Shown: positions 1-64,000 of the stretch, in pieces
How the letters are laid out: every line of letters begins with the position of its first letter
Position numbering within the stretch: position 1 is the stretch's first letter
From: Methanomassiliicoccaceae archaeon DOK
GTDB lineage: Archaea; Thermoplasmatota; Thermoplasmata; Methanomassiliicoccales; Methanomethylophilaceae
Assembly (NCBI GenBank): GCA_009911715.1
Contig: CP047880.1
Location: 1,426,001 to 1,490,000, forward strand
Length of the DNA: 64,000 nt
Reading direction: 5' to 3'
Notes under the pieces: model-generated
Told to the model about the DNA's origin: nothing
The model's input: the letters and a program-made list of their open reading frames with translations, nothing else
The model's database searches: none
Made by a program: the position numbers and the translations under genes

Positions 1-32
1 CCCTTTTAACCGCCGCCCGGGATTGAAGATTC

Positions 33-137
33 ATGAGATGCACCTACTGCGGACATGAAATCCCTGCGCTCTACCCGTTCTCGATGTGCCCCACATGCGG
101 ACAGCCTGTGGACAGGCCCGTCGCCTCCGGGAACTGA
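33..137 (+). CDS. 34-residue zinc-ribbon microprotein
   Basis: A short frame runs from ATG to TGA and encodes 34 residues. It has two Cys pairs, CTYC near the start and CPTC in the middle, about 15 residues apart, which is the usual spacing for one treble-clef or zinc-ribbon knuckle. There is nothing else in the protein, so any role would be zinc binding and perhaps protein or nucleic-acid contact. It lies 80 bp upstream of the metallophosphoesterase on the same strand. No strong ribosome binding site is visible. Tiny ribbon proteins are common in archaea; the function is unknown. Confidence 0.55.
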   Translation: MRCTYCGHEIPALYPFSMCPTCGQPVDRPVASGN

Positions 138-217
138 GACGAGCGCCCGGCCCCTCCGCTTGCCATGAGGGGGCCGGGAAGCATCTTTCTTATTGTGATT
201 CGCTCTTCACCGCCATC

Positions 218-940
218 ATGAGGTACAAGGAGATCCTGCCGGGAGTACGCATCACCAGCGACAGGTGCCTCATCCTGGAGGAGGGGCCGACCGTCGTCAT
301 GGGCGACCTCCATCTCGGCTACGAGCGCGCCCTCGAGCAGGAGGGCATGTACATACCCAGGATCAACACGGAGTCCATCCGCGACGCCCTGAACGACATC
401 CTGTGCAGGTACGAGCCGGAGCGCGTCGTCCTGCTGGGGGACATAAAGCACGACTTCAAGCGCGCCGGGTTCGAGGAGAAGCGCGAGGTGCGCAGGATCA
501 TAGGGCTGCTCGCCGAGGCCGCGGAGACCGTGGTCATCAAGGGGAACCACGACAACTACATCCAGAACATCATCGGCGACATGGGGATACTGGCCGTCGA
601 CAACATAGACATCATGGGCTACCGCCTGGAGCACGGGCACGTGGACTCGGGGGTGAGGCCGGTCATCATCGGCCACGAGCACCCGTCCGTCAGGATCCCC
701 GGCGCCGTCGGCGGCGGGATGAAGATCCAGTGCTTCGTCCACGCCAGGAGGGACGGCGTGATCGTGCTCCCCCCGTTCAGCCCGTTCTCGTCCGGGAACG
801 ACCTGGTCCTGGACAAGGAGTGCGTCATGGCACCCGCCCTCAGGGACTCCGACTTCGCCTCTGCGGAGATCTACGGCGTGACTGACATGGGGCTCATGGA
901 CCTCGGGACGCTCAGGGACCTGTCCGACGTCGTCATATGA
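218..940 (+). CDS. Archaeal metallophosphoesterase (calcineurin-like)
   Basis: Predicted metal-dependent phosphoesterase of 240 residues. The calcineurin-like signature is complete and in order: GDLHLG (first metal site), GDIKHDF (second), GNHDN (third), then HGH and GHEHP near the C-terminus. Together these supply the Asp, His and Asn ligands of a two-metal centre. The frame is open further upstream, but that part overlaps the zinc-ribbon gene, and the protein family begins near the ATG used here. The substrate cannot be told from sequence; archaeal members include cyclic nucleotide and nucleic-acid phosphoesterases. It ends about 100 bp before the methyltransferase promoter and looks monocistronic. 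Confidence 0.85.
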   Translation: MRYKEILPGVRITSDRCLILEEGPTVVMGDLHLGYERALEQEGMYIPRINTESIRDALNDILCRYEPERVVLLGDIKHDFKRAGFEEKREVRRIIGLLAEAAETVVIKGNHDNYIQNIIGDMGILAVDNIDIMGYRLEHGHVDSGVRPVIIGHEHPSVRIPGAVGGGMKIQCFVHARRDGVIVLPPFSPFSSGNDLVLDKECVMAPALRDSDFASAEIYGVTDMGLMDLGTLRDLSDVVI

Positions 941-1000
941 CCCGTGAGTGATTCCTTAGAACGCGCGCGTAATAAAGAGCCGCAACCGATGTCCCCTTTG

Positions 1001-1037
1001 TTTTAATATGAGAAAGACATTGCTTCAACCAAGGAGA
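1001..1037 (+). promoter_or_regulatory. Promoter and strong Shine-Dalgarno of the methyltransferase gene
   Basis: A TATA-like TTTTAATATG at 1001-1010 is followed about 25 bp later by a clear AAGGAG at 1031-1036, placed 9 bases before the ATG at 1046. Having both a good TATA box and a strong ribosome binding site fits a highly expressed methanogenesis gene. The transcription start, around 1030, is inferred. Confidence 0.55.
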
Positions 1038-1045
1038 TATTCAAA

Positions 1046-2086
1046 ATGACAATGACTCCTAAAGAGAGAGTACTCGCTGCAATGAAACAGGAATCTCTGG
1101 ACAGGCCCCCCGTGGCCATCTTCACCCAGTCCGCCACCCTCGGACAGATGGAGAAGACCGGAGCCGCCTGGCCCGAGGCCCACAAGAACGCTGAGCTCAT
1201 GGCCAAACTCGGAGCCGCTCAGGCCGACATCTTCGGCTACGAGTGCTGCAGGGCACCTTTCTGCCTGACCGCTGAGTCCGAGAGGCTCGGCGCCACCGTC
1301 CAGGTCGAGAAGAAGGACGCCGCCCCCATGATCAAGGCCCACCCCTTCAAATTCGACCCCATGACCAGCGAGTACGACGACCCCGCCAACCTGATGTCCC
1401 CCGAGGAGTTCATCCAGGGCGGCAGGCCCGCCATCGCCATCCAGGCGATCGAGCTCCTCGCCAAGTCCCACGGAGAGAACTACGCCATCGTCGCTGGAAA
1501 CACCGGACCCTTCACCCTGACCGGAAACCTCGTCAACACCGAGAACCTGGTCTTCGGAATGATGATGTGCCCCGAGGAGGTCGACAAATGGGTCGACGCC
1601 GTCAACCCCATCGTCACCGCCTACACCCACGCCCTGATGGACGCCGGTGCAGATGTCGTCCAGTGCTCCGAGCCCTCCGGATCCACCGACATGCTCGCTC
1701 CCGACATGTTCGACGAGGCCGCCGGACACCACGTCAAGACCGCCCTGAAGCCCAAGGATGGAAAGTACACCGTCCTCCACATCTGCGGAGACACCTACCC
1801 CATCCTCGACCAGATGGCCGCCACCGGAGTCACCGGAATCTCCATCGAGGAGAAGGTCGACCCCTTCAAGGCTGTCGAGAAGGTCGGCGGAAAGACCGTC
1901 CTGGTCGGAAACGTCGGATCCGTCAGGCCCCTGTTCCAGGGAACCGTTGAGGAGACCATCGAGGGAACCAAGAAGTCCGTCGATGCCGGATTCAACGTCA
2001 TCTCCTCCGGATGCGGAATCGCTGTGGCCACTCCCGATGAGAACATGAAGGCCATGGTCGACACCGTCAAGTCCTACGGAAACTGA
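1046..2086 (+). CDS. mtaA: Methylcobamide:coenzyme M methyltransferase (MtaA/MtbA family)
   Basis: Predicted to move the methyl group from a methylated corrinoid protein to coenzyme M in methanogenesis from methanol or methylamines, in the cytoplasm. The 346 residues belong to the uroporphyrinogen-decarboxylase fold. The zinc-site signature is present: HIC around residue 240 and SGCGIA around residue 318. The wording around these sites (HICGDTYPIL, SIEEKVD, LVGNVGS) looks more like MtaA than MtbA, though the two are hard to separate. Codon use is strongly biased to GGA, CTC and GTC, unlike neighbouring genes, as expected for an abundant enzyme. It is preceded by its own promoter and strong ribosome binding site and followed by a hairpin terminator. 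Confidence 0.82.
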   Translation: MTMTPKERVLAAMKQESLDRPPVAIFTQSATLGQMEKTGAAWPEAHKNAELMAKLGAAQADIFGYECCRAPFCLTAESERLGATVQVEKKDAAPMIKAHPFKFDPMTSEYDDPANLMSPEEFIQGGRPAIAIQAIELLAKSHGENYAIVAGNTGPFTLTGNLVNTENLVFGMMMCPEEVDKWVDAVNPIVTAYTHALMDAGADVVQCSEPSGSTDMLAPDMFDEAAGHHVKTALKPKDGKYTVLHICGDTYPILDQMAATGVTGISIEEKVDPFKAVEKVGGKTVLVGNVGSVRPLFQGTVEETIEGTKKSVDAGFNVISSGCGIAVATPDENMKAMVDTVKSYGN

Positions 2087-2110
2087 ATCTGAGGCTATAA
2101 CAAACCATTT

Positions 2111-2136
2111 CCCCCTTCGGGGGGATTCCCATTTTT
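2111..2136 (+). terminator. Hairpin plus T-run after mtaA
   Basis: A compact CCCCC-TTCG-GGGGG hairpin at 2111-2124 with a UUCG-type loop is followed by a short T-run at 2132-2136, just downstream of the methyltransferase stop codon. It lies between convergent genes and may serve the plus-strand transcript. Confidence 0.5.
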
Positions 2137-2245
2137 GAATCTCGTATCGCTGTGAGAGTCTCCTGTTGAGGGATTCCAGACATCGGAGATTGCGAACCGG
2201 GTCCGCGATGAGAAAAAACCGGCGGGAATCCGCCGGAAGTTGTTT

Positions 2246-3166
2246 TCAGTCCTTCATCAGGGTGTAGAGGACGGCCTTCTGGGCGTGGAGCCTGTTCTCG
2301 GCCTGGTCGAAGACCACGCTGTGCGGACCCTCGATGACCTCGTTCGTGATCTCCTGTCCCCTGTGGGCGGGCAGGCAGTGCATGACGATGCATGTGGGCT
2401 TCGCGATGGAGAGCAGCTGGTCGTTGATCTGGTAGGCCTGGAACAGCTTGATGGCGTCCTCCTCGGAGGTCTTGTCTCCCATGGAGATCCATGTGTCGGT
2501 GTAGAGGACATCCGCGTCGACGCAGGCCTCCTGGGGATCGTGGGATGCGATGATCTGGGAGCCGTTGGCCTCCGCGATCTTGGACGCCTTCCACATGATC
2601 TCGGCGTTGGGCATGCGGACTGCAGGGCAGCATGCGACCATGTCGATGCCCATGATGGCGCAGGCGTACAGCAGGGAGTTGCAGACGTTGTTCCCGTCCC
2701 CGAGGTACACGAGCTTCTTTCCGCGGAAGCCTCCGAGCTTCTCCTTGATCGTGACCATGTCGGCGAGGGCCTGGCAGGGGTGCTCCAGATTGTCGAGTCC
2801 GCTGATGACCGGGACGGTCGCCCACTCGCCGAACTTGTCCATCATCTTGTAGTCGAACGCCCTGTACATGATTCCGTGGACGAAACGGCTCATCACCCTG
2901 GCGGTATCCTCGACAGTCTCGCTGTGGACACCCATCTGCATCTTGGACTCGTCGATGTAGAGAGCGTGTCCCCCGAGCTCCGTGATGGCGACGTCGAAGG
3001 AGATCCTCGTGCGGGTGCTGGGCTTCTCGAAGATCATGGCCAGCGTCTTTCCCTTGAGGGGGTCGCCGTGGTGTCCGCGCTCGGCCTTGAGCTTGATGGC
3101 GAGATCCACAAGCTGAGGCCACTCGTCCTGCATGTCAGAAACTGAGATCAGGTCTCTCTTTGCCAT
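2246..3166 (-). CDS. argF: Ornithine carbamoyltransferase
   Basis: Catalyses carbamoyl phosphate + ornithine to citrulline in arginine biosynthesis. The protein is 306 residues, normal for the family. It has the carbamoyl-phosphate site STRTR at residues 50-54, the HPCQ motif at 129-132 and the HCLPAHRG loop near residue 262, whose Cys helps bind ornithine. The open frame extends 80 codons further upstream, but that extension overlaps the next gene region and has no family similarity, so the start MAKRDL at 3166 is chosen. No other arginine gene lies next to it. It sits 85 bp downstream of the DRG-type GTPase on the same strand. Confidence 0.93.
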   Translation of the reverse strand: MAKRDLISVSDMQDEWPQLVDLAIKLKAERGHHGDPLKGKTLAMIFEKPSTRTRISFDVAITELGGHALYIDESKMQMGVHSETVEDTARVMSRFVHGIMYRAFDYKMMDKFGEWATVPVISGLDNLEHPCQALADMVTIKEKLGGFRGKKLVYLGDGNNVCNSLLYACAIMGIDMVACCPAVRMPNAEIMWKASKIAEANGSQIIASHDPQEACVDADVLYTDTWISMGDKTSEEDAIKLFQAYQINDQLLSIAKPTCIVMHCLPAHRGQEITNEVIEGPHSVVFDQAENRLHAQKAVLYTLMKD

Positions 3167-3251
3167 GCTGGGGCATCCGAAGGATTGTATTTCACTATTA
3201 TGTGCTATAATGGACAACGGAAAAGACGGTTGTCCATCTCTGGACAGAGGC

Positions 3252-4352
3252 TCATCTCTTGACGATGATGCACACGACATCCTCGTCCGCCACGACGTGG
3301 TCCATGCCCACGGTCTGGCCGGGGAACTTGGCGCTCTTGCCCCAGACCATCGCGTAGCGGAAGTTGTTCCTGAAATCCCTGTGGATGAGCTCGCACACGT
3401 CGCCAACGGTGTTCCCGCGCTTGACGATCAGCGGGATGTCCATGTCCGCCTCCTGGCCCTGGGGCTTGAGGTAGATGCGGATCATGTCGATGGTGTCGTA
3501 GAGGGCCTGCTTCAGGTCGTCGACCCCGTATCCGGTCGCCGCCGAGATCGGGACGCAGCGGTACTGCTTGTGCATCTCCAGGACGGCCTCCAGCTGTCCG
3601 GGCTTGGCCAGGTCCACCTTGTTGATGGCCATGACGGCCTTGATGTACACCCTGTTGCCCGCCAGCACGTCCAGCATCTGCTCCACGTCGATGTCCTCAC
3701 GGACGACGACGGTCGCGTTCACGTGTCCGTAGGCCGATGTCATGTCCTTGATCGTGTCCACGTCGATCTTGGTGAGCTTCAGAGTCGGCTTCACCAGGAT
3801 CCCGCCGTGGTCGGAGTGGGTGATGACGACGTCGGGCTTCTTCTGGTTCAGACGGATGCCCGCGTTGTACAGCTCCCTGAACAGGACGTTCATGTTGGGG
3901 TTGAATATGTCGACGACCAGGAGGATGACGTCCGCGGACCTCGCGGCGGCGATGACCTCCCTTCCCCTTCCCTTTCCGCGGGAGGCGTCCTTGATCAGTC
4001 CCGGCATGTCCAGGATCTGGATCTTGGCATGGTTGTACTCCATGACTCCGGGGACGACGTCGAGGGTGGTGAAGTGGTATGCACCCACCTCGGACTTGGC
4101 GCCGGTGAGCTGGTTGAGAAGAGTGGACTTTCCCACGGACGGGAATCCCACCAGAGCGACTGTGGCGTTCCCCGCCTTCTTGACGTAGAAACCCTTGGTT
4201 GGCGCCTTGGAGGAGCGTCTCTTCTCCTCCTCGAGGGTGAGCTTGGCGATCTTCGCCTTGAGCTTGCCGATGTGAGCTTCGGTAGCCTTGTTGTACTTGG
4301 TCTTGGAGATCTGGTCCTCCAATTCCTTGATCTGCTCCTCGATGGTTGCCAT
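3252..4352 (-). CDS. DRG/Obg-family GTPase with TGS domain
   Basis: Developmentally regulated GTP-binding (DRG/Rbg) type GTPase of 366 residues, expected to act with ribosomes or translation factors. An N-terminal coiled coil (about residues 1-50) is followed by the P-loop GFPSVGKST at 69-77, DMPGLI (G3), NKVD (G4) and a C-terminal TGS domain of about 70 residues ending in VVCIIVKR. This order is diagnostic for archaeal/eukaryotic DRG proteins. The start at MATIEEQ gives the usual N-terminal helix. It is 47 bp downstream of the zinc-ribbon gene at 4400-5332, so the two are probably co-transcribed. Confidence 0.9.
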   Translation of the reverse strand: MATIEEQIKELEDQISKTKYNKATEAHIGKLKAKIAKLTLEEEKRRSSKAPTKGFYVKKAGNATVALVGFPSVGKSTLLNQLTGAKSEVGAYHFTTLDVVPGVMEYNHAKIQILDMPGLIKDASRGKGRGREVIAAARSADVILLVVDIFNPNMNVLFRELYNAGIRLNQKKPDVVITHSDHGGILVKPTLKLTKIDVDTIKDMTSAYGHVNATVVVREDIDVEQMLDVLAGNRVYIKAVMAINKVDLAKPGQLEAVLEMHKQYRCVPISAATGYGVDDLKQALYDTIDMIRIYLKPQGQEADMDIPLIVKRGNTVGDVCELIHRDFRNNFRYAMVWGKSAKFPGQTVGMDHVVADEDVVCIIVKR

Positions 4353-4399
4353 GACTCGCTCCGGGACTCTCCCATGCCCAACGCGTATTAAGCATTTGT

Positions 4400-5332
4400 T
4401 CAGCTGGAGTACATCTGGAGGTACTCCGCGACCTGCTCCTTGGCCTTGTCTGCGTCGATCTCCCCGTCCAGGTACGAGTCGGCGATGTCCCTGACGTTGG
4501 CGCCGATGGTCGAGATGTCCTCCTCGAGCCATCTCTGCACGAGCCCGTCGATGGCCTCGTCGCCCACGACGTCGCATGCATCGTAAATCGCGTCGCCGAA
4601 GATCCTCACGAAGTCCTGCAGGGAGTATATCCAGTCCCTGATGTCGTTCATCTCGTCGTCGTCACCGGACATCGAGTCCGCCTGGTCAACCAGCAGTCCG
4701 CTGACGTGCATAAAGTCCGTGCACAGCTCCAGCTGAACCCTGATGTCGGGCTCCACCTCCGGGTAGTCCAGGAGAAGGTTGAACAGCGTCTCCGCGACGA
4801 TCGCGGCGTCCTCCGGCACCCTTATGAGCTCGGGCGTCTGGGCGAGGGCGTAGAACAGCGAGGCGATGAGCATGTTGGGTCCGGAGTCCTCCCCGTACTC
4901 CTCGATGAGCCTCGCGATGTCGGCGACTCCCCCAGCGTAGGCCTCCCCGTCGGCGATGCAGTCCACAAGCCATCCGGCGACCACGTCGTGCATGCACTTC
5001 TCGATCTCCGTGCTGGCGTCCTTGTTGGCGTCCAGGAGCTTCGCGAGCTCGTCCGCCGCCCCTTCGGCGTCCCCCTCGATGAGCATCGACTCTATCCTTT
5101 GGACGTCGGGGTACCAGGGCTCCCCGCTGTAGTCCGCGGGCTCGAACGACTCGTCCCCGATGGCTCCGGAGAGCTTCAGGGCGGATTCCACCACGGGTTC
5201 CACGGGCACGGCGTTCTCCACCGCCACGTCCTCGAACCTCTGTCCGCAGTGCATGCAGTAGCTGCTCTCGTCTTCGTCGTCGATCAGGGTCCTCTTCTCG
5301 CATCCGGGGCATATCAGGGTCAGGATGGCCAT
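4400..5332 (-). CDS. Acidic helical protein with N-terminal zinc ribbon
   Basis: Unrecognised protein of 310 residues. The first 30 residues hold a zinc ribbon (CPGC and CMHC, 15 residues apart). The rest is strongly acidic and predominantly helical, without a visible catalytic motif or membrane segment. This architecture, ribbon plus helical repeat-like body, recurs in several proteins of this window. It is followed at 47 bp by the DRG GTPase on the same strand, hinting at a shared transcript. On the other side it faces a divergent zinc-ribbon membrane protein. Function unknown. Confidence 0.75.
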   Translation of the reverse strand: MAILTLICPGCEKRTLIDDEDESSYCMHCGQRFEDVAVENAVPVEPVVESALKLSGAIGDESFEPADYSGEPWYPDVQRIESMLIEGDAEGAADELAKLLDANKDASTEIEKCMHDVVAGWLVDCIADGEAYAGGVADIARLIEEYGEDSGPNMLIASLFYALAQTPELIRVPEDAAIVAETLFNLLLDYPEVEPDIRVQLELCTDFMHVSGLLVDQADSMSGDDDEMNDIRDWIYSLQDFVRIFGDAIYDACDVVGDEAIDGLVQRWLEEDISTIGANVRDIADSYLDGEIDADKAKEQVAEYLQMYSS

Positions 5333-5416
5333 GCGCTCCCCATCGTCGTCCAGCGTTATATCCCCCTCGGTCCGGATGCGCTGACATAACGCGAAGCATG
5401 TCCGTCCCCTCCAATG

Positions 5417-5426
5417 CCTTTATAAA
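5417..5426 (+). promoter_or_regulatory. TATA box of zinc-ribbon membrane protein gene
   Basis: CTTTATAAAC lies about 27 bp upstream of the ATG at 5449, so transcription should start within a few bases of the start codon. No Shine-Dalgarno sequence precedes the ATG, which fits a nearly leaderless mRNA. Confidence 0.5.
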
Positions 5427-5448
5427 CAGTACCTGTTACGTATGACCA

Positions 5449-6606
5449 ATGACTGAAACAGTGGAGGGCAAGAAGTCACCGATGGCGGGATTCATCGACG
5501 ACTTCAAGTCCCTCACCCCGAAACAGTGGCTTGGGATCGTCGCCGCCATTGCACTGGCGCTCATCCTCGAGATCTACATGGGCACGAACTGCATGGGATT
5601 CCTCGTGGTGGCCGTAGTGCTGTACATGATCCCCCACCTCCTGAAGGTCATGTCGGTCAAGGTCAAGACCGTGGTCGGAGTGATCTTCATCGTGGCAGCC
5701 CTCCTGCTGGGCACGTTCGCCTTCTCAGGCACCCTCGCCAGCAACGAGAATCTGATCAACACCGACAGCAACCAGATCAAGGACGTGACCTACGACGAGG
5801 CCACGGACACCATCGAGTTCTACGTCAATCCCGAGCTCGAGGGCGAGGACTGGGATGTCCTGGTGCAGTACGTCCCCGTGGTGGGCATATCCTTCGGAAT
5901 GGCCAACCGTGCGGGCTCGGAGGCCGTGAACACGTACCTTGAACCGTCCAGCATGACATTGGAATCGGACGGATGGTACCACGGGACGATAACCGGCCTC
6001 GGGCTGCAGGACGGCCAGTACTACCAGATAGGCATAGGCATCATGGAGAACGCGCAGACGGAGTCGGAGTCCACGGCGGCATCGCTGGTGTTCTGGTACG
6101 ACTACAATGCGGACACGACCATGATATGCCTGACCGGAACCGCCTACACCGTCGCGTTCGCCGCGATCCTGTTCTTCATGATCCTGGTGTTCTCCGCCAT
6201 GATGAGGAGCAGCGCCGAGAAGACCCGCGCCAAGATGGAGGCCGAGGGAAGGCTGTACCCCCAGGGATACGGAAGGTGCAAGCAGTGCGGCGCCATGGTC
6301 CTGCCCGGAGAGGTCAACTGCAGGAAGTGCGGGGCGTACATCGACGTCCCCGACGAGCTCAGGGTGAAGAAGAAGGACTTCTTCCAGTGCTCCGAATGCG
6401 GTGCGGAGGTCCCCTCCGACGCGACCGAGTGCCCCAAGTGCGGAGCGAAGTTCGACGAGGCCCAGGAGAACGTCGTCGTCCACGCCGACGGAACCGAGGA
6501 CATCTCCACCGAGAGCATCGTCTGTCCCGAGTGCGGAAGCACCGTCCCCTCCAACGCGGACTGGTGCCCCAAGTGCGGCAAGATGCTCAAGGACAAGAAG
6601 CAGTGA
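5449..6606 (+). CDS. Membrane protein with three C-terminal zinc ribbons
   Basis: Protein of 385 residues. After a short cytoplasmic start there are two or three N-terminal membrane helices (about residues 25-90), an extracytoplasmic-looking domain of about 130 residues, and one more membrane helix around residues 225-250. The C-terminal part contains three zinc ribbons of the form CxxC-(13-15)-CxxC (CKQC/CRKC, CSEC/CPKC, CPEC/CPKC). It looks like a surface sensor or scaffold tied to a cytoplasmic zinc module, but no known function can be given. It has its own TATA box and a strong hairpin terminator, so it is probably a single-gene unit. Confidence 0.8.
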   Translation: MTETVEGKKSPMAGFIDDFKSLTPKQWLGIVAAIALALILEIYMGTNCMGFLVVAVVLYMIPHLLKVMSVKVKTVVGVIFIVAALLLGTFAFSGTLASNENLINTDSNQIKDVTYDEATDTIEFYVNPELEGEDWDVLVQYVPVVGISFGMANRAGSEAVNTYLEPSSMTLESDGWYHGTITGLGLQDGQYYQIGIGIMENAQTESESTAASLVFWYDYNADTTMICLTGTAYTVAFAAILFFMILVFSAMMRSSAEKTRAKMEAEGRLYPQGYGRCKQCGAMVLPGEVNCRKCGAYIDVPDELRVKKKDFFQCSECGAEVPSDATECPKCGAKFDEAQENVVVHADGTEDISTESIVCPECGSTVPSNADWCPKCGKMLKDKKQ

Positions 6607-6613
6607 GCCTAAA

Positions 6614-6641
6614 CCCCGGCGGGGAACCGCCGGGGACTTTT
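6614..6641 (+). terminator. Strong GC hairpin with T-run
   Basis: A perfect 9-bp stem, CCCCGGCGG at 6614-6622 with CCGCCGGGG at 6627-6635, closes a GGAA loop and is followed by ACTTTTA. It lies 8 bp after the stop of the zinc-ribbon membrane protein and before a convergent gene. Confidence 0.6.
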
Positions 6642-6735
6642 ACCCTCCGGGAGGAGGGGCGTGTTTCTCAAGAATCGCTAAAAGTGACGGAAGGGATTTC
6701 CGCGCAGGGCACGGCCCCGCGCGGGTGGAATGCGA

Positions 6736-7911
6736 TCACTTCTTCCTCTTGCGGAAGGTGACCTTCGAGTCCTTCATGTTGATGACGGCGTCCTCGAGCT
6801 TGGTGATGAGGTCGCTGGAGGTCTGGATGAGGTCCCATCCGACCTGCTTGGCCATGACGGCCTCGCCGTTGATGAACAGCCTGGCGCTGATGCTGTACTT
6901 GCAGCTGTCCCCATCGTCGTTGTACCTGGAGACGTGCATGTTGAAGGACTCCGGCTTGTAGATCTTGGAGATCTTGGCGACCATGGCCTCGATGTCCTTG
7001 TAGATGGCGTCGACGGCGTCCTTCTCGTTGTCCTCCAGTCCGCTGATCTGCACGAAGAGCATGTCCCTCTCCCTGCAGGCGGCGAGCAGCTCGATGATGT
7101 CGTACTCGGTGATGACTCCGACCAGGTCCTTACCCTCCACCACGGGGAGGGTGGAGATCTTGTTGTCCATCATCATGTCGACGGCGACGGAGATGTCGCT
7201 GTCCCACGGGATGGTCTTGACGGATGTCAGCGCAATCGACTCGACGGTGATCTGGGAGCGGGCGCTCTTCTCCAGGTCCCCGATCGTCTTGTTGTCCTTC
7301 TTCCAGTTGTTGTCGATGATCTCCCTCATTCCGACGATACCGACGACGTTGTTGGTCTCGTTGACGACGGGGATGGTCCTGTAGTCCTCGCGGATCATGA
7401 TCTCCAGGGCGTCGTCCATCAGGTCGTTGACCTTCACGGACTCGACGGGGTTGCTCATGATCTCCCAGACCTTGATCTCCTTCAGGGCCCTGATGTCCCT
7501 GACGATCTCGATGAGCTTCGTCCTCCTGATGACACCGACGACCTTCTTGCCGTTTACCACGGGAAGCTGCCTGCAGTTGTTGGAGACCATGAGCTCCGAG
7601 ATCTTGGTGATCTCCATGTCGGGCGACACGGACGGGAGCTGACGGATGAAGTTCTTCACCTTGGCATCCAGGGTGACGCTCTTCTTCCTGAGGATAGAAG
7701 CGTAACTGACCATCCCCACGAACTCCCCGTTGTCGACGACGGGCACGTCCTGGTACTTGGTCTCTCTCATGACCGACAGCGCATCCGAGATGCGGTCTTC
7801 CGACGAAACAGTCGGGAAGTCGACGGACATAACCCTCTCGATGGAGATGCCGTCGATCTGCGATCTGAGCATGGTAATCTTCTTCAGATCCTCTAGGTCC
7901 TTTACAGCCAT
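6736..7911 (-). CDS. Four-CBS-domain protein with HPF/RaiA-like C-terminal domain
   Basis: Protein of 391 residues. Four CBS motifs form two Bateman modules over roughly residues 20-280 (VPVVDNGEFVGMVS, LPVVNGKKVVGVI, IPVVNETNNVVGIV, LPVVEGKDLVGVI). A C-terminal domain of about 100 residues follows, with a beta-alpha-beta pattern and basic end (FRKRKK) that resembles ribosome hibernation promoting factor. CBS modules bind adenine nucleotides, so an energy-sensing ribosome-binding role is plausible but inferred. The start at 7911 is supported by GAGGTGA about 6 bases upstream; the frame remains open above it but without similarity. Confidence 0.82.
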   Translation of the reverse strand: MAVKDLEDLKKITMLRSQIDGISIERVMSVDFPTVSSEDRISDALSVMRETKYQDVPVVDNGEFVGMVSYASILRKKSVTLDAKVKNFIRQLPSVSPDMEITKISELMVSNNCRQLPVVNGKKVVGVIRRTKLIEIVRDIRALKEIKVWEIMSNPVESVKVNDLMDDALEIMIREDYRTIPVVNETNNVVGIVGMREIIDNNWKKDNKTIGDLEKSARSQITVESIALTSVKTIPWDSDISVAVDMMMDNKISTLPVVEGKDLVGVITEYDIIELLAACRERDMLFVQISGLEDNEKDAVDAIYKDIEAMVAKISKIYKPESFNMHVSRYNDDGDSCKYSISARLFINGEAVMAKQVGWDLIQTSSDLITKLEDAVINMKDSKVTFRKRKK

Positions 7912-8081
7912 AGAATTCACCTCTGGATGATGATACGATGTGCTCCGGATATAATGGTTGTTAATTGTAACATCCGGTTCTACGTAAAACCAGGTCCGGA
8001 CTGCGGAATCCGAAAAGGAAGGGGTTTGTGGTTGGGGTTTGTCGTCGCCGGAGCGACGGTGACTGCGAGGTATTAAATATC

Positions 8082-9794
8082 TCAAAGCTCGGCGAAGGGC
8101 TTGCCAGCCAGCAGGTCGTCGACGATCTCCGCGACCCTGTCGACGGGGATGCGCTTCTGCTCGGTGGTGTCCCTGTCGCGGATGGTCACTGTACCCTCGG
8201 CGGCGCCTCCCGGGAGGGAGTCGTAGTCGACGGTGATGCACCACGGGGTGCCGACCTCGTCCATGCGGGCGTACCTCTTGCCGATTGTTCCGGAGCCGTC
8301 GTAGTAGGCCTCGACCCTGTGGGAGTGCACCTTGGCGTAGATGTCCCTGGCCATGTCGTCCAGGCCGTCCTTCTCCATCAGGGGGAAGACGCCGACCTTG
8401 ATGGGGGCGACGGCGGGGGCGAGCCTAAGGACGGTGTAGTCCTCCTTCTCGTCGTGCGAGTACGCGTGCTCCAGGACGGAGTAGAAGATCCTGTCCAGTC
8501 CGTGGGAGGGCTCGATGACGTGGGGGATGACGCGCTCGCCAGCCACCTTCTCGGTCACCTTGGCGACCTCGAAGTACTCGTCGGTGAGCTCGATGTCCTC
8601 GCCGTCGACGTTCACGGTGAGCTTCCCGTCCCTGACGGCGGAGGGATCCATGGACTCCATGGCCGCGGCGATCGCCTTCGCCTTGCCCTTGAAAGTGGGT
8701 CCGAGGGCCTTGTGCTTGGCGCGGATCTTCTCCACCTCCATCTCGCGGGGCTCGTCGAACCTCTTGAAGTGCGTAAGGTCTGCGCCGGAGAACTCGGCGT
8801 GCCTGGAGAGGTCCCAGCATCCCCTGTCCGCGATACCGACGATCTCGGTCCATCCGTAGGAAAGGAGGACCTCGGCGTCCCAGCAGTCGGCGGCGTAGTG
8901 GGCCATCTCGTCCTGCAGGTGCTCCCTGAACCTGAGCCTGGCGGGGTCGATGCCCACGCGGGTCAGGAGCTGCTTCGTCGTGTAGACGAAGTATGCCAGC
9001 ACGCGGTTGGCGATGACGCCCTTCTCGACGGCCTCCTTGACTGTCATCGTGACGGGCTCGCAGGTGGTGTTGGGGATGAGGTCCAGGGTCTCGTTCTCGA
9101 TCTCGTGGAACCTGGGCCAGTCCTTGTCCTCGGGGTCCACGAAGAGCTCGACCTCCATCTGGTTGAACTCCCTCATCCTGATCATACCCTGGCGGGGGGC
9201 GATCTCGTTCCTGTAGCTCCTGCCGGTCTGGATGACCCCGAGGGGCATCTTCTCCCTGTTGTACCTGTAGAGGTTGGGGAAGTTCACGAATATGCCCTGG
9301 GCGGTCTCGGGCCTGAGGTATCCGACACGCGTGGACCCGGGGCCGATGTGGGTCTTGAACATGAGGTTGAACTCCTCGACCGGACCGAGGTCGCCGCCGC
9401 AGTCGGGGCACTTGATGTTGTGCTCGACGAAGGCCTCTTCCAGCTGCTTGGCGGAGAGGACGTCGGCGTTCTCGTAGAAGTCCTTGACCAGGTGGTCGGC
9501 CCTGAAGGGCGCCTGGCACTTGGTGCAGTAGGTGAGGAGGTCCGCGAACTCGTCAACGTGCCCGGAGGCCTTGAAGACCTCCCTGGGGTTGACGGTCTCG
9601 GAGTCGATCTCGACGAAGCCCTCGCGGCCCTTGTAGATGGACCTCCAGACCTCGACGATGTTGTTCCTGAGGGAGCATCCCAGCGGGCCGTAGTCGTACA
9701 TGCCGGCCACGCCGCCGTAGAGCTCGAAAGAAGGCCAGATGAACCCTCTGCGTTTGCAGAGGGACATCAGGTCGTTGGCGTTTGAATCACTCAT
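8082..9794 (-). CDS. glyS: Glycyl-tRNA synthetase (archaeal/eukaryotic dimeric type)
   Basis: Charges tRNA-Gly with glycine. The 570 residues match the alpha2-type archaeal/eukaryotic enzyme: N-terminal motif-1 region with GCSLRNNIVEVWR, an inserted zinc-type segment with CTKC and CPDC, then RNEIAPRQGMIRMREF (motif 2) and the class II C-terminal catalytic part with PHVIEPSHGLDR. An anticodon-binding domain follows (VAPIKVGVFPLM). The gene overlaps the CBS gene upstream by 8 bp and is the last gene of a four-gene unit. The start MSDSNANDLM is the only one giving the expected N-terminus. Confidence 0.95.
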   Translation of the reverse strand: MSDSNANDLMSLCKRRGFIWPSFELYGGVAGMYDYGPLGCSLRNNIVEVWRSIYKGREGFVEIDSETVNPREVFKASGHVDEFADLLTYCTKCQAPFRADHLVKDFYENADVLSAKQLEEAFVEHNIKCPDCGGDLGPVEEFNLMFKTHIGPGSTRVGYLRPETAQGIFVNFPNLYRYNREKMPLGVIQTGRSYRNEIAPRQGMIRMREFNQMEVELFVDPEDKDWPRFHEIENETLDLIPNTTCEPVTMTVKEAVEKGVIANRVLAYFVYTTKQLLTRVGIDPARLRFREHLQDEMAHYAADCWDAEVLLSYGWTEIVGIADRGCWDLSRHAEFSGADLTHFKRFDEPREMEVEKIRAKHKALGPTFKGKAKAIAAAMESMDPSAVRDGKLTVNVDGEDIELTDEYFEVAKVTEKVAGERVIPHVIEPSHGLDRIFYSVLEHAYSHDEKEDYTVLRLAPAVAPIKVGVFPLMEKDGLDDMARDIYAKVHSHRVEAYYDGSGTIGKRYARMDEVGTPWCITVDYDSLPGGAAEGTVTIRDRDTTEQKRIPVDRVAEIVDDLLAGKPFAEL

Positions 9795-10638
9795 TGATAT
9801 TACCTGAGAGGGCGCATAGCACGTCTACATCATAAACCATGCCCACGAGCTCGTCCTTGTTCCCGTGGACGGGAATCTGTCCGAAGTCGTTGGTCAGCAT
9901 GATCTTCGCCACCTCAGATACGTTCGTCTTCTTGAACACGGTGTAGGGGTCCTTCACCATGAAGTCCTTCACCTTCCTGTCGTCCGACATGTACTTGTCG
10001 GTCGCCGTGTAGAACAGCGGGAGGACGTTCCTGGCACCCGCCATGTTGCCCACGTCGGCGATACCCAGGGCCTTCAGGTCGTCGGTGTTCTTCACCTGGT
10101 CGCTGAACAGGTCCCTGTCGGTCAGGATGCCCACTAGCTTCCCCTGTGCGTCGAGCACGGGCAGCGCGGGGACGTCGCTGATCCTCATCGCCGGGATCGT
10201 GTAGGTGAGGGGCTCGTCCTCGTACGCGGTGACGCATGTGGTGCGGATCACGTCCTCGGCGAGCAGGTCGGTCTTCATCTCCTTGACGAGACGGAGCATG
10301 TCGGTGGGTGTGACGATGCCCACGAGCTTGCCGTTGTCCACGACGGGCAGCCTGTGGATCCTCTTGGTGCTGAAGATCCTCGCGGCCTCCTCGATCGTGG
10401 TCTCGGGCGTCACGGTGATGCAGCCCTTCTTCATGATGAGCGAGAGCTGGTCCTCGTCGAACTTCCTGAACACGTCCCTCCTGGACACGACTCCCATGAG
10501 TTTGCCGTCGGAGGAGCGGATGACCGGCAGTCCGGTGAGCCCGTTCCTTACCATGATGTTGATGGCGTCGCTGCGGCTCCCGGGCACCTCGACCACGATG
10601 GGGGCCGCCGTCATTATGTCTGCTACTGTCCCGCTCAT
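9787..10638 (-). CDS. Four-CBS-domain protein
   Basis: 283 residues composed almost entirely of four CBS motifs (LPVIRSSDGKLMGVVSR, LPVVDNGKLVGIVTP, LPVLDAQGKLVGILTD, IPVHGNKDELVGMVYD), that is, two Bateman modules with no attached effector domain. Stand-alone CBS proteins bind AMP, ATP or SAM and act as regulators of partner proteins. Here it is sandwiched between a UspA-like gene (13 bp gap) and glyS (8 bp overlap). The shared transcript suggests linkage to energy state or translation, but the target is unknown. Confidence 0.88.
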   Translation of the reverse strand: MSGTVADIMTAAPIVVEVPGSRSDAINIMVRNGLTGLPVIRSSDGKLMGVVSRRDVFRKFDEDQLSLIMKKGCITVTPETTIEEAARIFSTKRIHRLPVVDNGKLVGIVTPTDMLRLVKEMKTDLLAEDVIRTTCVTAYEDEPLTYTIPAMRISDVPALPVLDAQGKLVGILTDRDLFSDQVKNTDDLKALGIADVGNMAGARNVLPLFYTATDKYMSDDRKVKDFMVKDPYTVFKKTNVSEVAKIMLTNDFGQIPVHGNKDELVGMVYDVDVLCALSGNINE

Positions 10639-10651
10639 CTGCTTCCCCGCC

Positions 10652-11095
10652 TCAGTTGGCGTTGGCGTCCTCTGCCCTGACGACCAGGACGGGGCACTGG
10701 GAGGCCCTGACGACCCTCTCGGCGACGCTTCCCATCAGGAGCTTGGACATGCCTGTCCTTCCGAGGGTTCCCATGACGATGATGTCGTAGTTAGCGGACT
10801 CGTCCAGGATGACCTTGACGGGTGCTCCCTCCTTGACGGAGATGGCGACCTCGACTCCCTCCTGCGTTCCGAGGTCGCGTACGTAGTCCACGGCCTCCTT
10901 ACCCTCCTTCTCGAGGGTGTTGTACACGTTCATGACTGCTGTGTCCATGGGCATGTTGGTCAGGATGGTCTGATCGAGGACGTACAGGGCTGTGACCTTT
11001 CCGCCAGACAGCTTGGCCAGCTCCATAGCCTTCTTCACTGCGGCCTTTGTGTACTCGCTTCCGTCCGTCGGCACGAGAATGTTTGTAAAGCTCAT
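10652..11095 (-). CDS. Universal stress protein (UspA family)
   Basis: 147 residues with the UspA fold: N-terminal ILVPTDGSEYTKAA and C-terminal nucleotide-binding motif GTLGRTGMSKLLMGSVAERVVRASQCPVLVVR, containing G-2x-G-9x-G(S/T). This makes it an ATP-binding Usp. The ATG at 11095 is preceded by AGAGGT at a good distance; a GTG six bases upstream would be too close to it. It starts 2 bp after the stop of the amidohydrolase and is followed by the CBS gene after 13 bp, so all four genes to glyS form one unit. Confidence 0.9.
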   Translation of the reverse strand: MSFTNILVPTDGSEYTKAAVKKAMELAKLSGGKVTALYVLDQTILTNMPMDTAVMNVYNTLEKEGKEAVDYVRDLGTQEGVEVAISVKEGAPVKVILDESANYDIIVMGTLGRTGMSKLLMGSVAERVVRASQCPVLVVRAEDANAN

Positions 11096-11097
11096 TT

Positions 11098-12153
11098 TCA
11101 CAACCTCTTTGTATTTTCATCCAGAGCGACAGCCTCGGGCTTCCCGCCGAGGGCCGACAGGGCGTCGAAATCCTCCGTCGGGATGACCGACAGCACGTCC
11201 GTTCCGTTGTGATTCAGTATGTTCCTGTGTTGATTTAATATCTTGCCCGAAAGTTTCCATAGGGCGCTCCAGACCGTCTCGGGATCCCCTCCCTGGGCCT
11301 CGGCCGTCCGGGCGAACTCAAGCGCCTCGGCGACCATGTCCGGGCTGCGTATCATGCCGTTGTCCGTGCCTATCGCCAGATCCGCCCCGAGTGCCTCCGC
11401 CCTGGCTATCGGCGGGACCTTCCCGAAGTACCTGTTGGACGTGGGGCATACGACGATCGGGACCTCCGCCTCGGCGCACTTCAGTATGTCCGAGTCGGTG
11501 GCCTCGCACATGTGGACGACGAAAGCCGGGTCCAGGGACAGTACGAAGTCTATGTCCTCGCGGACCCTCTCGCTGACGTGGATGGCGAACACCATGCGCC
11601 GCTCCCTGATGGCGTCGGCAACCGCCTCGATGTAGCCCGGGTCCATGTCAGACACGCTGGATATGCCGATCCCGTCCGCCACAGACAGTATGTCGTCGAT
11701 CTCCTCGGGGTCGAACTCGGGGGACACCGGGCGGCCGAGGATGACCGCCTCCGGCGCGCTCTCCCTCAGCATCCTGCATCCGCGGGCCCCTCCCTCCCTG
11801 AAATCGACGAAGGTGACCGCGCCCGAGGCCCTGGAGTCGCGGGCGAAGCGGGACATGTTGGATGATATCTCCGTGTCAGGTGCCTCCCTGAGGTAGCGGT
11901 GCTTCAGCCCGTCCGGCGGGGCGACCAGCTCCTGCAGCGACATCCCGGGCGGCACGCGGAGGCCGTAGTCGGCGCAGTGCGTGTGGCCGTTGACCGTGTC
12001 CATGAGGACTATCCCCCTGCGGTCTGGCCGGACCGGGCACTCCCCGCCGCCGACCTCCACCGCCCTGCCATCCTCGACGATCAGATAACCCGGGCGGAAC
12101 CCCCTCCTGTCGGAGACCATGCCCTCCAGTGCGTAGCTGCCAGAACATTCCAT
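11098..12153 (-). CDS. Amidohydrolase-superfamily metal-dependent hydrolase
   Basis: Predicted cytosolic hydrolase of 351 residues with the amidohydrolase metal centre: NGHTHCAD (HxH motif) near residue 60, HVSE and HMCEATD in the middle, and GTDNG (metal-binding Asp) towards the end. This is the pattern of cytosine deaminase/chlorohydrolase-like members. The substrate is not evident. The start MECSGSYALE at 12153 is chosen because the first strands of the composite beta domain begin there; an open 14-codon extension is also possible. It is the first gene of the unit leading to glyS and is divergent from a ferredoxin gene. Confidence 0.8.
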   Translation of the reverse strand: MECSGSYALEGMVSDRRGFRPGYLIVEDGRAVEVGGGECPVRPDRRGIVLMDTVNGHTHCADYGLRVPPGMSLQELVAPPDGLKHRYLREAPDTEISSNMSRFARDSRASGAVTFVDFREGGARGCRMLRESAPEAVILGRPVSPEFDPEEIDDILSVADGIGISSVSDMDPGYIEAVADAIRERRMVFAIHVSERVREDIDFVLSLDPAFVVHMCEATDSDILKCAEAEVPIVVCPTSNRYFGKVPPIARAEALGADLAIGTDNGMIRSPDMVAEALEFARTAEAQGGDPETVWSALWKLSGKILNQHRNILNHNGTDVLSVIPTEDFDALSALGGKPEAVALDENTKRL

Positions 12154-12236
12154 GCGGACGTAATGCCACTTGGATTCATTAACAGTTGGTGACAACCCTT
12201 AAGTTCTGGAGAATTGTGGAAAGTCCAGGTGAACAA

Positions 12237-12401
12237 ATGCCGACAGTAGATTCCAGTCTCTGCGTGGCCTGCGGCGCGTGCGCGGACGCCTGCCCCCAGG
12301 ATGCGATCACCGTCGAGGACGTGAGCGTCATCGACGCCTCGAAGTGCGTCGACTGCGGTGTGTGCGTCGACGAGTGCCCCGCCGGAGCCATCTCCGAGTG
12401 A
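12237..12401 (+). CDS. 2[4Fe-4S] ferredoxin
   Basis: 54-residue ferredoxin with two complete clusters: [12 protein letters not shown] and [12 protein letters not shown]. Length and spacing are those of the clostridial-type electron carrier. The ATG at 12237 is preceded by AGGTGA; the open frame reaches 17 codons further but without family similarity. Its partner is probably the convergent ferredoxin-NAD(P) reductase 68 bp downstream. In methanogens such ferredoxins link hydrogenases, heterodisulfide reductase and biosynthetic reductases. Confidence 0.93.
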
Positions 12402-12468
12402 GACTGACGGAAACAAAACAAAAGGGGAACGGGGACGACCCCTCCCCCACCTTAGCACCCATCCGGGC

Positions 12469-13404
12469 TCATGCCCAGTAGGGCTTCTTGACGAACTTGT
12501 ACGCCATGAGCACCGCCGTGGTGGCCTCTCCCATGGCCGTCGTGATCTGCTTGAACTTACCGGGGTAGCTGACCACGTCGCCACAGGCGAACACTCCGGG
12601 GCGGCTGGTGGACATGTCGAAGTTCACCTTGACGAGACCGTCGTCCGTCAGGTCCAGGTCCCACTTCTTGAGGTCGTCCAGGTCGGCGGAGATGCCGATG
12701 TTGATGACCGCCAGGTCTGTGGGGATGTCGAACTCCTTGCCGTCCTGGGAGACGGTCACGGACTCGACGTGGTCCGTCCCGTTGATGGACACGAGGTTGG
12801 CGTTCATCACAGTCCTGATGTTGCTCTTCTGAAGGCTCTGGACCGTGGACTCGTCGGCCCTGAAGTCGGGCCTCCTGTGCACTATGGTGGTGTCCGTGAC
12901 GGTGTCGGCGATGAGGGCCATGTCGATGGCGCTGTTGCCGCCTCCGAACATCGTGACCTTCTTCCCGACGATCTCCTCCTTCGGGGGCAGGATGTAGGTG
13001 ACGCCCTTCCCGAAGAACTCGTCCTCCCCGGGGCATCCCATCTTCTTGGGCTTGAAGCTGCCCATCCCGATGGCGACTATGACAGACTTGGCGTGGTACG
13101 AGCCCTTGTCGGTGTTGACGATGAGCTCCCCGTCCCCGTTGACGATGGTGTCGACCCTCTCGTTCTCCTTGATCTCGCACTCGACGGACTCCGCCTGTGC
13201 GTAGAGCTTGTCGGAGAGCTTCCTGGCCTGGATGGTCTCGAAACCGGGATAGTTGTGGATACCCTTCTCGGGGTAGAGGCTCACGAGCTGTCCTCCGACG
13301 CGCGCGGAATCGATGATCAGGGTCTTCATCATCTTCGACCTAGCGTAGATTCCGGCGGTGAGGCCCGCGCAACCTGCTCCAACTATTACCACGTCATAGC
13401 ACAT
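12469..13404 (-). CDS. Ferredoxin-NAD(P)+ reductase of the thioredoxin-reductase-like type
   Basis: FAD- and NAD(P)-binding flavoprotein of 311 residues. GAGCAGLTAGIYA (FAD) is at the N-terminus, FGGGNSAIDMA (NAD(P)) is in the middle, and FACGDVVSYPGKFKQITTAMGEA is the C-terminal FAD motif. The CxxC active site of thioredoxin reductase is missing: that position reads GCPGEDEFFGKGV. The segment LVSLYPEKGIHNYPGF is typical of YumC-type ferredoxin/flavodoxin reductases. So the best call is ferredoxin reductase rather than TrxB, and the neighbouring ferredoxin supports this. A TATA-like element about 26 bp upstream and no ribosome binding site suggest a leaderless mRNA. A GTG three codons upstream is an alternative start. 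Confidence 0.82.
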   Translation of the reverse strand: MCYDVVIVGAGCAGLTAGIYARSKMMKTLIIDSARVGGQLVSLYPEKGIHNYPGFETIQARKLSDKLYAQAESVECEIKENERVDTIVNGDGELIVNTDKGSYHAKSVIVAIGMGSFKPKKMGCPGEDEFFGKGVTYILPPKEEIVGKKVTMFGGGNSAIDMALIADTVTDTTIVHRRPDFRADESTVQSLQKSNIRTVMNANLVSINGTDHVESVTVSQDGKEFDIPTDLAVINIGISADLDDLKKWDLDLTDDGLVKVNFDMSTSRPGVFACGDVVSYPGKFKQITTAMGEATTAVLMAYKFVKKPYWA

Positions 13405-13425
13405 TGGAGCCACGAAATCATGTCT

Positions 13426-13543
13426 TAATATAAAAATATGGATGCCCTTAATTCGATAGCTGGTTCAATTTCGGCAATTTCTTCAGAATCACGATGCTTT
13501 TTCTACGAATATCGTAGCCGCGTTGTGACAATCAGCACAACGC
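13426..13543. promoter_or_regulatory. Divergent promoter region with two dyads
   Basis: Between the ferredoxin reductase and the PAS gene. On the minus strand a TATA element lies at 13426-13435. Two perfect dyads follow: CTACGA-ATA-TCGTAG at 13503-13517, and GCGTTGTG at 13520-13527 paired with CACAACGC at 13536-13543. They sit side by side, as expected for operator sites of a dimeric regulator. No regulator is identified. Confidence 0.45.
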
Positions 13544-13637
13544 CGGAGCCGTGGACGATGTAAACGTGTCTATAATCCGGACCCGACCCGGCACTCCTTT
13601 ATAGCGAATGAGAGCAGATTACGTTGCAGGGGTAAAC

Positions 13638-14018
13638 ATGGAACAGTCGGAGATATACACCGAGACGATCATGAACATGATTCTGGATGCCATAGACGAC
13701 ATCATCATCCTCCACGACTCCGCGCACACGGTGATCTGGATGAACAGGGCCGGCGAGAAGGCGTTCGGCAGGAACGTCGACGAGGTCATCGGGATGAAGT
13801 GCTACGAGCTCTTCGGCAACACCACATCATGCTCCGACTGCGTCGTGAACGCCTCCAACGTCGGGAGCCGCGTCAACAGCATCAAGCGCAGAGTCATCCC
13901 CGGCACCGGGATCCAGTGCGACTGCTCCGCCATTCCGTACTACAAGAACGGCAAGCTGGAGCTGGTCGTCCAGCACCTGCGCCCCGTCTGCCCCGCGGTC
14001 GTGCCGACACAACCTTAA
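13638..14018 (+). CDS. Single PAS-domain protein rich in cysteine
   Basis: 126 residues forming one PAS domain (DDIIILHDSAHTVIWMNRAGEKAFGRNVDEVIGMKCYELFG) with no output domain. It has five cysteines in the second half, including CSDC and CDC patterns, plus a Cys near the C-terminus. This points to a redox, heme or iron-sulfur sensor rather than a simple ligand sensor, but this is inference. The start at 13638 follows AGGGG; an ATG ten codons upstream is close behind a TTTATA element and remains possible. It heads a run of small genes on the plus strand. Confidence 0.75.
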   Translation: MEQSEIYTETIMNMILDAIDDIIILHDSAHTVIWMNRAGEKAFGRNVDEVIGMKCYELFGNTTSCSDCVVNASNVGSRVNSIKRRVIPGTGIQCDCSAIPYYKNGKLELVVQHLRPVCPAVVPTQP

Positions 14019-14044
14019 TTAAATGAAGAGGGGATTCACGCCGC

Positions 14045-14146
14045 ATGACATTCGAAATCGCTGACTACCTCGTGGTCATGGCCGTCGGAGCCATCTACTT
14101 CATCATCCTCGGCATCGCCAACCTGAAGAAGACCGACTCAGAGTGA
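14045..14146 (+). CDS. 33-residue single-span membrane microprotein
   Basis: A short ATG-to-TGA frame encodes MTFEIADYLVVM followed by a hydrophobic stretch of about 20 residues and a charged tail (NLKKTDSE). It is a plausible single-pass membrane peptide. It sits between the PAS gene (26 bp) and the pyridoxamine-oxidase-like gene, whose start follows the stop codon almost directly, so translational coupling is likely. Function unknown. Confidence 0.5.
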   Translation: MTFEIADYLVVMAVGAIYFIILGIANLKKTDSE

Positions 14147-14147
14147 G

Positions 14148-14555
14148 GTGGGCCCCTTGGTCCAGCTGACCGAGCCTATCGTCAGGATGATCAAGCATCC
14201 CGACACTAACAAGGTCCTGGCGACCGCCTCCCCTGACGGGAGACCCCACATGATAGTGTGCGGCAGCCTCGACGTCTCCGAGAGCGGTAAGATCGTCGTG
14301 GGCGAGGCCTACATGTACAGGACCGTCAAGAACCTCGAGGCAAACCCAGAGGTCGAGTTCCTTGTGTGGAAGGGCAACTCCGCCTACTCGATCAAGGCGA
14401 GGGCCGTGTCCAGGGAGACATCCGGTCCAGAGTTCGACAGGATGTCCAGGTTCCTGGACCGCATGAACATGGCGACGGTCGCCGTGTGGGAGTTCGAGGC
14501 CCTGGAGGTCTGGGACGAGAGCGCATCCAGCACCTCCGGCAACAGAGTGATCTGA
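14148..14555 (+). CDS. Pyridoxamine 5'-phosphate oxidase-like FMN-binding protein
   Basis: 135 residues with the split-barrel flavin fold: KVLATASPDGRPHMIVCGSLDV near the N-terminus and a short C-terminal region. It is too short for true PdxH and belongs to the broad group of small FMN- or F420-binding oxidoreductases. Two starts are possible. GTG at 14148 comes one base after the preceding stop. TTG at 14157 has GAGGTG at a normal distance. The stop overlaps the ATG of the next gene (TGATG), so the small genes from 13638 to 14782 probably form one unit. Confidence 0.8.
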   Translation: MGPLVQLTEPIVRMIKHPDTNKVLATASPDGRPHMIVCGSLDVSESGKIVVGEAYMYRTVKNLEANPEVEFLVWKGNSAYSIKARAVSRETSGPEFDRMSRFLDRMNMATVAVWEFEALEVWDESASSTSGNRVI

Positions 14556-14782
14556 TGGAGATCGTCAGGTTCAGGCAGATCAGTCGCGTCCTGTTCTTCG
14601 TCGGCGCGGTCGTGATGGTCCTGGGGATAGCCGTCTACATGCTCTGGAGCGAGGCGGGCGGCGTCGTCATGCTCATCGCGGGCATGGTCGTGGCCGTCAT
14701 CTCCCTGTCCATAACGCGCCTGTTCTCGGCCTACGACATGAGCCACTGGCTCGACAGGACGAAGCCTCCGAGGGAGGACTGA
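14555..14782 (+). CDS. 75-residue protein with two membrane helices
   Basis: Two hydrophobic helices (FFVGAVVMVLGIAVYML and VVMLIAGMVVAVISLSI) separated by a short loop, with charged ends. The ATG overlaps the stop of the upstream flavin-fold gene, showing translational coupling. No family is recognised. Confidence 0.7.
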   Translation: MEIVRFRQISRVLFFVGAVVMVLGIAVYMLWSEAGGVVMLIAGMVVAVISLSITRLFSAYDMSHWLDRTKPPRED

Positions 14783-14851
14783 GAAACACCTTAACTCAAA
14801 AACTTTCGATCGTTATGTTGTTTGATGCGGGCGTGAGCCCGCGTTGTGGTG

Positions 14852-15040
14852 TCAGAACCTGCTTCTGTCCCTCTCCTCGGGCTTGTGCTTCCTGAAGCAG
14901 TCCCTGCAGTAGACGGGCCTTCCCTGGGTGGGCTTGAAGGGAACCTCGCACTCCGCTCCGCAGTCCGAGCAGACCGCCTTGAAGAACTCCCTGGGCTTGT
15001 CCCTGTCGTATCCCCTGTCCCTGTAGCCTCCGTATGCCAT
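14852..15040 (-). CDS. 62-residue CxxC zinc-ribbon protein
   Basis: Short basic protein with CSDCGAECEVPF and VYCRDCFRKH, the pattern of the CxxC-x17-CxxC zinc-ribbon family widespread in archaea and bacteria. Arg/Asp-rich ends (YRDRGYDRDKPRE, EERDRSRF) suggest nucleic-acid or ribosome contact. The ATG at 15040 follows AGGAGA at close spacing. It has no obvious operon partner. Confidence 0.82.
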   Translation of the reverse strand: MAYGGYRDRGYDRDKPREFFKAVCSDCGAECEVPFKPTQGRPVYCRDCFRKHKPEERDRSRF

Positions 15041-15177
15041 TTTATCTCCTCTTGGTGGAAGGTACCCCAATAATGCTCCGTCCCGAAGGGCCGGATTTTA
15101 CCAGAACGCCTCTGGGGGTGAATCTCGGCTCGGATATAATTCACTTATTGGGGAACGGCTGGAACGCGACGGGGATG

Positions 15178-16083
15178 TCACAGCGTCCCGCAGTCGGGGC
15201 AGATCCACATGCCCTTGTAGCAGACCATCATCTCGCCGCATCTGGGACAGACATGGGAGCGGCTCCTCTCGGTGCCCACGACCTCCTTCTTCGAGAGGTC
15301 GGCGTTGGCCCAGGCGATCAGGGAGTTGAGCTCCCTGGCGCGGTCCGTCTTGTCCGGACCGTAGAACTGGAGGTTGTCCGTCTCGTTGTAGAGACGGGTG
15401 CGCATCTTGGCGAGGGCGCGGGCCACGTTGTTGAACGTCGCCAGCTTCACCTTCTCCAGAGGAAGGACGTTGTTCCTGTACCTGACGTCCAGGTACTCGA
15501 TGCTGGAGTCCAGGAACCTCTCGAACTCGCCCTCGTTCGGATAGACGGGGACGGACAGTATGAGGTCCCGCTTGGGTTGCAGGGACGGATTCCTGGATAT
15601 CACGCGGTCGAGGGCCACCCTGACGGCGGACCTCATCTCGCCGCCGACCTGCCCGTAGATCCTGCGCAGGTGCGGGACGTCCTCCTCCCTGGCGACCGAC
15701 GCCATCCTGGCGGCCGCCTTCATGAACTCGTTCCCGGAGCTGTGGTCCATCACGTCGAAAAGCTGGGGGATGAGCTCGTCGTCCCTCTGGATTGTGCTGA
15801 GGTATCCGATGCAGGCGAGACGGACCCTCTCCGAGTCCTTCTGCCTCATCTCCCTGACCTTCCCGAGCACCGCCCTCTCATGGACGTCGGAAAGCAGGAG
15901 GACGGTCTCGGCCCTCACGCGCTCGTCATCGCAGTCGAGGTAGCCGCTGACGATGGGGAGCTTCTCCGCATCGTAGTAGTTGACAAGCCAGCGGTCCTCG
16001 GAGATCGAGCCGGGGCGACCGGCGATGACCCTGTCCACCGCTTCTATGAAGCGCTCCAAGTACTCGACCTTGGTTACGGACAT
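15178..16083 (-). CDS. HEAT-like helical protein with C-terminal zinc ribbon
   Basis: 301 residues. The main part is a series of helical pairs, about 30-40 residues each, resembling HEAT or armadillo repeats (for example DERVRAETVLLLSDVHERA, DSERVRLACIGYLST). The C-terminus carries a zinc ribbon, CPRCGEMMVCYKGMWICPDCG. No catalytic motif is seen. The start MSVTKVEY at 16083 has AAGGGG upstream. It begins 23 bp after the PC4-like gene and is probably co-transcribed with it, suggesting a scaffold role around nucleic acids. That is inference only. Confidence 0.75.
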   Translation of the reverse strand: MSVTKVEYLERFIEAVDRVIAGRPGSISEDRWLVNYYDAEKLPIVSGYLDCDDERVRAETVLLLSDVHERAVLGKVREMRQKDSERVRLACIGYLSTIQRDDELIPQLFDVMDHSSGNEFMKAAARMASVAREEDVPHLRRIYGQVGGEMRSAVRVALDRVISRNPSLQPKRDLILSVPVYPNEGEFERFLDSSIEYLDVRYRNNVLPLEKVKLATFNNVARALAKMRTRLYNETDNLQFYGPDKTDRARELNSLIAWANADLSKKEVVGTERSRSHVCPRCGEMMVCYKGMWICPDCGTL

Positions 16084-16106
16084 CGGACGCCCCTTGGAAG
16101 ATGATT

Positions 16107-16328
16107 TCAGATGTCCCTGGAGTCCAGGGCCTGCTTCAGGAACCTGACCTCCTCGTCGGAGAGGGTGATGCCCTTCCCCATCTTGACGTGGTCGGGGGAC
16201 CACTCCCTGATGTCGTACTTGGGGTCTCTGTCGTTCCAGCTGATGAGGTTGAGCTCCTTTGTCCAGCCTTTGGATGATTCGGAGAGGACCGCGATCTTCT
16301 CCACGATTTCGTATTTGATTTCGACCAT
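16107..16328 (-). CDS. PC4/YdbC-like single-stranded DNA-binding protein
   Basis: 73 residues closely matching the YdbC branch of the PC4 (p15 coactivator) family. The block VLSESSKGWTKELNLISWN, followed by PKYDIREWSPDHVKMGKGITL, contains the lysines and aromatic residues that bind single-stranded DNA. The length is that of one complete domain, which acts as a dimer. It is upstream of the HEAT-like gene (23 bp) on the same strand. Confidence 0.88.
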   Translation of the reverse strand: MVEIKYEIVEKIAVLSESSKGWTKELNLISWNDRDPKYDIREWSPDHVKMGKGITLSDEEVRFLKQALDSRDI

Positions 16329-16520
16329 CGTTTTCCCGTTCGGGCGAATGCACGCCTTTATTTTAAAGCTTTATTTTTTCTTAATAGGGACGACCGCCGC
16401 GGGATCCTTCCGATGGTCCGCGGCCTCATGGCAATGGTTATATCCCTGGCGAGTAGAATGTCAATCACGGATTGATGGAATTGTCACGACAATCATTGAA
16501 ACCGAGGGGCGTGTGAGCCC

Positions 16521-17804
16521 ATGGAACCAATCACGATCGCATACATCGCCATCATCGCGGTGCTCCTCGTGTGCTCCGCGTTCTTCTCGATGTCGGAGAC
16601 GGCCTTCACCAGCGCCAACCAGGTGAGGCTCAAGAAGATGGCGAAGGACGGGGACAAGAGGGCGGAGAAGGCCCTCGGGATCCTCGAGGACTACGACAAG
16701 TTCCTCACCACGATCCTCATCGGAAACAACCTCGTCAACATCGGAGCGAGTTCCCTGGCCACCACGACCATAGCGATCATCCTTGTGTGGATGAACGACT
16801 CCTCGGTCTCACTGGTGTCCACCGTGGTCATGACGATCATCGTGCTGATATGCGGTGAGATCACCCCCAAGACCCTCGCGAAGAGGAACCCCGAGAAGTA
16901 CGCCCTCAAGGTGTGCGGGGTCGTCAGCGCTGTCGAGAAGCTGTTCTCCCCGGTCTCATGGCTGTTCACGAAGTTCACCAACGCCATCGGCAACAGGGTG
17001 GGCGCGTCCGAGGCCACGATGACCGAGGACGAGCTCGAGGTCATGATCGACGACATCGAGGAGGACGGCGTCCTGGAGGAGAGCGAGAGCAGGCTCATCA
17101 AGTCCGCCATCAGGTTCGACGACACCCAGGTGGGCGAGGTCTTCGTCCCCAGGGTCGACATCGTGGGGATCGACGCCGGCGCCTCCAACGACGAGCTCCG
17201 CGTCAGGTTCAACTCCACCGGCTTCTCGAGGATCCCGGTCTACGACGGCAGCATAGACAACATCATCGGAGTGGTCTACTCCAAGGACTTCTTCTCCGCC
17301 CTGTTCGGCACCGAGCCGTTCACGATCAGGAGCATCATGAAGCCCATGAAGTACGTCCCCGAGACCATGAGCATCGCCGACATACTCAGCGACTTCCAGA
17401 AGTCCAAGGTCCACATGGCCGTGGTGCTTGACTCCTACGGGGGCACGATGGGCATCGTCACCCTGGAGGACATCCTGGAGGAGCTCGTCGGCGACATATG
17501 GGACGAGAGCGACGTCATCCAGCTTGACGTGACCCCGATCGGGGAGAACAGATACAAGGTGAAGGGGGACGCGAACATCTTCGACACCATGGAGAAGCTG
17601 GGCGTCGAGTTCGACCCCGGAGAGTACGACGACTACTCCGTGACCGGCTACGTGTTCTACAGGCTCGACCGCTCACCCCTCAGGGGCGACACGGTCGACG
17701 TGGGGAACGTCAGGATTAAGGTGACCGCCGTGAAGGGACGCAGGGCCACCGAGTGCGAGTTCGAGGTCCTCCCTCAGGAGGAGTCCCCGGAACCCGACGA
17801 ATGA
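16521..17804 (+). CDS. CNNM/CorC-family membrane protein (DUF21, CBS pair, CorC_HlyC)
   Basis: 427 residues. The N-terminal DUF21 membrane domain has three to four helices and the motif FFSMSETAFTSANQVRLKKMA. It is followed by two CBS domains (about 200-320) and a C-terminal CorC_HlyC domain (GENRYKVKGDANIFDTMEKLG). This is the full architecture of the CNNM/CorB magnesium-transport family. Substrate (magnesium or other cation) is inferred. The 3' end overlaps the convergent exosome-type gene by 31 bp. Confidence 0.93.
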   Translation: MEPITIAYIAIIAVLLVCSAFFSMSETAFTSANQVRLKKMAKDGDKRAEKALGILEDYDKFLTTILIGNNLVNIGASSLATTTIAIILVWMNDSSVSLVSTVVMTIIVLICGEITPKTLAKRNPEKYALKVCGVVSAVEKLFSPVSWLFTKFTNAIGNRVGASEATMTEDELEVMIDDIEEDGVLEESESRLIKSAIRFDDTQVGEVFVPRVDIVGIDAGASNDELRVRFNSTGFSRIPVYDGSIDNIIGVVYSKDFFSALFGTEPFTIRSIMKPMKYVPETMSIADILSDFQKSKVHMAVVLDSYGGTMGIVTLEDILEELVGDIWDESDVIQLDVTPIGENRYKVKGDANIFDTMEKLGVEFDPGEYDDYSVTGYVFYRLDRSPLRGDTVDVGNVRIKVTAVKGRRATECEFEVLPQEESPEPDE

Positions 17805-18235
17805 CCTTCCAGACCCGAGAGGAACTCCGTGAGGATCCTCTCGGCAACCTCCTTCCTGGCGGGGTGCGACTGCACCTTGCCGGTTATCGCTATGACATCG
17901 CCGTGATGGGCCACCTCGTACGAGCCCAGGACGGCCTTCTGCTTGTCGAGCCTCATGTAGAACACGCAGTCCTCGTCGACGCGGTTCCCGATGTCCGCGA
18001 CGATCCACTCCCTGATCTCCGGCCCTAGCCTCTCGAACAGGTCCCTGAACTGCCTCTGCTTGGTGAGCCTGGCCTCGAGGATAGTCATGGTGTTGCCGTG
18101 CTCGCTCTCGGTCGGCTCCTCGGAGTACTCGGCGTCGCCGAGCAGCTCCTCCATAACCTCCTCCAGGAGCTCCTTCCTCTCGGTGGCGTAGCAGAACGTC
18201 TGCACCCTGATCCAATGGAACGTTGTGGCCGGCAT
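17774..18235 (-). CDS. Exosome-associated RNA-binding protein (COG1325/DUF54 type)
   Basis: 153 residues beginning ATTFHWIRVQTFCYATERKE, the characteristic start of the archaeal RNA-binding family predicted to associate with the exosome. It has one compact alpha/beta domain and an acidic tail. The stop lies inside the 3' end of the convergent CNNM gene. The upstream membrane-protein gene ends one base before the start codon, so the two are co-transcribed. Confidence 0.75.
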   Translation of the reverse strand: MPATTFHWIRVQTFCYATERKELLEEVMEELLGDAEYSEEPTESEHGNTMTILEARLTKQRQFRDLFERLGPEIREWIVADIGNRVDEDCVFYMRLDKQKAVLGSYEVAHHGDVIAITGKVQSHPARKEVAERILTEFLSGLEGHSSGSGDSS

Positions 18236-18236
18236 G

Positions 18237-18761
18237 TCACTCGGCCTCCTGCTGAACGTCGCCGGATCCCTGGGCATCCTCCGCGGGCTCCTCGTCCGGC
18301 GCCCTGGGGATGAGCCCGAAGACCCTCTCGGGTTCGGACGTGGACACGACCACCACCCTCTTCCCCATGAGCTTCATGGCGACACCCTCGTCGTCCCCCA
18401 CGCGGGAGAAGGACCTGTGCTTGACACCCTTCAGGTTCCAGTTGCCGTAGTTCCTGATCTCGGTCAGGTCGCCCTGGCGGACGTCTATGACCTCTTCTCC
18501 CCTCACCACGGTCTTTCTGAACACGTAGGTGATCTCCACCCTGTCCTCGTAGACCTCGAGGTCCAGCCTCAGGACGAGAAGGACCACGATTATTATCACG
18601 AATATGATGGCCGACGCCGGGATCGTCCAGGATGGCATCTGGGTGTCCAGGACGTACTGTGAGAACACCATGAAGGCGAGGGTTGCGATGAGGACGGCCG
18701 CCGCGAGATACGCGAGGTTCCTCGGCAGTATCGGGCGGGACTCCCTGTAGAGAGGTTCCAT
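18237..18761 (-). CDS. Two-helix membrane protein with PH-like domain
   Basis: 174 residues. Two adjacent membrane helices (roughly residues 12-35 and 45-65) are followed by a soluble beta-rich segment (VYEDRVEITYVFRKTVVRGEEVIDV) that resembles bacterial PH (PF03703-type) domains, and an acidic tail. The start could be MEPLY at 18761 or MFVGG five codons earlier; neither has a perfect ribosome binding site. It is divergent from tRNA-Ile and precedes the exosome-type gene with a one-base gap. Confidence 0.65.
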   Translation of the reverse strand: MEPLYRESRPILPRNLAYLAAAVLIATLAFMVFSQYVLDTQMPSWTIPASAIIFVIIIVVLLVLRLDLEVYEDRVEITYVFRKTVVRGEEVIDVRQGDLTEIRNYGNWNLKGVKHRSFSRVGDDEGVAMKLMGKRVVVVSTSEPERVFGLIPRAPDEEPAEDAQGSGDVQQEAE

Positions 18762-18828
18762 GCCTCCGACGAACATCCTGTGGATAGATAAAACGAGATG
18801 CTGGACTGGTTTCCGACATATGCAAAGA

Positions 18829-18836
18829 TTTATATT
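18829..18836 (+). promoter_or_regulatory. TATA box of tRNA-Ile
   Basis: TTTATATT ends 25 bp upstream of the first base of the mature tRNA, the expected distance for an archaeal tRNA promoter. Confidence 0.6.
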
Positions 18837-18861
18837 CCACCTGTCTATCATGGGGTTTGCT

Positions 18862-18939
18862 GGTCCCATAGCTTAGTTTGGCTTGAGCGTTCGGCTGATA
18901 ACCGGAAGGTCATGCGTTCAAATCGCATTGGGACCACCA
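18862..18939 (+). tRNA. tRNA-Ile (anticodon GAT), CCA encoded
   Basis: A complete cloverleaf can be drawn. The acceptor stem GGTCCCA (18862-18868) pairs with TGGGACC (18929-18935), with A as discriminator, followed by an encoded CCA. The D arm is GCTT...GAGC. The anticodon stem TTCGG/CCGGA closes the loop CTGATAA, with GAT at 18897-18899. The T arm ATGCG-TTCAAAT-CGCAT is perfect. There is no intron. Confidence 0.96.
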
Positions 18940-19107
18940 CTCTCTTCTTTCATCGATTCTCTTCGTCACAGTCCCTGTTGTTCGACACCGTCTCCCGTTC
19001 CGAGAGCATCTTTTGCATCCAATCGATATCGCATCGTGAATTGTCCCGCGGCGTCGCGCAGAGCATGAGAATGTAAGCGGGGGCGGAGCCCCCTGAACGG
19101 TTTTGGA

Positions 19108-19611
19108 TCAGTCATCCGTCTCGGGGAGCTTCAGCCCTCCGAGGCACTGGCAGAGGCAGGTCAGCATGGGGTCGTCCTCGAGGTACTTCTCGAAGTCCGG
19201 GTTCCACATCTCGATGCCGAAGACCCTGCCCTGGTAGATGGCGTAGAAGTACAGCAGCGCGGGGGCGGAGAAGTCGGTCTCGTCCACCTCGTCGTTCCAG
19301 TCATCGAACGCCTGGTTGACCGCGTCGGCCACGTCGGGCTCCATCCCCTCGGTGACGTCGTCGTCCATGGGGTAGACGTAGGCGTCGGTCTCGTCCAGAT
19401 AGTCGTACTCGTAGAACAGGGAGTCGATCCCGTGGGTCTTCATGAACTCGGCCATGTACTCGGGCGTGTTGTCCCCGAGGATGGCGAAGGCCTCGTCGGG
19501 AGCCAGGAAGTCCGTTACCTCGGTCAGCTTGAAACCGTTAGCCTGGGCGAAGTCGGCGACCTCGTCCTCGTCCATGATCGGAGTGTATCCGGCGTAGTCC
19601 TCATCAGACAT
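19108..19611 (-). CDS. Acidic protein of unknown function
   Basis: 167 residues, very rich in Asp and Glu, with a CLCQC motif near the C-terminus. The aromatic/acidic pattern (YEYDYLDETDAYVYPMDDD) does not match a family I recognise. No signal peptide or membrane segment is seen. It is the last gene of a minus-strand group behind the formate/nitrite-type transporter, separated by about 100 bp. Confidence 0.65.
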   Translation of the reverse strand: MSDEDYAGYTPIMDEDEVADFAQANGFKLTEVTDFLAPDEAFAILGDNTPEYMAEFMKTHGIDSLFYEYDYLDETDAYVYPMDDDVTEGMEPDVADAVNQAFDDWNDEVDETDFSAPALLYFYAIYQGRVFGIEMWNPDFEKYLEDDPMLTCLCQCLGGLKLPETDD

Positions 19612-19714
19612 GATGGAGGGAACGACGGCGCCCTAGATAAGGTGTGCGCGGGGACACACCGACGATATGGGATGGAGGGGTTTGGAAGGGTGCGGGGACG
19701 ACCCCGCTTGGGAA

Positions 19715-20341
19715 TCACTGTGCCTTCGGCGCCTCCGGCTCCGGGTCGTACATGTACTTCCTGCAGAACGGGATGATCATGCCTCCGATTCCGTTGCCGA
19801 CGATCACCAGGAGTATGAACACCAGCGCGTCCAGGGTGAAGACGCCGGCGGAGCAGAAGTAGAACATGTCCGCGATGGAGTGCTCGAACCCGGCCAGGAT
19901 GAACACGGGCACGCAGAACAGCAGCGCGAGGAAGCTGTTCCTCTGCTTGAAGAAGTCCACCGCGATGAACATCAGGACACCGCAGAAGACCCCGCGGAAC
20001 AGCACCGAGTACCATTCCAGAGCCAGCTTGTTGTCGACCAGCGTCGTCGCCACGTCGTAGGGCATCATCAGCCCGGTGATCAGGCACCCGACGAAGTTCC
20101 CGACGATTATGACTGGCATGTACCAGAGGAACGAGGGCGGGTTCTCGACTATGTACCCGACCTTCCCCGTGTACAGGTCCAGCTTGAACGCGACGACCGT
20201 CATGAGGCCGATGGCGAAGAGAACCGCCCCGACCCACTTCACATCGTTGTAGCATCCCAGGAAGACGCAGCACCCGATGGAGATCATCATCCCCGCCAGG
20301 ATAGCCCTGACGAAGCTCCTACCGTACTTCTTAGCATCCAT
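19715..20341 (-). CDS. Formate/nitrite transporter (FNT) family channel
   Basis: Integral membrane protein of 208 residues with about six helices. The family signature GFEHSIADM is present, with the central His of the FNT pore, and so is the repeated GNFVG/GNGIGG pattern that marks the two halves. It is shorter than typical FNT proteins (250-280), mainly at the N-terminus and loops. Formate, nitrite, hydrosulfide and acetate are all possible substrates. It follows the acetyltransferase gene by 4 bp. Confidence 0.82.
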   Translation of the reverse strand: MDAKKYGRSFVRAILAGMMISIGCCVFLGCYNDVKWVGAVLFAIGLMTVVAFKLDLYTGKVGYIVENPPSFLWYMPVIIVGNFVGCLITGLMMPYDVATTLVDNKLALEWYSVLFRGVFCGVLMFIAVDFFKQRNSFLALLFCVPVFILAGFEHSIADMFYFCSAGVFTLDALVFILLVIVGNGIGGMIIPFCRKYMYDPEPEAPKAQ

Positions 20342-20345
20342 CCGA

Positions 20346-20831
20346 TCACAGCTCGTGGTAGAACAGGATGATCGTGTGGTACTCGCCGTCGGAGGCCCTG
20401 AACCCGCCCGGGATCATACCCAGGCGCCTGAAGCCCTCCTTCTCGTACAGGTGAATGGCGGAGGCGTTCTCCTGCACCACGGCGTTGAACTGCATGACCC
20501 TGAATCCGAGCGACTTCGCCACGGACAGGGAGTCCCGCACCAGCATCGAGCCTATGCCCTTGTTGCCCATCCCCCTGGCGACGCAGTAGGATGCGTTGCA
20601 GATGTGCCCGCACCTCCCCACGTTGTTGGGGTGGAGGATGTACAGCCCCACGACCCTGCCGTCGAGCACCGCGACACCGCAGTGCGACTGCGACCCGAAG
20701 AAACCCTCCGCCTCCTCGGGCGTCAGCGGCTCCTCCTGTGGGAAGGCCATACCGCCCTCGACAACGGCGTTCCATATCGCAGCCATCTCGGGCAAATCGC
20801 CCGGTCCATAAGCCCTTACCGCGACATCCAT
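20346..20831 (-). CDS. GNAT-family N-acetyltransferase
   Basis: 161 residues with a complete GNAT fold: acetyl-CoA motif ARGMGNKGIGSMLVRDSL near residue 90 and motif B NASAIHLYEKEGFRRLG. The acceptor is unknown. It lies between the BASS transporter gene (30 bp upstream) and the FNT gene (4 bp downstream), so the three are probably one transcript. Confidence 0.85.
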   Translation of the reverse strand: MDVAVRAYGPGDLPEMAAIWNAVVEGGMAFPQEEPLTPEEAEGFFGSQSHCGVAVLDGRVVGLYILHPNNVGRCGHICNASYCVARGMGNKGIGSMLVRDSLSVAKSLGFRVMQFNAVVQENASAIHLYEKEGFRRLGMIPGGFRASDGEYHTIILFYHEL

Positions 20832-20861
20832 GACGTGTGCATCGGGTCATCCGTTCTTAAG

Positions 20862-21860
20862 TCATGCTGGTCCGTCCCCGGGGCGGTCCATGGCGGACGC
20901 CGCCTCCCTGGCCAGCTCCCTCTCCATCCTCCTGCGGTTGAAGAGGACGGAGTCCATGAAGATGACCCAGCATATCTCCACGACTATGGACGTGGCTATG
21001 GCAACCATGGCGTAGGCCGCGAGGGGACCCAGCGTGGCGGCGCACAGGGCTATGGCTATGCCCTTGTTCTTGTACGACGCCATCAGGATGTCCGCCACCC
21101 TCTGGCCCCACGGCAGGCCGGCCCTCTTCTCCGTGACCTCTATCGCGCTGCCGAGGCCGAAGGACCTCAGGGCCGCTATGACGGCGAACGCGGCGAGGAT
21201 CGCCGGCGTGGACGAGGAGAAGTTGGTGGACCCGACGGAGAGCCAGACGAGCACGAAAATGCAGCAGTTCATGAAGATCGCCATGAAGTCCCTGCTGAGC
21301 TGGAACCTGGTCAGGAGCCTCGACACGACCAGCGGGATGCCGATGATCTCCACGACGGCGAGGACCACCTGCGTGATGTCGACCTCCTCCCCCAGTGCCA
21401 GCCATACGACGAACGGCACCCAGACGAGGGACGCCACGTAGACGTATATCGTTCCCCTGGCGGCGTGCTCCATGTCTCCCCTGAGGATGTAGGAAAGCGG
21501 GGCGACGGATGCCGCGAAGGGCGTAGCTGCGATGAACACGAGGCCGGCGGCCTCCCTCCCGAACTCGGTGTCCCTGAGGAGGAAGTACCCTGCGAGCGGG
21601 ATCAGCGACGACAGCACCAGACCCATGAAGACGGCCCTGAGGACGGATCTCCAATGGGCCACCGGGCTCAGGTTGGAGAACGTGTACCTGGACAGGGACA
21701 GTGTCATCATCACGGCAAGGAGAAGCACGGTCAGGTTCGACCTGACGTCCGTGGTCAGCGTCTGCGACGGGAACACGCCCACCACGTTCGTGAGCAGGGC
21801 GATGATAAGCGCCATGGACATCATGAAAGCGCTGCTCTTCAACAGGTCCTTCGGTGTCAT
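20862..21860 (-). CDS. Bile acid:sodium symporter/ACR3-superfamily transporter
   Basis: Membrane protein of 332 residues with about ten hydrophobic helices. Features of the BASS/ACR3 fold include AATPFAASVAPLSYILRGD in the first half and SYKNKGIAIALCAATLGP in the second, corresponding to the two crossover regions. The substrate may be an organic anion or arsenite; it cannot be decided here. ATG at 21860 is used; a GTG two codons upstream is the alternative. It is the first gene of the group continuing into the GNAT and FNT genes. Confidence 0.78.
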   Translation of the reverse strand: MTPKDLLKSSAFMMSMALIIALLTNVVGVFPSQTLTTDVRSNLTVLLLAVMMTLSLSRYTFSNLSPVAHWRSVLRAVFMGLVLSSLIPLAGYFLLRDTEFGREAAGLVFIAATPFAASVAPLSYILRGDMEHAARGTIYVYVASLVWVPFVVWLALGEEVDITQVVLAVVEIIGIPLVVSRLLTRFQLSRDFMAIFMNCCIFVLVWLSVGSTNFSSSTPAILAAFAVIAALRSFGLGSAIEVTEKRAGLPWGQRVADILMASYKNKGIAIALCAATLGPLAAYAMVAIATSIVVEICWVIFMDSVLFNRRRMERELAREAASAMDRPGDGPA

Positions 21861-22072
21861 CCCCACCCCGGAACCGTTACGTGTTCATAACAGTCGCCCC
21901 CGCGGGAGCGTCGACCGACATCGGCGGCGAATGTCCATAACGGGGTGTCAACGCGCCTGAAAGCTGGAAATAGGCGGTATCGGCTATAAAATTCCTTAGG
22001 GTCACCCATCCAACTCTGCGCTGTATGAAATACTCAGTCGCCCTCTTTAAAATAAGTAAGAGGCGAGGGAGA

Positions 22073-24340
22073 ATGGAGGCGAGGATAAAGAGAAGGTCGG
22101 GCTCCTGCGGGTTCGACCCTCCGGATTCTTTCCCGGGGGACGTGATACGTTACCACGGGGTCCCGCCCGAGCACCCATCCCACGCCGTGCCCCCCGAGGG
22201 GCCGCTGTTCCACGCGACCATGGACGGCGAGATCCTGCAGAGCTACCTGACCTGGAGGGCAGAGGTCTCGGAGCACGGCGAGGCGGCCCCGCACTAGCCC
22301 TTCGTATGGCTGAGGATCTGCGAGCTGATCAACGACCCGCTAACCGAGTGGGAGGACGCCCTCTCGGAGGTCCTGTGGATGAACGGCCGCTTCTCCGACT
22401 CGTACACGCTGTCCGTGCTCACGGCCAGCGCCGCCAAGGACATCTGCCTCCTGATGAGGCGCAGATGGCCCGAGCAGGTCCTGTGGACCGGAGGGTACCT
22501 CAGGGACGCGTCCCTGGCCGAGGCGCTGCTGAGCGACCCTGTGCCGAGGATCCCCTTCGGGGTCATCTCCAGGGCCTGCGGGATGGACTGCCTGAAGAAC
22601 GTGGAGGACCGCGACGCGTTCTCCGAGACCTTCTCCAAGTGCCTCGGGTACATCGTCGCCATGGAGAGGACGGAGGACCCCCACCTGTTCGGAGGGGAGT
22701 GCTTCACGGACAGGAAGGTCCTGCTCTTCGACGGGTTCGCCTACTACGGGGACCCGGAGTACGCCTCGGCGAAGGTGCTGAGGCGCGACGGGCCCGGGCG
22801 CTGGGGTGACATCCTCCGCGGCCTGGCCGCCACCGTGTACTCGGCGGTCCACTGGGACCACGACGACATCCCCTGGAGGGAGGCCCTGCTGCTGACCGAC
22901 GCCCAGGCCGAGAGGGTCAGGCTCGCCATGGAGGACGAGTCCTCCGGCGACGGGGAGAGCCTCGTCCGCAGGGACCCCGCCGAGTGGGGGCCCGCGGTCC
23001 AGGAGGACGGGGACTACCCGCTGAACCCGATCGTGTTCGAGGACATGAGGGCGAAGATGTCCCACCCCCGCAAGGACTCGCTGAGGGCTTCCATAAGGAT
23101 CCACAGGGGCCAGTCCGGGCGCAGGGACGTCCCGTACGTCCCGTCCGACCACTGGTGCGCCAGCTACGACGAGATGACCCACGAGCAGCTCGAGTACTAC
23201 CTCTCATGGAGGGCGGACGCGCTCAACGGGGTCTACAGGGACACCGACCGCGGGTACCTCTGGCTGTTCCTGTGCGAGGCCGTGGACTCCGAGAGCGACC
23301 CCAACCGCCGGCTCTCGGTGCTCAACGGCGTCCTCAGGGCCTACGGCGGGTCATCCGACTCCATCAAGGGGCTCATCACGAGGACCGCCCAGGACTACGC
23401 CATAGCCACGGGCCAGGACCCGCCGTGGGACGGCTCCGAGAGGGACCAGCTCCTCCTGCTCTGGGTGAAGCTGGACATCGTCCCCATCGGGCGCATCCCC
23501 GTGGAGATGGCCCTGCCCTACGCCGACCCCTCCGTGACGTCGTACATGAAGAACCCGTCGGACTACGACGCCGCGTTCAACATCGCCCTCAAGGCGCTGT
23601 CTTCCAACATCTACGACAGGACCGGCAAGAGCCTGGCCGAATGCATGACCGGGAGGACCAAGACGGTGTACAGGAAGCTGTTCCCCGGACTGTCATCCGA
23701 CTGGGGCAGCTGCAGCATGACGATCTGCGACATCAGGCCGACCAACGGCGGCGGGAGGATCCTCACCGCGGCCCTCAAGGCTGCCATCAGGGCGGTCAAC
23801 GTGCCGCAGGGCCTGAGGGCCCCGAGGCGCCCGACCGGCCTGATCAGGGAGAGGTGCCTCCTCATAATGGAGTCCGAGCTCATGGCGTGGACCGAGAGGC
23901 AGGAGCGCGCCAGGAGGGTCGAGAGGATCAGGAGGGAGGCCGCCTCCATAGTGCTGGACAGGGCGCTGGTAACCGACGCCGAGACGGACCTGGCGGCGGT
24001 GAGGGACATGATGGGCACGGAGGACGAGGAGCCCCCCGAGCCCGAGCACGCGTCCGAGGTGCCCCCGGCACCCGCGGAGGCCACAGAGACCACACCCTGG
24101 GACGACCTGGGGAACAGCCTCGACGAGGGCCAGAGGGGATACCTGGCGGCATCCCTGGACGGCCGCGGCGAGGAGTTCGCGAGGGACGCGGGAACGACCG
24201 CCGTCCGCTTCGAGGACGGCATAAACGCGGTCGCCATGGACACCGTGGGCGACCAGATAATCGAGGACGGGAACGTGTTCGACGAATACGCCGACGACGT
24301 CCGCCGCATACTCGCGGCGCATCCCGTCGAGATCGGATGA
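22073..24340 (+). CDS. TerB_N/TerB_C protein interrupted by one in-frame TAG (possible pyrrolysine readthrough)
   Basis: One continuous frame except for a TAG at 22295-22297 (residue 75); with readthrough it encodes 755 residues. The sequence before the TAG (LQSYLTWRAEVSEHGEA) and after it (PFVWLRICELINDPL) together make a TerB_N-type block. A second such block later in the same protein (YYLSWRADALNGV, then GYLWLFLCEAV) is uninterrupted, and Arg stands where the TAG would align. The C-terminal 110 residues are TerB_C-like (GRGEEFARDAGTTAVRFEDG, INAVAMDTVGDQIIEDGN). It is followed by a DUF2791-type ATPase and a helicase in one operon. The start could also be 22025. Without readthrough the product is 74 residues. 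Either a pyrrolysine or other amber-decoded gene, or a recent nonsense mutation. Confidence 0.72.
22295..22297 (+). other. In-frame amber codon in the TerB gene
   Basis: TAG between a His codon (CAC) and a Pro codon (CCC) inside a conserved TerB_N block. The frame stays open for 681 codons after it. No other stop interrupts the gene. Confidence 0.9.
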
Positions 24341-24368
24341 GAGATACCGAGAGAGTAAGGAGAGATTG

Positions 24369-25658
24369 ATGACAGAGATACCCAGGAGGACGCTCGTGAC
24401 CATGATAAACGCGCTGTCCTCCGGTGTGGTCCCCCGCAGGGGACTGGAATACATAGCCGTCGGGAGGAGGAGGGAGACCGAGACCTTCGTGAACGACCTG
24501 GAGGACACCGCCGAGGGCGGCGGGGCGTTCAGGTTCATATCCGGGAAGTTCGGGAACGGCAAGAGCTTCATGATTCAGATGGTCCGCAACTACGCCATGG
24601 ACCGGGGGTTCGTCGTCATGGACGCGGACCTGGCGATAAACCGCAGGCTCACCGGCAGCAAGAAGGAGGGCCTCAACACCTACAGGGAGCTTGTCCGCAA
24701 CATGGCGGTCAAGTCCCGTCCCGACGGAGGGGCGCTGGAGCTCGTCCTCCAGAGGTGGATCGACGAGGTCCGCCAGAGGATGTCCGCCGAGAGGAACCTG
24801 CCGCTGAAGGACATCCCGGCGGGGGACGTGGCAGAGAGGCTCGCCAGGGAGACCTCCGCCATGAGCGGCCTGACATACTACCAGGACTTCGCGGCCGTGG
24901 TCTCCGCATACTGGCGCGACGTCTCCTCCGGCAGGGAGGACATGCCCTCGCTGCGCTGGCTCAAGGGGGAGTACGAGCTGAGGTCGGACGTCCGCAGGGA
25001 CCTCGGCATCACGAACATGGTGAACGACACCAACTGGTACGACTTCATCAAGATCTGGGCGGAGTTCGCCCATCGCATAGGATACAAGGGGCTGGTCGTC
25101 TTCATCGACGAGGGCGTGGTCCTGTACAAGATCCAGAACAGGGTGGCGCGCAGCAACAACTACGAGAGGCTGCTGTCCATGTTCAACGACATAATGCAGG
25201 GGAAGTCCTCGCACCTCTCGGTGTACGTGTGCGGGACCCCCGAGTTCATCGAGGACCCCGACAGGGGGCTCTACAGCTACGAGGCGCTGAGGTCCAGGCT
25301 GGTGGCCGGCAGGTTCGAGAACGGCTACGACAACTACCTCGGCCCGGTGATCAACCTCAGGCCGCTGACCAACGAGGAGGTCTTCGTCCTCCTCAGGACG
25401 CTGCGCGGGATGCACGAGCAGCGCTACGGCTACAGGTCGGAGATCGACGACGCCATGCTGGAGACGTACCTGAAGACGGTGACCTGCGCCATAGGCCAGG
25501 GCATGGTCACCCCGAGGGAGATCACCAGGGACTTCATCAGCCTGCTGGACACCATGCACCAGAACCCCGACGTGACCTTCTCCCAGCTGGTGGAGAACAG
25601 GACGGTGTCGCCGGACCGCGACCCGGACGACGACCTCATCGAGGACCTGGAGGTATGA
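24369..25658 (+). CDS. DUF2791-type (BrxD-like) P-loop ATPase
   Basis: 429 residues. A P-loop GKFGNGKS lies at residues 59-66, and a Walker B-like LVVFIDEG near residue 243. The start region (PRRTLVTMINALSSGVVPRRGLEYIAVGR) matches the DUF2791/BrxD group of ATPases, found with Lhr-like helicases in type 2 BREX loci. The ATG at 24369 is preceded by AAGGAGAG. It is 28 bp downstream of the TerB gene and overlaps the helicase start (ATGA), so the three genes form a single operon. Predicted role: ATP-dependent control of the helicase, or substrate recognition in defence. This is inference. Confidence 0.8.
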   Translation: MTEIPRRTLVTMINALSSGVVPRRGLEYIAVGRRRETETFVNDLEDTAEGGGAFRFISGKFGNGKSFMIQMVRNYAMDRGFVVMDADLAINRRLTGSKKEGLNTYRELVRNMAVKSRPDGGALELVLQRWIDEVRQRMSAERNLPLKDIPAGDVAERLARETSAMSGLTYYQDFAAVVSAYWRDVSSGREDMPSLRWLKGEYELRSDVRRDLGITNMVNDTNWYDFIKIWAEFAHRIGYKGLVVFIDEGVVLYKIQNRVARSNNYERLLSMFNDIMQGKSSHLSVYVCGTPEFIEDPDRGLYSYEALRSRLVAGRFENGYDNYLGPVINLRPLTNEEVFVLLRTLRGMHEQRYGYRSEIDDAMLETYLKTVTCAIGQGMVTPREITRDFISLLDTMHQNPDVTFSQLVENRTVSPDRDPDDDLIEDLEV

Positions 25659-27781
25659 CGGACCACACCGGGCGCATGCCCGGCTTCGTCCTCGACCACC
25701 TGCACAGGAGCGGGTGGACGGCCTTCCGCGATGTCCAGGAGAGGGCGTTCGACGTCCTCTTCGGCACCGACCATCATCTTCTGATAGCCTCGGGCACGTC
25801 CTCCGGGAAGACGGAGGCCGCGCTCATACCGGTGGTGTCCTCGCTCTTCTCTGACCCGGTTGACGGCATCGGCGCGATGTACGTCGGACCGACCAAGGCC
25901 CTCATCGACGACCAGTTCGCGCGCATGGAGAGGATGCTCAGGGAGTCCCGCATCCTGGTCAACGGATGGCACGGGGACGTCGACGCCAACAGGAAGGAGA
26001 GGCTGCTGGCGGAGCCCGAGGGCATCCTGCAGATCACCCCCGAATCCCTGGAGGGCATCCTGGACAACCACTCCGAGGACGTCCCGCGCATGTTCGGCTC
26101 GCTGAGGTTCGTCATCGTGGACGAGGTGCACTCGTTCATGGCCTCCGACAGGGGGCTGCAGCTCATGTGCGAGATCGGCAGGATCAGGAGGGCCTGCGGA
26201 TGCGCCCCCAGGATGATCGGGCTCTCCGCGACCCTCTCCGACACCGCTGCCGCCGCGGAGTGGCTCACGTCCGGCGCCGAGGGGGAGGCCGAGGTCGTCG
26301 CTTCCGACGACCGCAGGTCCTGCCGGGTCGGCATCAAGCACTTCCGCTTCCCCCCGGAGTACCCCGAGGGAGGCAGGAGGAGGGAGGTCTCCAGGTACTA
26401 CTCCGAGCTGTTCAGACTCACCGACCCCTACGCGTGCATAGTGTTCACCAACAGCAGGGCCGGGGCGGAGAGGACCGCCAGGTCCCTGGCGAGGGTGTCG
26501 GAGGCGAAGGGGTCCCGCAACCCGGTGAGGGTCCACCACGGCTCCCTGTCCGGCAGCATGAGGAGGACCGCCGAGGACGACCTCAGGGGCGGGTTCCCAG
26601 CCACGGTGGTCGCCACGGTCACCCTGGAGCTGGGCGTGGACATAGGCGGGCTGGACCGCGTGGTGCAGATCGGCGCCCCGTACTCCTGCTCCAGCCTGGT
26701 GCAGAGGATGGGCAGGTCGGGCCGCAGGAACGGCAGGCAGGAGATGGTCATGTTCTGCAACGACGACGATGGGGAGTGGCGCCCCGGGATCGAGGGGGTC
26801 TCGCTGGAGCTCGCCAGGGGGATCGCCGAGACCGAGCTGTACCTGGGCGAAGGCTGGACCGAGCCCGTGTCCCCGGACCCGCTGCCCTTCGGCCTGCTGT
26901 TCCACCAGACCCTGGCCGCGCTGAAGGGGGCCCGGAGGTACATGAGGTTCGGGGACCTCTGCGACGAGGTGCTGTCCCTGAGCCCGTTCTCATCGGTCAC
27001 CACGGACGACTACAGGCTCCTCCTGAAGCACATGATCAACAAGCGCACGCTCATCCAGACCGAGGACCTGACGCTCCTGATAGGCCCGAAGGCGGAGCCC
27101 GTGGCCTTCGGAAGGGACTTCTCCGCCGTGTTCGAGGTGAGGGACGAGACGGAGATCCGCGCCGGCGGGAGCACCATCGGCACCGTGCAGGGGAGCCCGG
27201 AGCCCGGGGCGACCGTCGCCCTGGCCGGCAGGGTCTGGAGGGTCGTCCGCCGCGGCGACGGATGGGCCGAGGCGGTGGAGACGGACGGCGAGGCGGACGC
27301 CAGGTGGAGGTCCGACCCGCCGGACATCCACACCAGGGTGATGTCTAAGGTCAGGGAGGTGCTGCTCTCGGACGACGACTACCCGTACCTGGACTCCTCG
27401 GCCAGGGAGGAGCTGGGGGCATCGAGGAGGGCCTTCCGCGCCTCCGGCGCCGGGGACGTGTTCGTGCCCACCGAGAGCGGGTTCGACATCTACCCCTGGC
27501 TTGGCACGGTGCAGTTCGACACGCTGAGGCGCATGCTGGGGCGCGTCGCGGGCGTGAGGGTGTCGTACGCGTACAGCCCGCTGGTCATCGGGGTGTCGAC
27601 CAGGCTGACGGTGACCGAGATCCGCAGGGCGCTGGAGTCGATCCGCCGGGACGACGACCCGGTGTCGCTGCTGGACGACAGGGAGTCCCTGAGGCTGGAG
27701 AAGTACGACGGGTTCGTTCCCGAGGCGCTCCTGGCGGACGCGTTCTGCGCCAGGAGGATCGACTGGGACTTCGAGCTGTGA
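25655..27781 (+). CDS. DEAD/DEAH-box helicase (Lhr/BrxHI-like)
   Basis: Superfamily 2 helicase of 708 residues. Motif I SGTSSGKT is at residues 46-53, motif II DEVH at 156-159, motif III SATLS, and motif VI QRMGRSGRR. A C-terminal region of about 300 residues follows the two RecA domains, as in Lhr-like and BrxHI helicases. Its ATG overlaps the TGA of the ATPase gene, so translation is coupled. Codon use is high-GC like the host, unlike the low-GC defence genes that follow. No nuclease motif is seen. Confidence 0.88.
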   Translation: MTDHTGRMPGFVLDHLHRSGWTAFRDVQERAFDVLFGTDHHLLIASGTSSGKTEAALIPVVSSLFSDPVDGIGAMYVGPTKALIDDQFARMERMLRESRILVNGWHGDVDANRKERLLAEPEGILQITPESLEGILDNHSEDVPRMFGSLRFVIVDEVHSFMASDRGLQLMCEIGRIRRACGCAPRMIGLSATLSDTAAAAEWLTSGAEGEAEVVASDDRRSCRVGIKHFRFPPEYPEGGRRREVSRYYSELFRLTDPYACIVFTNSRAGAERTARSLARVSEAKGSRNPVRVHHGSLSGSMRRTAEDDLRGGFPATVVATVTLELGVDIGGLDRVVQIGAPYSCSSLVQRMGRSGRRNGRQEMVMFCNDDDGEWRPGIEGVSLELARGIAETELYLGEGWTEPVSPDPLPFGLLFHQTLAALKGARRYMRFGDLCDEVLSLSPFSSVTTDDYRLLLKHMINKRTLIQTEDLTLLIGPKAEPVAFGRDFSAVFEVRDETEIRAGGSTIGTVQGSPEPGATVALAGRVWRVVRRGDGWAEAVETDGEADARWRSDPPDIHTRVMSKVREVLLSDDDYPYLDSSAREELGASRRAFRASGAGDVFVPTESGFDIYPWLGTVQFDTLRRMLGRVAGVRVSYAYSPLVIGVSTRLTVTEIRRALESIRRDDDPVSLLDDRESLRLEKYDGFVPEALLADAFCARRIDWDFEL

Positions 27782-27845
27782 CCCGGATCTTCTTGAAAAC
27801 GTCTGACATCGACTCTCCAACTAAGTTAAGTGTGTTTCAGACATC

Positions 27846-27884
27846 CTATATAACAATGTTTGATTACATTTAATTGTTATATAG
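27846..27884. promoter_or_regulatory. 12-bp perfect inverted repeat at the fic promoter
   Basis: CTATATAACAAT at 27846-27857 is repeated exactly in inverted form at 27873-27884, with a 15-bp spacer. The right arm contains the likely TATA box (TTATATAG), about 21-25 bp upstream of the fic ATG at 27905. A bound regulator would therefore block transcription. It looks like an operator. Confidence 0.6.
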
Positions 27885-27904
27885 TCATTAATTATACGAT
27901 AACC

Positions 27905-28711
27905 ATGTCATCAAAGGAACCGGTTACACATGGAACGGACGGATACGTTCAGGACTTCACCCTGGACGAGGGCATCATGTCCCTGGTCGCCGAAATCAGC
28001 GAGCTCGCGGATGCACTCGGATCCGGACCAGAAGCGGACCAGGAGACGATCGAGGCGAGCATGATCGCATCAGCCCAGGCATCTACGGCCATAGAGGACA
28101 ACCCCATGACGGTGGAGCAGGTGGCCCTCGCGGTCGCCGGTAGGGAGACAGGATGCCACCCGCGTCATGTCAGGGAAGTTCTGAACTGCCACGAGTGCTA
28201 CCGCATCAGACCATCCCTGGACCCGCTGTCGGAGGAGGATCTCCTCCGGGCCCATGGCGTGATGACAAGGGGTTTGCAGGAGGATTCGGGACGCTACCGC
28301 GACTGCGGTGTCGGCATATGGTCGGGAGACAGGCTCATCTACAAGGCTCCGCCGGCGCACATGGTACCCCAGATGATGTCGGACCTGATGGAGTGGCTGC
28401 GTACCTCTGAGCATCACCCCTTAGTGAAGGCGTGCGTGTTCCACTACGAGTTCGAGACAATTCATCCCTTCTCCGACGGGAACGGCCGCACGGGAAGGCT
28501 GTGGCAGTCCGTCATAATGTTGGATTGGAAGGGCTGCATGAAATGGGTCCCGTATGAGACGGAGGTGCTGGCCAGACGCGGTCGCTACTACAAGGCGATC
28601 AGATCGTCCAGGCAGATCAGGGACACATCACCGTTCATCAGGTTCATGTTGGAGACAGTAAGGGACGCCGCCGAATCGGCTCAACAGACAATATCTTCTG
28701 ATGAGTTCTGA
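27905..28711 (+). CDS. Fic-domain protein (AMP-transferase type) with N-terminal inhibitory motif
   Basis: 268 residues. The Fic active-site motif HPFSDGNGRTGR is complete at residues 187-198, so nucleotidyl transfer (usually AMP from ATP to a Ser, Thr or Tyr of a target) is expected. The N-terminal helix holds STAIED at 60-65, a near match to the inhibitory (S/T)xxxE(G/N) motif, so the enzyme is probably self-inhibited. The usual C-terminal winged helix of many Fic proteins is absent. There is no Shine-Dalgarno, and a TATA element close to the start suggests a leaderless mRNA under control of the adjacent palindrome. Confidence 0.88.
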   Translation: MSSKEPVTHGTDGYVQDFTLDEGIMSLVAEISELADALGSGPEADQETIEASMIASAQASTAIEDNPMTVEQVALAVAGRETGCHPRHVREVLNCHECYRIRPSLDPLSEEDLLRAHGVMTRGLQEDSGRYRDCGVGIWSGDRLIYKAPPAHMVPQMMSDLMEWLRTSEHHPLVKACVFHYEFETIHPFSDGNGRTGRLWQSVIMLDWKGCMKWVPYETEVLARRGRYYKAIRSSRQIRDTSPFIRFMLETVRDAAESAQQTISSDEF

Positions 28712-28855
28712 AAAACTCAGCAAAACAGAAGTCCTGTAAACGTATCCGCAGGACAGATGGAGAAGGAGAAACGAGGCCTATGATGTGGGCAACCCTCTGC
28801 AAACATCCTGTTGGAACTCCGGTAAATTGAAGATTTAAACTCGCATCCTCAAAGT

Positions 28856-29257
28856 GTGATTGAGGTATCTGCTGCGATCATCACAAATGGAACTGACGTT
28901 CTTTGTTTTCAAAAAGGACTATCTAAGCGTAGCTACCTCTCCTACAAATTCGAATTCCCTGGCGGTAAACTAGAAGAGGGAGAAACTCCAAAACAGACTC
29001 TAATTCGTGAATTGAAAGAAGAACTTGACCTAGATATATCAGATTGCAGATTCAAGCAGTACAGGGACATAATTCATAAATATGATGACTTCACAGTACT
29101 GATCCATTACTTCATCATATACGATTACGATCCGAAATTCACACTTAATGAACACATATCCGCAGTTTGGAAACCCCTTCACTTACTTTCCGAGTTAGAT
29201 TGGGCCGGTGCTGATCTAAAAGCAGCACATATTTTGGAGCGTGAAGGTATTGAGTGA
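28856..29257 (+). CDS. Nudix hydrolase, MutT-like (d)NTP pyrophosphohydrolase
   Basis: 133 residues with the Nudix box GGKLEEGETPKQTLIRELKEEL at residues 38-59, matching GX5EX7REUXEEXGU apart from its last Gly. It is predicted to hydrolyse nucleoside triphosphates such as oxidised dNTPs. The likely start is GTG at 28856; a TTTAAAC element about 20 bp before it and the lack of a ribosome binding site suggest a leaderless GTG mRNA. Its 3' end overlaps the PLD-helicase gene by 17 bp. Base composition is far lower in GC than the flanks, so the pair looks acquired. Confidence 0.88.
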   Translation: MIEVSAAIITNGTDVLCFQKGLSKRSYLSYKFEFPGGKLEEGETPKQTLIRELKEELDLDISDCRFKQYRDIIHKYDDFTVLIHYFIIYDYDPKFTLNEHISAVWKPLHLLSELDWAGADLKAAHILEREGIE

Positions 29258-32087
29258 CGAGTCTCTAAGATTGGGCCTGGAGCATGGTTTCATAGATAGT
29301 TCAGTCTCTGCCAGTGAAGAATTCAAACCACAGCTCATAACAAACAATCCCTTGAGAAAAGAGAAAGTAATCACTACTCTGAAACAGGAAATGGAAAAAT
29401 GTGACGAATTCATGTTTTCCGTCGCATTCGTTAATTCAGGAGGAGTTAACGCATTAGCCCAGGAGTTTAGAGAGCTCGATCGGAAGGGGATCAAAGGACG
29501 CATAATAGCCTCACAGTATCAGAATTTTACCGAGCCCAGAGCCCTTAAAGATCTCAGAAAAAACAAAAACATCGATCTTCGCGTAATCACTGAAAAAGTC
29601 TCCAAAATGCACACCAAATGCTACATCTTTAGACACGGGGACTCGTATGATGTAATTATTGGAAGTAGCAACCTCACCAACAGTGCTCTCTGCGATAACA
29701 TGGAATGGAATCTTAAATTCAATTCCAAAAATTCTGGAGAGATCATAGCCAACATACTTTCAGAGTTTGAAAGAAACTACGAGATTGCTACACCGGTGGA
29801 TGATCTTTGGATTGAAGAGTACTCTCTAATCTATAACGATTTGAAACATTTCAGACAGGCTCTGAAAACAGGCATACCGGCGATTCCAAAAGCTGATCAA
29901 AAAAGAATCCAACCCAATCGCATGCAGGCGGAAGCTCTGAAAGGTTTAGAAGAGATCAGAGCTAAAGGGGAGGACAGAGCACTAGTCATCTCAGCAACTG
30001 GATCCGGAAAGACTTATCTTTCTGCCTTCGACGCAAAAATCGCTTCCAAAAAATTCCTCTACATCGTTCATAGAAATCCTATCCTTAACAAAAGCATGCA
30101 AAGCTTTGAAGCGGTGATGGAAGGAACAAAAACAATAGCTAAGTATGATCCAGTTCTCAATGATCTGACCGCAGATTGTACCTTCGTCACGATTCAGACA
30201 ATAACTAAAGAAGATGTATTGGCCAAAATCCCCAAAGACTGGTTTGATTACATTCTTATTGATGAAGTACACCACGCTGGTGCTCCGACTTATCAGAGAG
30301 TTATCAATTACTTCAAACCAAAGTTCCTTTTGGGAATGACAGCAACTCCGGATAGAACAGACGATTATGATATCTACAAACTGTTCAACTACAACATTGC
30401 ATACGACATTAGACTGAAAGAAGCAATGGAATACAAATTGATCTGCCCTTTCCATTACTTCGGAATATCAGATCTTACCTTTGACCAAGTCTCTGAGGAT
30501 GATAAAACCAAATTTCTCAAGACAGAAATGGATCAGAGGATTGACCACATCTTGGAGAATGCTGAATATTTTGGATACTGTGGAGATAGACTCAAAGGGC
30601 TTGTATTCTGCCGGGATCTCAAAGAAGCAGAAGATTATTCCAGAGAATTCAACAGACACGGATACAAAACCGAGTGGGTCTCCGGAATGATGGACAAAAA
30701 TCTGGTGGAGACTTGTATTGAGAGATTGGAAGCTGATGAAGGAACGAATCTTCTAGACTACATTTTCACAGCAGACTTATTTAACGAAGGAGTGGACATT
30801 CCTGCCATCAACCAAGTGATTATGCTTCGTCCGACTGAATCGCCAATTATCTTCATCCAACAGCTCGGAAGAGGCCTTAGACACCATCCCGGAAAGGAAT
30901 ATGTTGTCATACTCGACTTCATAGGCAATTATGAGAAGAACTACAACATTCCTCTAGCTCTTTCCGATGACAGATCATACAACAAATCGGAAGCAAGAAG
31001 ATTCATTGCTGCAGGAGATTCGATTATTCCAGGTAATTCAACAATCAGTTTTGATGAAATCTCTAGAAATAAAATCTACGAATCCATCGATAATTCTGAT
31101 TTTACCGAAGCTAAGATCATTATGGATGGTTACAAAAGCTTGAAGATGCGTCTTGGAAGAATTCCAGAATTGACTGATTTCAAAAAGTATGGATCGATTG
31201 ATGCCTTGAATCTTCTTTCGAAATACAAATCATACCATAATTTCCTGAAAACAAAGGATAATCAGTATTCTATCTCCTTTGATTCGGACAAGGAAGAATA
31301 TTTGGATTTTATTACAAAAATAGCTGCTGCTGGAAAAAGAAGACTGGAAGTCGAAGCTCTTGAACTTCTGATGAATGGCACGATAGATCTTGAATCAGAT
31401 TTAAGAAGCATTGGAGTTGAAACTTCCAATAAAAACCTAATTCAAGTATTAGATGGTAGCTTCTACACAAGTAACGTTGTGCTTGTTGAGAGCTGTGAAG
31501 GAAAATATCACGCATCTAACAAGTTCAGAATGATGATGAATGATGCAGCGTTTTCTGAACATGTTATACAGATTATAGAACTAGGACGGTCTAACTGGAC
31601 CGAACTATATTCTAATACTTATGAAGGAACAGATCTTGTTCTGAACATGAGGTATACGTATGAGGATGTCTGCAGATTTCTGAACTGGCCGAAGAACCTG
31701 AATGCACAGAATATGGGCGGATATTTCTACCATAAAGAAACAAAGACATTTCCTGTGTTCATTAATTATGTTAAAGGAGAAGATGTAGTTGAGTCTCAAA
31801 AGTACGAAGATCGTTTCGAGAACAGAAATACATTGATTGCTCTGTCTAAGTCTAATGATAACCGTAATTCGGCTAGAATGAAAGTAGTAGAGAATTCAAT
31901 GGCGAATGAGGTTGGTATTCATCTTTTCGTCAGAAAGAACAAAAACGACAAAGGATCTAAAGAATTCTACTACCTTGGAAAAATGATGTTTGTACAATTT
32001 ATTGATAATAATAAACCTGTTCAAATCGAATACAAACTAAAAAATGATGTAAGACAGGACTTATATGACTATTTCAATTCAGAGTAA
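29241..32087 (+). CDS. PLD-nuclease/SF2 helicase fusion with DUF3427-like C-terminus
   Basis: 948 residues. An N-terminal phospholipase D-type nuclease domain has HTKCYIF (H124, K126) and GSSNLTNSAL (141-150). A helicase follows, with motif I ATGSGKT at 252-258, DEVHHA at 341-346, GMTATPDR, and motif VI QQLGRGLRHHPG. The last 400 residues fit the DUF3427 type seen in such helicases. Only one HxK motif is present, so the nuclease may dimerise. The start is taken at GTG 29241, inside the Nudix gene; TTG at 29250 is possible. Low-GC codons throughout. Probable DNA-targeting defence effector with the Nudix protein as partner. Confidence 0.87.
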   Translation: MKVLSDESLRLGLEHGFIDSSVSASEEFKPQLITNNPLRKEKVITTLKQEMEKCDEFMFSVAFVNSGGVNALAQEFRELDRKGIKGRIIASQYQNFTEPRALKDLRKNKNIDLRVITEKVSKMHTKCYIFRHGDSYDVIIGSSNLTNSALCDNMEWNLKFNSKNSGEIIANILSEFERNYEIATPVDDLWIEEYSLIYNDLKHFRQALKTGIPAIPKADQKRIQPNRMQAEALKGLEEIRAKGEDRALVISATGSGKTYLSAFDAKIASKKFLYIVHRNPILNKSMQSFEAVMEGTKTIAKYDPVLNDLTADCTFVTIQTITKEDVLAKIPKDWFDYILIDEVHHAGAPTYQRVINYFKPKFLLGMTATPDRTDDYDIYKLFNYNIAYDIRLKEAMEYKLICPFHYFGISDLTFDQVSEDDKTKFLKTEMDQRIDHILENAEYFGYCGDRLKGLVFCRDLKEAEDYSREFNRHGYKTEWVSGMMDKNLVETCIERLEADEGTNLLDYIFTADLFNEGVDIPAINQVIMLRPTESPIIFIQQLGRGLRHHPGKEYVVILDFIGNYEKNYNIPLALSDDRSYNKSEARRFIAAGDSIIPGNSTISFDEISRNKIYESIDNSDFTEAKIIMDGYKSLKMRLGRIPELTDFKKYGSIDALNLLSKYKSYHNFLKTKDNQYSISFDSDKEEYLDFITKIAAAGKRRLEVEALELLMNGTIDLESDLRSIGVETSNKNLIQVLDGSFYTSNVVLVESCEGKYHASNKFRMMMNDAAFSEHVIQIIELGRSNWTELYSNTYEGTDLVLNMRYTYEDVCRFLNWPKNLNAQNMGGYFYHKETKTFPVFINYVKGEDVVESQKYEDRFENRNTLIALSKSNDNRNSARMKVVENSMANEVGIHLFVRKNKNDKGSKEFYYLGKMMFVQFIDNNKPVQIEYKLKNDVRQDLYDYFNSE

Positions 32088-32250
32088 TCCTCACAATATT
32101 GAGTGATGTTCATATGAAATAATATGATCCAAACATTACAAATAATAGATTTGATGCTTAAAAAAGCCATATGCCAGGCACATACCATTGAATCTTTTTG
32201 ATTTGTTCATTAGATCACAAAATTAAAGATCTACATCCAGTGCTACATCC

Positions 32251-33882
32251 ATGGACTGCTCAGACAAATCTCTCTCTGAACTCTTTACATCAAAACTTAT
32301 CATACCGGATTATCAAAGACCGTATGCATGGTCATCCCAGCAAGTGGAGCAGTTCTTTAGCGACCTTGTCCAGTTTATCAACCGCGATGATCCCGAATAT
32401 GATGATTTTTATCTATTCGGACAAATCATCATACATTCTGACAATGGTCGCAGAAATGTGGTTGATGGGCAGCAACGTCTCACCACATCTACAATATTCT
32501 TGTGCGTCGTCAGGGACATCATACTCAACAGATATCCCAACAACCTTATGTCACTCCTGAACAAGGTATACAATTCAATCGGATTCGATGACGAAGATGA
32601 TGGATTCCGCCTTGAACTCAGTAACTTCAACCAAGAATTCTTTAGAGAATATGTGCAGTGCTCCAATCACTACAAAGAAGCAAAATCAAGATCCAACATC
32701 CTAATCAAAGATGCATACCAATGTCTCAATCACCTTGTCCTGAATTACATTGATAATTTTGAAGATCCTCAACAAGCACTGAAGCATCTTACTGACAACT
32801 TTCTTCAAAACTTCCATGTGTCATATGTGGAGACTAAAAAGTTGAGCCAGGCTTTTGTAATCTTCGAAACTCTGAATTCACGTGGTATGCCACTAGACGT
32901 ACAGGATCTTCTTAAGAACTATTTCTTCAGCAGACTTGGAGACAAATGGCCGTACATCAAAAACAACTGGATCAAAATGATGACAGACATCAGTGAAGTA
33001 AAAGGCGACCTGTCTCAGTGCATAAGATACTACTGGAATTCTAAAAATCCGTTTGTCAGAGATGATGACCTATTTCCAGCAATCTCCAAGGAGAAAAATA
33101 TCAGCAAAATCAAATCCACATTCGATGGAATAGTCGAGACATCTGCCCTATACATCGAAATGATATCTCCTAGGATTGGTGGCTCGTTCACAGACAGAAG
33201 TGTTGAGGCCTTAGCTAATCTACGCACAATGAGTGCAACTTCATTTTTCCCATTGATATTCGCACTAAAATCTGAAAATAATGATGATGATATCATCGAA
33301 GCAGTTCTTGTCCAGATTGAGACAATGGTGTTCAGAAACCAGGCTATCATGAAAAAGACTGCAAACAAGAATGAGGTCTTCTTCTCAAGAACTGCAGAGG
33401 CCGTATCCAGAGGAGAGCTTTCTGCAACAGAAGTCATGCAAAATATTGCCTCAAACACATCAAACGATATAGAAGTGGAAGCTGCTTTCAAGGGATATAA
33501 GACTAAGTCCACAATGGTCGGCAGAATGATCCTGACCAGTCTGTATAATCACGAGCATCCGGAACTTAAGATAAACAGTGGTCGTGCTGTTCATATTGAA
33601 CACATTATGCCCCAAACAAAAGGAACGTGGAATATTGATGACGACACATGGATCGAATATAAAGATCGCATCGGAAACATGGTACTCTTGGATGGCAAAA
33701 AGAACATATCCGCAAGCAATGACCTCTTCGATCAAAAGAAGGAACGCTATCTCAAATCAGACATCATTGATACTCGTGAGATTGCCAAATATGATAAATG
33801 GGGACCAGAGGAAATTAATGAAAGACAAAGCGAGCTACTGAAAAAGGTACTCTTGAGGTGGCCTAAATATAATCAAAACTGA
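32251..33882 (+). CDS. GmrSD-like type IV restriction protein (DUF262 + DUF1524)
   Basis: 543 residues in a single chain. The DUF262 domain carries IPDYQRPYAW near the start and DGQQRLTT around residue 73, the NTP-binding ParB-like core. The C-terminal DUF1524 domain has the HNH-type nuclease motif HIEHIMPQ followed by RIGNMVLLDGKKN. Fused proteins of this kind cleave DNA with modified bases such as glucosylated hydroxymethylcytosine. It is low in GC like the preceding gene, with its own AT-rich promoter and no strong ribosome binding site. No companion gene is needed for the fused form. Confidence 0.88.
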   Translation: MDCSDKSLSELFTSKLIIPDYQRPYAWSSQQVEQFFSDLVQFINRDDPEYDDFYLFGQIIIHSDNGRRNVVDGQQRLTTSTIFLCVVRDIILNRYPNNLMSLLNKVYNSIGFDDEDDGFRLELSNFNQEFFREYVQCSNHYKEAKSRSNILIKDAYQCLNHLVLNYIDNFEDPQQALKHLTDNFLQNFHVSYVETKKLSQAFVIFETLNSRGMPLDVQDLLKNYFFSRLGDKWPYIKNNWIKMMTDISEVKGDLSQCIRYYWNSKNPFVRDDDLFPAISKEKNISKIKSTFDGIVETSALYIEMISPRIGGSFTDRSVEALANLRTMSATSFFPLIFALKSENNDDDIIEAVLVQIETMVFRNQAIMKKTANKNEVFFSRTAEAVSRGELSATEVMQNIASNTSNDIEVEAAFKGYKTKSTMVGRMILTSLYNHEHPELKINSGRAVHIEHIMPQTKGTWNIDDDTWIEYKDRIGNMVLLDGKKNISASNDLFDQKKERYLKSDIIDTREIAKYDKWGPEEINERQSELLKKVLLRWPKYNQN

Positions 33883-33898
33883 TTTAGAATTCAAATTC

Positions 33899-33918
33899 GG
33901 TTGGGGTCACCCCCAACC
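33899..33918 (+). terminator. GC hairpin after the GmrSD-like gene
   Basis: GGTTGGGG at 33899-33906 pairs with CCCCAACC at 33911-33918 around a TCAC loop, 16 bp after the stop codon. No T-run follows, so termination is only likely. The rest of 33919-34112 is AT-rich with no gene visible. Confidence 0.4.
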
Positions 33919-34112
33919 CCATCCTAAAATAACCAATTTAATACTGGCATCTTATGTGTTCATTGACGCATAAGATCTGTATTGTTTTTATGAATAATCG
34001 CTGTAAAAATGAAACAAGCAACTAAACTTGATTAATACCAAACAACACATTATTCGAACGAGCACCCATAACCGTCTTAACTCATACCATATGTCTTTTC
34101 AAAGTTCATACC

Positions 34113-36512
34113 ATGAATCGTGACCAGCAGGAAAAACAGCTCGAATGTTCTGATGCTATCTCAGATCTAAAAACGATCCTGGATACACCCGGATTCTGCG
34201 AACCGAGAGATGTGTCAGAACTCCTGGACTCTCTATCTGATCTCAGACAGGATATTGAAGACAGGACAAAGAGCATCCTCTTCAAAATTGGACTGACGTC
34301 AAAACATCTGAAAGATATCGGCCCAGAGTTCATCGAGTTGTATGACTCTCTTCCGGAACGTATCAAAAAACACAACGATGAACTGGCGGATCGTTTGGCG
34401 AAGGGCGTAGGGGTCACAATTAATCCTGTCGAAGGATACGATCTGGATGCACAACAACTAAGGTCCATCGCCATGGACGTCCGTAACAGGCTGATCATAG
34501 CAGGTGCCGGAACAGGAAAAACAACAACCATCGTAGGTCTGGCGAAATACCTGATTCTGTCGGGAAAGGCTAAATCCGACGAGATATTGTTTCTGTCTTT
34601 CACCAACAATTCAGTAGATGACCTCCGGAAACGTATAGAGACAGAGATCGGACAACGGGCGGATGTTACGACATTCCATCGTTTGGGTCTAAAAATTATC
34701 GCAAGTGCCCGCGGCGTCATGCCCAGGATCACACAAATCGATGTGAATGGATTCGTCAAGAACGAGATCACTCGCAGAATGTCGAATGCCGGATATTTGA
34801 CACTGATAAACGAGTATCTGTCCCGTGATTGCAGATACGTTGCAGACGAATCGGACTTCGAAACGAACGAGGAATACGAGCGGTTCATCCTTGAGAATCC
34901 GCTGATCACGTTAGATGGTAGAACAGTGAAGAGCTTCGGAGAGGCCGACATAGCGAATCACCTAGTCCTGCTCGGCATTGACTACGAATACGAAGCACCT
35001 TACAAAACAGACACTCGTACCGAAGAGTACGGTCAATATCATCCAGATTTCCATATCAAAGGCACTGATATCTACATCGAGTATTTCGGAATAGACCGCA
35101 ACGGCAATGTCGCACAGTTTATGAGGTCGTCCAAAGGTGGAGATCCATCGGAAGAGTATCGCAATAGCATTGAATGGAAGAGATCGCTCCATGCCGCCAA
35201 TCACACCATGATGATTGAACTGTTCGCATACCAACGTTCCGAAGGGAATCTTCTAGACATACTTGACAAAGAACTTGAAAAACACAAGGTGGCCATGCAT
35301 CAGATGACCCCGGCCGAGGCATACTCCAGAATCACCGGTGGGGATGACCGCCCGCTAGAACTGCTGGTTAGCCAGATCACCACAGCAATCGGTCTGATCA
35401 AGAGCACTGGCAAGCTCCCTTCCTCAGTGTTCGCTGAAATCAAGGATTGTGGATCGAGACGGGCCGTTGAACGTATGATCAGGATTCTCAACCCGGTGTA
35501 CGACGCATATCAGGCAAGGTTAGCATCAGAAGACGAAATCGATTTCGAAGATATGCTGAATGAGTCTGCCCGGTACGTCCGCGAAGGAAGGTTCCAAAGT
35601 TCGTACAAATGGATCGTCATCGACGAGTATCAGGACATCTCCCGTTCGAGATACCATCTTCTCCGGGCACTCCGTGACTCATCTGATGCCAGACTCTTCT
35701 GCGTCGGCGACGATTGGCAGAGCATCTACCGCTTCAACGGAAGCGATGTAGGATACATCCTGGATTTCGAGAGATACTGGGGTGCATCCGCCATCTGCCG
35801 TATAGAAACCACATATCGTTTCTCTGGGGACATTTTGAAGGAGAGCAACAACTTCATGAATCGCAGTCCGCACCAGCTGCATAAGAATCTACGTTCTAAC
35901 ATGAATAGACGTGGAATTGTGGAAGTTATAGACTGCGATAGCCGCTCCGCTTGTGCAAGAGAGATGTCTAGCAGGATATCCAAGATACCTGAGGAGGAGA
36001 GCATTACCATTCTCGGTCGGTTTCGTCATGATATCGTCTCTCTGGAAGACTCCGGCTTCACATGGAAACCTGATGTTGGCCGCCAGACATACACAGTTAT
36101 CGATCGCAGAAATCCAGGCCGTAATATCAAGTTCATGACAATTCATGGTTCTAAAGGCATGCAATTCGATAACGTCTTCATACTGAACAATGTCAAAGGA
36201 CCAAACGGATTCCCAGATAAAAGACGGGAACCTCCTATGATAAGTATGCTCCTAAGTGATTCAGGAACAAAGACTGACGAAGAGAGACGCCTATTCTATG
36301 TCGCCATGACCCGGGCAAGAAAAGCTGCCTATTTGGTAACACTCAGAGGGCTCGAATCTGAATTCGTAAGAGAACTATCTTCCTTTACAGACACTGGTGG
36401 CATGATCTGTCCTGCATGCGGAGGCACACTTGTCCTTCGTAAAGGACCATATGGGAAGTTCATGGGCTGCTCCAACTATAGAAACGGATGCAAATTTATT
36501 CGAAAGATCTGA
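34113..36512 (+). CDS. UvrD/HelD-like SF1 helicase with C-terminal topoisomerase-type zinc finger
   Basis: 799 residues. After about 110 helical residues comes the P-loop AGAGTGKTT at 130-138, then the SF1 motifs VIDEYQDISRSRY, VGDDWQSIYRFNGSD, ETTYRFSG, TIHGSKGMQFDNVF and FYVAMTRARK. Between the helicase motifs there is an insert with YHPDFHIKGTDIYIEYFG, as in helicase IV relatives and reminiscent of a PD-(D/E)XK fold. The C-terminus has a topoisomerase-type zinc finger (CPACGGTL, then GPYGKFMGCSNYRNGC). It lies among defence genes and is separated from viperin by a shared hairpin. Likely DNA repair or defence helicase. Confidence 0.85.
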   Translation: MNRDQQEKQLECSDAISDLKTILDTPGFCEPRDVSELLDSLSDLRQDIEDRTKSILFKIGLTSKHLKDIGPEFIELYDSLPERIKKHNDELADRLAKGVGVTINPVEGYDLDAQQLRSIAMDVRNRLIIAGAGTGKTTTIVGLAKYLILSGKAKSDEILFLSFTNNSVDDLRKRIETEIGQRADVTTFHRLGLKIIASARGVMPRITQIDVNGFVKNEITRRMSNAGYLTLINEYLSRDCRYVADESDFETNEEYERFILENPLITLDGRTVKSFGEADIANHLVLLGIDYEYEAPYKTDTRTEEYGQYHPDFHIKGTDIYIEYFGIDRNGNVAQFMRSSKGGDPSEEYRNSIEWKRSLHAANHTMMIELFAYQRSEGNLLDILDKELEKHKVAMHQMTPAEAYSRITGGDDRPLELLVSQITTAIGLIKSTGKLPSSVFAEIKDCGSRRAVERMIRILNPVYDAYQARLASEDEIDFEDMLNESARYVREGRFQSSYKWIVIDEYQDISRSRYHLLRALRDSSDARLFCVGDDWQSIYRFNGSDVGYILDFERYWGASAICRIETTYRFSGDILKESNNFMNRSPHQLHKNLRSNMNRRGIVEVIDCDSRSACAREMSSRISKIPEEESITILGRFRHDIVSLEDSGFTWKPDVGRQTYTVIDRRNPGRNIKFMTIHGSKGMQFDNVFILNNVKGPNGFPDKRREPPMISMLLSDSGTKTDEERRLFYVAMTRARKAAYLVTLRGLESEFVRELSSFTDTGGMICPACGGTLVLRKGPYGKFMGCSNYRNGCKFIRKI

Positions 36513-36541
36513 TGGGCTACCATGTGTTCAATTAAAACTCT

Positions 36542-36583
36542 AACTCGGCAACATTAGGTATCAGCCTCCGACGTTGCCGAGTT
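36542..36583. terminator. Bidirectional terminator hairpin between helicase and viperin genes
   Basis: An 11-bp perfect stem, AACTCGGCAAC at 36542-36552 with GTTGCCGAGTT at 36573-36583, encloses a 20-base loop. It lies exactly between two convergent genes and extends further with one mismatch (CTC/GAG). Confidence 0.55.
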
Positions 36584-36612
36584 TGAGTGATAATACACCG
36601 TAAAAGCAGAGA

Positions 36613-37494
36613 TCACTTCATGAAGTACAGGCCGTCACGTAGAATGTATTTCTGATCATCCAGAACCGCAGACCAATCCTCTGATATGCTGTCCAGACTC
36701 CGATAGTCCAAAACCCTTCCGCTGTTGGTCATCACCCTTCCCAAAGGATCCAGCATGAGATACGAGCCTTCCATCACGTCGTTATCCTCGAAAATCAGAG
36801 GGTCCCCATTGGAGAGGACTATCTCCGAATGCCTCTTCCTGAAGGATTCGAACTCCTCGTCGGTGACACCGTACAATGCATCGGCATCCGGATTCACGTT
36901 CCTAAGACTGAGCATCTGGAAGACCTTCACGCGTTGTGGATCGATCCGACGAATCAAATCTGTGAAATCATCCTCAACACTCTGCCTCACCACGGTTATG
37001 TTCAGTTTCACCGAGATCTTGTGACGGTGCGCCATATCAGCCACCGACACCACATTCTCGATGTGATTTCCACCGTTGCAACCTCTGCCCAACGTCCGCT
37101 CCGTGTCCTCTGAGATGGAATCGACCGACAGACCCAGCCAGTCGAGGGACCCCTCCAAGTCCGACAAGACATCCTCGTCGATGAGTGAGGCGTTTGAAAC
37201 AATACTTACCATGAATCCCATGCGCTTGCTGACTTTACACAGCTCCGCGATTTCTGGATATAGGAACGGCTCTCCGCCGGCATAGTTAATCTTACAAATT
37301 CCTGAATGACGAAGCTTCTTCAGAATGGGAACCCACTCATTAGCGGAAAGCCAGCGCTTATCCAGTTTCGTGCTGAAACAGAACCCGCATCTGTAGTTAC
37401 AGCATGACGTAAGGTGCACGTTCGCCGATCTGAACGCGCCTATTGTCGTATACTCTGTCGCATCGGTTCTCCCGGTACGTTCCATAGACTCCAT
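36613..37494 (-). CDS. Prokaryotic viperin (radical SAM 3'-deoxy-3',4'-didehydro-nucleotide synthase)
   Basis: 293 residues. The radical-SAM cluster motif CNYRCGFC gives C32, C36 and C39. The sequence then follows viperin nearly block by block: KINYAGGEPFLYP, VSIVSNASLI, WLGLSVDS, LGRGCNGGNHIENV, VKLNITVVRQSVEDD, RVKVFQMLSLRNVN, DADALYGVTDEEFESF, and GSYLMLDPLGR close to the end. Viperins convert CTP, GTP or UTP to chain-terminating ddh-nucleotides that stop viral RNA synthesis. Which nucleotide is used cannot be told. No nucleotide kinase is next to it. A divergent 583-residue gene shares its promoter region. Moderate GC, different from host core genes. Confidence 0.9.
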   Translation of the reverse strand: MESMERTGRTDATEYTTIGAFRSANVHLTSCCNYRCGFCFSTKLDKRWLSANEWVPILKKLRHSGICKINYAGGEPFLYPEIAELCKVSKRMGFMVSIVSNASLIDEDVLSDLEGSLDWLGLSVDSISEDTERTLGRGCNGGNHIENVVSVADMAHRHKISVKLNITVVRQSVEDDFTDLIRRIDPQRVKVFQMLSLRNVNPDADALYGVTDEEFESFRKRHSEIVLSNGDPLIFEDNDVMEGSYLMLDPLGRVMTNSGRVLDYRSLDSISEDWSAVLDDQKYILRDGLYFMK

Positions 37495-37603
37495 GAAAAA
37501 ACATGAATCGGATTCAAGTTCATATATGGAATAAGTTTTATAAAATTCGATTTAAAATTTCAAACTGAATAACTCTTTTAACATTACCCGCGGATGGTGC
37601 CGC
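37495..37603. promoter_or_regulatory. Shared divergent promoter of viperin and the 583-residue gene
   Basis: 109 bp, AT-rich. Minus strand: TTTATAAAAC lies about 40 bp before the viperin ATG. Plus strand: CTTTTAACA around 37573-37581 lies about 25 bp before the ATG at 37604, giving a likely leaderless mRNA. The arrangement allows joint control of both genes. Confidence 0.45.
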
Positions 37604-39355
37604 ATGGGAGACAGAAAAGAATCATACAGACTGTCAACAGCCAGGATAATGGTCCTGCGGCACCTGATGAACGATGTGTACTCGGAACATCCGGAAGGGG
37701 TGTCCCAGCAGAAACCAGAGGAATACGGAATCCAGGAATTCCCCACGTACTACAGATACAACGACGTTACCGGGATCGTGAGGGTCCATTACGACGGCCT
37801 GTTTTCAAGAGGGCCTCTGATCATGGAGGAAAACGAAGGTTCGGAATCCCAATACGAGGGGATCCTCAACCAGCAGAATGTACGCAAGACCCTCGAATCG
37901 TATGTGTCTAAAGGCATACTGGTTAAAGACAACGGCCACAACGTTCGGAACCGCAAGCTGTATTTCCCGAATGAGACCGAGGAGGGGTTCAGGTCGTTTG
38001 TGGACATCGTCTCCGAGTATTCCGAGTTCAGCGGTGGCCCCATCAGAGTCAGACCGGAAACCGACACTGACGGAATCCTGAGGTCCTTGATGAAACAAGC
38101 CACTGGTTCCGCGGACTATTTCGATGGCACATATCAGGTCGGAGACATATTGCTTAGTTCGAAGTTCAGCCACATAATGGTCAACAGGAATCTCATCCTC
38201 TCCAGACTGAAGAACCTGGGCGTCAAGGTGACCCTGTATCTGGACTCCGAGGATGAACACTACAGAATAACCGTTCCTGTTGTGGGTCACTATCCGAGGG
38301 TGTACGAGGACACTGAACAACTGGAATCATTCGTCTCCGATTGTAGAGTACTTCTGGAGTACATATCGAGTCTTGACGATGCTGAAATCGCACTTAACCT
38401 GAAGTCGGCGGACAGAGAACTGTTGAAAGACAGGAAATTCCGCAGGAATGCGAAACATGTCAGAGAGGTGTCGATTGGATACCTATCCGAAGTGATCGAT
38501 TCTTTTGAGAAAGAGATCGATACCCTCAATCGCATAGCGGAGGAATCCCAGGATTGTTTCAATCCGAGGTTCTGGTTCGAGAACGATCCGGATGGAACCC
38601 GCAGGTCGGAATCGACGTGGGCGGACCTGTTATTGGACGAAGACGATCTGGAAATGGTGAGGTCTAATGCAAGAGTAGAGGTGTTGACTCAGAACGAATG
38701 GCATCCTCTGGCTGATGACTCCGTCGAAAAAGAACTCCTTGCGGAGGAGGCCTTCCGCTGGTACCCGTCGCTCATCGACGAGTACGCGATATTGCCGACA
38801 CTGTGTCTCCTGCAGACGTCGCCCTCGGCGCTGATAATGTTCGCTGTTACCGAATCTTCGTGGGGAAAAGGCGTTGGCAGACTGGACCTGCACCCCGGGA
38901 CCACGGACGTACTCAACAGGGATCTGATGAAAGCAGCAATATCTGACATCCTGGCCGGAAGGAACAAGAGGTATGGTGCCGAATGGTCCACCAGGTACAA
39001 CGGATTCGGAGAGTTCCTCTACAATGGTACCAGCCAACCATCCCTTCTGTATTTCAGAATCAATGTGTCCAGATACCTTTCGTTCAGAGGAGGGAGACTG
39101 CTACCTCCGACTCAGGAAGCGGAGGATGACCTCCCGTTTGAAATCGGTACGAATCACAATGGTTGCATCGCCACAGTGCTAGGATCCACCAGATACTCCA
39201 CGTTCGCCTTCGAACACCTGAAAAAGACCAGTGTCCGTACCGATTACTTTGGAACTCTGGCAAACGAAATTCCGAGCTTGATCAGAAAGATGCTGCGCTA
39301 CCGCATCATCTACGGCCAGATGCCGGAGGTGTTCAGACCTCACAATTCGGTATGA
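37604..39355 (+). CDS. 583-residue protein of unknown function, divergent from viperin
   Basis: I do not recognise this protein. The first 130 residues look like a winged-helix domain (STARIMVLRHLMNDVYSEHP, then ESYVSKGILVKDNGHNVRNRKLYF as recognition helix and wing). The middle part has a beta-rich section (GVKVTLYLDSEDEHYRITVPV) and a helical section (residues about 240-320). No nuclease, ATPase or membrane motif is visible. Its position, sharing a promoter with viperin, suggests a regulator or a partner. The composition (about 50% GC) matches that of viperin, suggesting the two were acquired together. Confidence 0.7.
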   Translation: MGDRKESYRLSTARIMVLRHLMNDVYSEHPEGVSQQKPEEYGIQEFPTYYRYNDVTGIVRVHYDGLFSRGPLIMEENEGSESQYEGILNQQNVRKTLESYVSKGILVKDNGHNVRNRKLYFPNETEEGFRSFVDIVSEYSEFSGGPIRVRPETDTDGILRSLMKQATGSADYFDGTYQVGDILLSSKFSHIMVNRNLILSRLKNLGVKVTLYLDSEDEHYRITVPVVGHYPRVYEDTEQLESFVSDCRVLLEYISSLDDAEIALNLKSADRELLKDRKFRRNAKHVREVSIGYLSEVIDSFEKEIDTLNRIAEESQDCFNPRFWFENDPDGTRRSESTWADLLLDEDDLEMVRSNARVEVLTQNEWHPLADDSVEKELLAEEAFRWYPSLIDEYAILPTLCLLQTSPSALIMFAVTESSWGKGVGRLDLHPGTTDVLNRDLMKAAISDILAGRNKRYGAEWSTRYNGFGEFLYNGTSQPSLLYFRINVSRYLSFRGGRLLPPTQEAEDDLPFEIGTNHNGCIATVLGSTRYSTFAFEHLKKTSVRTDYFGTLANEIPSLIRKMLRYRIIYGQMPEVFRPHNSV

Positions 39356-39457
39356 TCGACATAGTGCCATGTGCATGAATGCAAACCCGTCATTCGTTCG
39401 GTCACAACGGAGCCGACACATCCCCATTAATAGCGGTCGTGCCATGCGGGTTTCGGG

Positions 39458-40048
39458 ATGCACATGGATGGGATGGACTCCATCGAACTGAGAGCGAAGC
39501 TTGGCGACAGGACCTACGAGGCCGGTGTTAGGCTGCTGGAGAAGGACGCCATAATCGAGAGGATCGAACTGAGCGGGACCGCGGGATATGCGAAGGTCAG
39601 GGACTCCGGCACGAAGGTCGTGATCTACCGCGACAGGAACGGCGTCTTCGACGCGACCTGCGACTGCACCGTGAAACCGATGGGATGCAAGCACTGCGCC
39701 GCGGTGTACATGGACCGCATAGGGTTCAGGCCGGACGCAAGCGCCGACGCTGTCCGCGGGCACATCGCTGGATTCGCAGGGACCAGCTTCGACCCGTACG
39801 ACTACGACATCGACCAGAACACCGCGACGACGCGCTTCTGCAACTTCATGCAGGACAAGGTCCTGGACCGGAAGATCAGGAGCATCGGCCGCACGATCAT
39901 CGGGACCGTGAGGGACGATGCCGAACGCGATGAGCTCTTCAGGGAGCTCTGGGACTCCTGCGGGAGGTTCGGGTCGCCCCACGACGAGTGGTCGAGGGAG
40001 ACGATCGAATCCCTGTTCGGTGTGTCGTTCTGGGAAGGTGACGACTGA
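39458..40048 (+). CDS. SWIM zinc-finger protein
   Basis: 196 residues. A SWIM motif CDCTVKPMGCKHC with AAVYM after it is found at about residues 67-80, fitting CxCx(n)CxH. The rest is short and acidic, without helicase or nuclease domains. SWIM fingers bind DNA or protein and often accompany SWI2/SNF2 helicases or recombination factors; none is adjacent here. The codon use is again high-GC host-like. It precedes a tiny zinc-ribbon gene. Confidence 0.8.
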   Translation: MHMDGMDSIELRAKLGDRTYEAGVRLLEKDAIIERIELSGTAGYAKVRDSGTKVVIYRDRNGVFDATCDCTVKPMGCKHCAAVYMDRIGFRPDASADAVRGHIAGFAGTSFDPYDYDIDQNTATTRFCNFMQDKVLDRKIRSIGRTIIGTVRDDAERDELFRELWDSCGRFGSPHDEWSRETIESLFGVSFWEGDD

Positions 40049-40092
40049 CGCCGGGATCATCGGCAAGTACCGGCGCCGTCGATCGTCAATCC

Positions 40093-40251
40093 ATGATCGA
40101 AGACGCCGTGATGTCGGTGAGATGCCCCTCCTGCGGGGAGCCCGCGGAGGGATGGATGATGAGATCGAACCATCTGGACGGGGAGGGCCTGACCGAGTAC
40201 TACTCCTGCCCATGCGGATGCAGGTTCAGGGTGGAGGTCGTACCGGAGTGA
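40093..40251 (+). CDS. 52-residue zinc-ribbon microprotein
   Basis: A short ATG-to-TGA frame encodes CPSCGEPAEGW near the start and CPCGCRF near the end, one zinc knuckle with about 27 residues between the Cys pairs. It lies 44 bp after the SWIM gene on the same strand and is probably part of that transcript. Function unknown. Confidence 0.5.
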   Translation: MIEDAVMSVRCPSCGEPAEGWMMRSNHLDGEGLTEYYSCPCGCRFRVEVVPE

Positions 40252-40345
40252 TCCTCACTCGTCCCAGCGGCCGTCGTCGGAGTCCCTCGGGACCCTCGTA
40301 GTCCGGGACGCCATCCCGGCACTCCTCCCATTCCGACATGTCCGA
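40252..40345 (-). pseudogene. Remnant of a paralogue of the gene at 42671-43444
   Basis: On the minus strand this short stretch encodes two pieces of the protein found intact at 42671-43444. One is MSEWEEC (near the N-terminus of the intact protein, DVSEWEEC). Directly afterwards in another frame comes RVPRDSDDG and a stop, matching the intact C-terminus RVPRDSDGGED. About 210 codons between them are missing and the frames no longer agree. It is a deleted, dead copy located immediately left of the repeat-flanked ATPase/Toprim cassette. Confidence 0.6.
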
Positions 40346-40398
40346 GGTGCACCCAGGACTATGCGGCCCGGCGTTCCGGATGGATGGACGTCCCGAGA

Positions 40399-40510
40399 CT
40401 TAATCGAAGAAAAAAATGCGGTTAACTCCGGAAAACCCCTTCCTACGTTTCAGTTTTCGGGCTTAATCGAAGAAAAAAACGCTATTACGCATATTCTGGT
40501 AGATCGTCCG
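40399..40510 (+). repeat. Left flanking direct repeat (about 110 bp)
   Basis: Matches 42551-42661 in the same orientation with a few differences. Each copy contains the 18-mer CTTAATCGAAGAAAAAAA (or a one-base variant) twice, 63 bp apart (here at 40399 and 40462), each followed by a GC step and TTA. Between them both copies share GGAAAACCCCTTCC and ACGTTTCAGTTTTC. It lies just before the AT-rich promoter of the ATPase gene. Confidence 0.85.
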
Positions 40511-40610
40511 CTGACAAATTCGACACAATCAATCAAATTTTAATTAATAATTAAACTACTGTTTATTTCATATACAGATGTTATTATACAATAAAATCCT
40601 TACATCATCT

Positions 40611-41984
40611 ATGTTCAGACGGATCGATCTCGAGAATTTCAGATCCTTCACAAAGGCCACTCTGGATCTCGGGGGAAAGGGGGGCACTGCGAAACCATAT
40701 GCCCTGATATACGGAGAGAACGGATCCGGTAAGACAAACCTAATCGAATCCGTCTCGTTCCTCACACAGAGCATGAGGACACTTGTGATAGGCGACGATA
40801 TAGCGAGACAGAGGGCAATTCTGAAAAATCTACGTGACGTCGAGGACGGGTCCTCCATACTGTCGCAATCGATGGATCTGATGGACCGGGCTTTCGAGGA
40901 GATAGAGATGGCCGCATCGTCGATAAGCATCTGTGACTACGCGCGTACCGTGAAGACGATAGGATCGGACACGGACATGCGTCTGGTGTACTCGTTCATC
41001 GTCGATGGGAAGGAAGCCGAATACGAGCTGAGGTTCTCCGATGACGGAAAGGTCGTCCACGAGAGACTGAACTACTTCATCAACAGCCGCTCTGGGAGAT
41101 ACTTCGAGATCGACGGACGCAACGGCCCTGCAACTATCCTTTTCGGAAACGGCTTGTTCACCAACAGGAGATTCAAAGCCCAGATGAAAGAGCTCGTAGA
41201 GAAGTTCTGGGGCAACCACACCTTCATGTCCATTCTGTACGCAGAATACCGCAGGTCCAACCGCGAGTACATCGAAGAGAACGTCCGCCAGGGAATGGGG
41301 ATGATCATCTCGTATCTGGACGACATCGTCGTGAGCACCCCGCTCGATGGGCGCGATCCAAGGGTGTGGCCGTTCGAACCGATTTCCGGAACAATCCCGT
41401 CGGAATCCGAACATCTGTTGGACGCATACGAGGAGGCCATAGACACGTTCTTCACCCGCATGTACACGGATGTGGGAAAGACGTACTACAAAAAGGCGGA
41501 GAAAGACGGGAACATAGCATACATGCTGATGTTCAGCAAACGCATATCGGGAACGTTCCGCGAGGTCCCGGCGACGATGGAATCCACCGGGACGAGGAAG
41601 CTCCTGTCAATGATGCCCGCTCTGCTCTCCTGCGTGGATGGATCCGTGGTGTTCGTGGACGAACTGGACAGCGGGATACATGACAAACTCATTCACGATC
41701 TGATGAAGGAAGTCCTTCCATCCGTGAAGGGACAGATGGTCGTCACTACGCACAACACATCACTCATCAAGGATACCGATCCATCCAAAGTCTACGTGAT
41801 CGACCTAGATGCCGTGGGTAACAAGGACATCAGATCAGTCGACGCGGTTACACGCACACAGAAGAGCCACAACAACACCGCCCGGTACCTAGAAGGAATG
41901 TTCGGAGGCGTACCGTACATAGGCATGATGGATCTGAAAGACATCTCTGACACTCTCGGAGAGAAACTCGGGAGAGATCCATGA
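40611..41984 (+). CDS. AAA15-type (ABC-like) ATPase, AriA/RloA-like
   Basis: 457 residues. MFRRIDLENFRSFTKATLDL at the start and GENGSGKTNLIES (P-loop) are typical of the SMC/OLD-like AAA15 group. STGTRKLLSMMP is the ABC signature, VVFVDELDSG is Walker B, and THNTSLI holds the switch His. Such ATPases sense phage infection and control a partner nuclease, as in PARIS, RloA or OLD systems. The ATG at 40611 gives the standard N-terminus; an in-frame ATG at 40578 lies in AT-rich promoter-like sequence. The stop overlaps the start of the Toprim gene (ATGA). Confidence 0.83.
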   Translation: MFRRIDLENFRSFTKATLDLGGKGGTAKPYALIYGENGSGKTNLIESVSFLTQSMRTLVIGDDIARQRAILKNLRDVEDGSSILSQSMDLMDRAFEEIEMAASSISICDYARTVKTIGSDTDMRLVYSFIVDGKEAEYELRFSDDGKVVHERLNYFINSRSGRYFEIDGRNGPATILFGNGLFTNRRFKAQMKELVEKFWGNHTFMSILYAEYRRSNREYIEENVRQGMGMIISYLDDIVVSTPLDGRDPRVWPFEPISGTIPSESEHLLDAYEEAIDTFFTRMYTDVGKTYYKKAEKDGNIAYMLMFSKRISGTFREVPATMESTGTRKLLSMMPALLSCVDGSVVFVDELDSGIHDKLIHDLMKEVLPSVKGQMVVTTHNTSLIKDTDPSKVYVIDLDAVGNKDIRSVDAVTRTQKSHNNTARYLEGMFGGVPYIGMMDLKDISDTLGEKLGRDP

Positions 41985-42568
41985 CGAACACACTCGTCGT
42001 GGTTCACGGTAAATGCGAGATGGCCCTCTGTCAGAGGATGATGAGGCTCCTGAGGATGTCCATGGAGATCGTCTCACGTGAAAGAGGAAAGGAGGCCATA
42101 ACGATATCGCAACTTCCGGAGATCCTCTCCACAGGATAGTTCTCATCGGAAACGAGCCTGCACAAGGCGTTTCCATCCATCGAGTACAACATGAAGAGAG
42201 CCACAAGAATGGAGCGTCTCGTGATCTTCACGATAATGGACGAGGACATGGACTTCAGGAACCGCAAAAGCTACTTGAGTGGCGACCTCTTTAGGAACAG
42301 TCCGTTCTACGACCGCATAGTCCCGATCATCAACACACCCAACATGGACCGTGTGATGGAGGAGATAGGACTGGGCTCCATCCAGAGCAAAAAGGTGAGA
42401 TCGTACGCCAGGATCATGGACGAGATCGTCGACCCGATGAAGTTCCTGCTCGATCTGGACGGGAACAGCAACACCAACATGGACCTGTTCGTGAGACACT
42501 GCATGTCCTGTAGCCCTCCGTATCAGAGCCAGGTAGACCCCATCCGCAAGCTTAATCGAAGAAAATAA
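41981..42568 (+). CDS. Toprim-like partner nuclease interrupted by one in-frame TAG
   Basis: With readthrough of the TAG at 42137-42139 (residue 53) the frame gives 195 residues. The part before it starts LVVVHGKCEMALC, with a Toprim-style Gly and Glu. The part after it contains LVIFTIMDEDMDF, a Toprim-style DxD, then YDRIVPIINTPNMDRVMEE, so both catalytic halves are split by the TAG. The arrangement (small Toprim protein behind an AAA15 ATPase, ATGA overlap) resembles RloA/RloB and PARIS AriA/AriB pairs, though the family differs. The last seven codons and TAA lie in or at the edge of the right flanking repeat. Either a pyrrolysine or amber-decoded gene, or an inactivated one. Confidence 0.68.
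42137..42139 (+). other. In-frame amber codon in the Toprim gene
   Basis: TAG between GGA (Gly) and TTC (Phe), with the frame open for 143 codons afterwards. It is the only interruption of the gene, and the second such case in the window. Confidence 0.9.
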
Positions 42569-42661
42569 TGCGGTTAACTTCGGAAAACCCCTTCCCACGT
42601 TTCAGTTTTCAGGCTTAATCGAAGAAAAAAACGCCATTACGCTTTTTCTGGTAAGTCCGTC
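42551..42661 (+). repeat. Right flanking direct repeat (about 110 bp)
   Basis: Second copy of the 40399-40510 repeat in direct orientation, again with two copies of the AT-rich 18-mer 63 bp apart (42551 and 42614). The first one supplies the end and TAA stop of the Toprim gene. To its right lies the 3' end of the intact gene 42671-43444, whose remnant lies left of the other repeat. Confidence 0.85.
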
Positions 42662-42670
42662 GGAACATCC

Positions 42671-43444
42671 TCATCGTGGCTCGTTCCAGGGATCCTCCCC
42701 GCCATCGGAGTCCCTCGGGACCCTCACAGTCCTGGACCCGGGCCTCAGCCTGGACAGCGCGGACGCCAGTTCGCCCCTCCTCCCGGCGGCGGCCTCCGGT
42801 CTTCCCGCGAAGCGGCGCGACGACGACAGCCATCCGGCAGTGTCCAACGTCCTCCGCATGTTCCCCTCCCTGAACCTCCTGAGTGCCAGCAGGTCCGTGG
42901 GGAACAGCAGCGTGAACCCGTCGCCGACCACGGCCGGGCCGTTGGGCAGGTGCACAGCCTCGCCGGAGGCCTCCAGGGACACCTTCCCGTCCCTCGTGAC
43001 GTATGTGACCGTGCAGGGGAACCTGGGGACGACGCCGTCCGTAGGCTCGTCCAGGTCGATCTCCAGCTCGTCGGTGACGACGAACGACACCCCGCCCTCC
43101 AGCACCGAGATGTCGCGGTAGAACGTCAGCGCGGCGAACCTGCCGTACTCGGCGGGATCGAACGGGGCGTGGGTCCTCCTGCCCCCGAAGGCACCGAACA
43201 CCGCCTCGGCAGACGGCCCCGAGAGCGTCCCGTCGTCGAGCGACGTCACCTCGGCGGTCAGCGAGAAGCCGTCGTCGAGGTACAGGATCGTCCTGCCGTC
43301 GGCCAGGCGCCCGACCCTGAAGCCGCTACCCAGGTCCATCCTGCGGACCGGGTGGCCCGGGGCTCTGCCCTGGCACTCCTCCCATTCCGACACGTCCCCG
43401 TCCATCCCTGCGGCCAGCGCCCCGGGTATCCTCGAAACCTTCAC
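42671..43444 (-). CDS. Unknown 257-residue protein, translationally coupled to the upstream gene
   Basis: Not recognised. It is a beta-rich, acidic protein (repeated strands such as GFRVGRLADGRTILYLDDGFSL and GVSFVVTDELEIDLDE) with a basic, Arg-rich C-terminal 70 residues. The GTG start overlaps the stop of the upstream gene by four bases, so the two proteins are made together. A deleted copy of the gene lies at 40252-40345, on the far side of the ATPase/Toprim cassette. Host-like high GC. Function unknown. Confidence 0.65.
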   Translation of the reverse strand: MKVSRIPGALAAGMDGDVSEWEECQGRAPGHPVRRMDLGSGFRVGRLADGRTILYLDDGFSLTAEVTSLDDGTLSGPSAEAVFGAFGGRRTHAPFDPAEYGRFAALTFYRDISVLEGGVSFVVTDELEIDLDEPTDGVVPRFPCTVTYVTRDGKVSLEASGEAVHLPNGPAVVGDGFTLLFPTDLLALRRFREGNMRRTLDTAGWLSSSRRFAGRPEAAAGRRGELASALSRLRPGSRTVRVPRDSDGGEDPWNEPR

Positions 43445-44691
43445 GCCCTCAGCCTCCCGACGTCCTCCCGGACCGCGTCCACGCAGATCAGGAAGACCTC
43501 CCTCAGATGGGACTCATCCAGGTCCTCGTACTCGGCGGCTATGACCGCCGGCTCCTCCCCGAGCTCCAGCTCCAGCCCCGTCGGCTTGAAGATGAACGCC
43601 GCCGGGGCGTCTGGCAGGGCACCCTCCGTCGAAGGCGGCAGTATCGCGAACGTCCCGTCCTCGTACCCGCCCGAGCGGTTCCTCATCTCCCTGATGTCCG
43701 TGACGAAGTCCTGGCGGGTGCGCGTCACCCTCAGCAGCAGCACCCACTCCGGCACGGCGCACAAGTCCAGCGATGGCACGGGCGTCCTGATGCTCCTCCC
43801 CGGCAGATGGGCCTCGCCGGACCTGGACAGCATCCTGGTCTCCGGGACCATGTCCTCCAGTGACGCGGCGTAGTACTCCAGGTACGGGAGGACCTCAGCC
43901 CTCCTCTCCTCCGGGTCGGCGGGCATCGATGCCGCTCTCAGGAGGTGGTCCAGGGCGGCCGCGTCGTCCTCCTCTGTGAAGCGGGAGCAGAACGCCTCCC
44001 TTGCGAGCGCGAGCCGCGCCCTCCAGTCGTCCTCCGCCGCCTCCTCGAGCATGGGGGCCGCCTCCTCCGCGATCCTCGCGCCGTCCTCCGGGTCCTCGGC
44101 GGAATGGGCGTCTTCCAGCAGGCACTCGGCGAGGATCCTGCGGGATGCCCCGCACCCGTCCTCCGCGGAACGGCGCGCCCATTCGGCGCACCTCGGGTCG
44201 CGGGCCCTGAACAGCGCCTCGGCGAGCATCGCCCTGACCTCGGATAAGTCCGACGCCCTGTCCTCGGCCTCGGAGATGAAGCCGTCGTCGACGGCGTACG
44301 CCCACAGCCCGTCGGCGCACCTCCTGCGCTCCGGGAGGGCGGCCTCCATGAACAGCCTCCACGCCCGCCCCGAGGCCTCCTCCGGCGTAGACGATAGCGG
44401 ATGGCCGAGGATCAGCTTCCATGTTGCCCTGGTGTCCCCGAGCCTGTGGGCGCGGAGGTACATGTTGGCCGCCTCCATGGTGTCCGGCTCCCTCCCGTAC
44501 AGCCCGAACTCGGAGACCTCGCCCGCACGGAACGCCGCATAGGGGTTCTTCCAGGACCTGTCGTACAGACGGTCGACCGTTCTGGCCCTCTCGAAGCGGT
44601 CGCGCGCGCTCTCGATCCTGGCCTCCGCCCGCTCGTATCTCTCCCTCATATGCTCCGAATCATCCGGGGTCATGCGGCTGACGCACTGCAT
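43441..44691 (-). CDS. Helical-repeat (Sel1/TPR-like) protein of unknown function
   Basis: 416 residues. The first two thirds are helical with repeats of about 35 residues rich in Ala and acidic residues (AANMYLRAHRLGDTRATWKLI, MLAEALFRARDPRCAEWAR), similar to Sel1 or TPR repeats. The last third is beta-rich (VLLLRVTRTRQDFVTDI). It is the first gene of a two-gene unit with 42671-43444. The position in a defence-rich island suggests an accessory system, but there is no direct evidence. Start at 44691; Met codons at 44673 and 44649 are alternatives. Confidence 0.65.
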   Translation of the reverse strand: MQCVSRMTPDDSEHMRERYERAEARIESARDRFERARTVDRLYDRSWKNPYAAFRAGEVSEFGLYGREPDTMEAANMYLRAHRLGDTRATWKLILGHPLSSTPEEASGRAWRLFMEAALPERRRCADGLWAYAVDDGFISEAEDRASDLSEVRAMLAEALFRARDPRCAEWARRSAEDGCGASRRILAECLLEDAHSAEDPEDGARIAEEAAPMLEEAAEDDWRARLALAREAFCSRFTEEDDAAALDHLLRAASMPADPEERRAEVLPYLEYYAASLEDMVPETRMLSRSGEAHLPGRSIRTPVPSLDLCAVPEWVLLLRVTRTRQDFVTDIREMRNRSGGYEDGTFAILPPSTEGALPDAPAAFIFKPTGLELELGEEPAVIAAEYEDLDESHLREVFLICVDAVREDVGRLRA

Positions 44692-44898
44692 CGTAATCGT
44701 GGTTCGGACCCCGTGGAACCGATATATACTTTCATATCTGAGATTAATAACGAATACGTATTCTATATATTCACGCCGTCACGTGCGTGCACGGTGCTCC
44801 CTTGAAATACCGCCCCTGCGAGAGCAGTCCGCGATGACATGAAACCCGACTCTGCGACATGCTCCTCGGAGTACGCACCAGGTCAGGTTTATCATCGG

Positions 44899-46562
44899 AT
44901 GAGTGATACTATGGACATGGAGGAGCTTAAGAAGATCAGCACAAGCGGACTGTCGTTCATGAGGCTGAGAGCCGAGAACAGATTCTACGTCGACAAGTCC
45001 ATGCTGATCGCGGACGTCATCGAAACGGACCCCAGCGGCGTGTTTCTGTACACCCGCCCCCGCAGGTTCGGGAAGTCCACGAACATATCGATGATCGACG
45101 CCTTCTTCAACTTGGGCTACAGGGGCAACGACTGGTTCGAAGGACTGGAGATATCGGAACATCGTGAATTCGACATCTACAGGAACGCGTACCCTGTGAT
45201 CTGCATCGATCTGAAGGATGCGGTCGCGAACGGTTTCGATTCGTTCACAGGCATGCTTAGGAACATCATGAGGAACACGTTCACGGTCTTCCGCTACCTT
45301 CTGGAATCGGACTCCGTCTACGCGGATGAGAAGGAGGAGATCCAGTCTGTCCTGGACAGGAACATCACGGACCTCAACATGATATTCTGCATCAAGGACC
45401 TCTGCACAATGCTCGAGAGGCACCACGGCAGGAAGGCCATCGTCCTTATAGACGAGTACGACCGCGCCATCACCGACACGATCGACTCCAACGATCAGAA
45501 GAGCATGATCGACTATCTGAGCTCGTTCATGTCGGCCACCCTGAAGAGCAACCCCAGCCTCCAGATGGCGTACGTCACGGGCGTGATGCAGCTGGCGAAG
45601 ACGGGGATGTTCTCCGGGGTGAACAACCTCAGGGTGAACAACATCCTCTCCAGGATGTCGGACGAGAGGTTCGGCTTCACCGATGAGGAGGTGAGATCCA
45701 CCCTGGAATACTACGGCCACCCGGAGAAGATCGACGAGGTACGTGAATGGTACGACGGCTACCGCTTCGGGAATGCCGAGGTGTACAACCCGTTCAGTCT
45801 GATGAACTATGTGTCCTCCGGTTTCGTGACGGAGGGCTACTGGGCAAGCTCGGGCAACGACAGACCGTTCAGATGGATGATGGAACGGACGGGCAGCGGA
45901 TCCGTGGACGCCCTCGCATCCATCATCAGCGGGGCCCCGCAGAATCCGACATACACATGGACATCACCTACGACGACATGCGCAGATCCACGGACTCCGA
46001 CCTGCATTCCCTGATGGTGATGACCGGGTACCTGAAGGCCGTCCCGTCCGCCGACGGGAGGTTCGCCGTATCCGTACCGAACAAGGAGGTCAGGAACATG
46101 CTGGACAGGGTCATCAAGAGCACGGTCCCCGTCGACGACGCCCTGTTCAGGGACTTCGCGGTGGCGGTCCGCGACGGGGACTCGGCAGGGATGGAGCGCA
46201 TGCTCGGGAGACTCCTGGACGGGAGCAGCTACTTCGACCTGAAGGACGAATCCGACTACAAGCTGGCGGTGTACCTCTGCCTTCACGGGATCATCTGGAA
46301 TTACGACGTGGAGAGCGAGGAACCCGAGGGGAACGGACGCGTGGACATCATCATGAAGCCGAAGGATCCTTCCCTGGAACCCATAATCATGGAGCTGAAG
46401 ATGTCAGGTTCGGAGTCGTCGCTCAAGTCCGACGCCGAGGATGGCATCAGACAGATCCATGAGAGAAGGTATTACAACGGGATGAGCGGAGGCGTCATGC
46501 TGTACGGCATGGCGTTCCGGGGCGTTGTCCCGAAGGTCATCTCCGAGCACATCGTCCTGTGA
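44899..46562 (+). pseudogene. AAA-ATPase/PD-(D/E)XK (DUF1703-type) protein with one frameshift
   Basis: The first part (44899 to about 45935) encodes the AAA domain with FLYTRPRRFGKSTNISMIDAFF as P-loop and VLIDEYDRAI as Walker B. The second part (about 45933-46562) continues in the -1 frame with ITYDDM, VMTGYLKA and the nuclease end GRVDIIMKPKD followed by IIMELKM, the PD-(D/E)XK motif. The switch lies at GGGGCCCC (45931-45938), consistent with loss of one base. Joined, the protein would be about 555 residues, the normal size. It may be a pseudogene, a sequencing error or a frameshifting gene; the slip site is not of classical form. Confidence 0.8.
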
Positions 46563-46638
46563 CGTGAAATCTCTGTGAAGCGAGCGCTTTTAGAGGGAAG
46601 GTGCCGGACCCCGGATCCGCTCTTGATGGATGCTGAGA

Positions 46639-46668
46639 CCGAGAGGGCGCCGTCGGCGACCCTCTCGG
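46639..46668. terminator. Long hairpin between convergent genes
   Basis: CCGAGAGGG (46639-46647) pairs with CCCTCTCGG (46660-46668), and the loop itself contains CGCCG/CGGCG, so the stem runs almost to a closed tip. It lies between the frameshifted ATPase gene and the convergent DUF1846 gene. Bidirectional terminator likely. Confidence 0.55.
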
Positions 46669-46699
46669 AGACACTAGGCCTGCGATGATGAATCCTGCC

Positions 46700-48184
46700 T
46701 CAGTTCCCGTGGAAGAGGCACTTGGTCTGGTGCTCCGGCTCGCTGGACACGTACATCCCGAGCTTCTTGTAGGTGCCCTCGTCCACGGACGATATCACGA
46801 CGGACGAGTGCACGTCGCATCCCCTCAGCTCGGGGATCTTGGCGACCGCCCTCTCGACCACCGGGTCGGTGTTCGCCGCGATGGACAGCGCCACCAGCAT
46901 CTCGTCGATGTGCAGGCGGGGGTTCCTGTTGCCCAGGTAGTCGACCTTGAGCCTCTGCATGGACCTGATGACGTCCGGCGATATCAGGAGGACGTCGTCG
47001 TCGATCCCAGCCAGGATCTTCAGCGCGTTCAGGATCATGGCCGAGGACGCGGTCAGTAGCGGCGAGGCCTTTCCCATGACGATGGTCCCGTCCGCGAGCT
47101 CCGCTGCGACGACGGGCCTCTCCGTGCTCTTCGCCATTGCCCTGGACGCGGTGACAGTCCTCCTGTACTCGATGGAGAGCCCCGCCTTCTTGAGTATGAG
47201 CTCGGACCTGAAGACCATCTCGTCGTCGGCCCTGCCCTCCCTGCGGTCCCTGAGGGCCGCGAAGTAGCGCCTTATGATCTCGTTGTTGGCCGCGCGCCTG
47301 ACCGCCTGGTCGTCGACGATGCAGTTGCCTGCCATGTTGACCCCCATGTCCGTGGGGGACCTGTAGGGCGACTTCCCTGCGATCTCCGTCAGGATGGCGT
47401 TCAGGACCGGGAAGATCTCGATGTCCCTGTTGTAGTTGACCGTGGTCTTGCCGTACGCGTCCAGGTGGAACGGGTCGATCATGTTCGCGTCGCTGAGGTC
47501 CGCGGTGGCGGCCTCGTAGGCGATGTTGACGGGATGGTTCAGCGGGAGGTTCCATATGGGGAACGTCTCGAACTTGGCGTACCCCGCCTTCCTGCCCAGG
47601 CTGTGCTCGTGGTAGAGCTGGGACAGGCAGACCGCCATCTTCCCGCTGCCGGGGCCCGGCGCGGTGACGACGACGAGCGGCTTGGTGGTCTCCACGAACT
47701 CGTTCCTGCCGTACCCCTGGTCGGATACGATGAGCGGGATGTTGGACGGGTACCCCGCGATGGGGTAGTGCCTGTAGACCTTCAGGCCCAGCGCCTCGGC
47801 CTTCTTCTGGAAGGCGTCCGCGGCGGACTGTCCGTTGTACTGCGTGATGACAAGGCCGCATACGCCGATCCCCCTGTCGTGGAACGAGTCGACGAGCCTC
47901 AGGACCTCCTGGTCGTAGCCGACGCCGATGTCCTTGCGGACCTTGTTCCTCACGATGTCCTCGGCGTTGATGACGACGATGGCCTCGGCCTGGCTGCCGA
48001 ACTCCATAAGCATGCGGATCTTGCTGTCCGGCATGAACCCGGGCAGGACCCTGGACGCATGGTAGTCGTCGAAGAGCTTGCCTCCGAACTCCAGGTAGAG
48101 CTTACCCCCTGAGCTCGCGATGCGTTCCCTGATGTGCTCGGACTGGGTCCTGAGGTACATGTCGTTGTCGAATCCCGTCGGCAT
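46700..48184 (-). CDS. DUF1846 family protein
   Basis: 494 residues matching the DUF1846 family over the full length (starting GFDNDMYLRTQSEHIRERI, with VVVTAPGPGSGKMAVCLSQLYHE as a P-loop-like nucleotide site, and YGKTTVNYNRDIEIFPVLNAIL). The biochemical role is not established; the P-loop-like segment suggests ATP binding. The family is best known from Firmicutes, so transfer is possible although composition is host-like. It is monocistronic with a hairpin at its 3' side. Confidence 0.88.
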   Translation of the reverse strand: MPTGFDNDMYLRTQSEHIRERIASSGGKLYLEFGGKLFDDYHASRVLPGFMPDSKIRMLMEFGSQAEAIVVINAEDIVRNKVRKDIGVGYDQEVLRLVDSFHDRGIGVCGLVITQYNGQSAADAFQKKAEALGLKVYRHYPIAGYPSNIPLIVSDQGYGRNEFVETTKPLVVVTAPGPGSGKMAVCLSQLYHEHSLGRKAGYAKFETFPIWNLPLNHPVNIAYEAATADLSDANMIDPFHLDAYGKTTVNYNRDIEIFPVLNAILTEIAGKSPYRSPTDMGVNMAGNCIVDDQAVRRAANNEIIRRYFAALRDRREGRADDEMVFRSELILKKAGLSIEYRRTVTASRAMAKSTERPVVAAELADGTIVMGKASPLLTASSAMILNALKILAGIDDDVLLISPDVIRSMQRLKVDYLGNRNPRLHIDEMLVALSIAANTDPVVERAVAKIPELRGCDVHSSVVISSVDEGTYKKLGMYVSSEPEHQTKCLFHGN

Positions 48185-48244
48185 GTGGCGTTACATGCGC
48201 TCATAATACTAAAACGTTGAATCGGGGCAGGAGGCCCCTTGGTT

Positions 48245-48670
48245 TCACGGGCGGAATGAGACCCTCAGGCCCCCGTCCGGGGGATCCGGGCGCCTGACCA
48301 GCCCGGCGGCCTCGAACGCCGACCTCGCCGCCGCCAGAACGGCGCAGACGGGGTCCGACGACGCATGCGACGAGCGGTAGCGCCTGGTCTCGTCACCCAG
48401 GCAGACGATCAGCTCCGCGTCGGAGCGGAAGAACCTCCCCTCTTCCACAGGCGGACCGGCCCTCAGGTCCATCCCGAGGCCCAGGAACCCCAGGGCCTCC
48501 CTCATCCTGGACGTGAACAGCGGGTCGCGCACGTCCAGGAGGAATGACCAGTCGTAGCCGTCCATGATGTCCCTCAGGACCGCCATCTTCGTGTCGAAGG
48601 AGTCCTCGTCGAACTCCTCCTCGGACTCCGACCCGTCGTCCCTGAGCTCGTAGCCCTCGTCGCTGGTCAT
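48245..48670 (-). CDS. Acidic protein of unknown function
   Basis: 141 residues from MTSDEGYEL, preceded by GGAG at a suitable distance. The frame is open for 38 more codons upstream, but codon use there (CGA, ATT, TTT, AGA) is unlike the gene and looks non-coding, so the shorter start is chosen. The protein has an acidic N-terminus and an alpha/beta C-terminal part without recognisable motifs. Confidence 0.6.
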   Translation of the reverse strand: MTSDEGYELRDDGSESEEEFDEDSFDTKMAVLRDIMDGYDWSFLLDVRDPLFTSRMREALGFLGLGMDLRAGPPVEEGRFFRSDAELIVCLGDETRRYRSSHASSDPVCAVLAAARSAFEAAGLVRRPDPPDGGLRVSFRP

Positions 48671-48986
48671 GCCGGCTCCGTGGTGGGATCTCCGCCGTTC
48701 TCTTCTCTCAAATCGAATTCGCTGTTTCCGTTCTTCAGACACATACCTCCTGCGAGGATGCATCCGGATCCGAACTTCCTCCATCCTATCCGGTCCGCAT
48801 GCGTGTGCCTCATCGTCCGGGTCGATATAATTACTTTAAACTGTAATCTTTGTAATCATCGATATTCATGAAATCTTCGACATCTTGGTAATGGCAAGAC
48901 GCGGGAGAACGCGGGAAAAATGATCAGATGGGAAAACTGGAGGGCGCCGCCTCCGGACGATGACGGACGAAGACAGCCTGGACTTC
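48671..48986. other. AT-rich intergenic stretch without a supported gene
   Basis: Contains a minus-strand TATA-like element (AATTATATCG, about 48825-48834) that may drive the gene at 48245-48670 with a long leader. I see no RNA fold, repeat or further gene here. Confidence 0.4.
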
Positions 48987-49154
48987 TCAGACGGCTGAGC
49001 CGACGGAGACGATGAAGATCTCGTACTCGAAGCCCTGGTCGTCCGCGGGCTCGTCGTTGTAGACCCCGATGAGCTCGTACTCGTCGCCGAGCATGCCCTC
49101 GTCTACAGAGGCCTCGAACGACCTTTCGGAATCCGTAGAGTGCTTTTGGGACAT
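48987..49154 (-). CDS. 55-residue acidic microprotein
   Basis: An ATG-to-TGA frame on the minus strand encodes MSQKHSTDSERSFEASVDEG followed by LGDEYELIGVYNDEP and a hydrophobic end FIVSVGSAV. GGGAG lies a suitable distance upstream, and a TTTAAATAC promoter element about 35 bp upstream. Codon use is host-like. No family recognised. Confidence 0.55.
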   Translation of the reverse strand: MSQKHSTDSERSFEASVDEGMLGDEYELIGVYNDEPADDQGFEYEIFIVSVGSAV

Positions 49155-49374
49155 CCCTTTCTCCCTTGCGTTCAGAGTACGGGGTGAATGTATTTAAACG
49201 GGCCTAAACACGGACAAGCTATCTGCTAAATTAATCCAGATTGTCGAACAGCCATTGAGATCCGGAGTGCGCACGACGGCATACCGCCCGGCCCGTGCGG
49301 GTCCCGGCGATCCGCCGCCTCCGGTGCCGGCTCCACGCGTGCCAATAAATAACACGCGCGCGTTGTGAGAGGAC

Positions 49375-50502
49375 ATGAAGATTTCGAAGAGGATCTCGGA
49401 CATCCCCATGTCCGGGATCAGGAAGATGTTCGACCTCGCTGGCCCGGACTCCATAAACCTGGGCCTCGGCGAGCCGGACCTCGACCCGCCTGCGGAGGCC
49501 ATCGAGGGCATGAACGCGGCGGCATCGGCGGGCCGCAACAAGTACGGCCCCACCGCCGGGATCATGGAGCTGAGGGACGCCGTCGCGGACTACTTCTCCA
49601 AGTACGGGAAGGTGGATGGGAACAACATCATGATCACGCCAAGCGGGTCGACGGCGCTCCTGGAGATCACCCAGAGCATGGTCGACCCCGGCGACGAGGT
49701 CCTCGTCCCCAGCCCCGGGTTCGTCATCTACGGCCCCCACGCGGAGCTCGCAGGGGGAAGAGCCGTCGAGTACAGGCTCACCGACGACGGGCTCTTCCAG
49801 CCCGACATCGACCACATCCAGTCGATCATCACCCCCAGGACGACCATGATCGTGGTCAACACCCCGTCCAACCCCACGGGCGGCGTCCTCACCGAGGAGT
49901 CCAAGAAGGCGCTGTGCGACATAGCCAGGGACAGGAACATCACCATCCTCGCGGACGAGGTCTACAACGAGTTCATCTACGAGGGGAGGCACACGTCCTT
50001 CATGGACAGCCTCGACTGCGCCGTCGTCGCGAACGGGTTCTCCAAGATGATGGCCGTCACCGGCTGGAGGATGGGCTTCCTCTGCGCCGAGCACGAGCTG
50101 ATGGACACCCTGATCAAGATGCAGTACCACGTCTGTGCCAGCCCGGCGATGCCCCCGATGTACGGGATACTCGCCGCCCTGCCGCACATCGGGCCGTACC
50201 TGGACAACGCCAGGAAGGTCTACAGGGCCCGCAGGGACCTGATCACCGACCTCATCAACGACATCCCCGGGATGCACCTGGAGGCTCCCCGCGGGGCCTT
50301 CTACGCGTTCCCCGGCTACGACCGGGACATCAGATCGGCGGACCTGGCCAACGACCTCGCCAGGGCGGGGCTCATATGCACGCCCGGATCCGCGTTCGGG
50401 TCCTACGGCGAGGGGCACCTGAGGTTCTCCTACGCGGCGGACGAGTCGAAGATAGAGGCGGGAATGGCTATATTGAAAAAGGTCATCACCGAGGGGAGAT
50501 AA
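49375..50502 (+). CDS. PLP-dependent class I/II aminotransferase
   Basis: 375 residues of fold type I: LGLGEPDLDPP near the N-terminus, NTPSNPTGG, ADEVYNEFIY, and the PLP lysine motif GFSKMMAVTGWRMGF, with RFSYA near the end (substrate carboxylate Arg). It is closest in outline to archaeal aspartate aminotransferases, but substrate preference is not assured. ATAAATAAC about 30 bp upstream and no ribosome binding site suggest a very short leader. It is followed after 2 bp by an unknown gene and then mevalonate kinase. Confidence 0.9.
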   Translation: MKISKRISDIPMSGIRKMFDLAGPDSINLGLGEPDLDPPAEAIEGMNAAASAGRNKYGPTAGIMELRDAVADYFSKYGKVDGNNIMITPSGSTALLEITQSMVDPGDEVLVPSPGFVIYGPHAELAGGRAVEYRLTDDGLFQPDIDHIQSIITPRTTMIVVNTPSNPTGGVLTEESKKALCDIARDRNITILADEVYNEFIYEGRHTSFMDSLDCAVVANGFSKMMAVTGWRMGFLCAEHELMDTLIKMQYHVCASPAMPPMYGILAALPHIGPYLDNARKVYRARRDLITDLINDIPGMHLEAPRGAFYAFPGYDRDIRSADLANDLARAGLICTPGSAFGSYGEGHLRFSYAADESKIEAGMAILKKVITEGR

Positions 50503-50504
50503 GC

Positions 50505-51026
50505 ATGGCCGACGAATACGACCCCAACGCAGCCCTCTTCGGAGGGGATGAGCAGGAGATGAGCGAGGAGGAGGCCCATCTCAACCAGCTGTTCGGCAAG
50601 AACCCCAACAGGACGTCCGCCATCTTCGACCTGTTCAGCGTCGAGATGATGGAGAGCATCGACGAGGACGCCGACCTCCCGGAGGAGGCCAAGAGGCAGC
50701 TCGTCTTCAAGATGACCGCCAACAGCGTCCTGGACATGGTGATGGAGTGCCTCGCCCCAGACACCGCCGAGGAGGTGGCCGCCTGCCTCGACGGCTACAT
50801 CGGCATGAGCCTCACCAACAAGAAGCACCAGGTGGACATGATGGGCGAGCTCCGCAAGGCCGTGATGAACGTGAAGCAGAACGAAGGGGAGAGCGACGAG
50901 GACTTCGAGCGCCGCCTCTCCGACCTCGAGGACGCGTGGTGGAACATCCCTCAGCCGCTGCTCAACGGCAGGACGCCCGACGACGCCATCCGCGAGGAGA
51001 TGAGAAGGTACGGTCTGGACGAATGA
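50505..51026 (+). CDS. Acidic helical protein in the mevalonate kinase operon
   Basis: 173 residues, acidic and mostly helical, rich in Met, with no motif I recognise. It starts 2 bp after the aminotransferase stop, and its own stop overlaps the mevalonate kinase start (ATGA). So it is translated in step with both, yet neither substrate class suggests a role. Confidence 0.75.
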   Translation: MADEYDPNAALFGGDEQEMSEEEAHLNQLFGKNPNRTSAIFDLFSVEMMESIDEDADLPEEAKRQLVFKMTANSVLDMVMECLAPDTAEEVAACLDGYIGMSLTNKKHQVDMMGELRKAVMNVKQNEGESDEDFERRLSDLEDAWWNIPQPLLNGRTPDDAIREEMRRYGLDE

Positions 51027-51964
51027 GCGGCACCGAATGGTACAGGGCATCCGCGCCGGGGAAGTTCGTCATCCTCGGCGAGCACGCCGTGGTCTACGGC
51101 AAGCCCGCGATAGTCCTCGCGGTGGACCTCAGGATGGAGATCGCGGTGCGCGGGTCCAGGTACAACATGATCAACGGCGAGCGCATCGACTTCCGCAGGC
51201 AGCCCCATCTAAGGTACCTCACCAGGAACGCCACTGGCGGGCTGGAGTTCGAGACCTCCAGCCAGATACCTGTGGGCTCCGGGCTGGGGTCGTCGGCGGC
51301 GCTGTCGGCGGCGCTGGCGCTGGCCCTCGGCGAGAGGGACGGCAGGCGCATGTCCGAGGCCGAGCTCGTGGAGGAGGCCTATGAGGCGGAGCTGTTCGCC
51401 CAGGGGATAGGCAGCCCGATGGACGCGTCGGCCTGCGTGCACGGCGGCGGGATCGCCGTCAACCTCCCCGAGTCGGAGGGCAGGCACCTGTGGACCGTCA
51501 CCCGCGGCGAGAGGACGTGGAGCGTCTCCGACGTGGACGTGCCCGACATGACCTTCGTCATCGGGAACACCGGCATCAGAGCCCCCACGGGACCCCTGGT
51601 GAGCAAGGTGAAGAGGTTCAGGGACAGGAGCAGCTTCGCCAACGACATCATCGACGACATAGAGCAGGCCACCCTCCAGGGCAGCCAGGCCATCGCCCGC
51701 GGCGACGTGGAGGAGCTCGGCAGGCTGATGACCGACGACCACAAGCTGCTGTCCATCCTGGGCGTGTCCAGCAGGGAGCTCAACAAGCTGGTGAACGCCT
51801 CGATGCCGTACTCCTACGGCGCGAAGCTGACCGGGGCCGGCGGAGGCGGGTGCATGGTCGCCCTCACCGACAGGCCCGAGAAGGTCTGCGAGGCCATCAG
51901 GTCCAGGGGAGGAACGCCGTACGTCGTGAAGACCGGCGTCCCCGGGGCGATGATGCTCCCGTGA
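51023..51964 (+). CDS. mvk: Mevalonate kinase
   Basis: Phosphorylates mevalonate in isoprenoid biosynthesis, which feeds archaeal lipids. 313 residues of the GHMP kinase family: APGKFVILGEHAVVYG at the start, PVGSGLGSSAALSAAL as the ATP-binding GHMP motif, GSPMDASACVHGGGI with the catalytic Asp, and KLTGAGGGGCMVAL near the C-terminus. Start overlaps the preceding stop. Lipid genes further along the window (GGR, Tes) act later in the same route but are not in this operon. Confidence 0.93.
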   Translation: MSGTEWYRASAPGKFVILGEHAVVYGKPAIVLAVDLRMEIAVRGSRYNMINGERIDFRRQPHLRYLTRNATGGLEFETSSQIPVGSGLGSSAALSAALALALGERDGRRMSEAELVEEAYEAELFAQGIGSPMDASACVHGGGIAVNLPESEGRHLWTVTRGERTWSVSDVDVPDMTFVIGNTGIRAPTGPLVSKVKRFRDRSSFANDIIDDIEQATLQGSQAIARGDVEELGRLMTDDHKLLSILGVSSRELNKLVNASMPYSYGAKLTGAGGGGCMVALTDRPEKVCEAIRSRGGTPYVVKTGVPGAMMLP

Positions 51965-51999
51965 AACCCTTTCCACATCACACTTCTCAAGGTGGTTCC

Positions 52000-52959
52000 A
52001 TGGATCTGAACGACGAGATCGAGAGACTCCGCACCAAATGCATCGGATGCGGGAAATGCAGCAGGGTCTGCCCCTCGCTCAAGCACGGCGGCATCGACCC
52101 GATGGAGGTCATGATGGGCGGCGAGGCCGACATGTCCACCTGCATAGGCTGCGGCAACTGCTCCGCTGTGTGCAGGAGGACCGACCCCATGGCGGTCATG
52201 CAGGACCTGGTGGCCCTGGAGAGGGACCTCCACGTGTCCCCCGCTTTCAGGGAGACCGGCTACGCCATGAGGCCCGTGGAACAGACCCCTGAGCCCGTCT
52301 GGACCGGCGACGAGGTCATGGTCATGCCCGGATGCGTCACCAAGGCGAAGGTCCCCTACGTGATCTACGCCGCATCGGTGGCTTTCGGCGCGATGGGCGT
52401 CAGGGCCGGGGAGCTCCCGGGGAACACATGCTGCATGCACCCGACCCAGTTCAGGGAGATGACGGAGATGGAGCGCAGGTCTTACAGGACCGACATGGGC
52501 AGGACCGCCGGGGACAGGCCCCTGGTGACCCTCTGCGCCGGATGCAACCAGGAGCTTCAGAGGTCCTCCGTGGAGGCGGAGCACATCATCGCGTTCCTGC
52601 ACGACCGCATCGGCTCCCTGCCGAGACTCGCGTCCCCGATCAAGGTGGGGATAGAGCCCGGATGCTCGGCGATGGACCTCAGGAACGAGATGAGGGAGGT
52701 CGTGGAGGCCATGGGCTGCGAGGTCGTCAACACGACCATGGGATGCTGCGGGAAGAACACCCCCGTGGCCGGCCCCCTCATGGAAGAGAGGGAGGCGGAG
52801 TGCGCCGGAGCAGACTGGATAATCGTCGGATGCCCCATGTGCCAGGTCAAGTTCGACTCCCATCCGGACGGGATACCTGCGATGCACATAGCCGAACTCG
52901 TCGCAATGGCCGCGGGCGACACGGAGTCGCTCAGGCATCACATCATCAGAAGGGAATGA
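52000..52959 (+). CDS. HdrD/HdrBC-like iron-sulfur protein
   Basis: 319 residues. The N-terminal part holds two [4Fe-4S] motifs, CIGCGKCSRVCP and CIGCGNCSAVC (HdrC-like). The C-terminal part holds two CCG domains: GC, then TCCMHP, then CAGC; and GC, then GCCGKN, then CPMC (HdrB-like, special cluster binding). It is shorter than the methanogenic HdrD (about 400 residues), so it may be a paralogue with another disulfide or quinone-like substrate. It lies 35 bp after mevalonate kinase with AAGGTGG ahead of the ATG, probably in the same transcript. Confidence 0.83.
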   Translation: MDLNDEIERLRTKCIGCGKCSRVCPSLKHGGIDPMEVMMGGEADMSTCIGCGNCSAVCRRTDPMAVMQDLVALERDLHVSPAFRETGYAMRPVEQTPEPVWTGDEVMVMPGCVTKAKVPYVIYAASVAFGAMGVRAGELPGNTCCMHPTQFREMTEMERRSYRTDMGRTAGDRPLVTLCAGCNQELQRSSVEAEHIIAFLHDRIGSLPRLASPIKVGIEPGCSAMDLRNEMREVVEAMGCEVVNTTMGCCGKNTPVAGPLMEEREAECAGADWIIVGCPMCQVKFDSHPDGIPAMHIAELVAMAAGDTESLRHHIIRRE

Positions 52960-52986
52960 GAAGGGTAAGGGGTTTCAGAAGGCCTC

Positions 52987-53376
52987 TCAGTACATCGATG
53001 AGAGGATCACTCCGACCAGCAACAGGTTGATCAGGTAACCGACCACCAGTCCTATGATCCCGCCGATGACGGCGCCCTTCACCGTCCCCGTGTCCTTCTT
53101 GATGACGATGAAGAGGACGAGGAGGACGATACCTATCAGGACTGCCCACAGCAGCCCCAGGATCAGGGACAGCAGCAGCGTTACCACGAAACCGATGATC
53201 ATCGACTTCTTCTCGAGTTCCGTTGACGAGGAATCCGTGAAGGTCCATGACGAGCCCTGCTGGCTTCCAGGTCCTGGAGACGTGTAGGCGCTGCCAGACG
53301 GACGCTGGTCGAATCCGCACGAAGGGCAGAACGTCGCCCCCGGATCTATCTCTGCACCGCAGTTCTTACAGTACAT
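52987..53376 (-). CDS. Zinc-ribbon protein with membrane helices
   Basis: 129 residues. An N-terminal ribbon CKNCGAEIDPGATFCPSCG is followed by a Gly/Ser/Pro linker and two to three hydrophobic helices (VVTLLLSLILGLLWAVLIGIV and GAVIGGIIGLVVGYLI). This is a typical archaeal zinc-ribbon membrane protein with unknown role. Convergent with the HdrD-like gene. Confidence 0.8.
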   Translation of the reverse strand: MYCKNCGAEIDPGATFCPSCGFDQRPSGSAYTSPGPGSQQGSSWTFTDSSSTELEKKSMIIGFVVTLLLSLILGLLWAVLIGIVLLVLFIVIKKDTGTVKGAVIGGIIGLVVGYLINLLLVGVILSSMY

Positions 53377-53433
53377 GCTGATGATATCATCCGGTGACTA
53401 TATGAAACAGCCAGACCAGACCTGAAGAGGACC

Positions 53434-54216
53434 TCACCTGTACTTCGGGCCGGGGCTCATCCTGCGGAGATAGTCGTTGAGCGTCGGCGAGGACGCCGCA
53501 TCCCTTATGCTGAACACGCTGGTCCTGCCGTACAGGAACCTCCTCCTGCGGTTCCTGCAGAAACCCGCCCTGAAGAGCGCCACGTCCGTCTCCGGCACGC
53601 TCTCCTGCATCGCGTGCACCATGAGACGGCGCTTGATCCTCCTGTCACCAACCCCCGTCGCCAGGACGGAGCAGGCGTACAGCACGACGCCCAGGGCGAA
53701 CAGCCCGACGACGACCGGGGCTATGTCGGGGAGATAATGCATGAAACCCTCCAGGTTCCCCCTCATCCACATGGGGATGTATTCGATGAACAGCTTGTCC
53801 GGATCCCTCATGGGGAACACGAATATGTCGTTGGAGAACCCGAGGTAGCCCCCGTAGAGGAACATCAGGACGGAGAGCCACTTGGCCTTCCTCAAGGGGT
53901 ACGCCCTGGAGCGTCTGTGGTCGCTCCTCATCGCCTTGCCCAGGTTGCGGCCGTAGCGGCGCAGGAGCCTGCGCTTGTAGCGGTCCCCCTTGTACGAGGA
54001 CCTGAGGTCCCTGTATGCGGCCTTTATCTCCGCGTCCGTGGCTGACGAGGCGTCCACGCGCGAGCGGGATGTCACCGGCACACCCTCCGCTCCGGACGGG
54101 TGCGCGCCCCTGGTGATGATCTCCCTCGAGGTCCCGGGCAGCCTGATGGCCCTTGCGGACCTGGTTGAACAGTCCTCACGGGTGCGACGCGCCATGCCTC
54201 CGGATATGGACGGCAT
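53434..54216 (-). CDS. Membrane protein with basic, J-domain-like N-terminal segment
   Basis: 260 residues. A basic N-terminal half includes DAEIKAAYRDLRSSYKGDRYKRRLL, which recalls helices of a J domain but lacks the HPD motif. Two membrane helices follow (around residues 113-135 and 165-195), then a basic tail. Starts at 54216 or 54195 are possible. Not assigned to a family. Confidence 0.6.
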   Translation of the reverse strand: MPSISGGMARRTREDCSTRSARAIRLPGTSREIITRGAHPSGAEGVPVTSRSRVDASSATDAEIKAAYRDLRSSYKGDRYKRRLLRRYGRNLGKAMRSDHRRSRAYPLRKAKWLSVLMFLYGGYLGFSNDIFVFPMRDPDKLFIEYIPMWMRGNLEGFMHYLPDIAPVVVGLFALGVVLYACSVLATGVGDRRIKRRLMVHAMQESVPETDVALFRAGFCRNRRRRFLYGRTSVFSIRDAASSPTLNDYLRRMSPGPKYR

Positions 54217-54343
54217 CGTATTTCAGAGGTTAGCAGAGATGCTCCGACCGAACGGGCGACCTTGCGGCGCCCCGATATGCGATCAGAGAAGAAGAATGGG
54301 ATCGGGAAAGGTGTTTGAGGGGCCGTGGCCCCAGTTGTGAGTC

Positions 54344-55534
54344 TCAGATGAGGTCCTCGAAGCCCTCGACGACCTTGGGGAACTTCTCCTTGACGACCTT
54401 CAGCAGGTTGTAGACGTTGACCTCGCCGATGTCGGAGTCCTTGATCATCTTGATGAGCTCGTCGATGGTCTCGTCGTCCAGGGAGGCAAGCTTCTCCTTG
54501 GCCATCCAGTTCCTGAACAGCTTGTCCTCCATCCTGTCGCGCCACATCTTCTCGTAGGGCATCAGGGCCTTCTTGGAGAAGTCCCCGGTCTTGGCGCACT
54601 CGGTGAGGACCTTTCCGGCGTACATTCCGGTCCTGCAGGCGTGGCAGATTCCTCCGCCGGTGATGGGGTCGATGATCCTGGCGGCGTCACCGACGAGGAC
54701 GATGTTGTCGTCGACGGCGCAGTCCAGTCCGGGGCATGTGGAGACGAAGCCTCCCATGATCTCCAGGCACTGGCCCTTGTTCAGGCGGGGGTCCTCGGCG
54801 ATGAACTTGTCGAGGTAGTACTTGGCGTCGCCGTTGCCCTTGCAGAGCCTTCCCATGACGCCGATACCGACGTTGGCGATGCCGTTGCCCTTGGGGAAGA
54901 TCCAGATGTATCCTCCGGGGGCGACGGAACCGATCACGAACTCGCAGTAGTCGGGGACGCAGTCGATGTTGCACATCCTGTACTGGATGCAGGAGTCGAT
55001 GTCGTTCAGCTTGAGGGTGGTGTCGATTCCGGCCCATCTTCCGACCTGGCTCTCGTAGCCGTCGGCGGCGACGACGCACTTGGCGCGGATCTCGATCTCC
55101 TCGCCCATGCTCCTGGCCTTGATTCCGACGATCTTGCCGTCCTCGCGGATGATGCCGGTGCACGAGGTCCTCAGCATGATCTGGGCGCCGGCCTCGGCGG
55201 CGTCCCTGGCGAGGGCCTTGTCGAAGAGGTGCCTCTCCAGGACGTATCCGACCTCGGACCCGGCCTTGGACTCGTCCAGCTGGAACGTGGTCCCCTGGGG
55301 CGACTTGATGATCGCTCCCTTCATGTCCCCGCGGATCCAGGTGGGGTCGGGCTCGATGCCGACCTCCTCCAGCCATTTCTTGGAGACACCCTCGGCGCAC
55401 CTGAGGGGCGCACCGATCTCGGCCTTCTTCTCGATCAGTATGGTCTTCAGACCGCCCTGGGCGCAGTACCTGGCGGCCATGCTTCCGCCGGGTCCGGCCC
55501 CGACGACGACTATGTCGCACTCGTATGTCTTCAT
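54344..55534 (-). CDS. Geranylgeranyl reductase (digeranylgeranylglycerophospholipid reductase type)
   Basis: Saturates the isoprenoid chains of archaeal membrane lipids. 396 residues of the FAD-dependent GGR family: GAGPGGSMAARYCAQGG at the N-terminus, CAEGVSKKWLEE, a substrate-domain segment GGYIWIFPKGNGIANVGIGV, and VGDAARIIDPITGGGICHA (second FAD motif). Ferredoxin encoded 6 bp upstream is the probable electron donor. The tetraether synthase gene lies just upstream of that, giving a lipid-modification operon. Confidence 0.93.
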   Translation of the reverse strand: MKTYECDIVVVGAGPGGSMAARYCAQGGLKTILIEKKAEIGAPLRCAEGVSKKWLEEVGIEPDPTWIRGDMKGAIIKSPQGTTFQLDESKAGSEVGYVLERHLFDKALARDAAEAGAQIMLRTSCTGIIREDGKIVGIKARSMGEEIEIRAKCVVAADGYESQVGRWAGIDTTLKLNDIDSCIQYRMCNIDCVPDYCEFVIGSVAPGGYIWIFPKGNGIANVGIGVMGRLCKGNGDAKYYLDKFIAEDPRLNKGQCLEIMGGFVSTCPGLDCAVDDNIVLVGDAARIIDPITGGGICHACRTGMYAGKVLTECAKTGDFSKKALMPYEKMWRDRMEDKLFRNWMAKEKLASLDDETIDELIKMIKDSDIGEVNVYNLLKVVKEKFPKVVEGFEDLI

Positions 55535-55540
55535 GGGTGA

Positions 55541-55705
55541 TCACTCCAGAGAAAGCGCGGCCACGGGACAGAGCTTGACACATATGCCGCATTTGATGCA
55601 GTCGTCGTTGAACTCCAGAACGAAGTCGTTCAGGAATATGGCGTTCTTGGGGCAGGAGCCCACGCATCCTCCGCAGTGGAGGCATTTGTTGACATCTACA
55701 TTCAT
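55541..55705 (-). CDS. 2[4Fe-4S] ferredoxin of the lipid operon
   Basis: 54 residues with two cluster motifs, CLHCGGCVGSCP and CIKCGICVKLCP. It lies between the tetraether synthase gene (29 bp) and the GGR gene (6 bp), which points to electron supply for one or both enzymes. A similar GGR-ferredoxin-radical SAM grouping is known in Methanosarcina. Confidence 0.92.
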   Translation of the reverse strand: MNVDVNKCLHCGGCVGSCPKNAIFLNDFVLEFNDDCIKCGICVKLCPVAALSLE

Positions 55706-55734
55706 TCACATCACTCCGGTTTGGTTAAACGGGT

Positions 55735-57366
55735 TCAGTCGGCCTGCTCGTCCTTGGGGACGATGAGGGCCTCGGCCAGCTCCTTGGCCTCGGCGGCGTG
55801 GGTCTTCCTCCACTCGTCCAGCGGGACGGAGAACTTGGCCTCGATCTCCTTCCTGAACTCGGGTCCGGAGTTGTAGGCGCAGAACGGGAAGACGCGGAGG
55901 TCGGGCGATATGTAGTGGACGCCGCAGCGCCTGACCCTCTCGATATCGTAGTTGTAGCTGTCCTGGAAGTGCATGCCGGCTACGAGCATCATCTTCCACG
56001 AGAAGGCCGCGAGCGTGTCCTTGGACTTGTCGGACATGACGTCCTTGATGAGGTTGACGAACTTCATCTTGGTCAGACCCTCGGGCATCTTGCTCTCGTC
56101 GACGCAGCTGTTCAGAAGCTTGACCAGCTTCGCGACGTACATCTTCTTGAACCTGGAGTTCTCGGCCTTGTCGGCGATCTCGTTGAGGCCTGCGGAGAAC
56201 CTCCCGACGTCGACGAACCTGGGGAAGGGCACGACGTTGCCCTTGTCGTCCTGGAACAGGTAGGTGGCGATTCCGCAGTGGGGGTGGGTTGTGAAGGTGA
56301 CCTTGGTCTGGCCGAGGATGATGGACGCGAACTTGGAGATGGGCGCGACGACGGGGACGGGGTACCAGTCGTCCTTGGTGGCGTACCCGGTCTGCTCCTC
56401 CACGCACCTGACCAGATCGGGGAGCGTGAACCTTCCGGAGGCGACCTCCTCGTTGGTGACCCTGCCGGTGAACGCGATGGGCTGGAAGTTGACTCCCCTG
56501 ATGACGTCGGAGTTCTCGAAGGCGAACTTGATGATGTCCCCGATTATGTCGTCGTTCATGCCCATTCCCACGACGGGGACGAGCACGATGGACGGGGACT
56601 TGAGGCCGTCCTCCTTCAGCTTCCTGCAGTTCTCGATGACGCCCATCTTGATGTGCATCATCTTCCTTCCCCTGGACCTGAGGTAGACGTCGTCCGTGAG
56701 TCCGTCGAACTGGAGGTAGATGGTGTTCAGACCCGCCTCCTTGGACGCCTTGAGGAACTCGTAGTCCTTGGCGAACTTGATTCCGTTGGTGGCGACCTGC
56801 ACCTGGGCGAACCCGAGCTCCTTGGCATCCCTGACGACGTCGACGAACCTGGGGTACACCGTGGGCTCGCCTCCGGCGAACTGGACGGCGGTGCACTTGA
56901 TGGGCTTCTCGGACCTGAGGGCGACGAGCATGTCGTGGACCTGCTCGTATGAGGGCTCGTACACGTACCCCGCGTCGTTCGCGTTAGCGAAGCAGATGGG
57001 GCAGTTCATGTTGCACCTGTTCGTCAGGTCAAGGTTGGCGATCGCGGAACAGGAGAGCATGTCGATCCTCTGTCCGTCGATGACGATGTGAACCGTGTCA
57101 TCGGGATCGTCGCCGATGGTGCGGTCCATGGCGTTGTGGACCCCGACTCCGTCGTATGCGTACTTCTCAGCCTTGAGATACAGGTCGACATCGGCCCAGT
57201 ACACATCGGAGAAGTATCCGTGCTCGGGGCATGTCTTCTCCATGTAAACCTTGCCGTCCTTGGCGAAAATGTTCGCCTCGAGGATCTTCCCGCACTCGGG
57301 GCAGATGGACTGAGTCTTCTTGGGAAGACCCTTCTTCACTGCATAGTTAGTCGCTGTTATCGTCAT
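55735..57366 (-). CDS. tes: Tetraether lipid synthase (Tes), radical SAM
   Basis: 543 residues. An N-terminal zinc-binding part (CPECGKILEANIFAKDGK followed by CPEHG) precedes the radical-SAM motif CNMNCPIC and GGEPTVYP. The C-terminal domain has a Cys cluster (CGVHYISPDLRVFPFCAYN) expected to bind a further iron-sulfur cluster. This is the layout of Tes, which joins two archaeol lipids tail to tail to form GDGT tetraethers. Neighbouring ferredoxin and GGR genes support the call. The start MTITATNY has a minus-strand TATA (TTATAATATC, 57391-57400) about 25 bp before it. Confidence 0.85.
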   Translation of the reverse strand: MTITATNYAVKKGLPKKTQSICPECGKILEANIFAKDGKVYMEKTCPEHGYFSDVYWADVDLYLKAEKYAYDGVGVHNAMDRTIGDDPDDTVHIVIDGQRIDMLSCSAIANLDLTNRCNMNCPICFANANDAGYVYEPSYEQVHDMLVALRSEKPIKCTAVQFAGGEPTVYPRFVDVVRDAKELGFAQVQVATNGIKFAKDYEFLKASKEAGLNTIYLQFDGLTDDVYLRSRGRKMMHIKMGVIENCRKLKEDGLKSPSIVLVPVVGMGMNDDIIGDIIKFAFENSDVIRGVNFQPIAFTGRVTNEEVASGRFTLPDLVRCVEEQTGYATKDDWYPVPVVAPISKFASIILGQTKVTFTTHPHCGIATYLFQDDKGNVVPFPRFVDVGRFSAGLNEIADKAENSRFKKMYVAKLVKLLNSCVDESKMPEGLTKMKFVNLIKDVMSDKSKDTLAAFSWKMMLVAGMHFQDSYNYDIERVRRCGVHYISPDLRVFPFCAYNSGPEFRKEIEAKFSVPLDEWRKTHAAEAKELAEALIVPKDEQAD

Positions 57367-57600
57367 GTTACTGAAGATGTCGGATGCTTTGATATTATAA
57401 AATAGAAAGGGAGAGAACGAAAGGGTTTCTACGATGTTACAGACCGTCTGGCAACCTGTCGATCGTCGGAAGTCCGCAGCGTTCCCTTTATAAGCCGTCA
57501 ACGAACGGACGGTTTCGAACCCGAGCATCGGATGCCTGACCGGACAATATGGTCCACACGACCTGTCAAGACACGCTACATGCATGCTTTGGAAGCAGAA
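57367..57600. other. Intergenic region, first part
   Basis: Holds the Tes promoter (minus strand) and, on the plus strand, TTTATAAG at 57487-57494, a possible start site for a transcript running into the structured region that follows. No gene is visible. Confidence 0.4.
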
Positions 57601-57625
57601 CCGGGAATCAACGTGACCGCACGGT
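57601..57625 (+). repeat. 25-bp promoter-proximal repeat, copy 1
   Basis: Identical over 25 bp to 58004-58028, and in both copies followed after 7-9 bp by a T/A-rich step ending TTAAG. The shared core contains AACGTGACCGCACGG. It may be a regulatory site or a promoter upstream element shared by the RNA candidate and the large surface-protein gene. Confidence 0.7.
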
Positions 57626-57639
57626 GTCTCCATTAAGAA

Positions 57640-57880
57640 GCATAGCGGAGAAGTGAGATGGCCGGCCGGGCACTCGAGACCCGACCGGCAGGAGAACAGT
57701 AATGACCGTTACTATCCTCCGGAGGACGTTTAACGTCCGCATCTCGATCACAATCTTCGGGATTGAGATCGAGATCTCCGTCCAGTGATGGACGGACAAA
57801 CCCTGGCCGCAAGGCCCCGGGCCTGTTCCGATCAGGCTCGGTTCGGGTATGTATGTTGGAACGTCGAGGAAGTATTTAAA
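57640..57880 (+). ncRNA. Candidate structured RNA
   Basis: About 240 bp with five or more consecutive strong hairpins and no good frame: CTCGATC...GATCGAG with an inner CAATC/GATTG stem and a TTCGG loop; TCCGTCCA-GTGA-TGGACGGA; GGCC-GCAA-GGCC; GGACGT/ACGTCC; GCCGG...CCGGC. The GTGA and GCAA tetraloops are of GNRA type only on the plus strand, which suggests that strand is transcribed. It does not match SRP, RNase P or tRNA hallmarks that I can recognise. Exact ends are unknown. Confidence 0.4.
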
Positions 57881-58003
57881 GAATCGTTTCGACATTCGAT
57901 AGCGTTAGTGCAACTTATTGGAACATATTCGGCTGAGCCACAACCAGGGCTCACTGCGTAGACTGCATTGGAACAGACTCGAATGACGCGGAACGGGCGG
58001 CCT

Positions 58004-58028
58004 CCGGGAATCAACGTGACCGCACGGT
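58004..58028 (+). repeat. 25-bp promoter-proximal repeat, copy 2
   Basis: Second copy of the 57601-57625 element, followed by CCTTTAAG, the probable TATA box of the 1312-residue protein gene (ATG 58065, about 27 bp further). The interval 57881-58003 between RNA candidate and this copy also holds repeated TTGGAAC words (57854, 57918, 57969). Confidence 0.7.
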
Positions 58029-58064
58029 ATCCCCTTTAAGTCGGCCTGCGGCGAGACACCGTCC

Positions 58065-61000
58065 ATGAGCAGGATGGACAGGTTCGGTGGGATGCCGTTC
58101 GCGGTCATCGCTGTGGCGCTGCTCCTGGCGTCGACAGCGATGGTCGCGATGGTGCATCAGTACGGGGACACCGAGGACGGAGCGGATGACCTGGAAGACG
58201 GTATAGACGCCATGGACATGGCCGTTGCGGATGTCCAGGCGTATGTGAACCGCGGTCTGGGCGAGATCGTGAGGGGTCTGTCGACGGCCTCCGACGGCGT
58301 CACCGATGCCGCGGACACGGTGGAGGAGAGGGCGGAGGCGTTCCGCGAGAGGTCGGAGGACTGGCTGGAGTTCCAGTTCCCCGTCAGGAGCGGCGGCGCC
58401 GTGGCCGAGCTCGTGTCGTACGAACTGGACCTGACCGCAGAGGCCCTGTCCCTCCAGTCTGATGCGGGCGACGGCGGGTACACGCCCGCTTACCTCAAGG
58501 GGACCGGGACGGTCCACGTCACCGTCAGGTCCGACGCGGGACGCGGGGAGGCCGACCTGGACATCTCCACGGACGGCAGCTACGCGCTGCCGCTGTCCGC
58601 CGAGAGGCAGTCTCTGTTCGAGAGCATGGCGGGCGACGGCGGGATCTCGGTGTCGCAGATGATGACGTACCAGCTGACCAGTCTGGCTCAGTACAGGGTG
58701 ATGAACGGATACGGGGCGATGTCCGAGTACGGATCCAAAGGGACCATGTCCATAATCACGGCCGACGACGTCCGCGCGGCGTACCGCAACGCCCTGGAGG
58801 CCGCCTCCATGATATGCTTCAGGGACGGGGACGGCTCGCTGTCCGGGTACGACCGGGCAGACCTCTCCGACCTCCTCGCATCCGAGGACGGGAGGATCGT
58901 CCTGGACCTGTCCGCCGTGTACTCCCAGGCGCTGATGTCCGTGATCGACGACGTCGCCCTGAGCTGGTTCGACTACGTGATGGGGTTCCAGATCCTCGAC
59001 GGCCTGGACCAGGCCCTCAACCCCTTCAGGAACGCGGTCATGTCCCTCGCGGCGTTCCTGCTCGGGGAGGAGGAGGTCTACAGCGCCGTTCCGTACATAG
59101 AGAAGACGATGGAGCTCGCCGGGATCGACCCAGACAAGTACGGAAGCCCTGGCGCTGGCACATCCACTGTCACCGCCGCCGGGATCATCGTCACGGTGGA
59201 GAACCCCACCTCCGACGTGCTCTCGAAGGGGTGGCTGAAGGACTTCAAGAAGAGGTACTCCGGGGACACCAACTTCGTGATGGAGTTCATCCTGGACGTG
59301 CTCAGGCACGCCTCCGTCTCGCTGGCGGAGAGCATGGACCTCGGGGTGGTCTCGGTGGATGTGGACCCGTACGACGACACCCCCTTCCTGGACACCCTCG
59401 CGCAGCTGTTCGACAGAGCCGTCGCCGACGGCATGTCGGCGGTGGAGGACGCCATATCCGGATCCCTGGGCTCCAGCACCGCGTACGACCCGTTCTACGG
59501 GGCCATAGCCGACGAGATCTACGCGCATGCGGACGAGTTCGTCCTGTCCTCCGAGCTGGAATCGAGGCTGGTCTCCGAATGGACCTCCGCCATACCCGAG
59601 GGCTCTGAGATCACGCCGCAGACGCTGCTCGATTCCGGGGAGCTGGAGAGGGCACTGCACTCTTACGAGGCCTCGGTCCGCGACGATCTGGCACTGTTCG
59701 ACGAGCTCCGCAGGGTCGCCGACGGCGAGGGTGTGGTCAAGAGGGTCCTGACGGAGATCTGCGCCTTCGGGCTCGGGGCCATCGGCATAACCGACTGCGT
59801 CCCGGAGAGGATGGGGACCATGTGCGACGAGATACTGGCGATCAACGTCATGAACCCGCACGGCGGCGTGACGGACCTCCCGGGGACCACGGACTTCCGC
59901 CTAAACGACGGCAGCGGGATGGTGACGTCCGAGACCCTCGACGCCGAGATCGGGAGCGACCTCATCGTCGAGGAGGTCGCCGTGGACAGGGAGAGGTGCG
60001 TGCACACCGTCGGGTTCAGGGAGGACTCCAGCGCGGCGTACTCCACCGTCATCGTCGTCGGCATCAGGGACCTCATGGACGTCAGGGTCGTCGGCAGCGG
60101 CGCGATGTCCGACGCCATGGGGGCCTCCTCGTCGGTGATGGAGGACACCGTGGCGCTGGACACATCCATCGAGATAACCGTCGCCAGCGGATGGGCCCTG
60201 GCGGGCATAGAGTATATCCCGAGCACCACCCTCTACGAGGACCTGTGGAACCTCCTGCTGGAACTGCTGGAGCCCATAATCGAGCCGCTCAGGAAGGTCA
60301 TGGAGGCCGTCAGGAGCGTCATGACCGCGATCTCCGAGGCGCTCATCGAGGCCCTGACCTTCGTGGCGGAGCAGCTGACCCGCATATACCAGGCTGTGAT
60401 TGGGCCGCTGAGCGACCTGAAGGGGTGGTTCGAGTCCGCCGCGGAGACCGTGTTCACGGAGGCGGCCCTGGACGTCCTCGTGAGCATAGGGCTGGACGAG
60501 CAGACCGTCACGCTGGAGTTCTTCGGATGCACCCTGGAGTTCAGCACCGACGCCGTGACATGGGCGGCCAACACCAAGACCCTTCTCTCCGCCACGCTCA
60601 CGATGCCCGTGGCCGGAGTGACCGTGTACGCCGGGGTCACCGCCAAGGTCCGCGGGGAGGTGGAGGCCGAGAACCTGATCGTCACCGGGAAGGGCGGCAT
60701 CGATGGCGACGGCTGGAGCGTGGACGTCACCCTGGACCCGCTGATGCGCGGCGGGAAGTATCTCGTCACGGTGGACGGGGAGGTGGGCGGCACCGACATA
60801 TCCCTGGTGGCGCCGAAGCTCGAGGACTACCACGAGATGGGCGTTGCTCTGAGCGACGTCCCCGGGATCGGGGAGGTCATAGGCAACATCCCCGTCATGG
60901 GCGCCCGCGTCGGTCTGGACGCCGGATTCAGCCTGAAGTACTCCGACCCGATGGACGACGGCCTGATCGTCAACGAGTTCGAGTCCAACCCCGCCGGAGA

Positions 61001-62003
61001 GGACGACGGCCACGAGTGGGTGGAGCTCCTCAACAACTCCCCCGTGAGCATCGACCTCGACGGGTACACCCTCCTGGCCGCCTCCGACCGCAGGACCAAG
61101 GTCATGGAGCTCTCGGGGACCCTGGGGCCCGGGGAGTTCCTGGTGGTATACCCGGAGTTCACCCTGGTGAACTCGTCCGGGAAGTACACGAAGAACGGCG
61201 AGGCCGTCGTGCTGAAGGACCCGGACGGCAACGAGATAGACCGCACTCCGACGGAGAAGGACGGCTCCAACGACGGGATGACCTGGCAGAGGTCGTTCGA
61301 CGGGTCCACCGAGTGGGTGTTCGCCGAGGGCACCCAGGGCAGGACCAACAGCCCGTACCCGGGCAGCAGCCTGGTGTCCGCGGCGGAGCTGAAGGACGCG
61401 GTGTGGACCGCGGTGGAGAAGTCCTTCGACAGGGTGGGGACGATAACGGACCTGGAGTCCCTGCAGGAGTTCGTGCAGCACCTGGTGAGGTACACCCTGG
61501 AGGAGCTGATAGACGCCGTGGCGGGGAGGATCCTGGAGGCGTCGGTGTTCGTCAGCCTCGACGTGGGCGACATGGCGTCGGTGTCGGAGACGGGCGTGAG
61601 GGTCGCGCTCAGGACGGACGGCGACCTGGCGGTGGACGTCCTGAGGTACGTGACGGGGAAGCTGATGGAGCTCGTCCTGGGGGCCGAGAACCCCTACTCC
61701 ATCGACCCCGTGGGGATGTTCACGGAGAACATCGACCTGGAGGTCACCGTGCACACCGGCGTCGGGTTCCCCGAGGTGCTCTCGGACGGCACCGACCTCC
61801 CGGAGATGGACCTCGGGGTCACGTTCAGGACGAACCTCGCCGGGATCACCAGGCTGGCCGGCTCCGACACCGGGAGGCCCGAGGTCGTCATGGGCATAAG
61901 GGCGATCGACTGCCCGGAGCTGGCGATACCCTCGCGGCTGTCCCCCAAGGACGGCATGGAGCACGACCTGTGGCTGATGATGCTGACCGTGAGGTTCTCG
62001 TGA
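58065..62003 (+). CDS. 1312-residue surface protein with lamin-tail domain
   Basis: An N-terminal hydrophobic segment (about residues 10-32, PFAVIAVALLLASTAMVAMV) anchors or exports the protein. Most of the rest is acidic, with long helices (residues about 40-115 and 700-800) and beta-rich parts. At about 965-1080 is a lamin-tail (LTD) domain: LIVNEFESNPAGED, EWVELLNNS, LDGYTLLAASD and EFLVVYPEFTL. LTD domains occur in secreted archaeal and bacterial proteins and may bind polysaccharide or DNA. No nuclease or protease motif is seen. Its promoter shares a 25-bp element with the upstream RNA candidate. Single-gene unit. Confidence 0.75.
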   Translation: MSRMDRFGGMPFAVIAVALLLASTAMVAMVHQYGDTEDGADDLEDGIDAMDMAVADVQAYVNRGLGEIVRGLSTASDGVTDAADTVEERAEAFRERSEDWLEFQFPVRSGGAVAELVSYELDLTAEALSLQSDAGDGGYTPAYLKGTGTVHVTVRSDAGRGEADLDISTDGSYALPLSAERQSLFESMAGDGGISVSQMMTYQLTSLAQYRVMNGYGAMSEYGSKGTMSIITADDVRAAYRNALEAASMICFRDGDGSLSGYDRADLSDLLASEDGRIVLDLSAVYSQALMSVIDDVALSWFDYVMGFQILDGLDQALNPFRNAVMSLAAFLLGEEEVYSAVPYIEKTMELAGIDPDKYGSPGAGTSTVTAAGIIVTVENPTSDVLSKGWLKDFKKRYSGDTNFVMEFILDVLRHASVSLAESMDLGVVSVDVDPYDDTPFLDTLAQLFDRAVADGMSAVEDAISGSLGSSTAYDPFYGAIADEIYAHADEFVLSSELESRLVSEWTSAIPEGSEITPQTLLDSGELERALHSYEASVRDDLALFDELRRVADGEGVVKRVLTEICAFGLGAIGITDCVPERMGTMCDEILAINVMNPHGGVTDLPGTTDFRLNDGSGMVTSETLDAEIGSDLIVEEVAVDRERCVHTVGFREDSSAAYSTVIVVGIRDLMDVRVVGSGAMSDAMGASSSVMEDTVALDTSIEITVASGWALAGIEYIPSTTLYEDLWNLLLELLEPIIEPLRKVMEAVRSVMTAISEALIEALTFVAEQLTRIYQAVIGPLSDLKGWFESAAETVFTEAALDVLVSIGLDEQTVTLEFFGCTLEFSTDAVTWAANTKTLLSATLTMPVAGVTVYAGVTAKVRGEVEAENLIVTGKGGIDGDGWSVDVTLDPLMRGGKYLVTVDGEVGGTDISLVAPKLEDYHEMGVALSDVPGIGEVIGNIPVMGARVGLDAGFSLKYSDPMDDGLIVNEFESNPAGEDDGHEWVELLNNSPVSIDLDGYTLLAASDRRTKVMELSGTLGPGEFLVVYPEFTLVNSSGKYTKNGEAVVLKDPDGNEIDRTPTEKDGSNDGMTWQRSFDGSTEWVFAEGTQGRTNSPYPGSSLVSAAELKDAVWTAVEKSFDRVGTITDLESLQEFVQHLVRYTLEELIDAVAGRILEASVFVSLDVGDMASVSETGVRVALRTDGDLAVDVLRYVTGKLMELVLGAENPYSIDPVGMFTENIDLEVTVHTGVGFPEVLSDGTDLPEMDLGVTFRTNLAGITRLAGSDTGRPEVVMGIRAIDCPELAIPSRLSPKDGMEHDLWLMMLTVRFS

Positions 62004-62055
62004 GCGCTCCGGCGGATGCGCGCGTGCGAACCCTATGATTATAAGGGGGAAAGGG

Positions 62056-63072
62056 ATGGGGCTAGACATGGCCGGAATGGACTTCAAGATCCCCACAGTG
62101 CTGACGTCGGAAGAGCTCATGGAGAAGGCTTTCCACAGGGCGTCCAAGATCCGCAAGAACGGCACCAACGCGCTCGACTCCAGGAAGAAGACGGCGCTGG
62201 CGAAGGTGACCGCGTCGGGGGACATCGTCGTCACGGCCCTGCAGGGCTACGTTGACAGGTTCCCCCGCCTCGACAAGGAGGACGACTTCTTCCCCGAGCT
62301 CGTGGACATCGTCATCGGCATAGACCGCTACAAGAAGGCACTGGGCGCCGTCAACTGGTGCGCCACCAAGGCGGAGAAGCTGAAGAACGACACCCTGAAG
62401 GACATCCGCCGCACCAAGGACCCCGAGATAGTCGAGGCCACCAGGAGGAGCTTCTACGGGAGGCTCAACTCCTACGTCGACAGGATATCCGACGACCTGC
62501 TCTTCCTGCAGGACGCCAAGAACAAGTTCAGGAAGCTCCCCGCCGTGGACCCGAAGGTCCCGACCATAGTCGTCGCCGGGTTCCCCAACGTCGGCAAGAG
62601 CAACCTCGTCAACGTCCTCTCCACCGCGGAGCCCGAGATCGCCCCCTACCCGTTCACCACCAAGGGGGTCATCGTCGGCCACATAGAGGACGACTGGCGC
62701 AAGTACCAGATCATAGACACCCCCGGTCTGCTGGACAGGCAGTTCGACGAGAGGAACGACATCGAGAAGCAGGCGGTCCTGGCCCTCAGGTACCTGACCG
62801 ACGTGATGCTGTTCGTCATAGACCCGTCCGAGACCTGCGGATTCCCCCTGGAGATGCAGGAGAGGCTGCTGGAGACCGTGGAGAAGGGATTCCCCGGCGT
62901 CCCCATCATCATAGCCGAGAGCAAGTGCGACGTCCTGAAGACCGACGACGGCAGGCTCTGCTTCTCCGCCCAGACCGGGGAGAACATGGACGTCCTCACA
63001 GAGACGATCATGAGGGAGCTCAGGGCGGTTTTCAAGCGCAAGGCCGCAGAGGCGGAGCCTGAGGGAGAATGA
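62056..63072 (+). CDS. NOG1-like GTPase
   Basis: 338 residues. An N-terminal helical domain (about 1-165) precedes the P-loop GFPNVGKSN, YPFTTKGV (switch I), IDTPGLLD (G3) and ESKCDV (G4-like region); the order matches archaeal NOG1, involved in large ribosomal subunit maturation in eukaryotes. The ATG at 62056 follows AAGGGGGAAAGG; ATGs at 62035 and 62068 are alternatives. The stop overlaps the start of the polymerase gene (ATGA). Confidence 0.88.
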   Translation: MGLDMAGMDFKIPTVLTSEELMEKAFHRASKIRKNGTNALDSRKKTALAKVTASGDIVVTALQGYVDRFPRLDKEDDFFPELVDIVIGIDRYKKALGAVNWCATKAEKLKNDTLKDIRRTKDPEIVEATRRSFYGRLNSYVDRISDDLLFLQDAKNKFRKLPAVDPKVPTIVVAGFPNVGKSNLVNVLSTAEPEIAPYPFTTKGVIVGHIEDDWRKYQIIDTPGLLDRQFDERNDIEKQAVLALRYLTDVMLFVIDPSETCGFPLEMQERLLETVEKGFPGVPIIIAESKCDVLKTDDGRLCFSAQTGENMDVLTETIMRELRAVFKRKAAEAEPEGE

Positions 63073-64000
63073 CCGAGGGTCCAGCGACCAGTCCCGAGAT
63101 GGCGAGGTACTTCGCCGAGCTCGCGGCCAAGAAGGACGAGTGCTACGCCATCGCCGAGAAGGCGAGGGGCATGGGGTACGACCCCGAGACGTTCGTGGAG
63201 ATCCCCCAGGCCGAGGACCTGGCGTCCCGTGTGGAGAAGCTCCTGTCGGACTACCACGTGGAGGGCGTGGCGGAGGACATCCGCAGGCTCACCGCGGAGT
63301 ACGGGAACCGCGAGCTGGTCGCCCTGATGGTGGCCAAGGAGATGGCCAAGAGGCCCGCCGAGAGCACCGAGAAGGCCCTGGACAGGGCCGTCAGGGTGGG
63401 ACTCGCCGTCCTCACCGAGGGCATCCTCGTCGCCCCGCTCGAGGGGATCGCCGACACCCGCATCAGGAAGAACGGGGACGGGTCGAACTACGTCGACCTC
63501 GTGTTCGCCGGGCCCATCAGGGCCGCCGGAGGAACCGGCCAGGCCATGAGCGTCCTCATCGCGGACGTGGTCAGGACGGAGCTGGGCATCGGGAAATACC
63601 AGCCCACCGAAGGTGAGATCGCCAGGTTCGACGAGGAGATCCCCCTGTACAAGCAGTGTCAGCACCTCCAGTACACGCCCACCTCCGAGGAGATCGACCT
63701 CATCGTGAGGAACTGCCCCGTCTGCGTCGACGGCGAGGGCACCGAGCAGATGGAGATCTCCGGATTCAGGGACCTGCCCCGCATAGACACGAACAGGGTC
63801 AGGGGAGGAGCGTGCCTGGTCATAGCGGAGGGTATGTGTCAGAAGGCGTCCAAGCTGAAGAAGCACGTGGACAAGCTCGGCCTGGAGGGCTGGGAGTTCA
63901 TCGGGAAGTACCTGGACGCCCACAAGGCGCCTCCGAAGGAGGAGAAGCCGGGCGAGGTCAAGAAGCCCACCGTGGAGCCCAAGGAGAAGTACCTCATGGA
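63069..64000 (+). CDS. polC: DNA polymerase II (D family) large subunit DP2, N-terminal part
   Basis: The window ends inside this gene after about 310 residues of a protein that is usually 1100-1200 long. Visible features match DP2: SPEMARYFAELAAKKDECYAIAEKARGMGYDP at the start, EGIADTRIRKNGDG, FAGPIRAAGGTGQAMSVLIAD, and GFRDLPRIDTNRVRGGACLV. PolD is the main replicative polymerase of many euryarchaea and needs a small subunit (DP1), not seen here. The start overlaps the NOG1 stop, so the two are co-translated. Confidence 0.93.
   Translation, partial: MTEGPATSPEMARYFAELAAKKDECYAIAEKARGMGYDPETFVEIPQAEDLASRVEKLLSDYHVEGVAEDIRRLTAEYGNRELVALMVAKEMAKRPAESTEKALDRAVRVGLAVLTEGILVAPLEGIADTRIRKNGDGSNYVDLVFAGPIRAAGGTGQAMSVLIADVVRTELGIGKYQPTEGEIARFDEEIPLYKQCQHLQYTPTSEEIDLIVRNCPVCVDGEGTEQMEISGFRDLPRIDTNRVRGGACLVIAEGMCQKASKLKKHVDKLGLEGWEFIGKYLDAHKAPPKEEKPGEVKKPTVEPKEKYLM

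Follow-up and report, generated by a model that had tools for sequence, protein, structure and literature searches.

An in-frame UAG common to three species in the archaeal Shango gene sngA, probably read as a tolerated pyrrolysine

A gene for a TerB_N/TerB_C protein in the genome of Methanomassiliicoccaceae archaeon DOK (Methanomethylophilaceae) contains a single in-frame TAG, raising the question of whether this codon breaks the gene, divides it into two products or is read as pyrrolysine (Pyl), and, in the last case, whether Pyl matters at that position. We analyzed the gene within its window, by which we mean the whole 64,000-nucleotide stretch of contig CP047880.1 (positions 1,426,001 to 1,490,000; assembly GCA_009911715.1), starting from a sequence-only reading that had proposed a pyrrolysine protein in a defence system. 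Our data favor, at a probability of roughly 0.78, the view that this is the sngA gene of a complete Shango system, that its UAG is read as a tolerated but not needed Pyl, and that full-length SngA is made.

Translation confirmed that the 755-codon frame holds one internal TAG (codon 75), ends in TGA and is otherwise free of lesions. Coding signal 3' of the TAG was strong and host-like, at +550 bits over 680 codons under a dicodon model fitted to 800 kb of this genome. The Pfam domains of the protein lie at residues 351–402 (TerB_N) and 617–735 (TerB_C); the TAG-bearing N-terminal TerB_N-like block drew no Pfam call, though it aligns continuously on both sides of the TAG with the corresponding block of ~35 family members. 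This N-terminal block repeats the second TerB_N block in diverged form (local score 73, reached by 0 of 500 shuffles, whose maximum was 64), and in this repeat alignment the TAG stands opposite Arg. The pairing with Arg had been proposed from the letters alone, and the alignment bears it out.

Table 1 Coordinates of features in the window and of other in-frame TAG genes in the same genome (G000:C1 positions refer to the genome, all others to the window).
Feature	Location	Strand	Basis and remarks
sngA-like gene (TerB_N/TerB_C), UAG putatively read as Pyl	22073..24340	+	755 codons; PADLOC SngA 4.8e-30; Pfam TerB_N 2e-10, TerB_C 2.9e-8; same ATG start in four orthologues
In-frame TAG, codon 75, candidate pyrrolysine site	22295..22297	+	Same codon TAG in G023 and G015, TAC in G014
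27 codons from TAG to next in-frame start, diagnostic for read-through	22298..22378	+	dN/dS against G023, both with TAG; binomial test
Possible restart site	22366..22381	+	Sequence: GGAGGT, 7-nt spacer, ATG103
sngB, BrxD-like ATPase	24366..25658	+	PADLOC SngB 7.2e-154; Pfam BrxC_BrxD 1.4e-137
sngC, DEAD/DEAH helicase (BrxHI-like)	25655..27781	+	PADLOC SngC 7.7e-180; Pfam DEAD 4.2e-25
Second TAG gene in window, TAG at codon 53 of 195 (42137-42139)	41981-42568	+	Directly behind AbiLi-like AAA ATPase gene (40578-41984)
AMP phosphorylase-like gene with in-frame TAG (L093)	G000:C1:208650-210161		Sense codon in relatives at 95, 94 and 90% identity
bPH_2 membrane protein gene, private in-frame TAG (L123)	G000:C1:1520148-1520675		G015 at 88% identity without TAG
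HTH transcription regulator gene, TAG in HTH region (L066:347-946)	G000:C1:1380347-1380946		G023 at 72% without TAG

The gene is the first of a contiguous three-gene operon (22073-27781), and since PADLOC matches to SngA, SngB and SngC lie side by side, the operon is a complete Shango system. Shango was described as an anti-phage system of three genes, encoding TerB, ATPase and helicase proteins (PMC10250203); the window gene is an intact sngA, with presumed anti-viral activity. Both Pfam and PADLOC relate SngB to BrxD-type ATPases and SngC to BrxHI-type helicases. In type 2 BREX these two proteins form a tight pair in which the ATPase may load the helicase onto target DNA (PMC12839542), and by analogy Shango may divide the labor between ATPase and helicase in a similar way. 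The operon is part of a defence island: it is followed by genes for a Fic (SoFic-like) protein and a type IV restriction-like helicase/nuclease (27860-32087), and a tRNA-Ile gene lies near the left of the region (18862-18939).

The genome carries a complete set of pyl genes: pylS, pylB, pylC and pylD exceeded NCBIfam equivalog cut-offs, and pylT, which was read by eye because tRNA-Pyl escapes ARAGORN, lies immediately before pylS with a CUA anticodon and a 7-bp acceptor stem. Genes for MtbB, two MtmB and MttB, all with in-frame TAG, adjoin pylT/pylS. In a census of 800 kb (42% of the genome), TAG terminated 18 of 675 called genes (2.7%), several of the 18 being read-through genes; this rarity agrees with reports of rare TAG stops in the order (PMC3941956), including 1.6% in Ca. 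Methanomethylophilus alvus (PMC4153887). Decoding of UAG as a different amino acid by another suppressor tRNA is extremely unlikely, for although the tRNA scan covered part of the genome (800 kb), pylT was the sole CUA tRNA seen there and the pyl set is complete. The sequence after the UAG gave no Rfam match to PYLIS or to another recoding element, and its fold z-score was -0.9; PYLIS is not needed for Pyl decoding (PMC8211752). More broadly, pylS was detected in 28 of 31 genomes. As a separate observation at the pyl locus, pylB apparently ends at a TAG (L060, near 12660) followed by 24 non-coding-looking codons before the next stop, so PylB may carry a short Pyl-containing tail.

The sngA lineage of the window gene occurs in four species of the genus (the host and those represented by genomes G023, G015 and G014), all of which have pylS. 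Codon 75 is TAG in three of the four orthologues (the window gene, G023 at 82% identity and G015 at 46%) and Tyr (TAC) in G014 (67%), in the settings CAC/CAT-TAG-CCC/CCG (host and G023), GAC-TAG-GGC (G015) and TAC-TAC-GGG (G014). In G023 and G015, sngA is accompanied by intact sngB and sngC, in the gene order of the window operon; the G014 contig stops inside sngB. Since G015 is basal in the window-gene clade with full support, either TAG would be ancestral, with a change to TAC in G014, or it would have been gained twice. The named relatives bearing sngA, found by an alignment query, were three Candidatus Methanomethylophilaceae MAGs; a single-protein search with SngA gave no match in genome contigs or viral contigs, and phage records gave no match.

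These comparisons bear directly on whether the gene is broken. Under the standard code the TAG is an internal stop, as would be seen in a decaying gene with a nonsense mutation or with an error of sequencing, but its occurrence at the same codon in two other species rules out a sequencing error as well as a fresh mutation. The identity of the TAG in three independently sequenced species already refutes decay; moreover, there is no second lesion, both sides of the TAG are constrained and the partner genes are intact. We consider a nonsense mutation or pseudogene effectively excluded on these sequence comparisons, its likelihood being close to negligible. The sequence-only reading had held that a lack of pyl genes, or sense-codon orthologues combined with decay of this copy, would count against Pyl: the pyl genes are present and the sense codon was found (Tyr in G014), but neither dN/dS nor the orthologue comparison revealed decay or relaxed constraint 3' of the TAG.

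Termination could also coexist with function if the UAG ended a 74-residue peptide and translation restarted at ATG103, giving a split gene with a 653-residue SngA. ATG103 is found in all three TAG orthologues and replaced by CTC in the Tyr orthologue, and a good Shine-Dalgarno precedes it in the window copy (GGAGGT 7 nt upstream), but the latter is lost in G023. Restart further requires 27 untranslated codons, yet between the window gene and G023, both with TAG, dN/dS in this gap was 0.07 (10 synonymous vs 3 non-synonymous differences, p=1.6e-4), alongside 0.14 for codons 1–74 and ~0.2 for the remainder. The low value indicates that the 27-codon stretch is translated; skipping it by termination and restart would leave no such constraint, making this the strongest evidence for UAG as sense. 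Codons 1–74 and 76–102 also align as a single block with uninterrupted family members, and the organism possesses tRNA-Pyl. A split gene is thus highly improbable, though part of the product may come from restart at ATG103 where some UAGs have stopped translation. Very probably, the UAG in sngA is read through and the gene is not broken.

If the codon is read as Pyl, PylRS would charge tRNA-Pyl (CUA), which would decode UAG codon 75, and the cell would make a 755-residue, full-length SngA. Pyl75 would then begin the second helix of the helical hairpin in the N-terminal TerB_N-like block; the column appears to accept many residues, and third-base changes could swap the site between Tyr (TAC) and Pyl (TAG) in this lineage. 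Such a Pyl would most likely be tolerated, not needed. SngA would join the SngB ATPase and the SngC helicase in the manner of other Shango systems, and a by-product of this arrangement would be that complete SngA, hence Shango, needs a supply of Pyl.

Our data do not support a functional role of Pyl in SngA. Arg was the commonest entry of the TAG column in 39 aligned family members (12), ahead of Glu, Ala and TAG (4 each), with N, Y, S, P, K, D, W and L also present, and G014 has Tyr in an intact sngA; the residue is thus variable. No relative of the protein with a solved structure was found, and since the AlphaFold2 model was poor (mean pLDDT 50, from four sequences), only its local helix boundaries (52–68 and 75–87) were used, with caution; these place the TAG at the first residue of helix 75–87. 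Neutral retention of TAG in three orthologues, with stops forbidden, had P of about 0.08–0.18, and a value of about 0.08 means that retention alone is no proof of selection.

Four other non-methyltransferase TAG genes were found in 800 kb of this genome: those for an AMP phosphorylase-like protein, a bPH_2 membrane protein and an HTH regulator, and a small gene beside an AbiLi-like ATPase. Since the nearest relatives of each have sense codons, these four TAGs look like recent tolerated gains. For the small gene, which lies in the window, the best orthologues (37–41%) lack the TAG, and one G021 copy has a TAG somewhere in the gene. A tolerated Pyl in SngA fits the variable column, the Tyr orthologue, the lack of a PYLIS-like element and these four private TAGs.

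The alternative is that Pyl has been selected, the TerB_N hairpin using the bulk or the reactive imine of the residue, or the UAG tying defence to Pyl supply and methylamine growth. Of the five non-methyltransferase TAGs (800 kb), only that of sngA is common to orthologues. In addition, the identical column is TAG in a TerB_N/TerB_C gene of G024 that is only 22% identical to the window gene and far from its clade in the gene tree; this gene's closest relative, in G013, carries TAC there and a G026 relative AAG. The tree requires at least three changes of the TAG label, and TAG arose at this column at least twice. Three more family TAGs occur at other columns, in one gene of G013 and two of G026. 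A further family TAG near the C-terminus in G002, a 61% complete genome in which pylS was not found, was left out of the count, as were apparent TAGs in L081, L169, L179 and L184, which fall beyond the family-like region or ahead of the probable start. The SngA family has seven TAG genes in 31.9k codons, whereas SngB and SngC together have none in 33.3k codons (5–6 independent events, p ~0.01–0.03). This excess may, however, reflect the faster evolution of SngA, which evolves faster than SngB and could for that reason alone tolerate more TAGs. Likewise, although a TAG at this column in another TerB subfamily may point beyond simple tolerance, such a coincidence of two among five independent events has a chance of ~1–7%, depending on the columns able to take TAG (138 of 755 codons are one step from TAG). 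Together with the variable, mostly Arg column and the Tyr of G014, these considerations make selection for Pyl unlikely.

Seven related genomes also have TerB-family genes next to the pyl locus. In G024 and G013 (L159 and L171), a TAG-bearing TerB_N/TerB_C gene is the first gene behind mtmB-pylS-pylB-pylC-pylD, and in G001, G017, G025, G026 and G029 (L163, L170, L181, L185 and L188) a TerB_C gene and an SngB-like ATPase gene lie beside mtmC-mtmB-pylS-pylB; SngC was not found beside this two-gene module in those five genomes. This arrangement hints at a tie, regulatory or functional, between TerB genes and Pyl in these relatives, or at a shared insertion site. In the genome of the window, by contrast, 178 kb separate Shango from the pyl genes. 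A bolder proposal, which we consider doubtful, is that Pyl was recruited at least twice at one TerB_N site (the helix start after a D-x-G-Y/F turn) in Methanomethylophilaceae and that TerB-type defence has become linked with the Pyl/methylamine regulon, the defence protein being complete only when Pyl is made.

SngA is a well-supported candidate Pyl protein outside methylamine metabolism, for which the natural Tyr allele serves as a control. Because such genes are split by standard annotation, the defence systems of Pyl-decoding archaea will be missed or called pseudogenes. Were Pyl supply to limit SngA, the immunity of these gut methanogens would hang on methylamine metabolism, and transfer of the operon to a host without Pyl would give a non-working system.

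Several known systems offer comparisons. The Shango systems of Pseudomonas aeruginosa PA14 and E. coli resemble the window operon in their three genes, with order and families alike and PADLOC matches to all (PMC10250203), whereas the window system is archaeal, has an in-frame UAG in sngA and is a predicted anti-viral system. MtmB, MtbB and MttB share with sngA an in-frame TAG, the genome and probably the tRNA, but in these enzymes Pyl is an invariable active-site residue (PMC8211752), in contrast to the variable SngA column. In Methanosarcina, Pyl in a non-methyltransferase, the tRNA-His guanylyltransferase, was attributed to neutral evolution (Heinemann 2009, as cited in PMC4153887). That enzyme is like SngA in not being a methyltransferase and is a different protein. 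Its Pyl was reportedly studied experimentally by Heinemann in 2009, and a genome-wide Pyl code in archaea is said to have been described by Kivenson et al. in Science in 2025.

The closest comparison is with Ca. M. alvus, for which Borrel and others predicted 16 non-methyltransferase Pyl proteins, including cas1 and Fic, in 2014 (PMC4153887). Candidate Pyl proteins of this kind, including predicted ones in defence genes, are thus already known, and while the original observation holds and its Pyl reading is supported (by the pyl set, the TAG-bearing methylamine methyltransferases, the same-TAG orthologues and the lack of decay), the claim of a first of its kind is not. Both cases come from the same archaeal order and combine in-frame TAGs outside methyltransferases with sense-codon homologues in relatives and low TAG-stop use; SngA is not named among the Ca. 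M. alvus proteins in the available part of that source. What distinguishes sngA, and is new, is a UAG of a defence gene common to the orthologues of three species, a naturally occurring Tyr allele, a TAG gained independently at this column by another TerB lineage, and TerB-family genes at the pyl locus.
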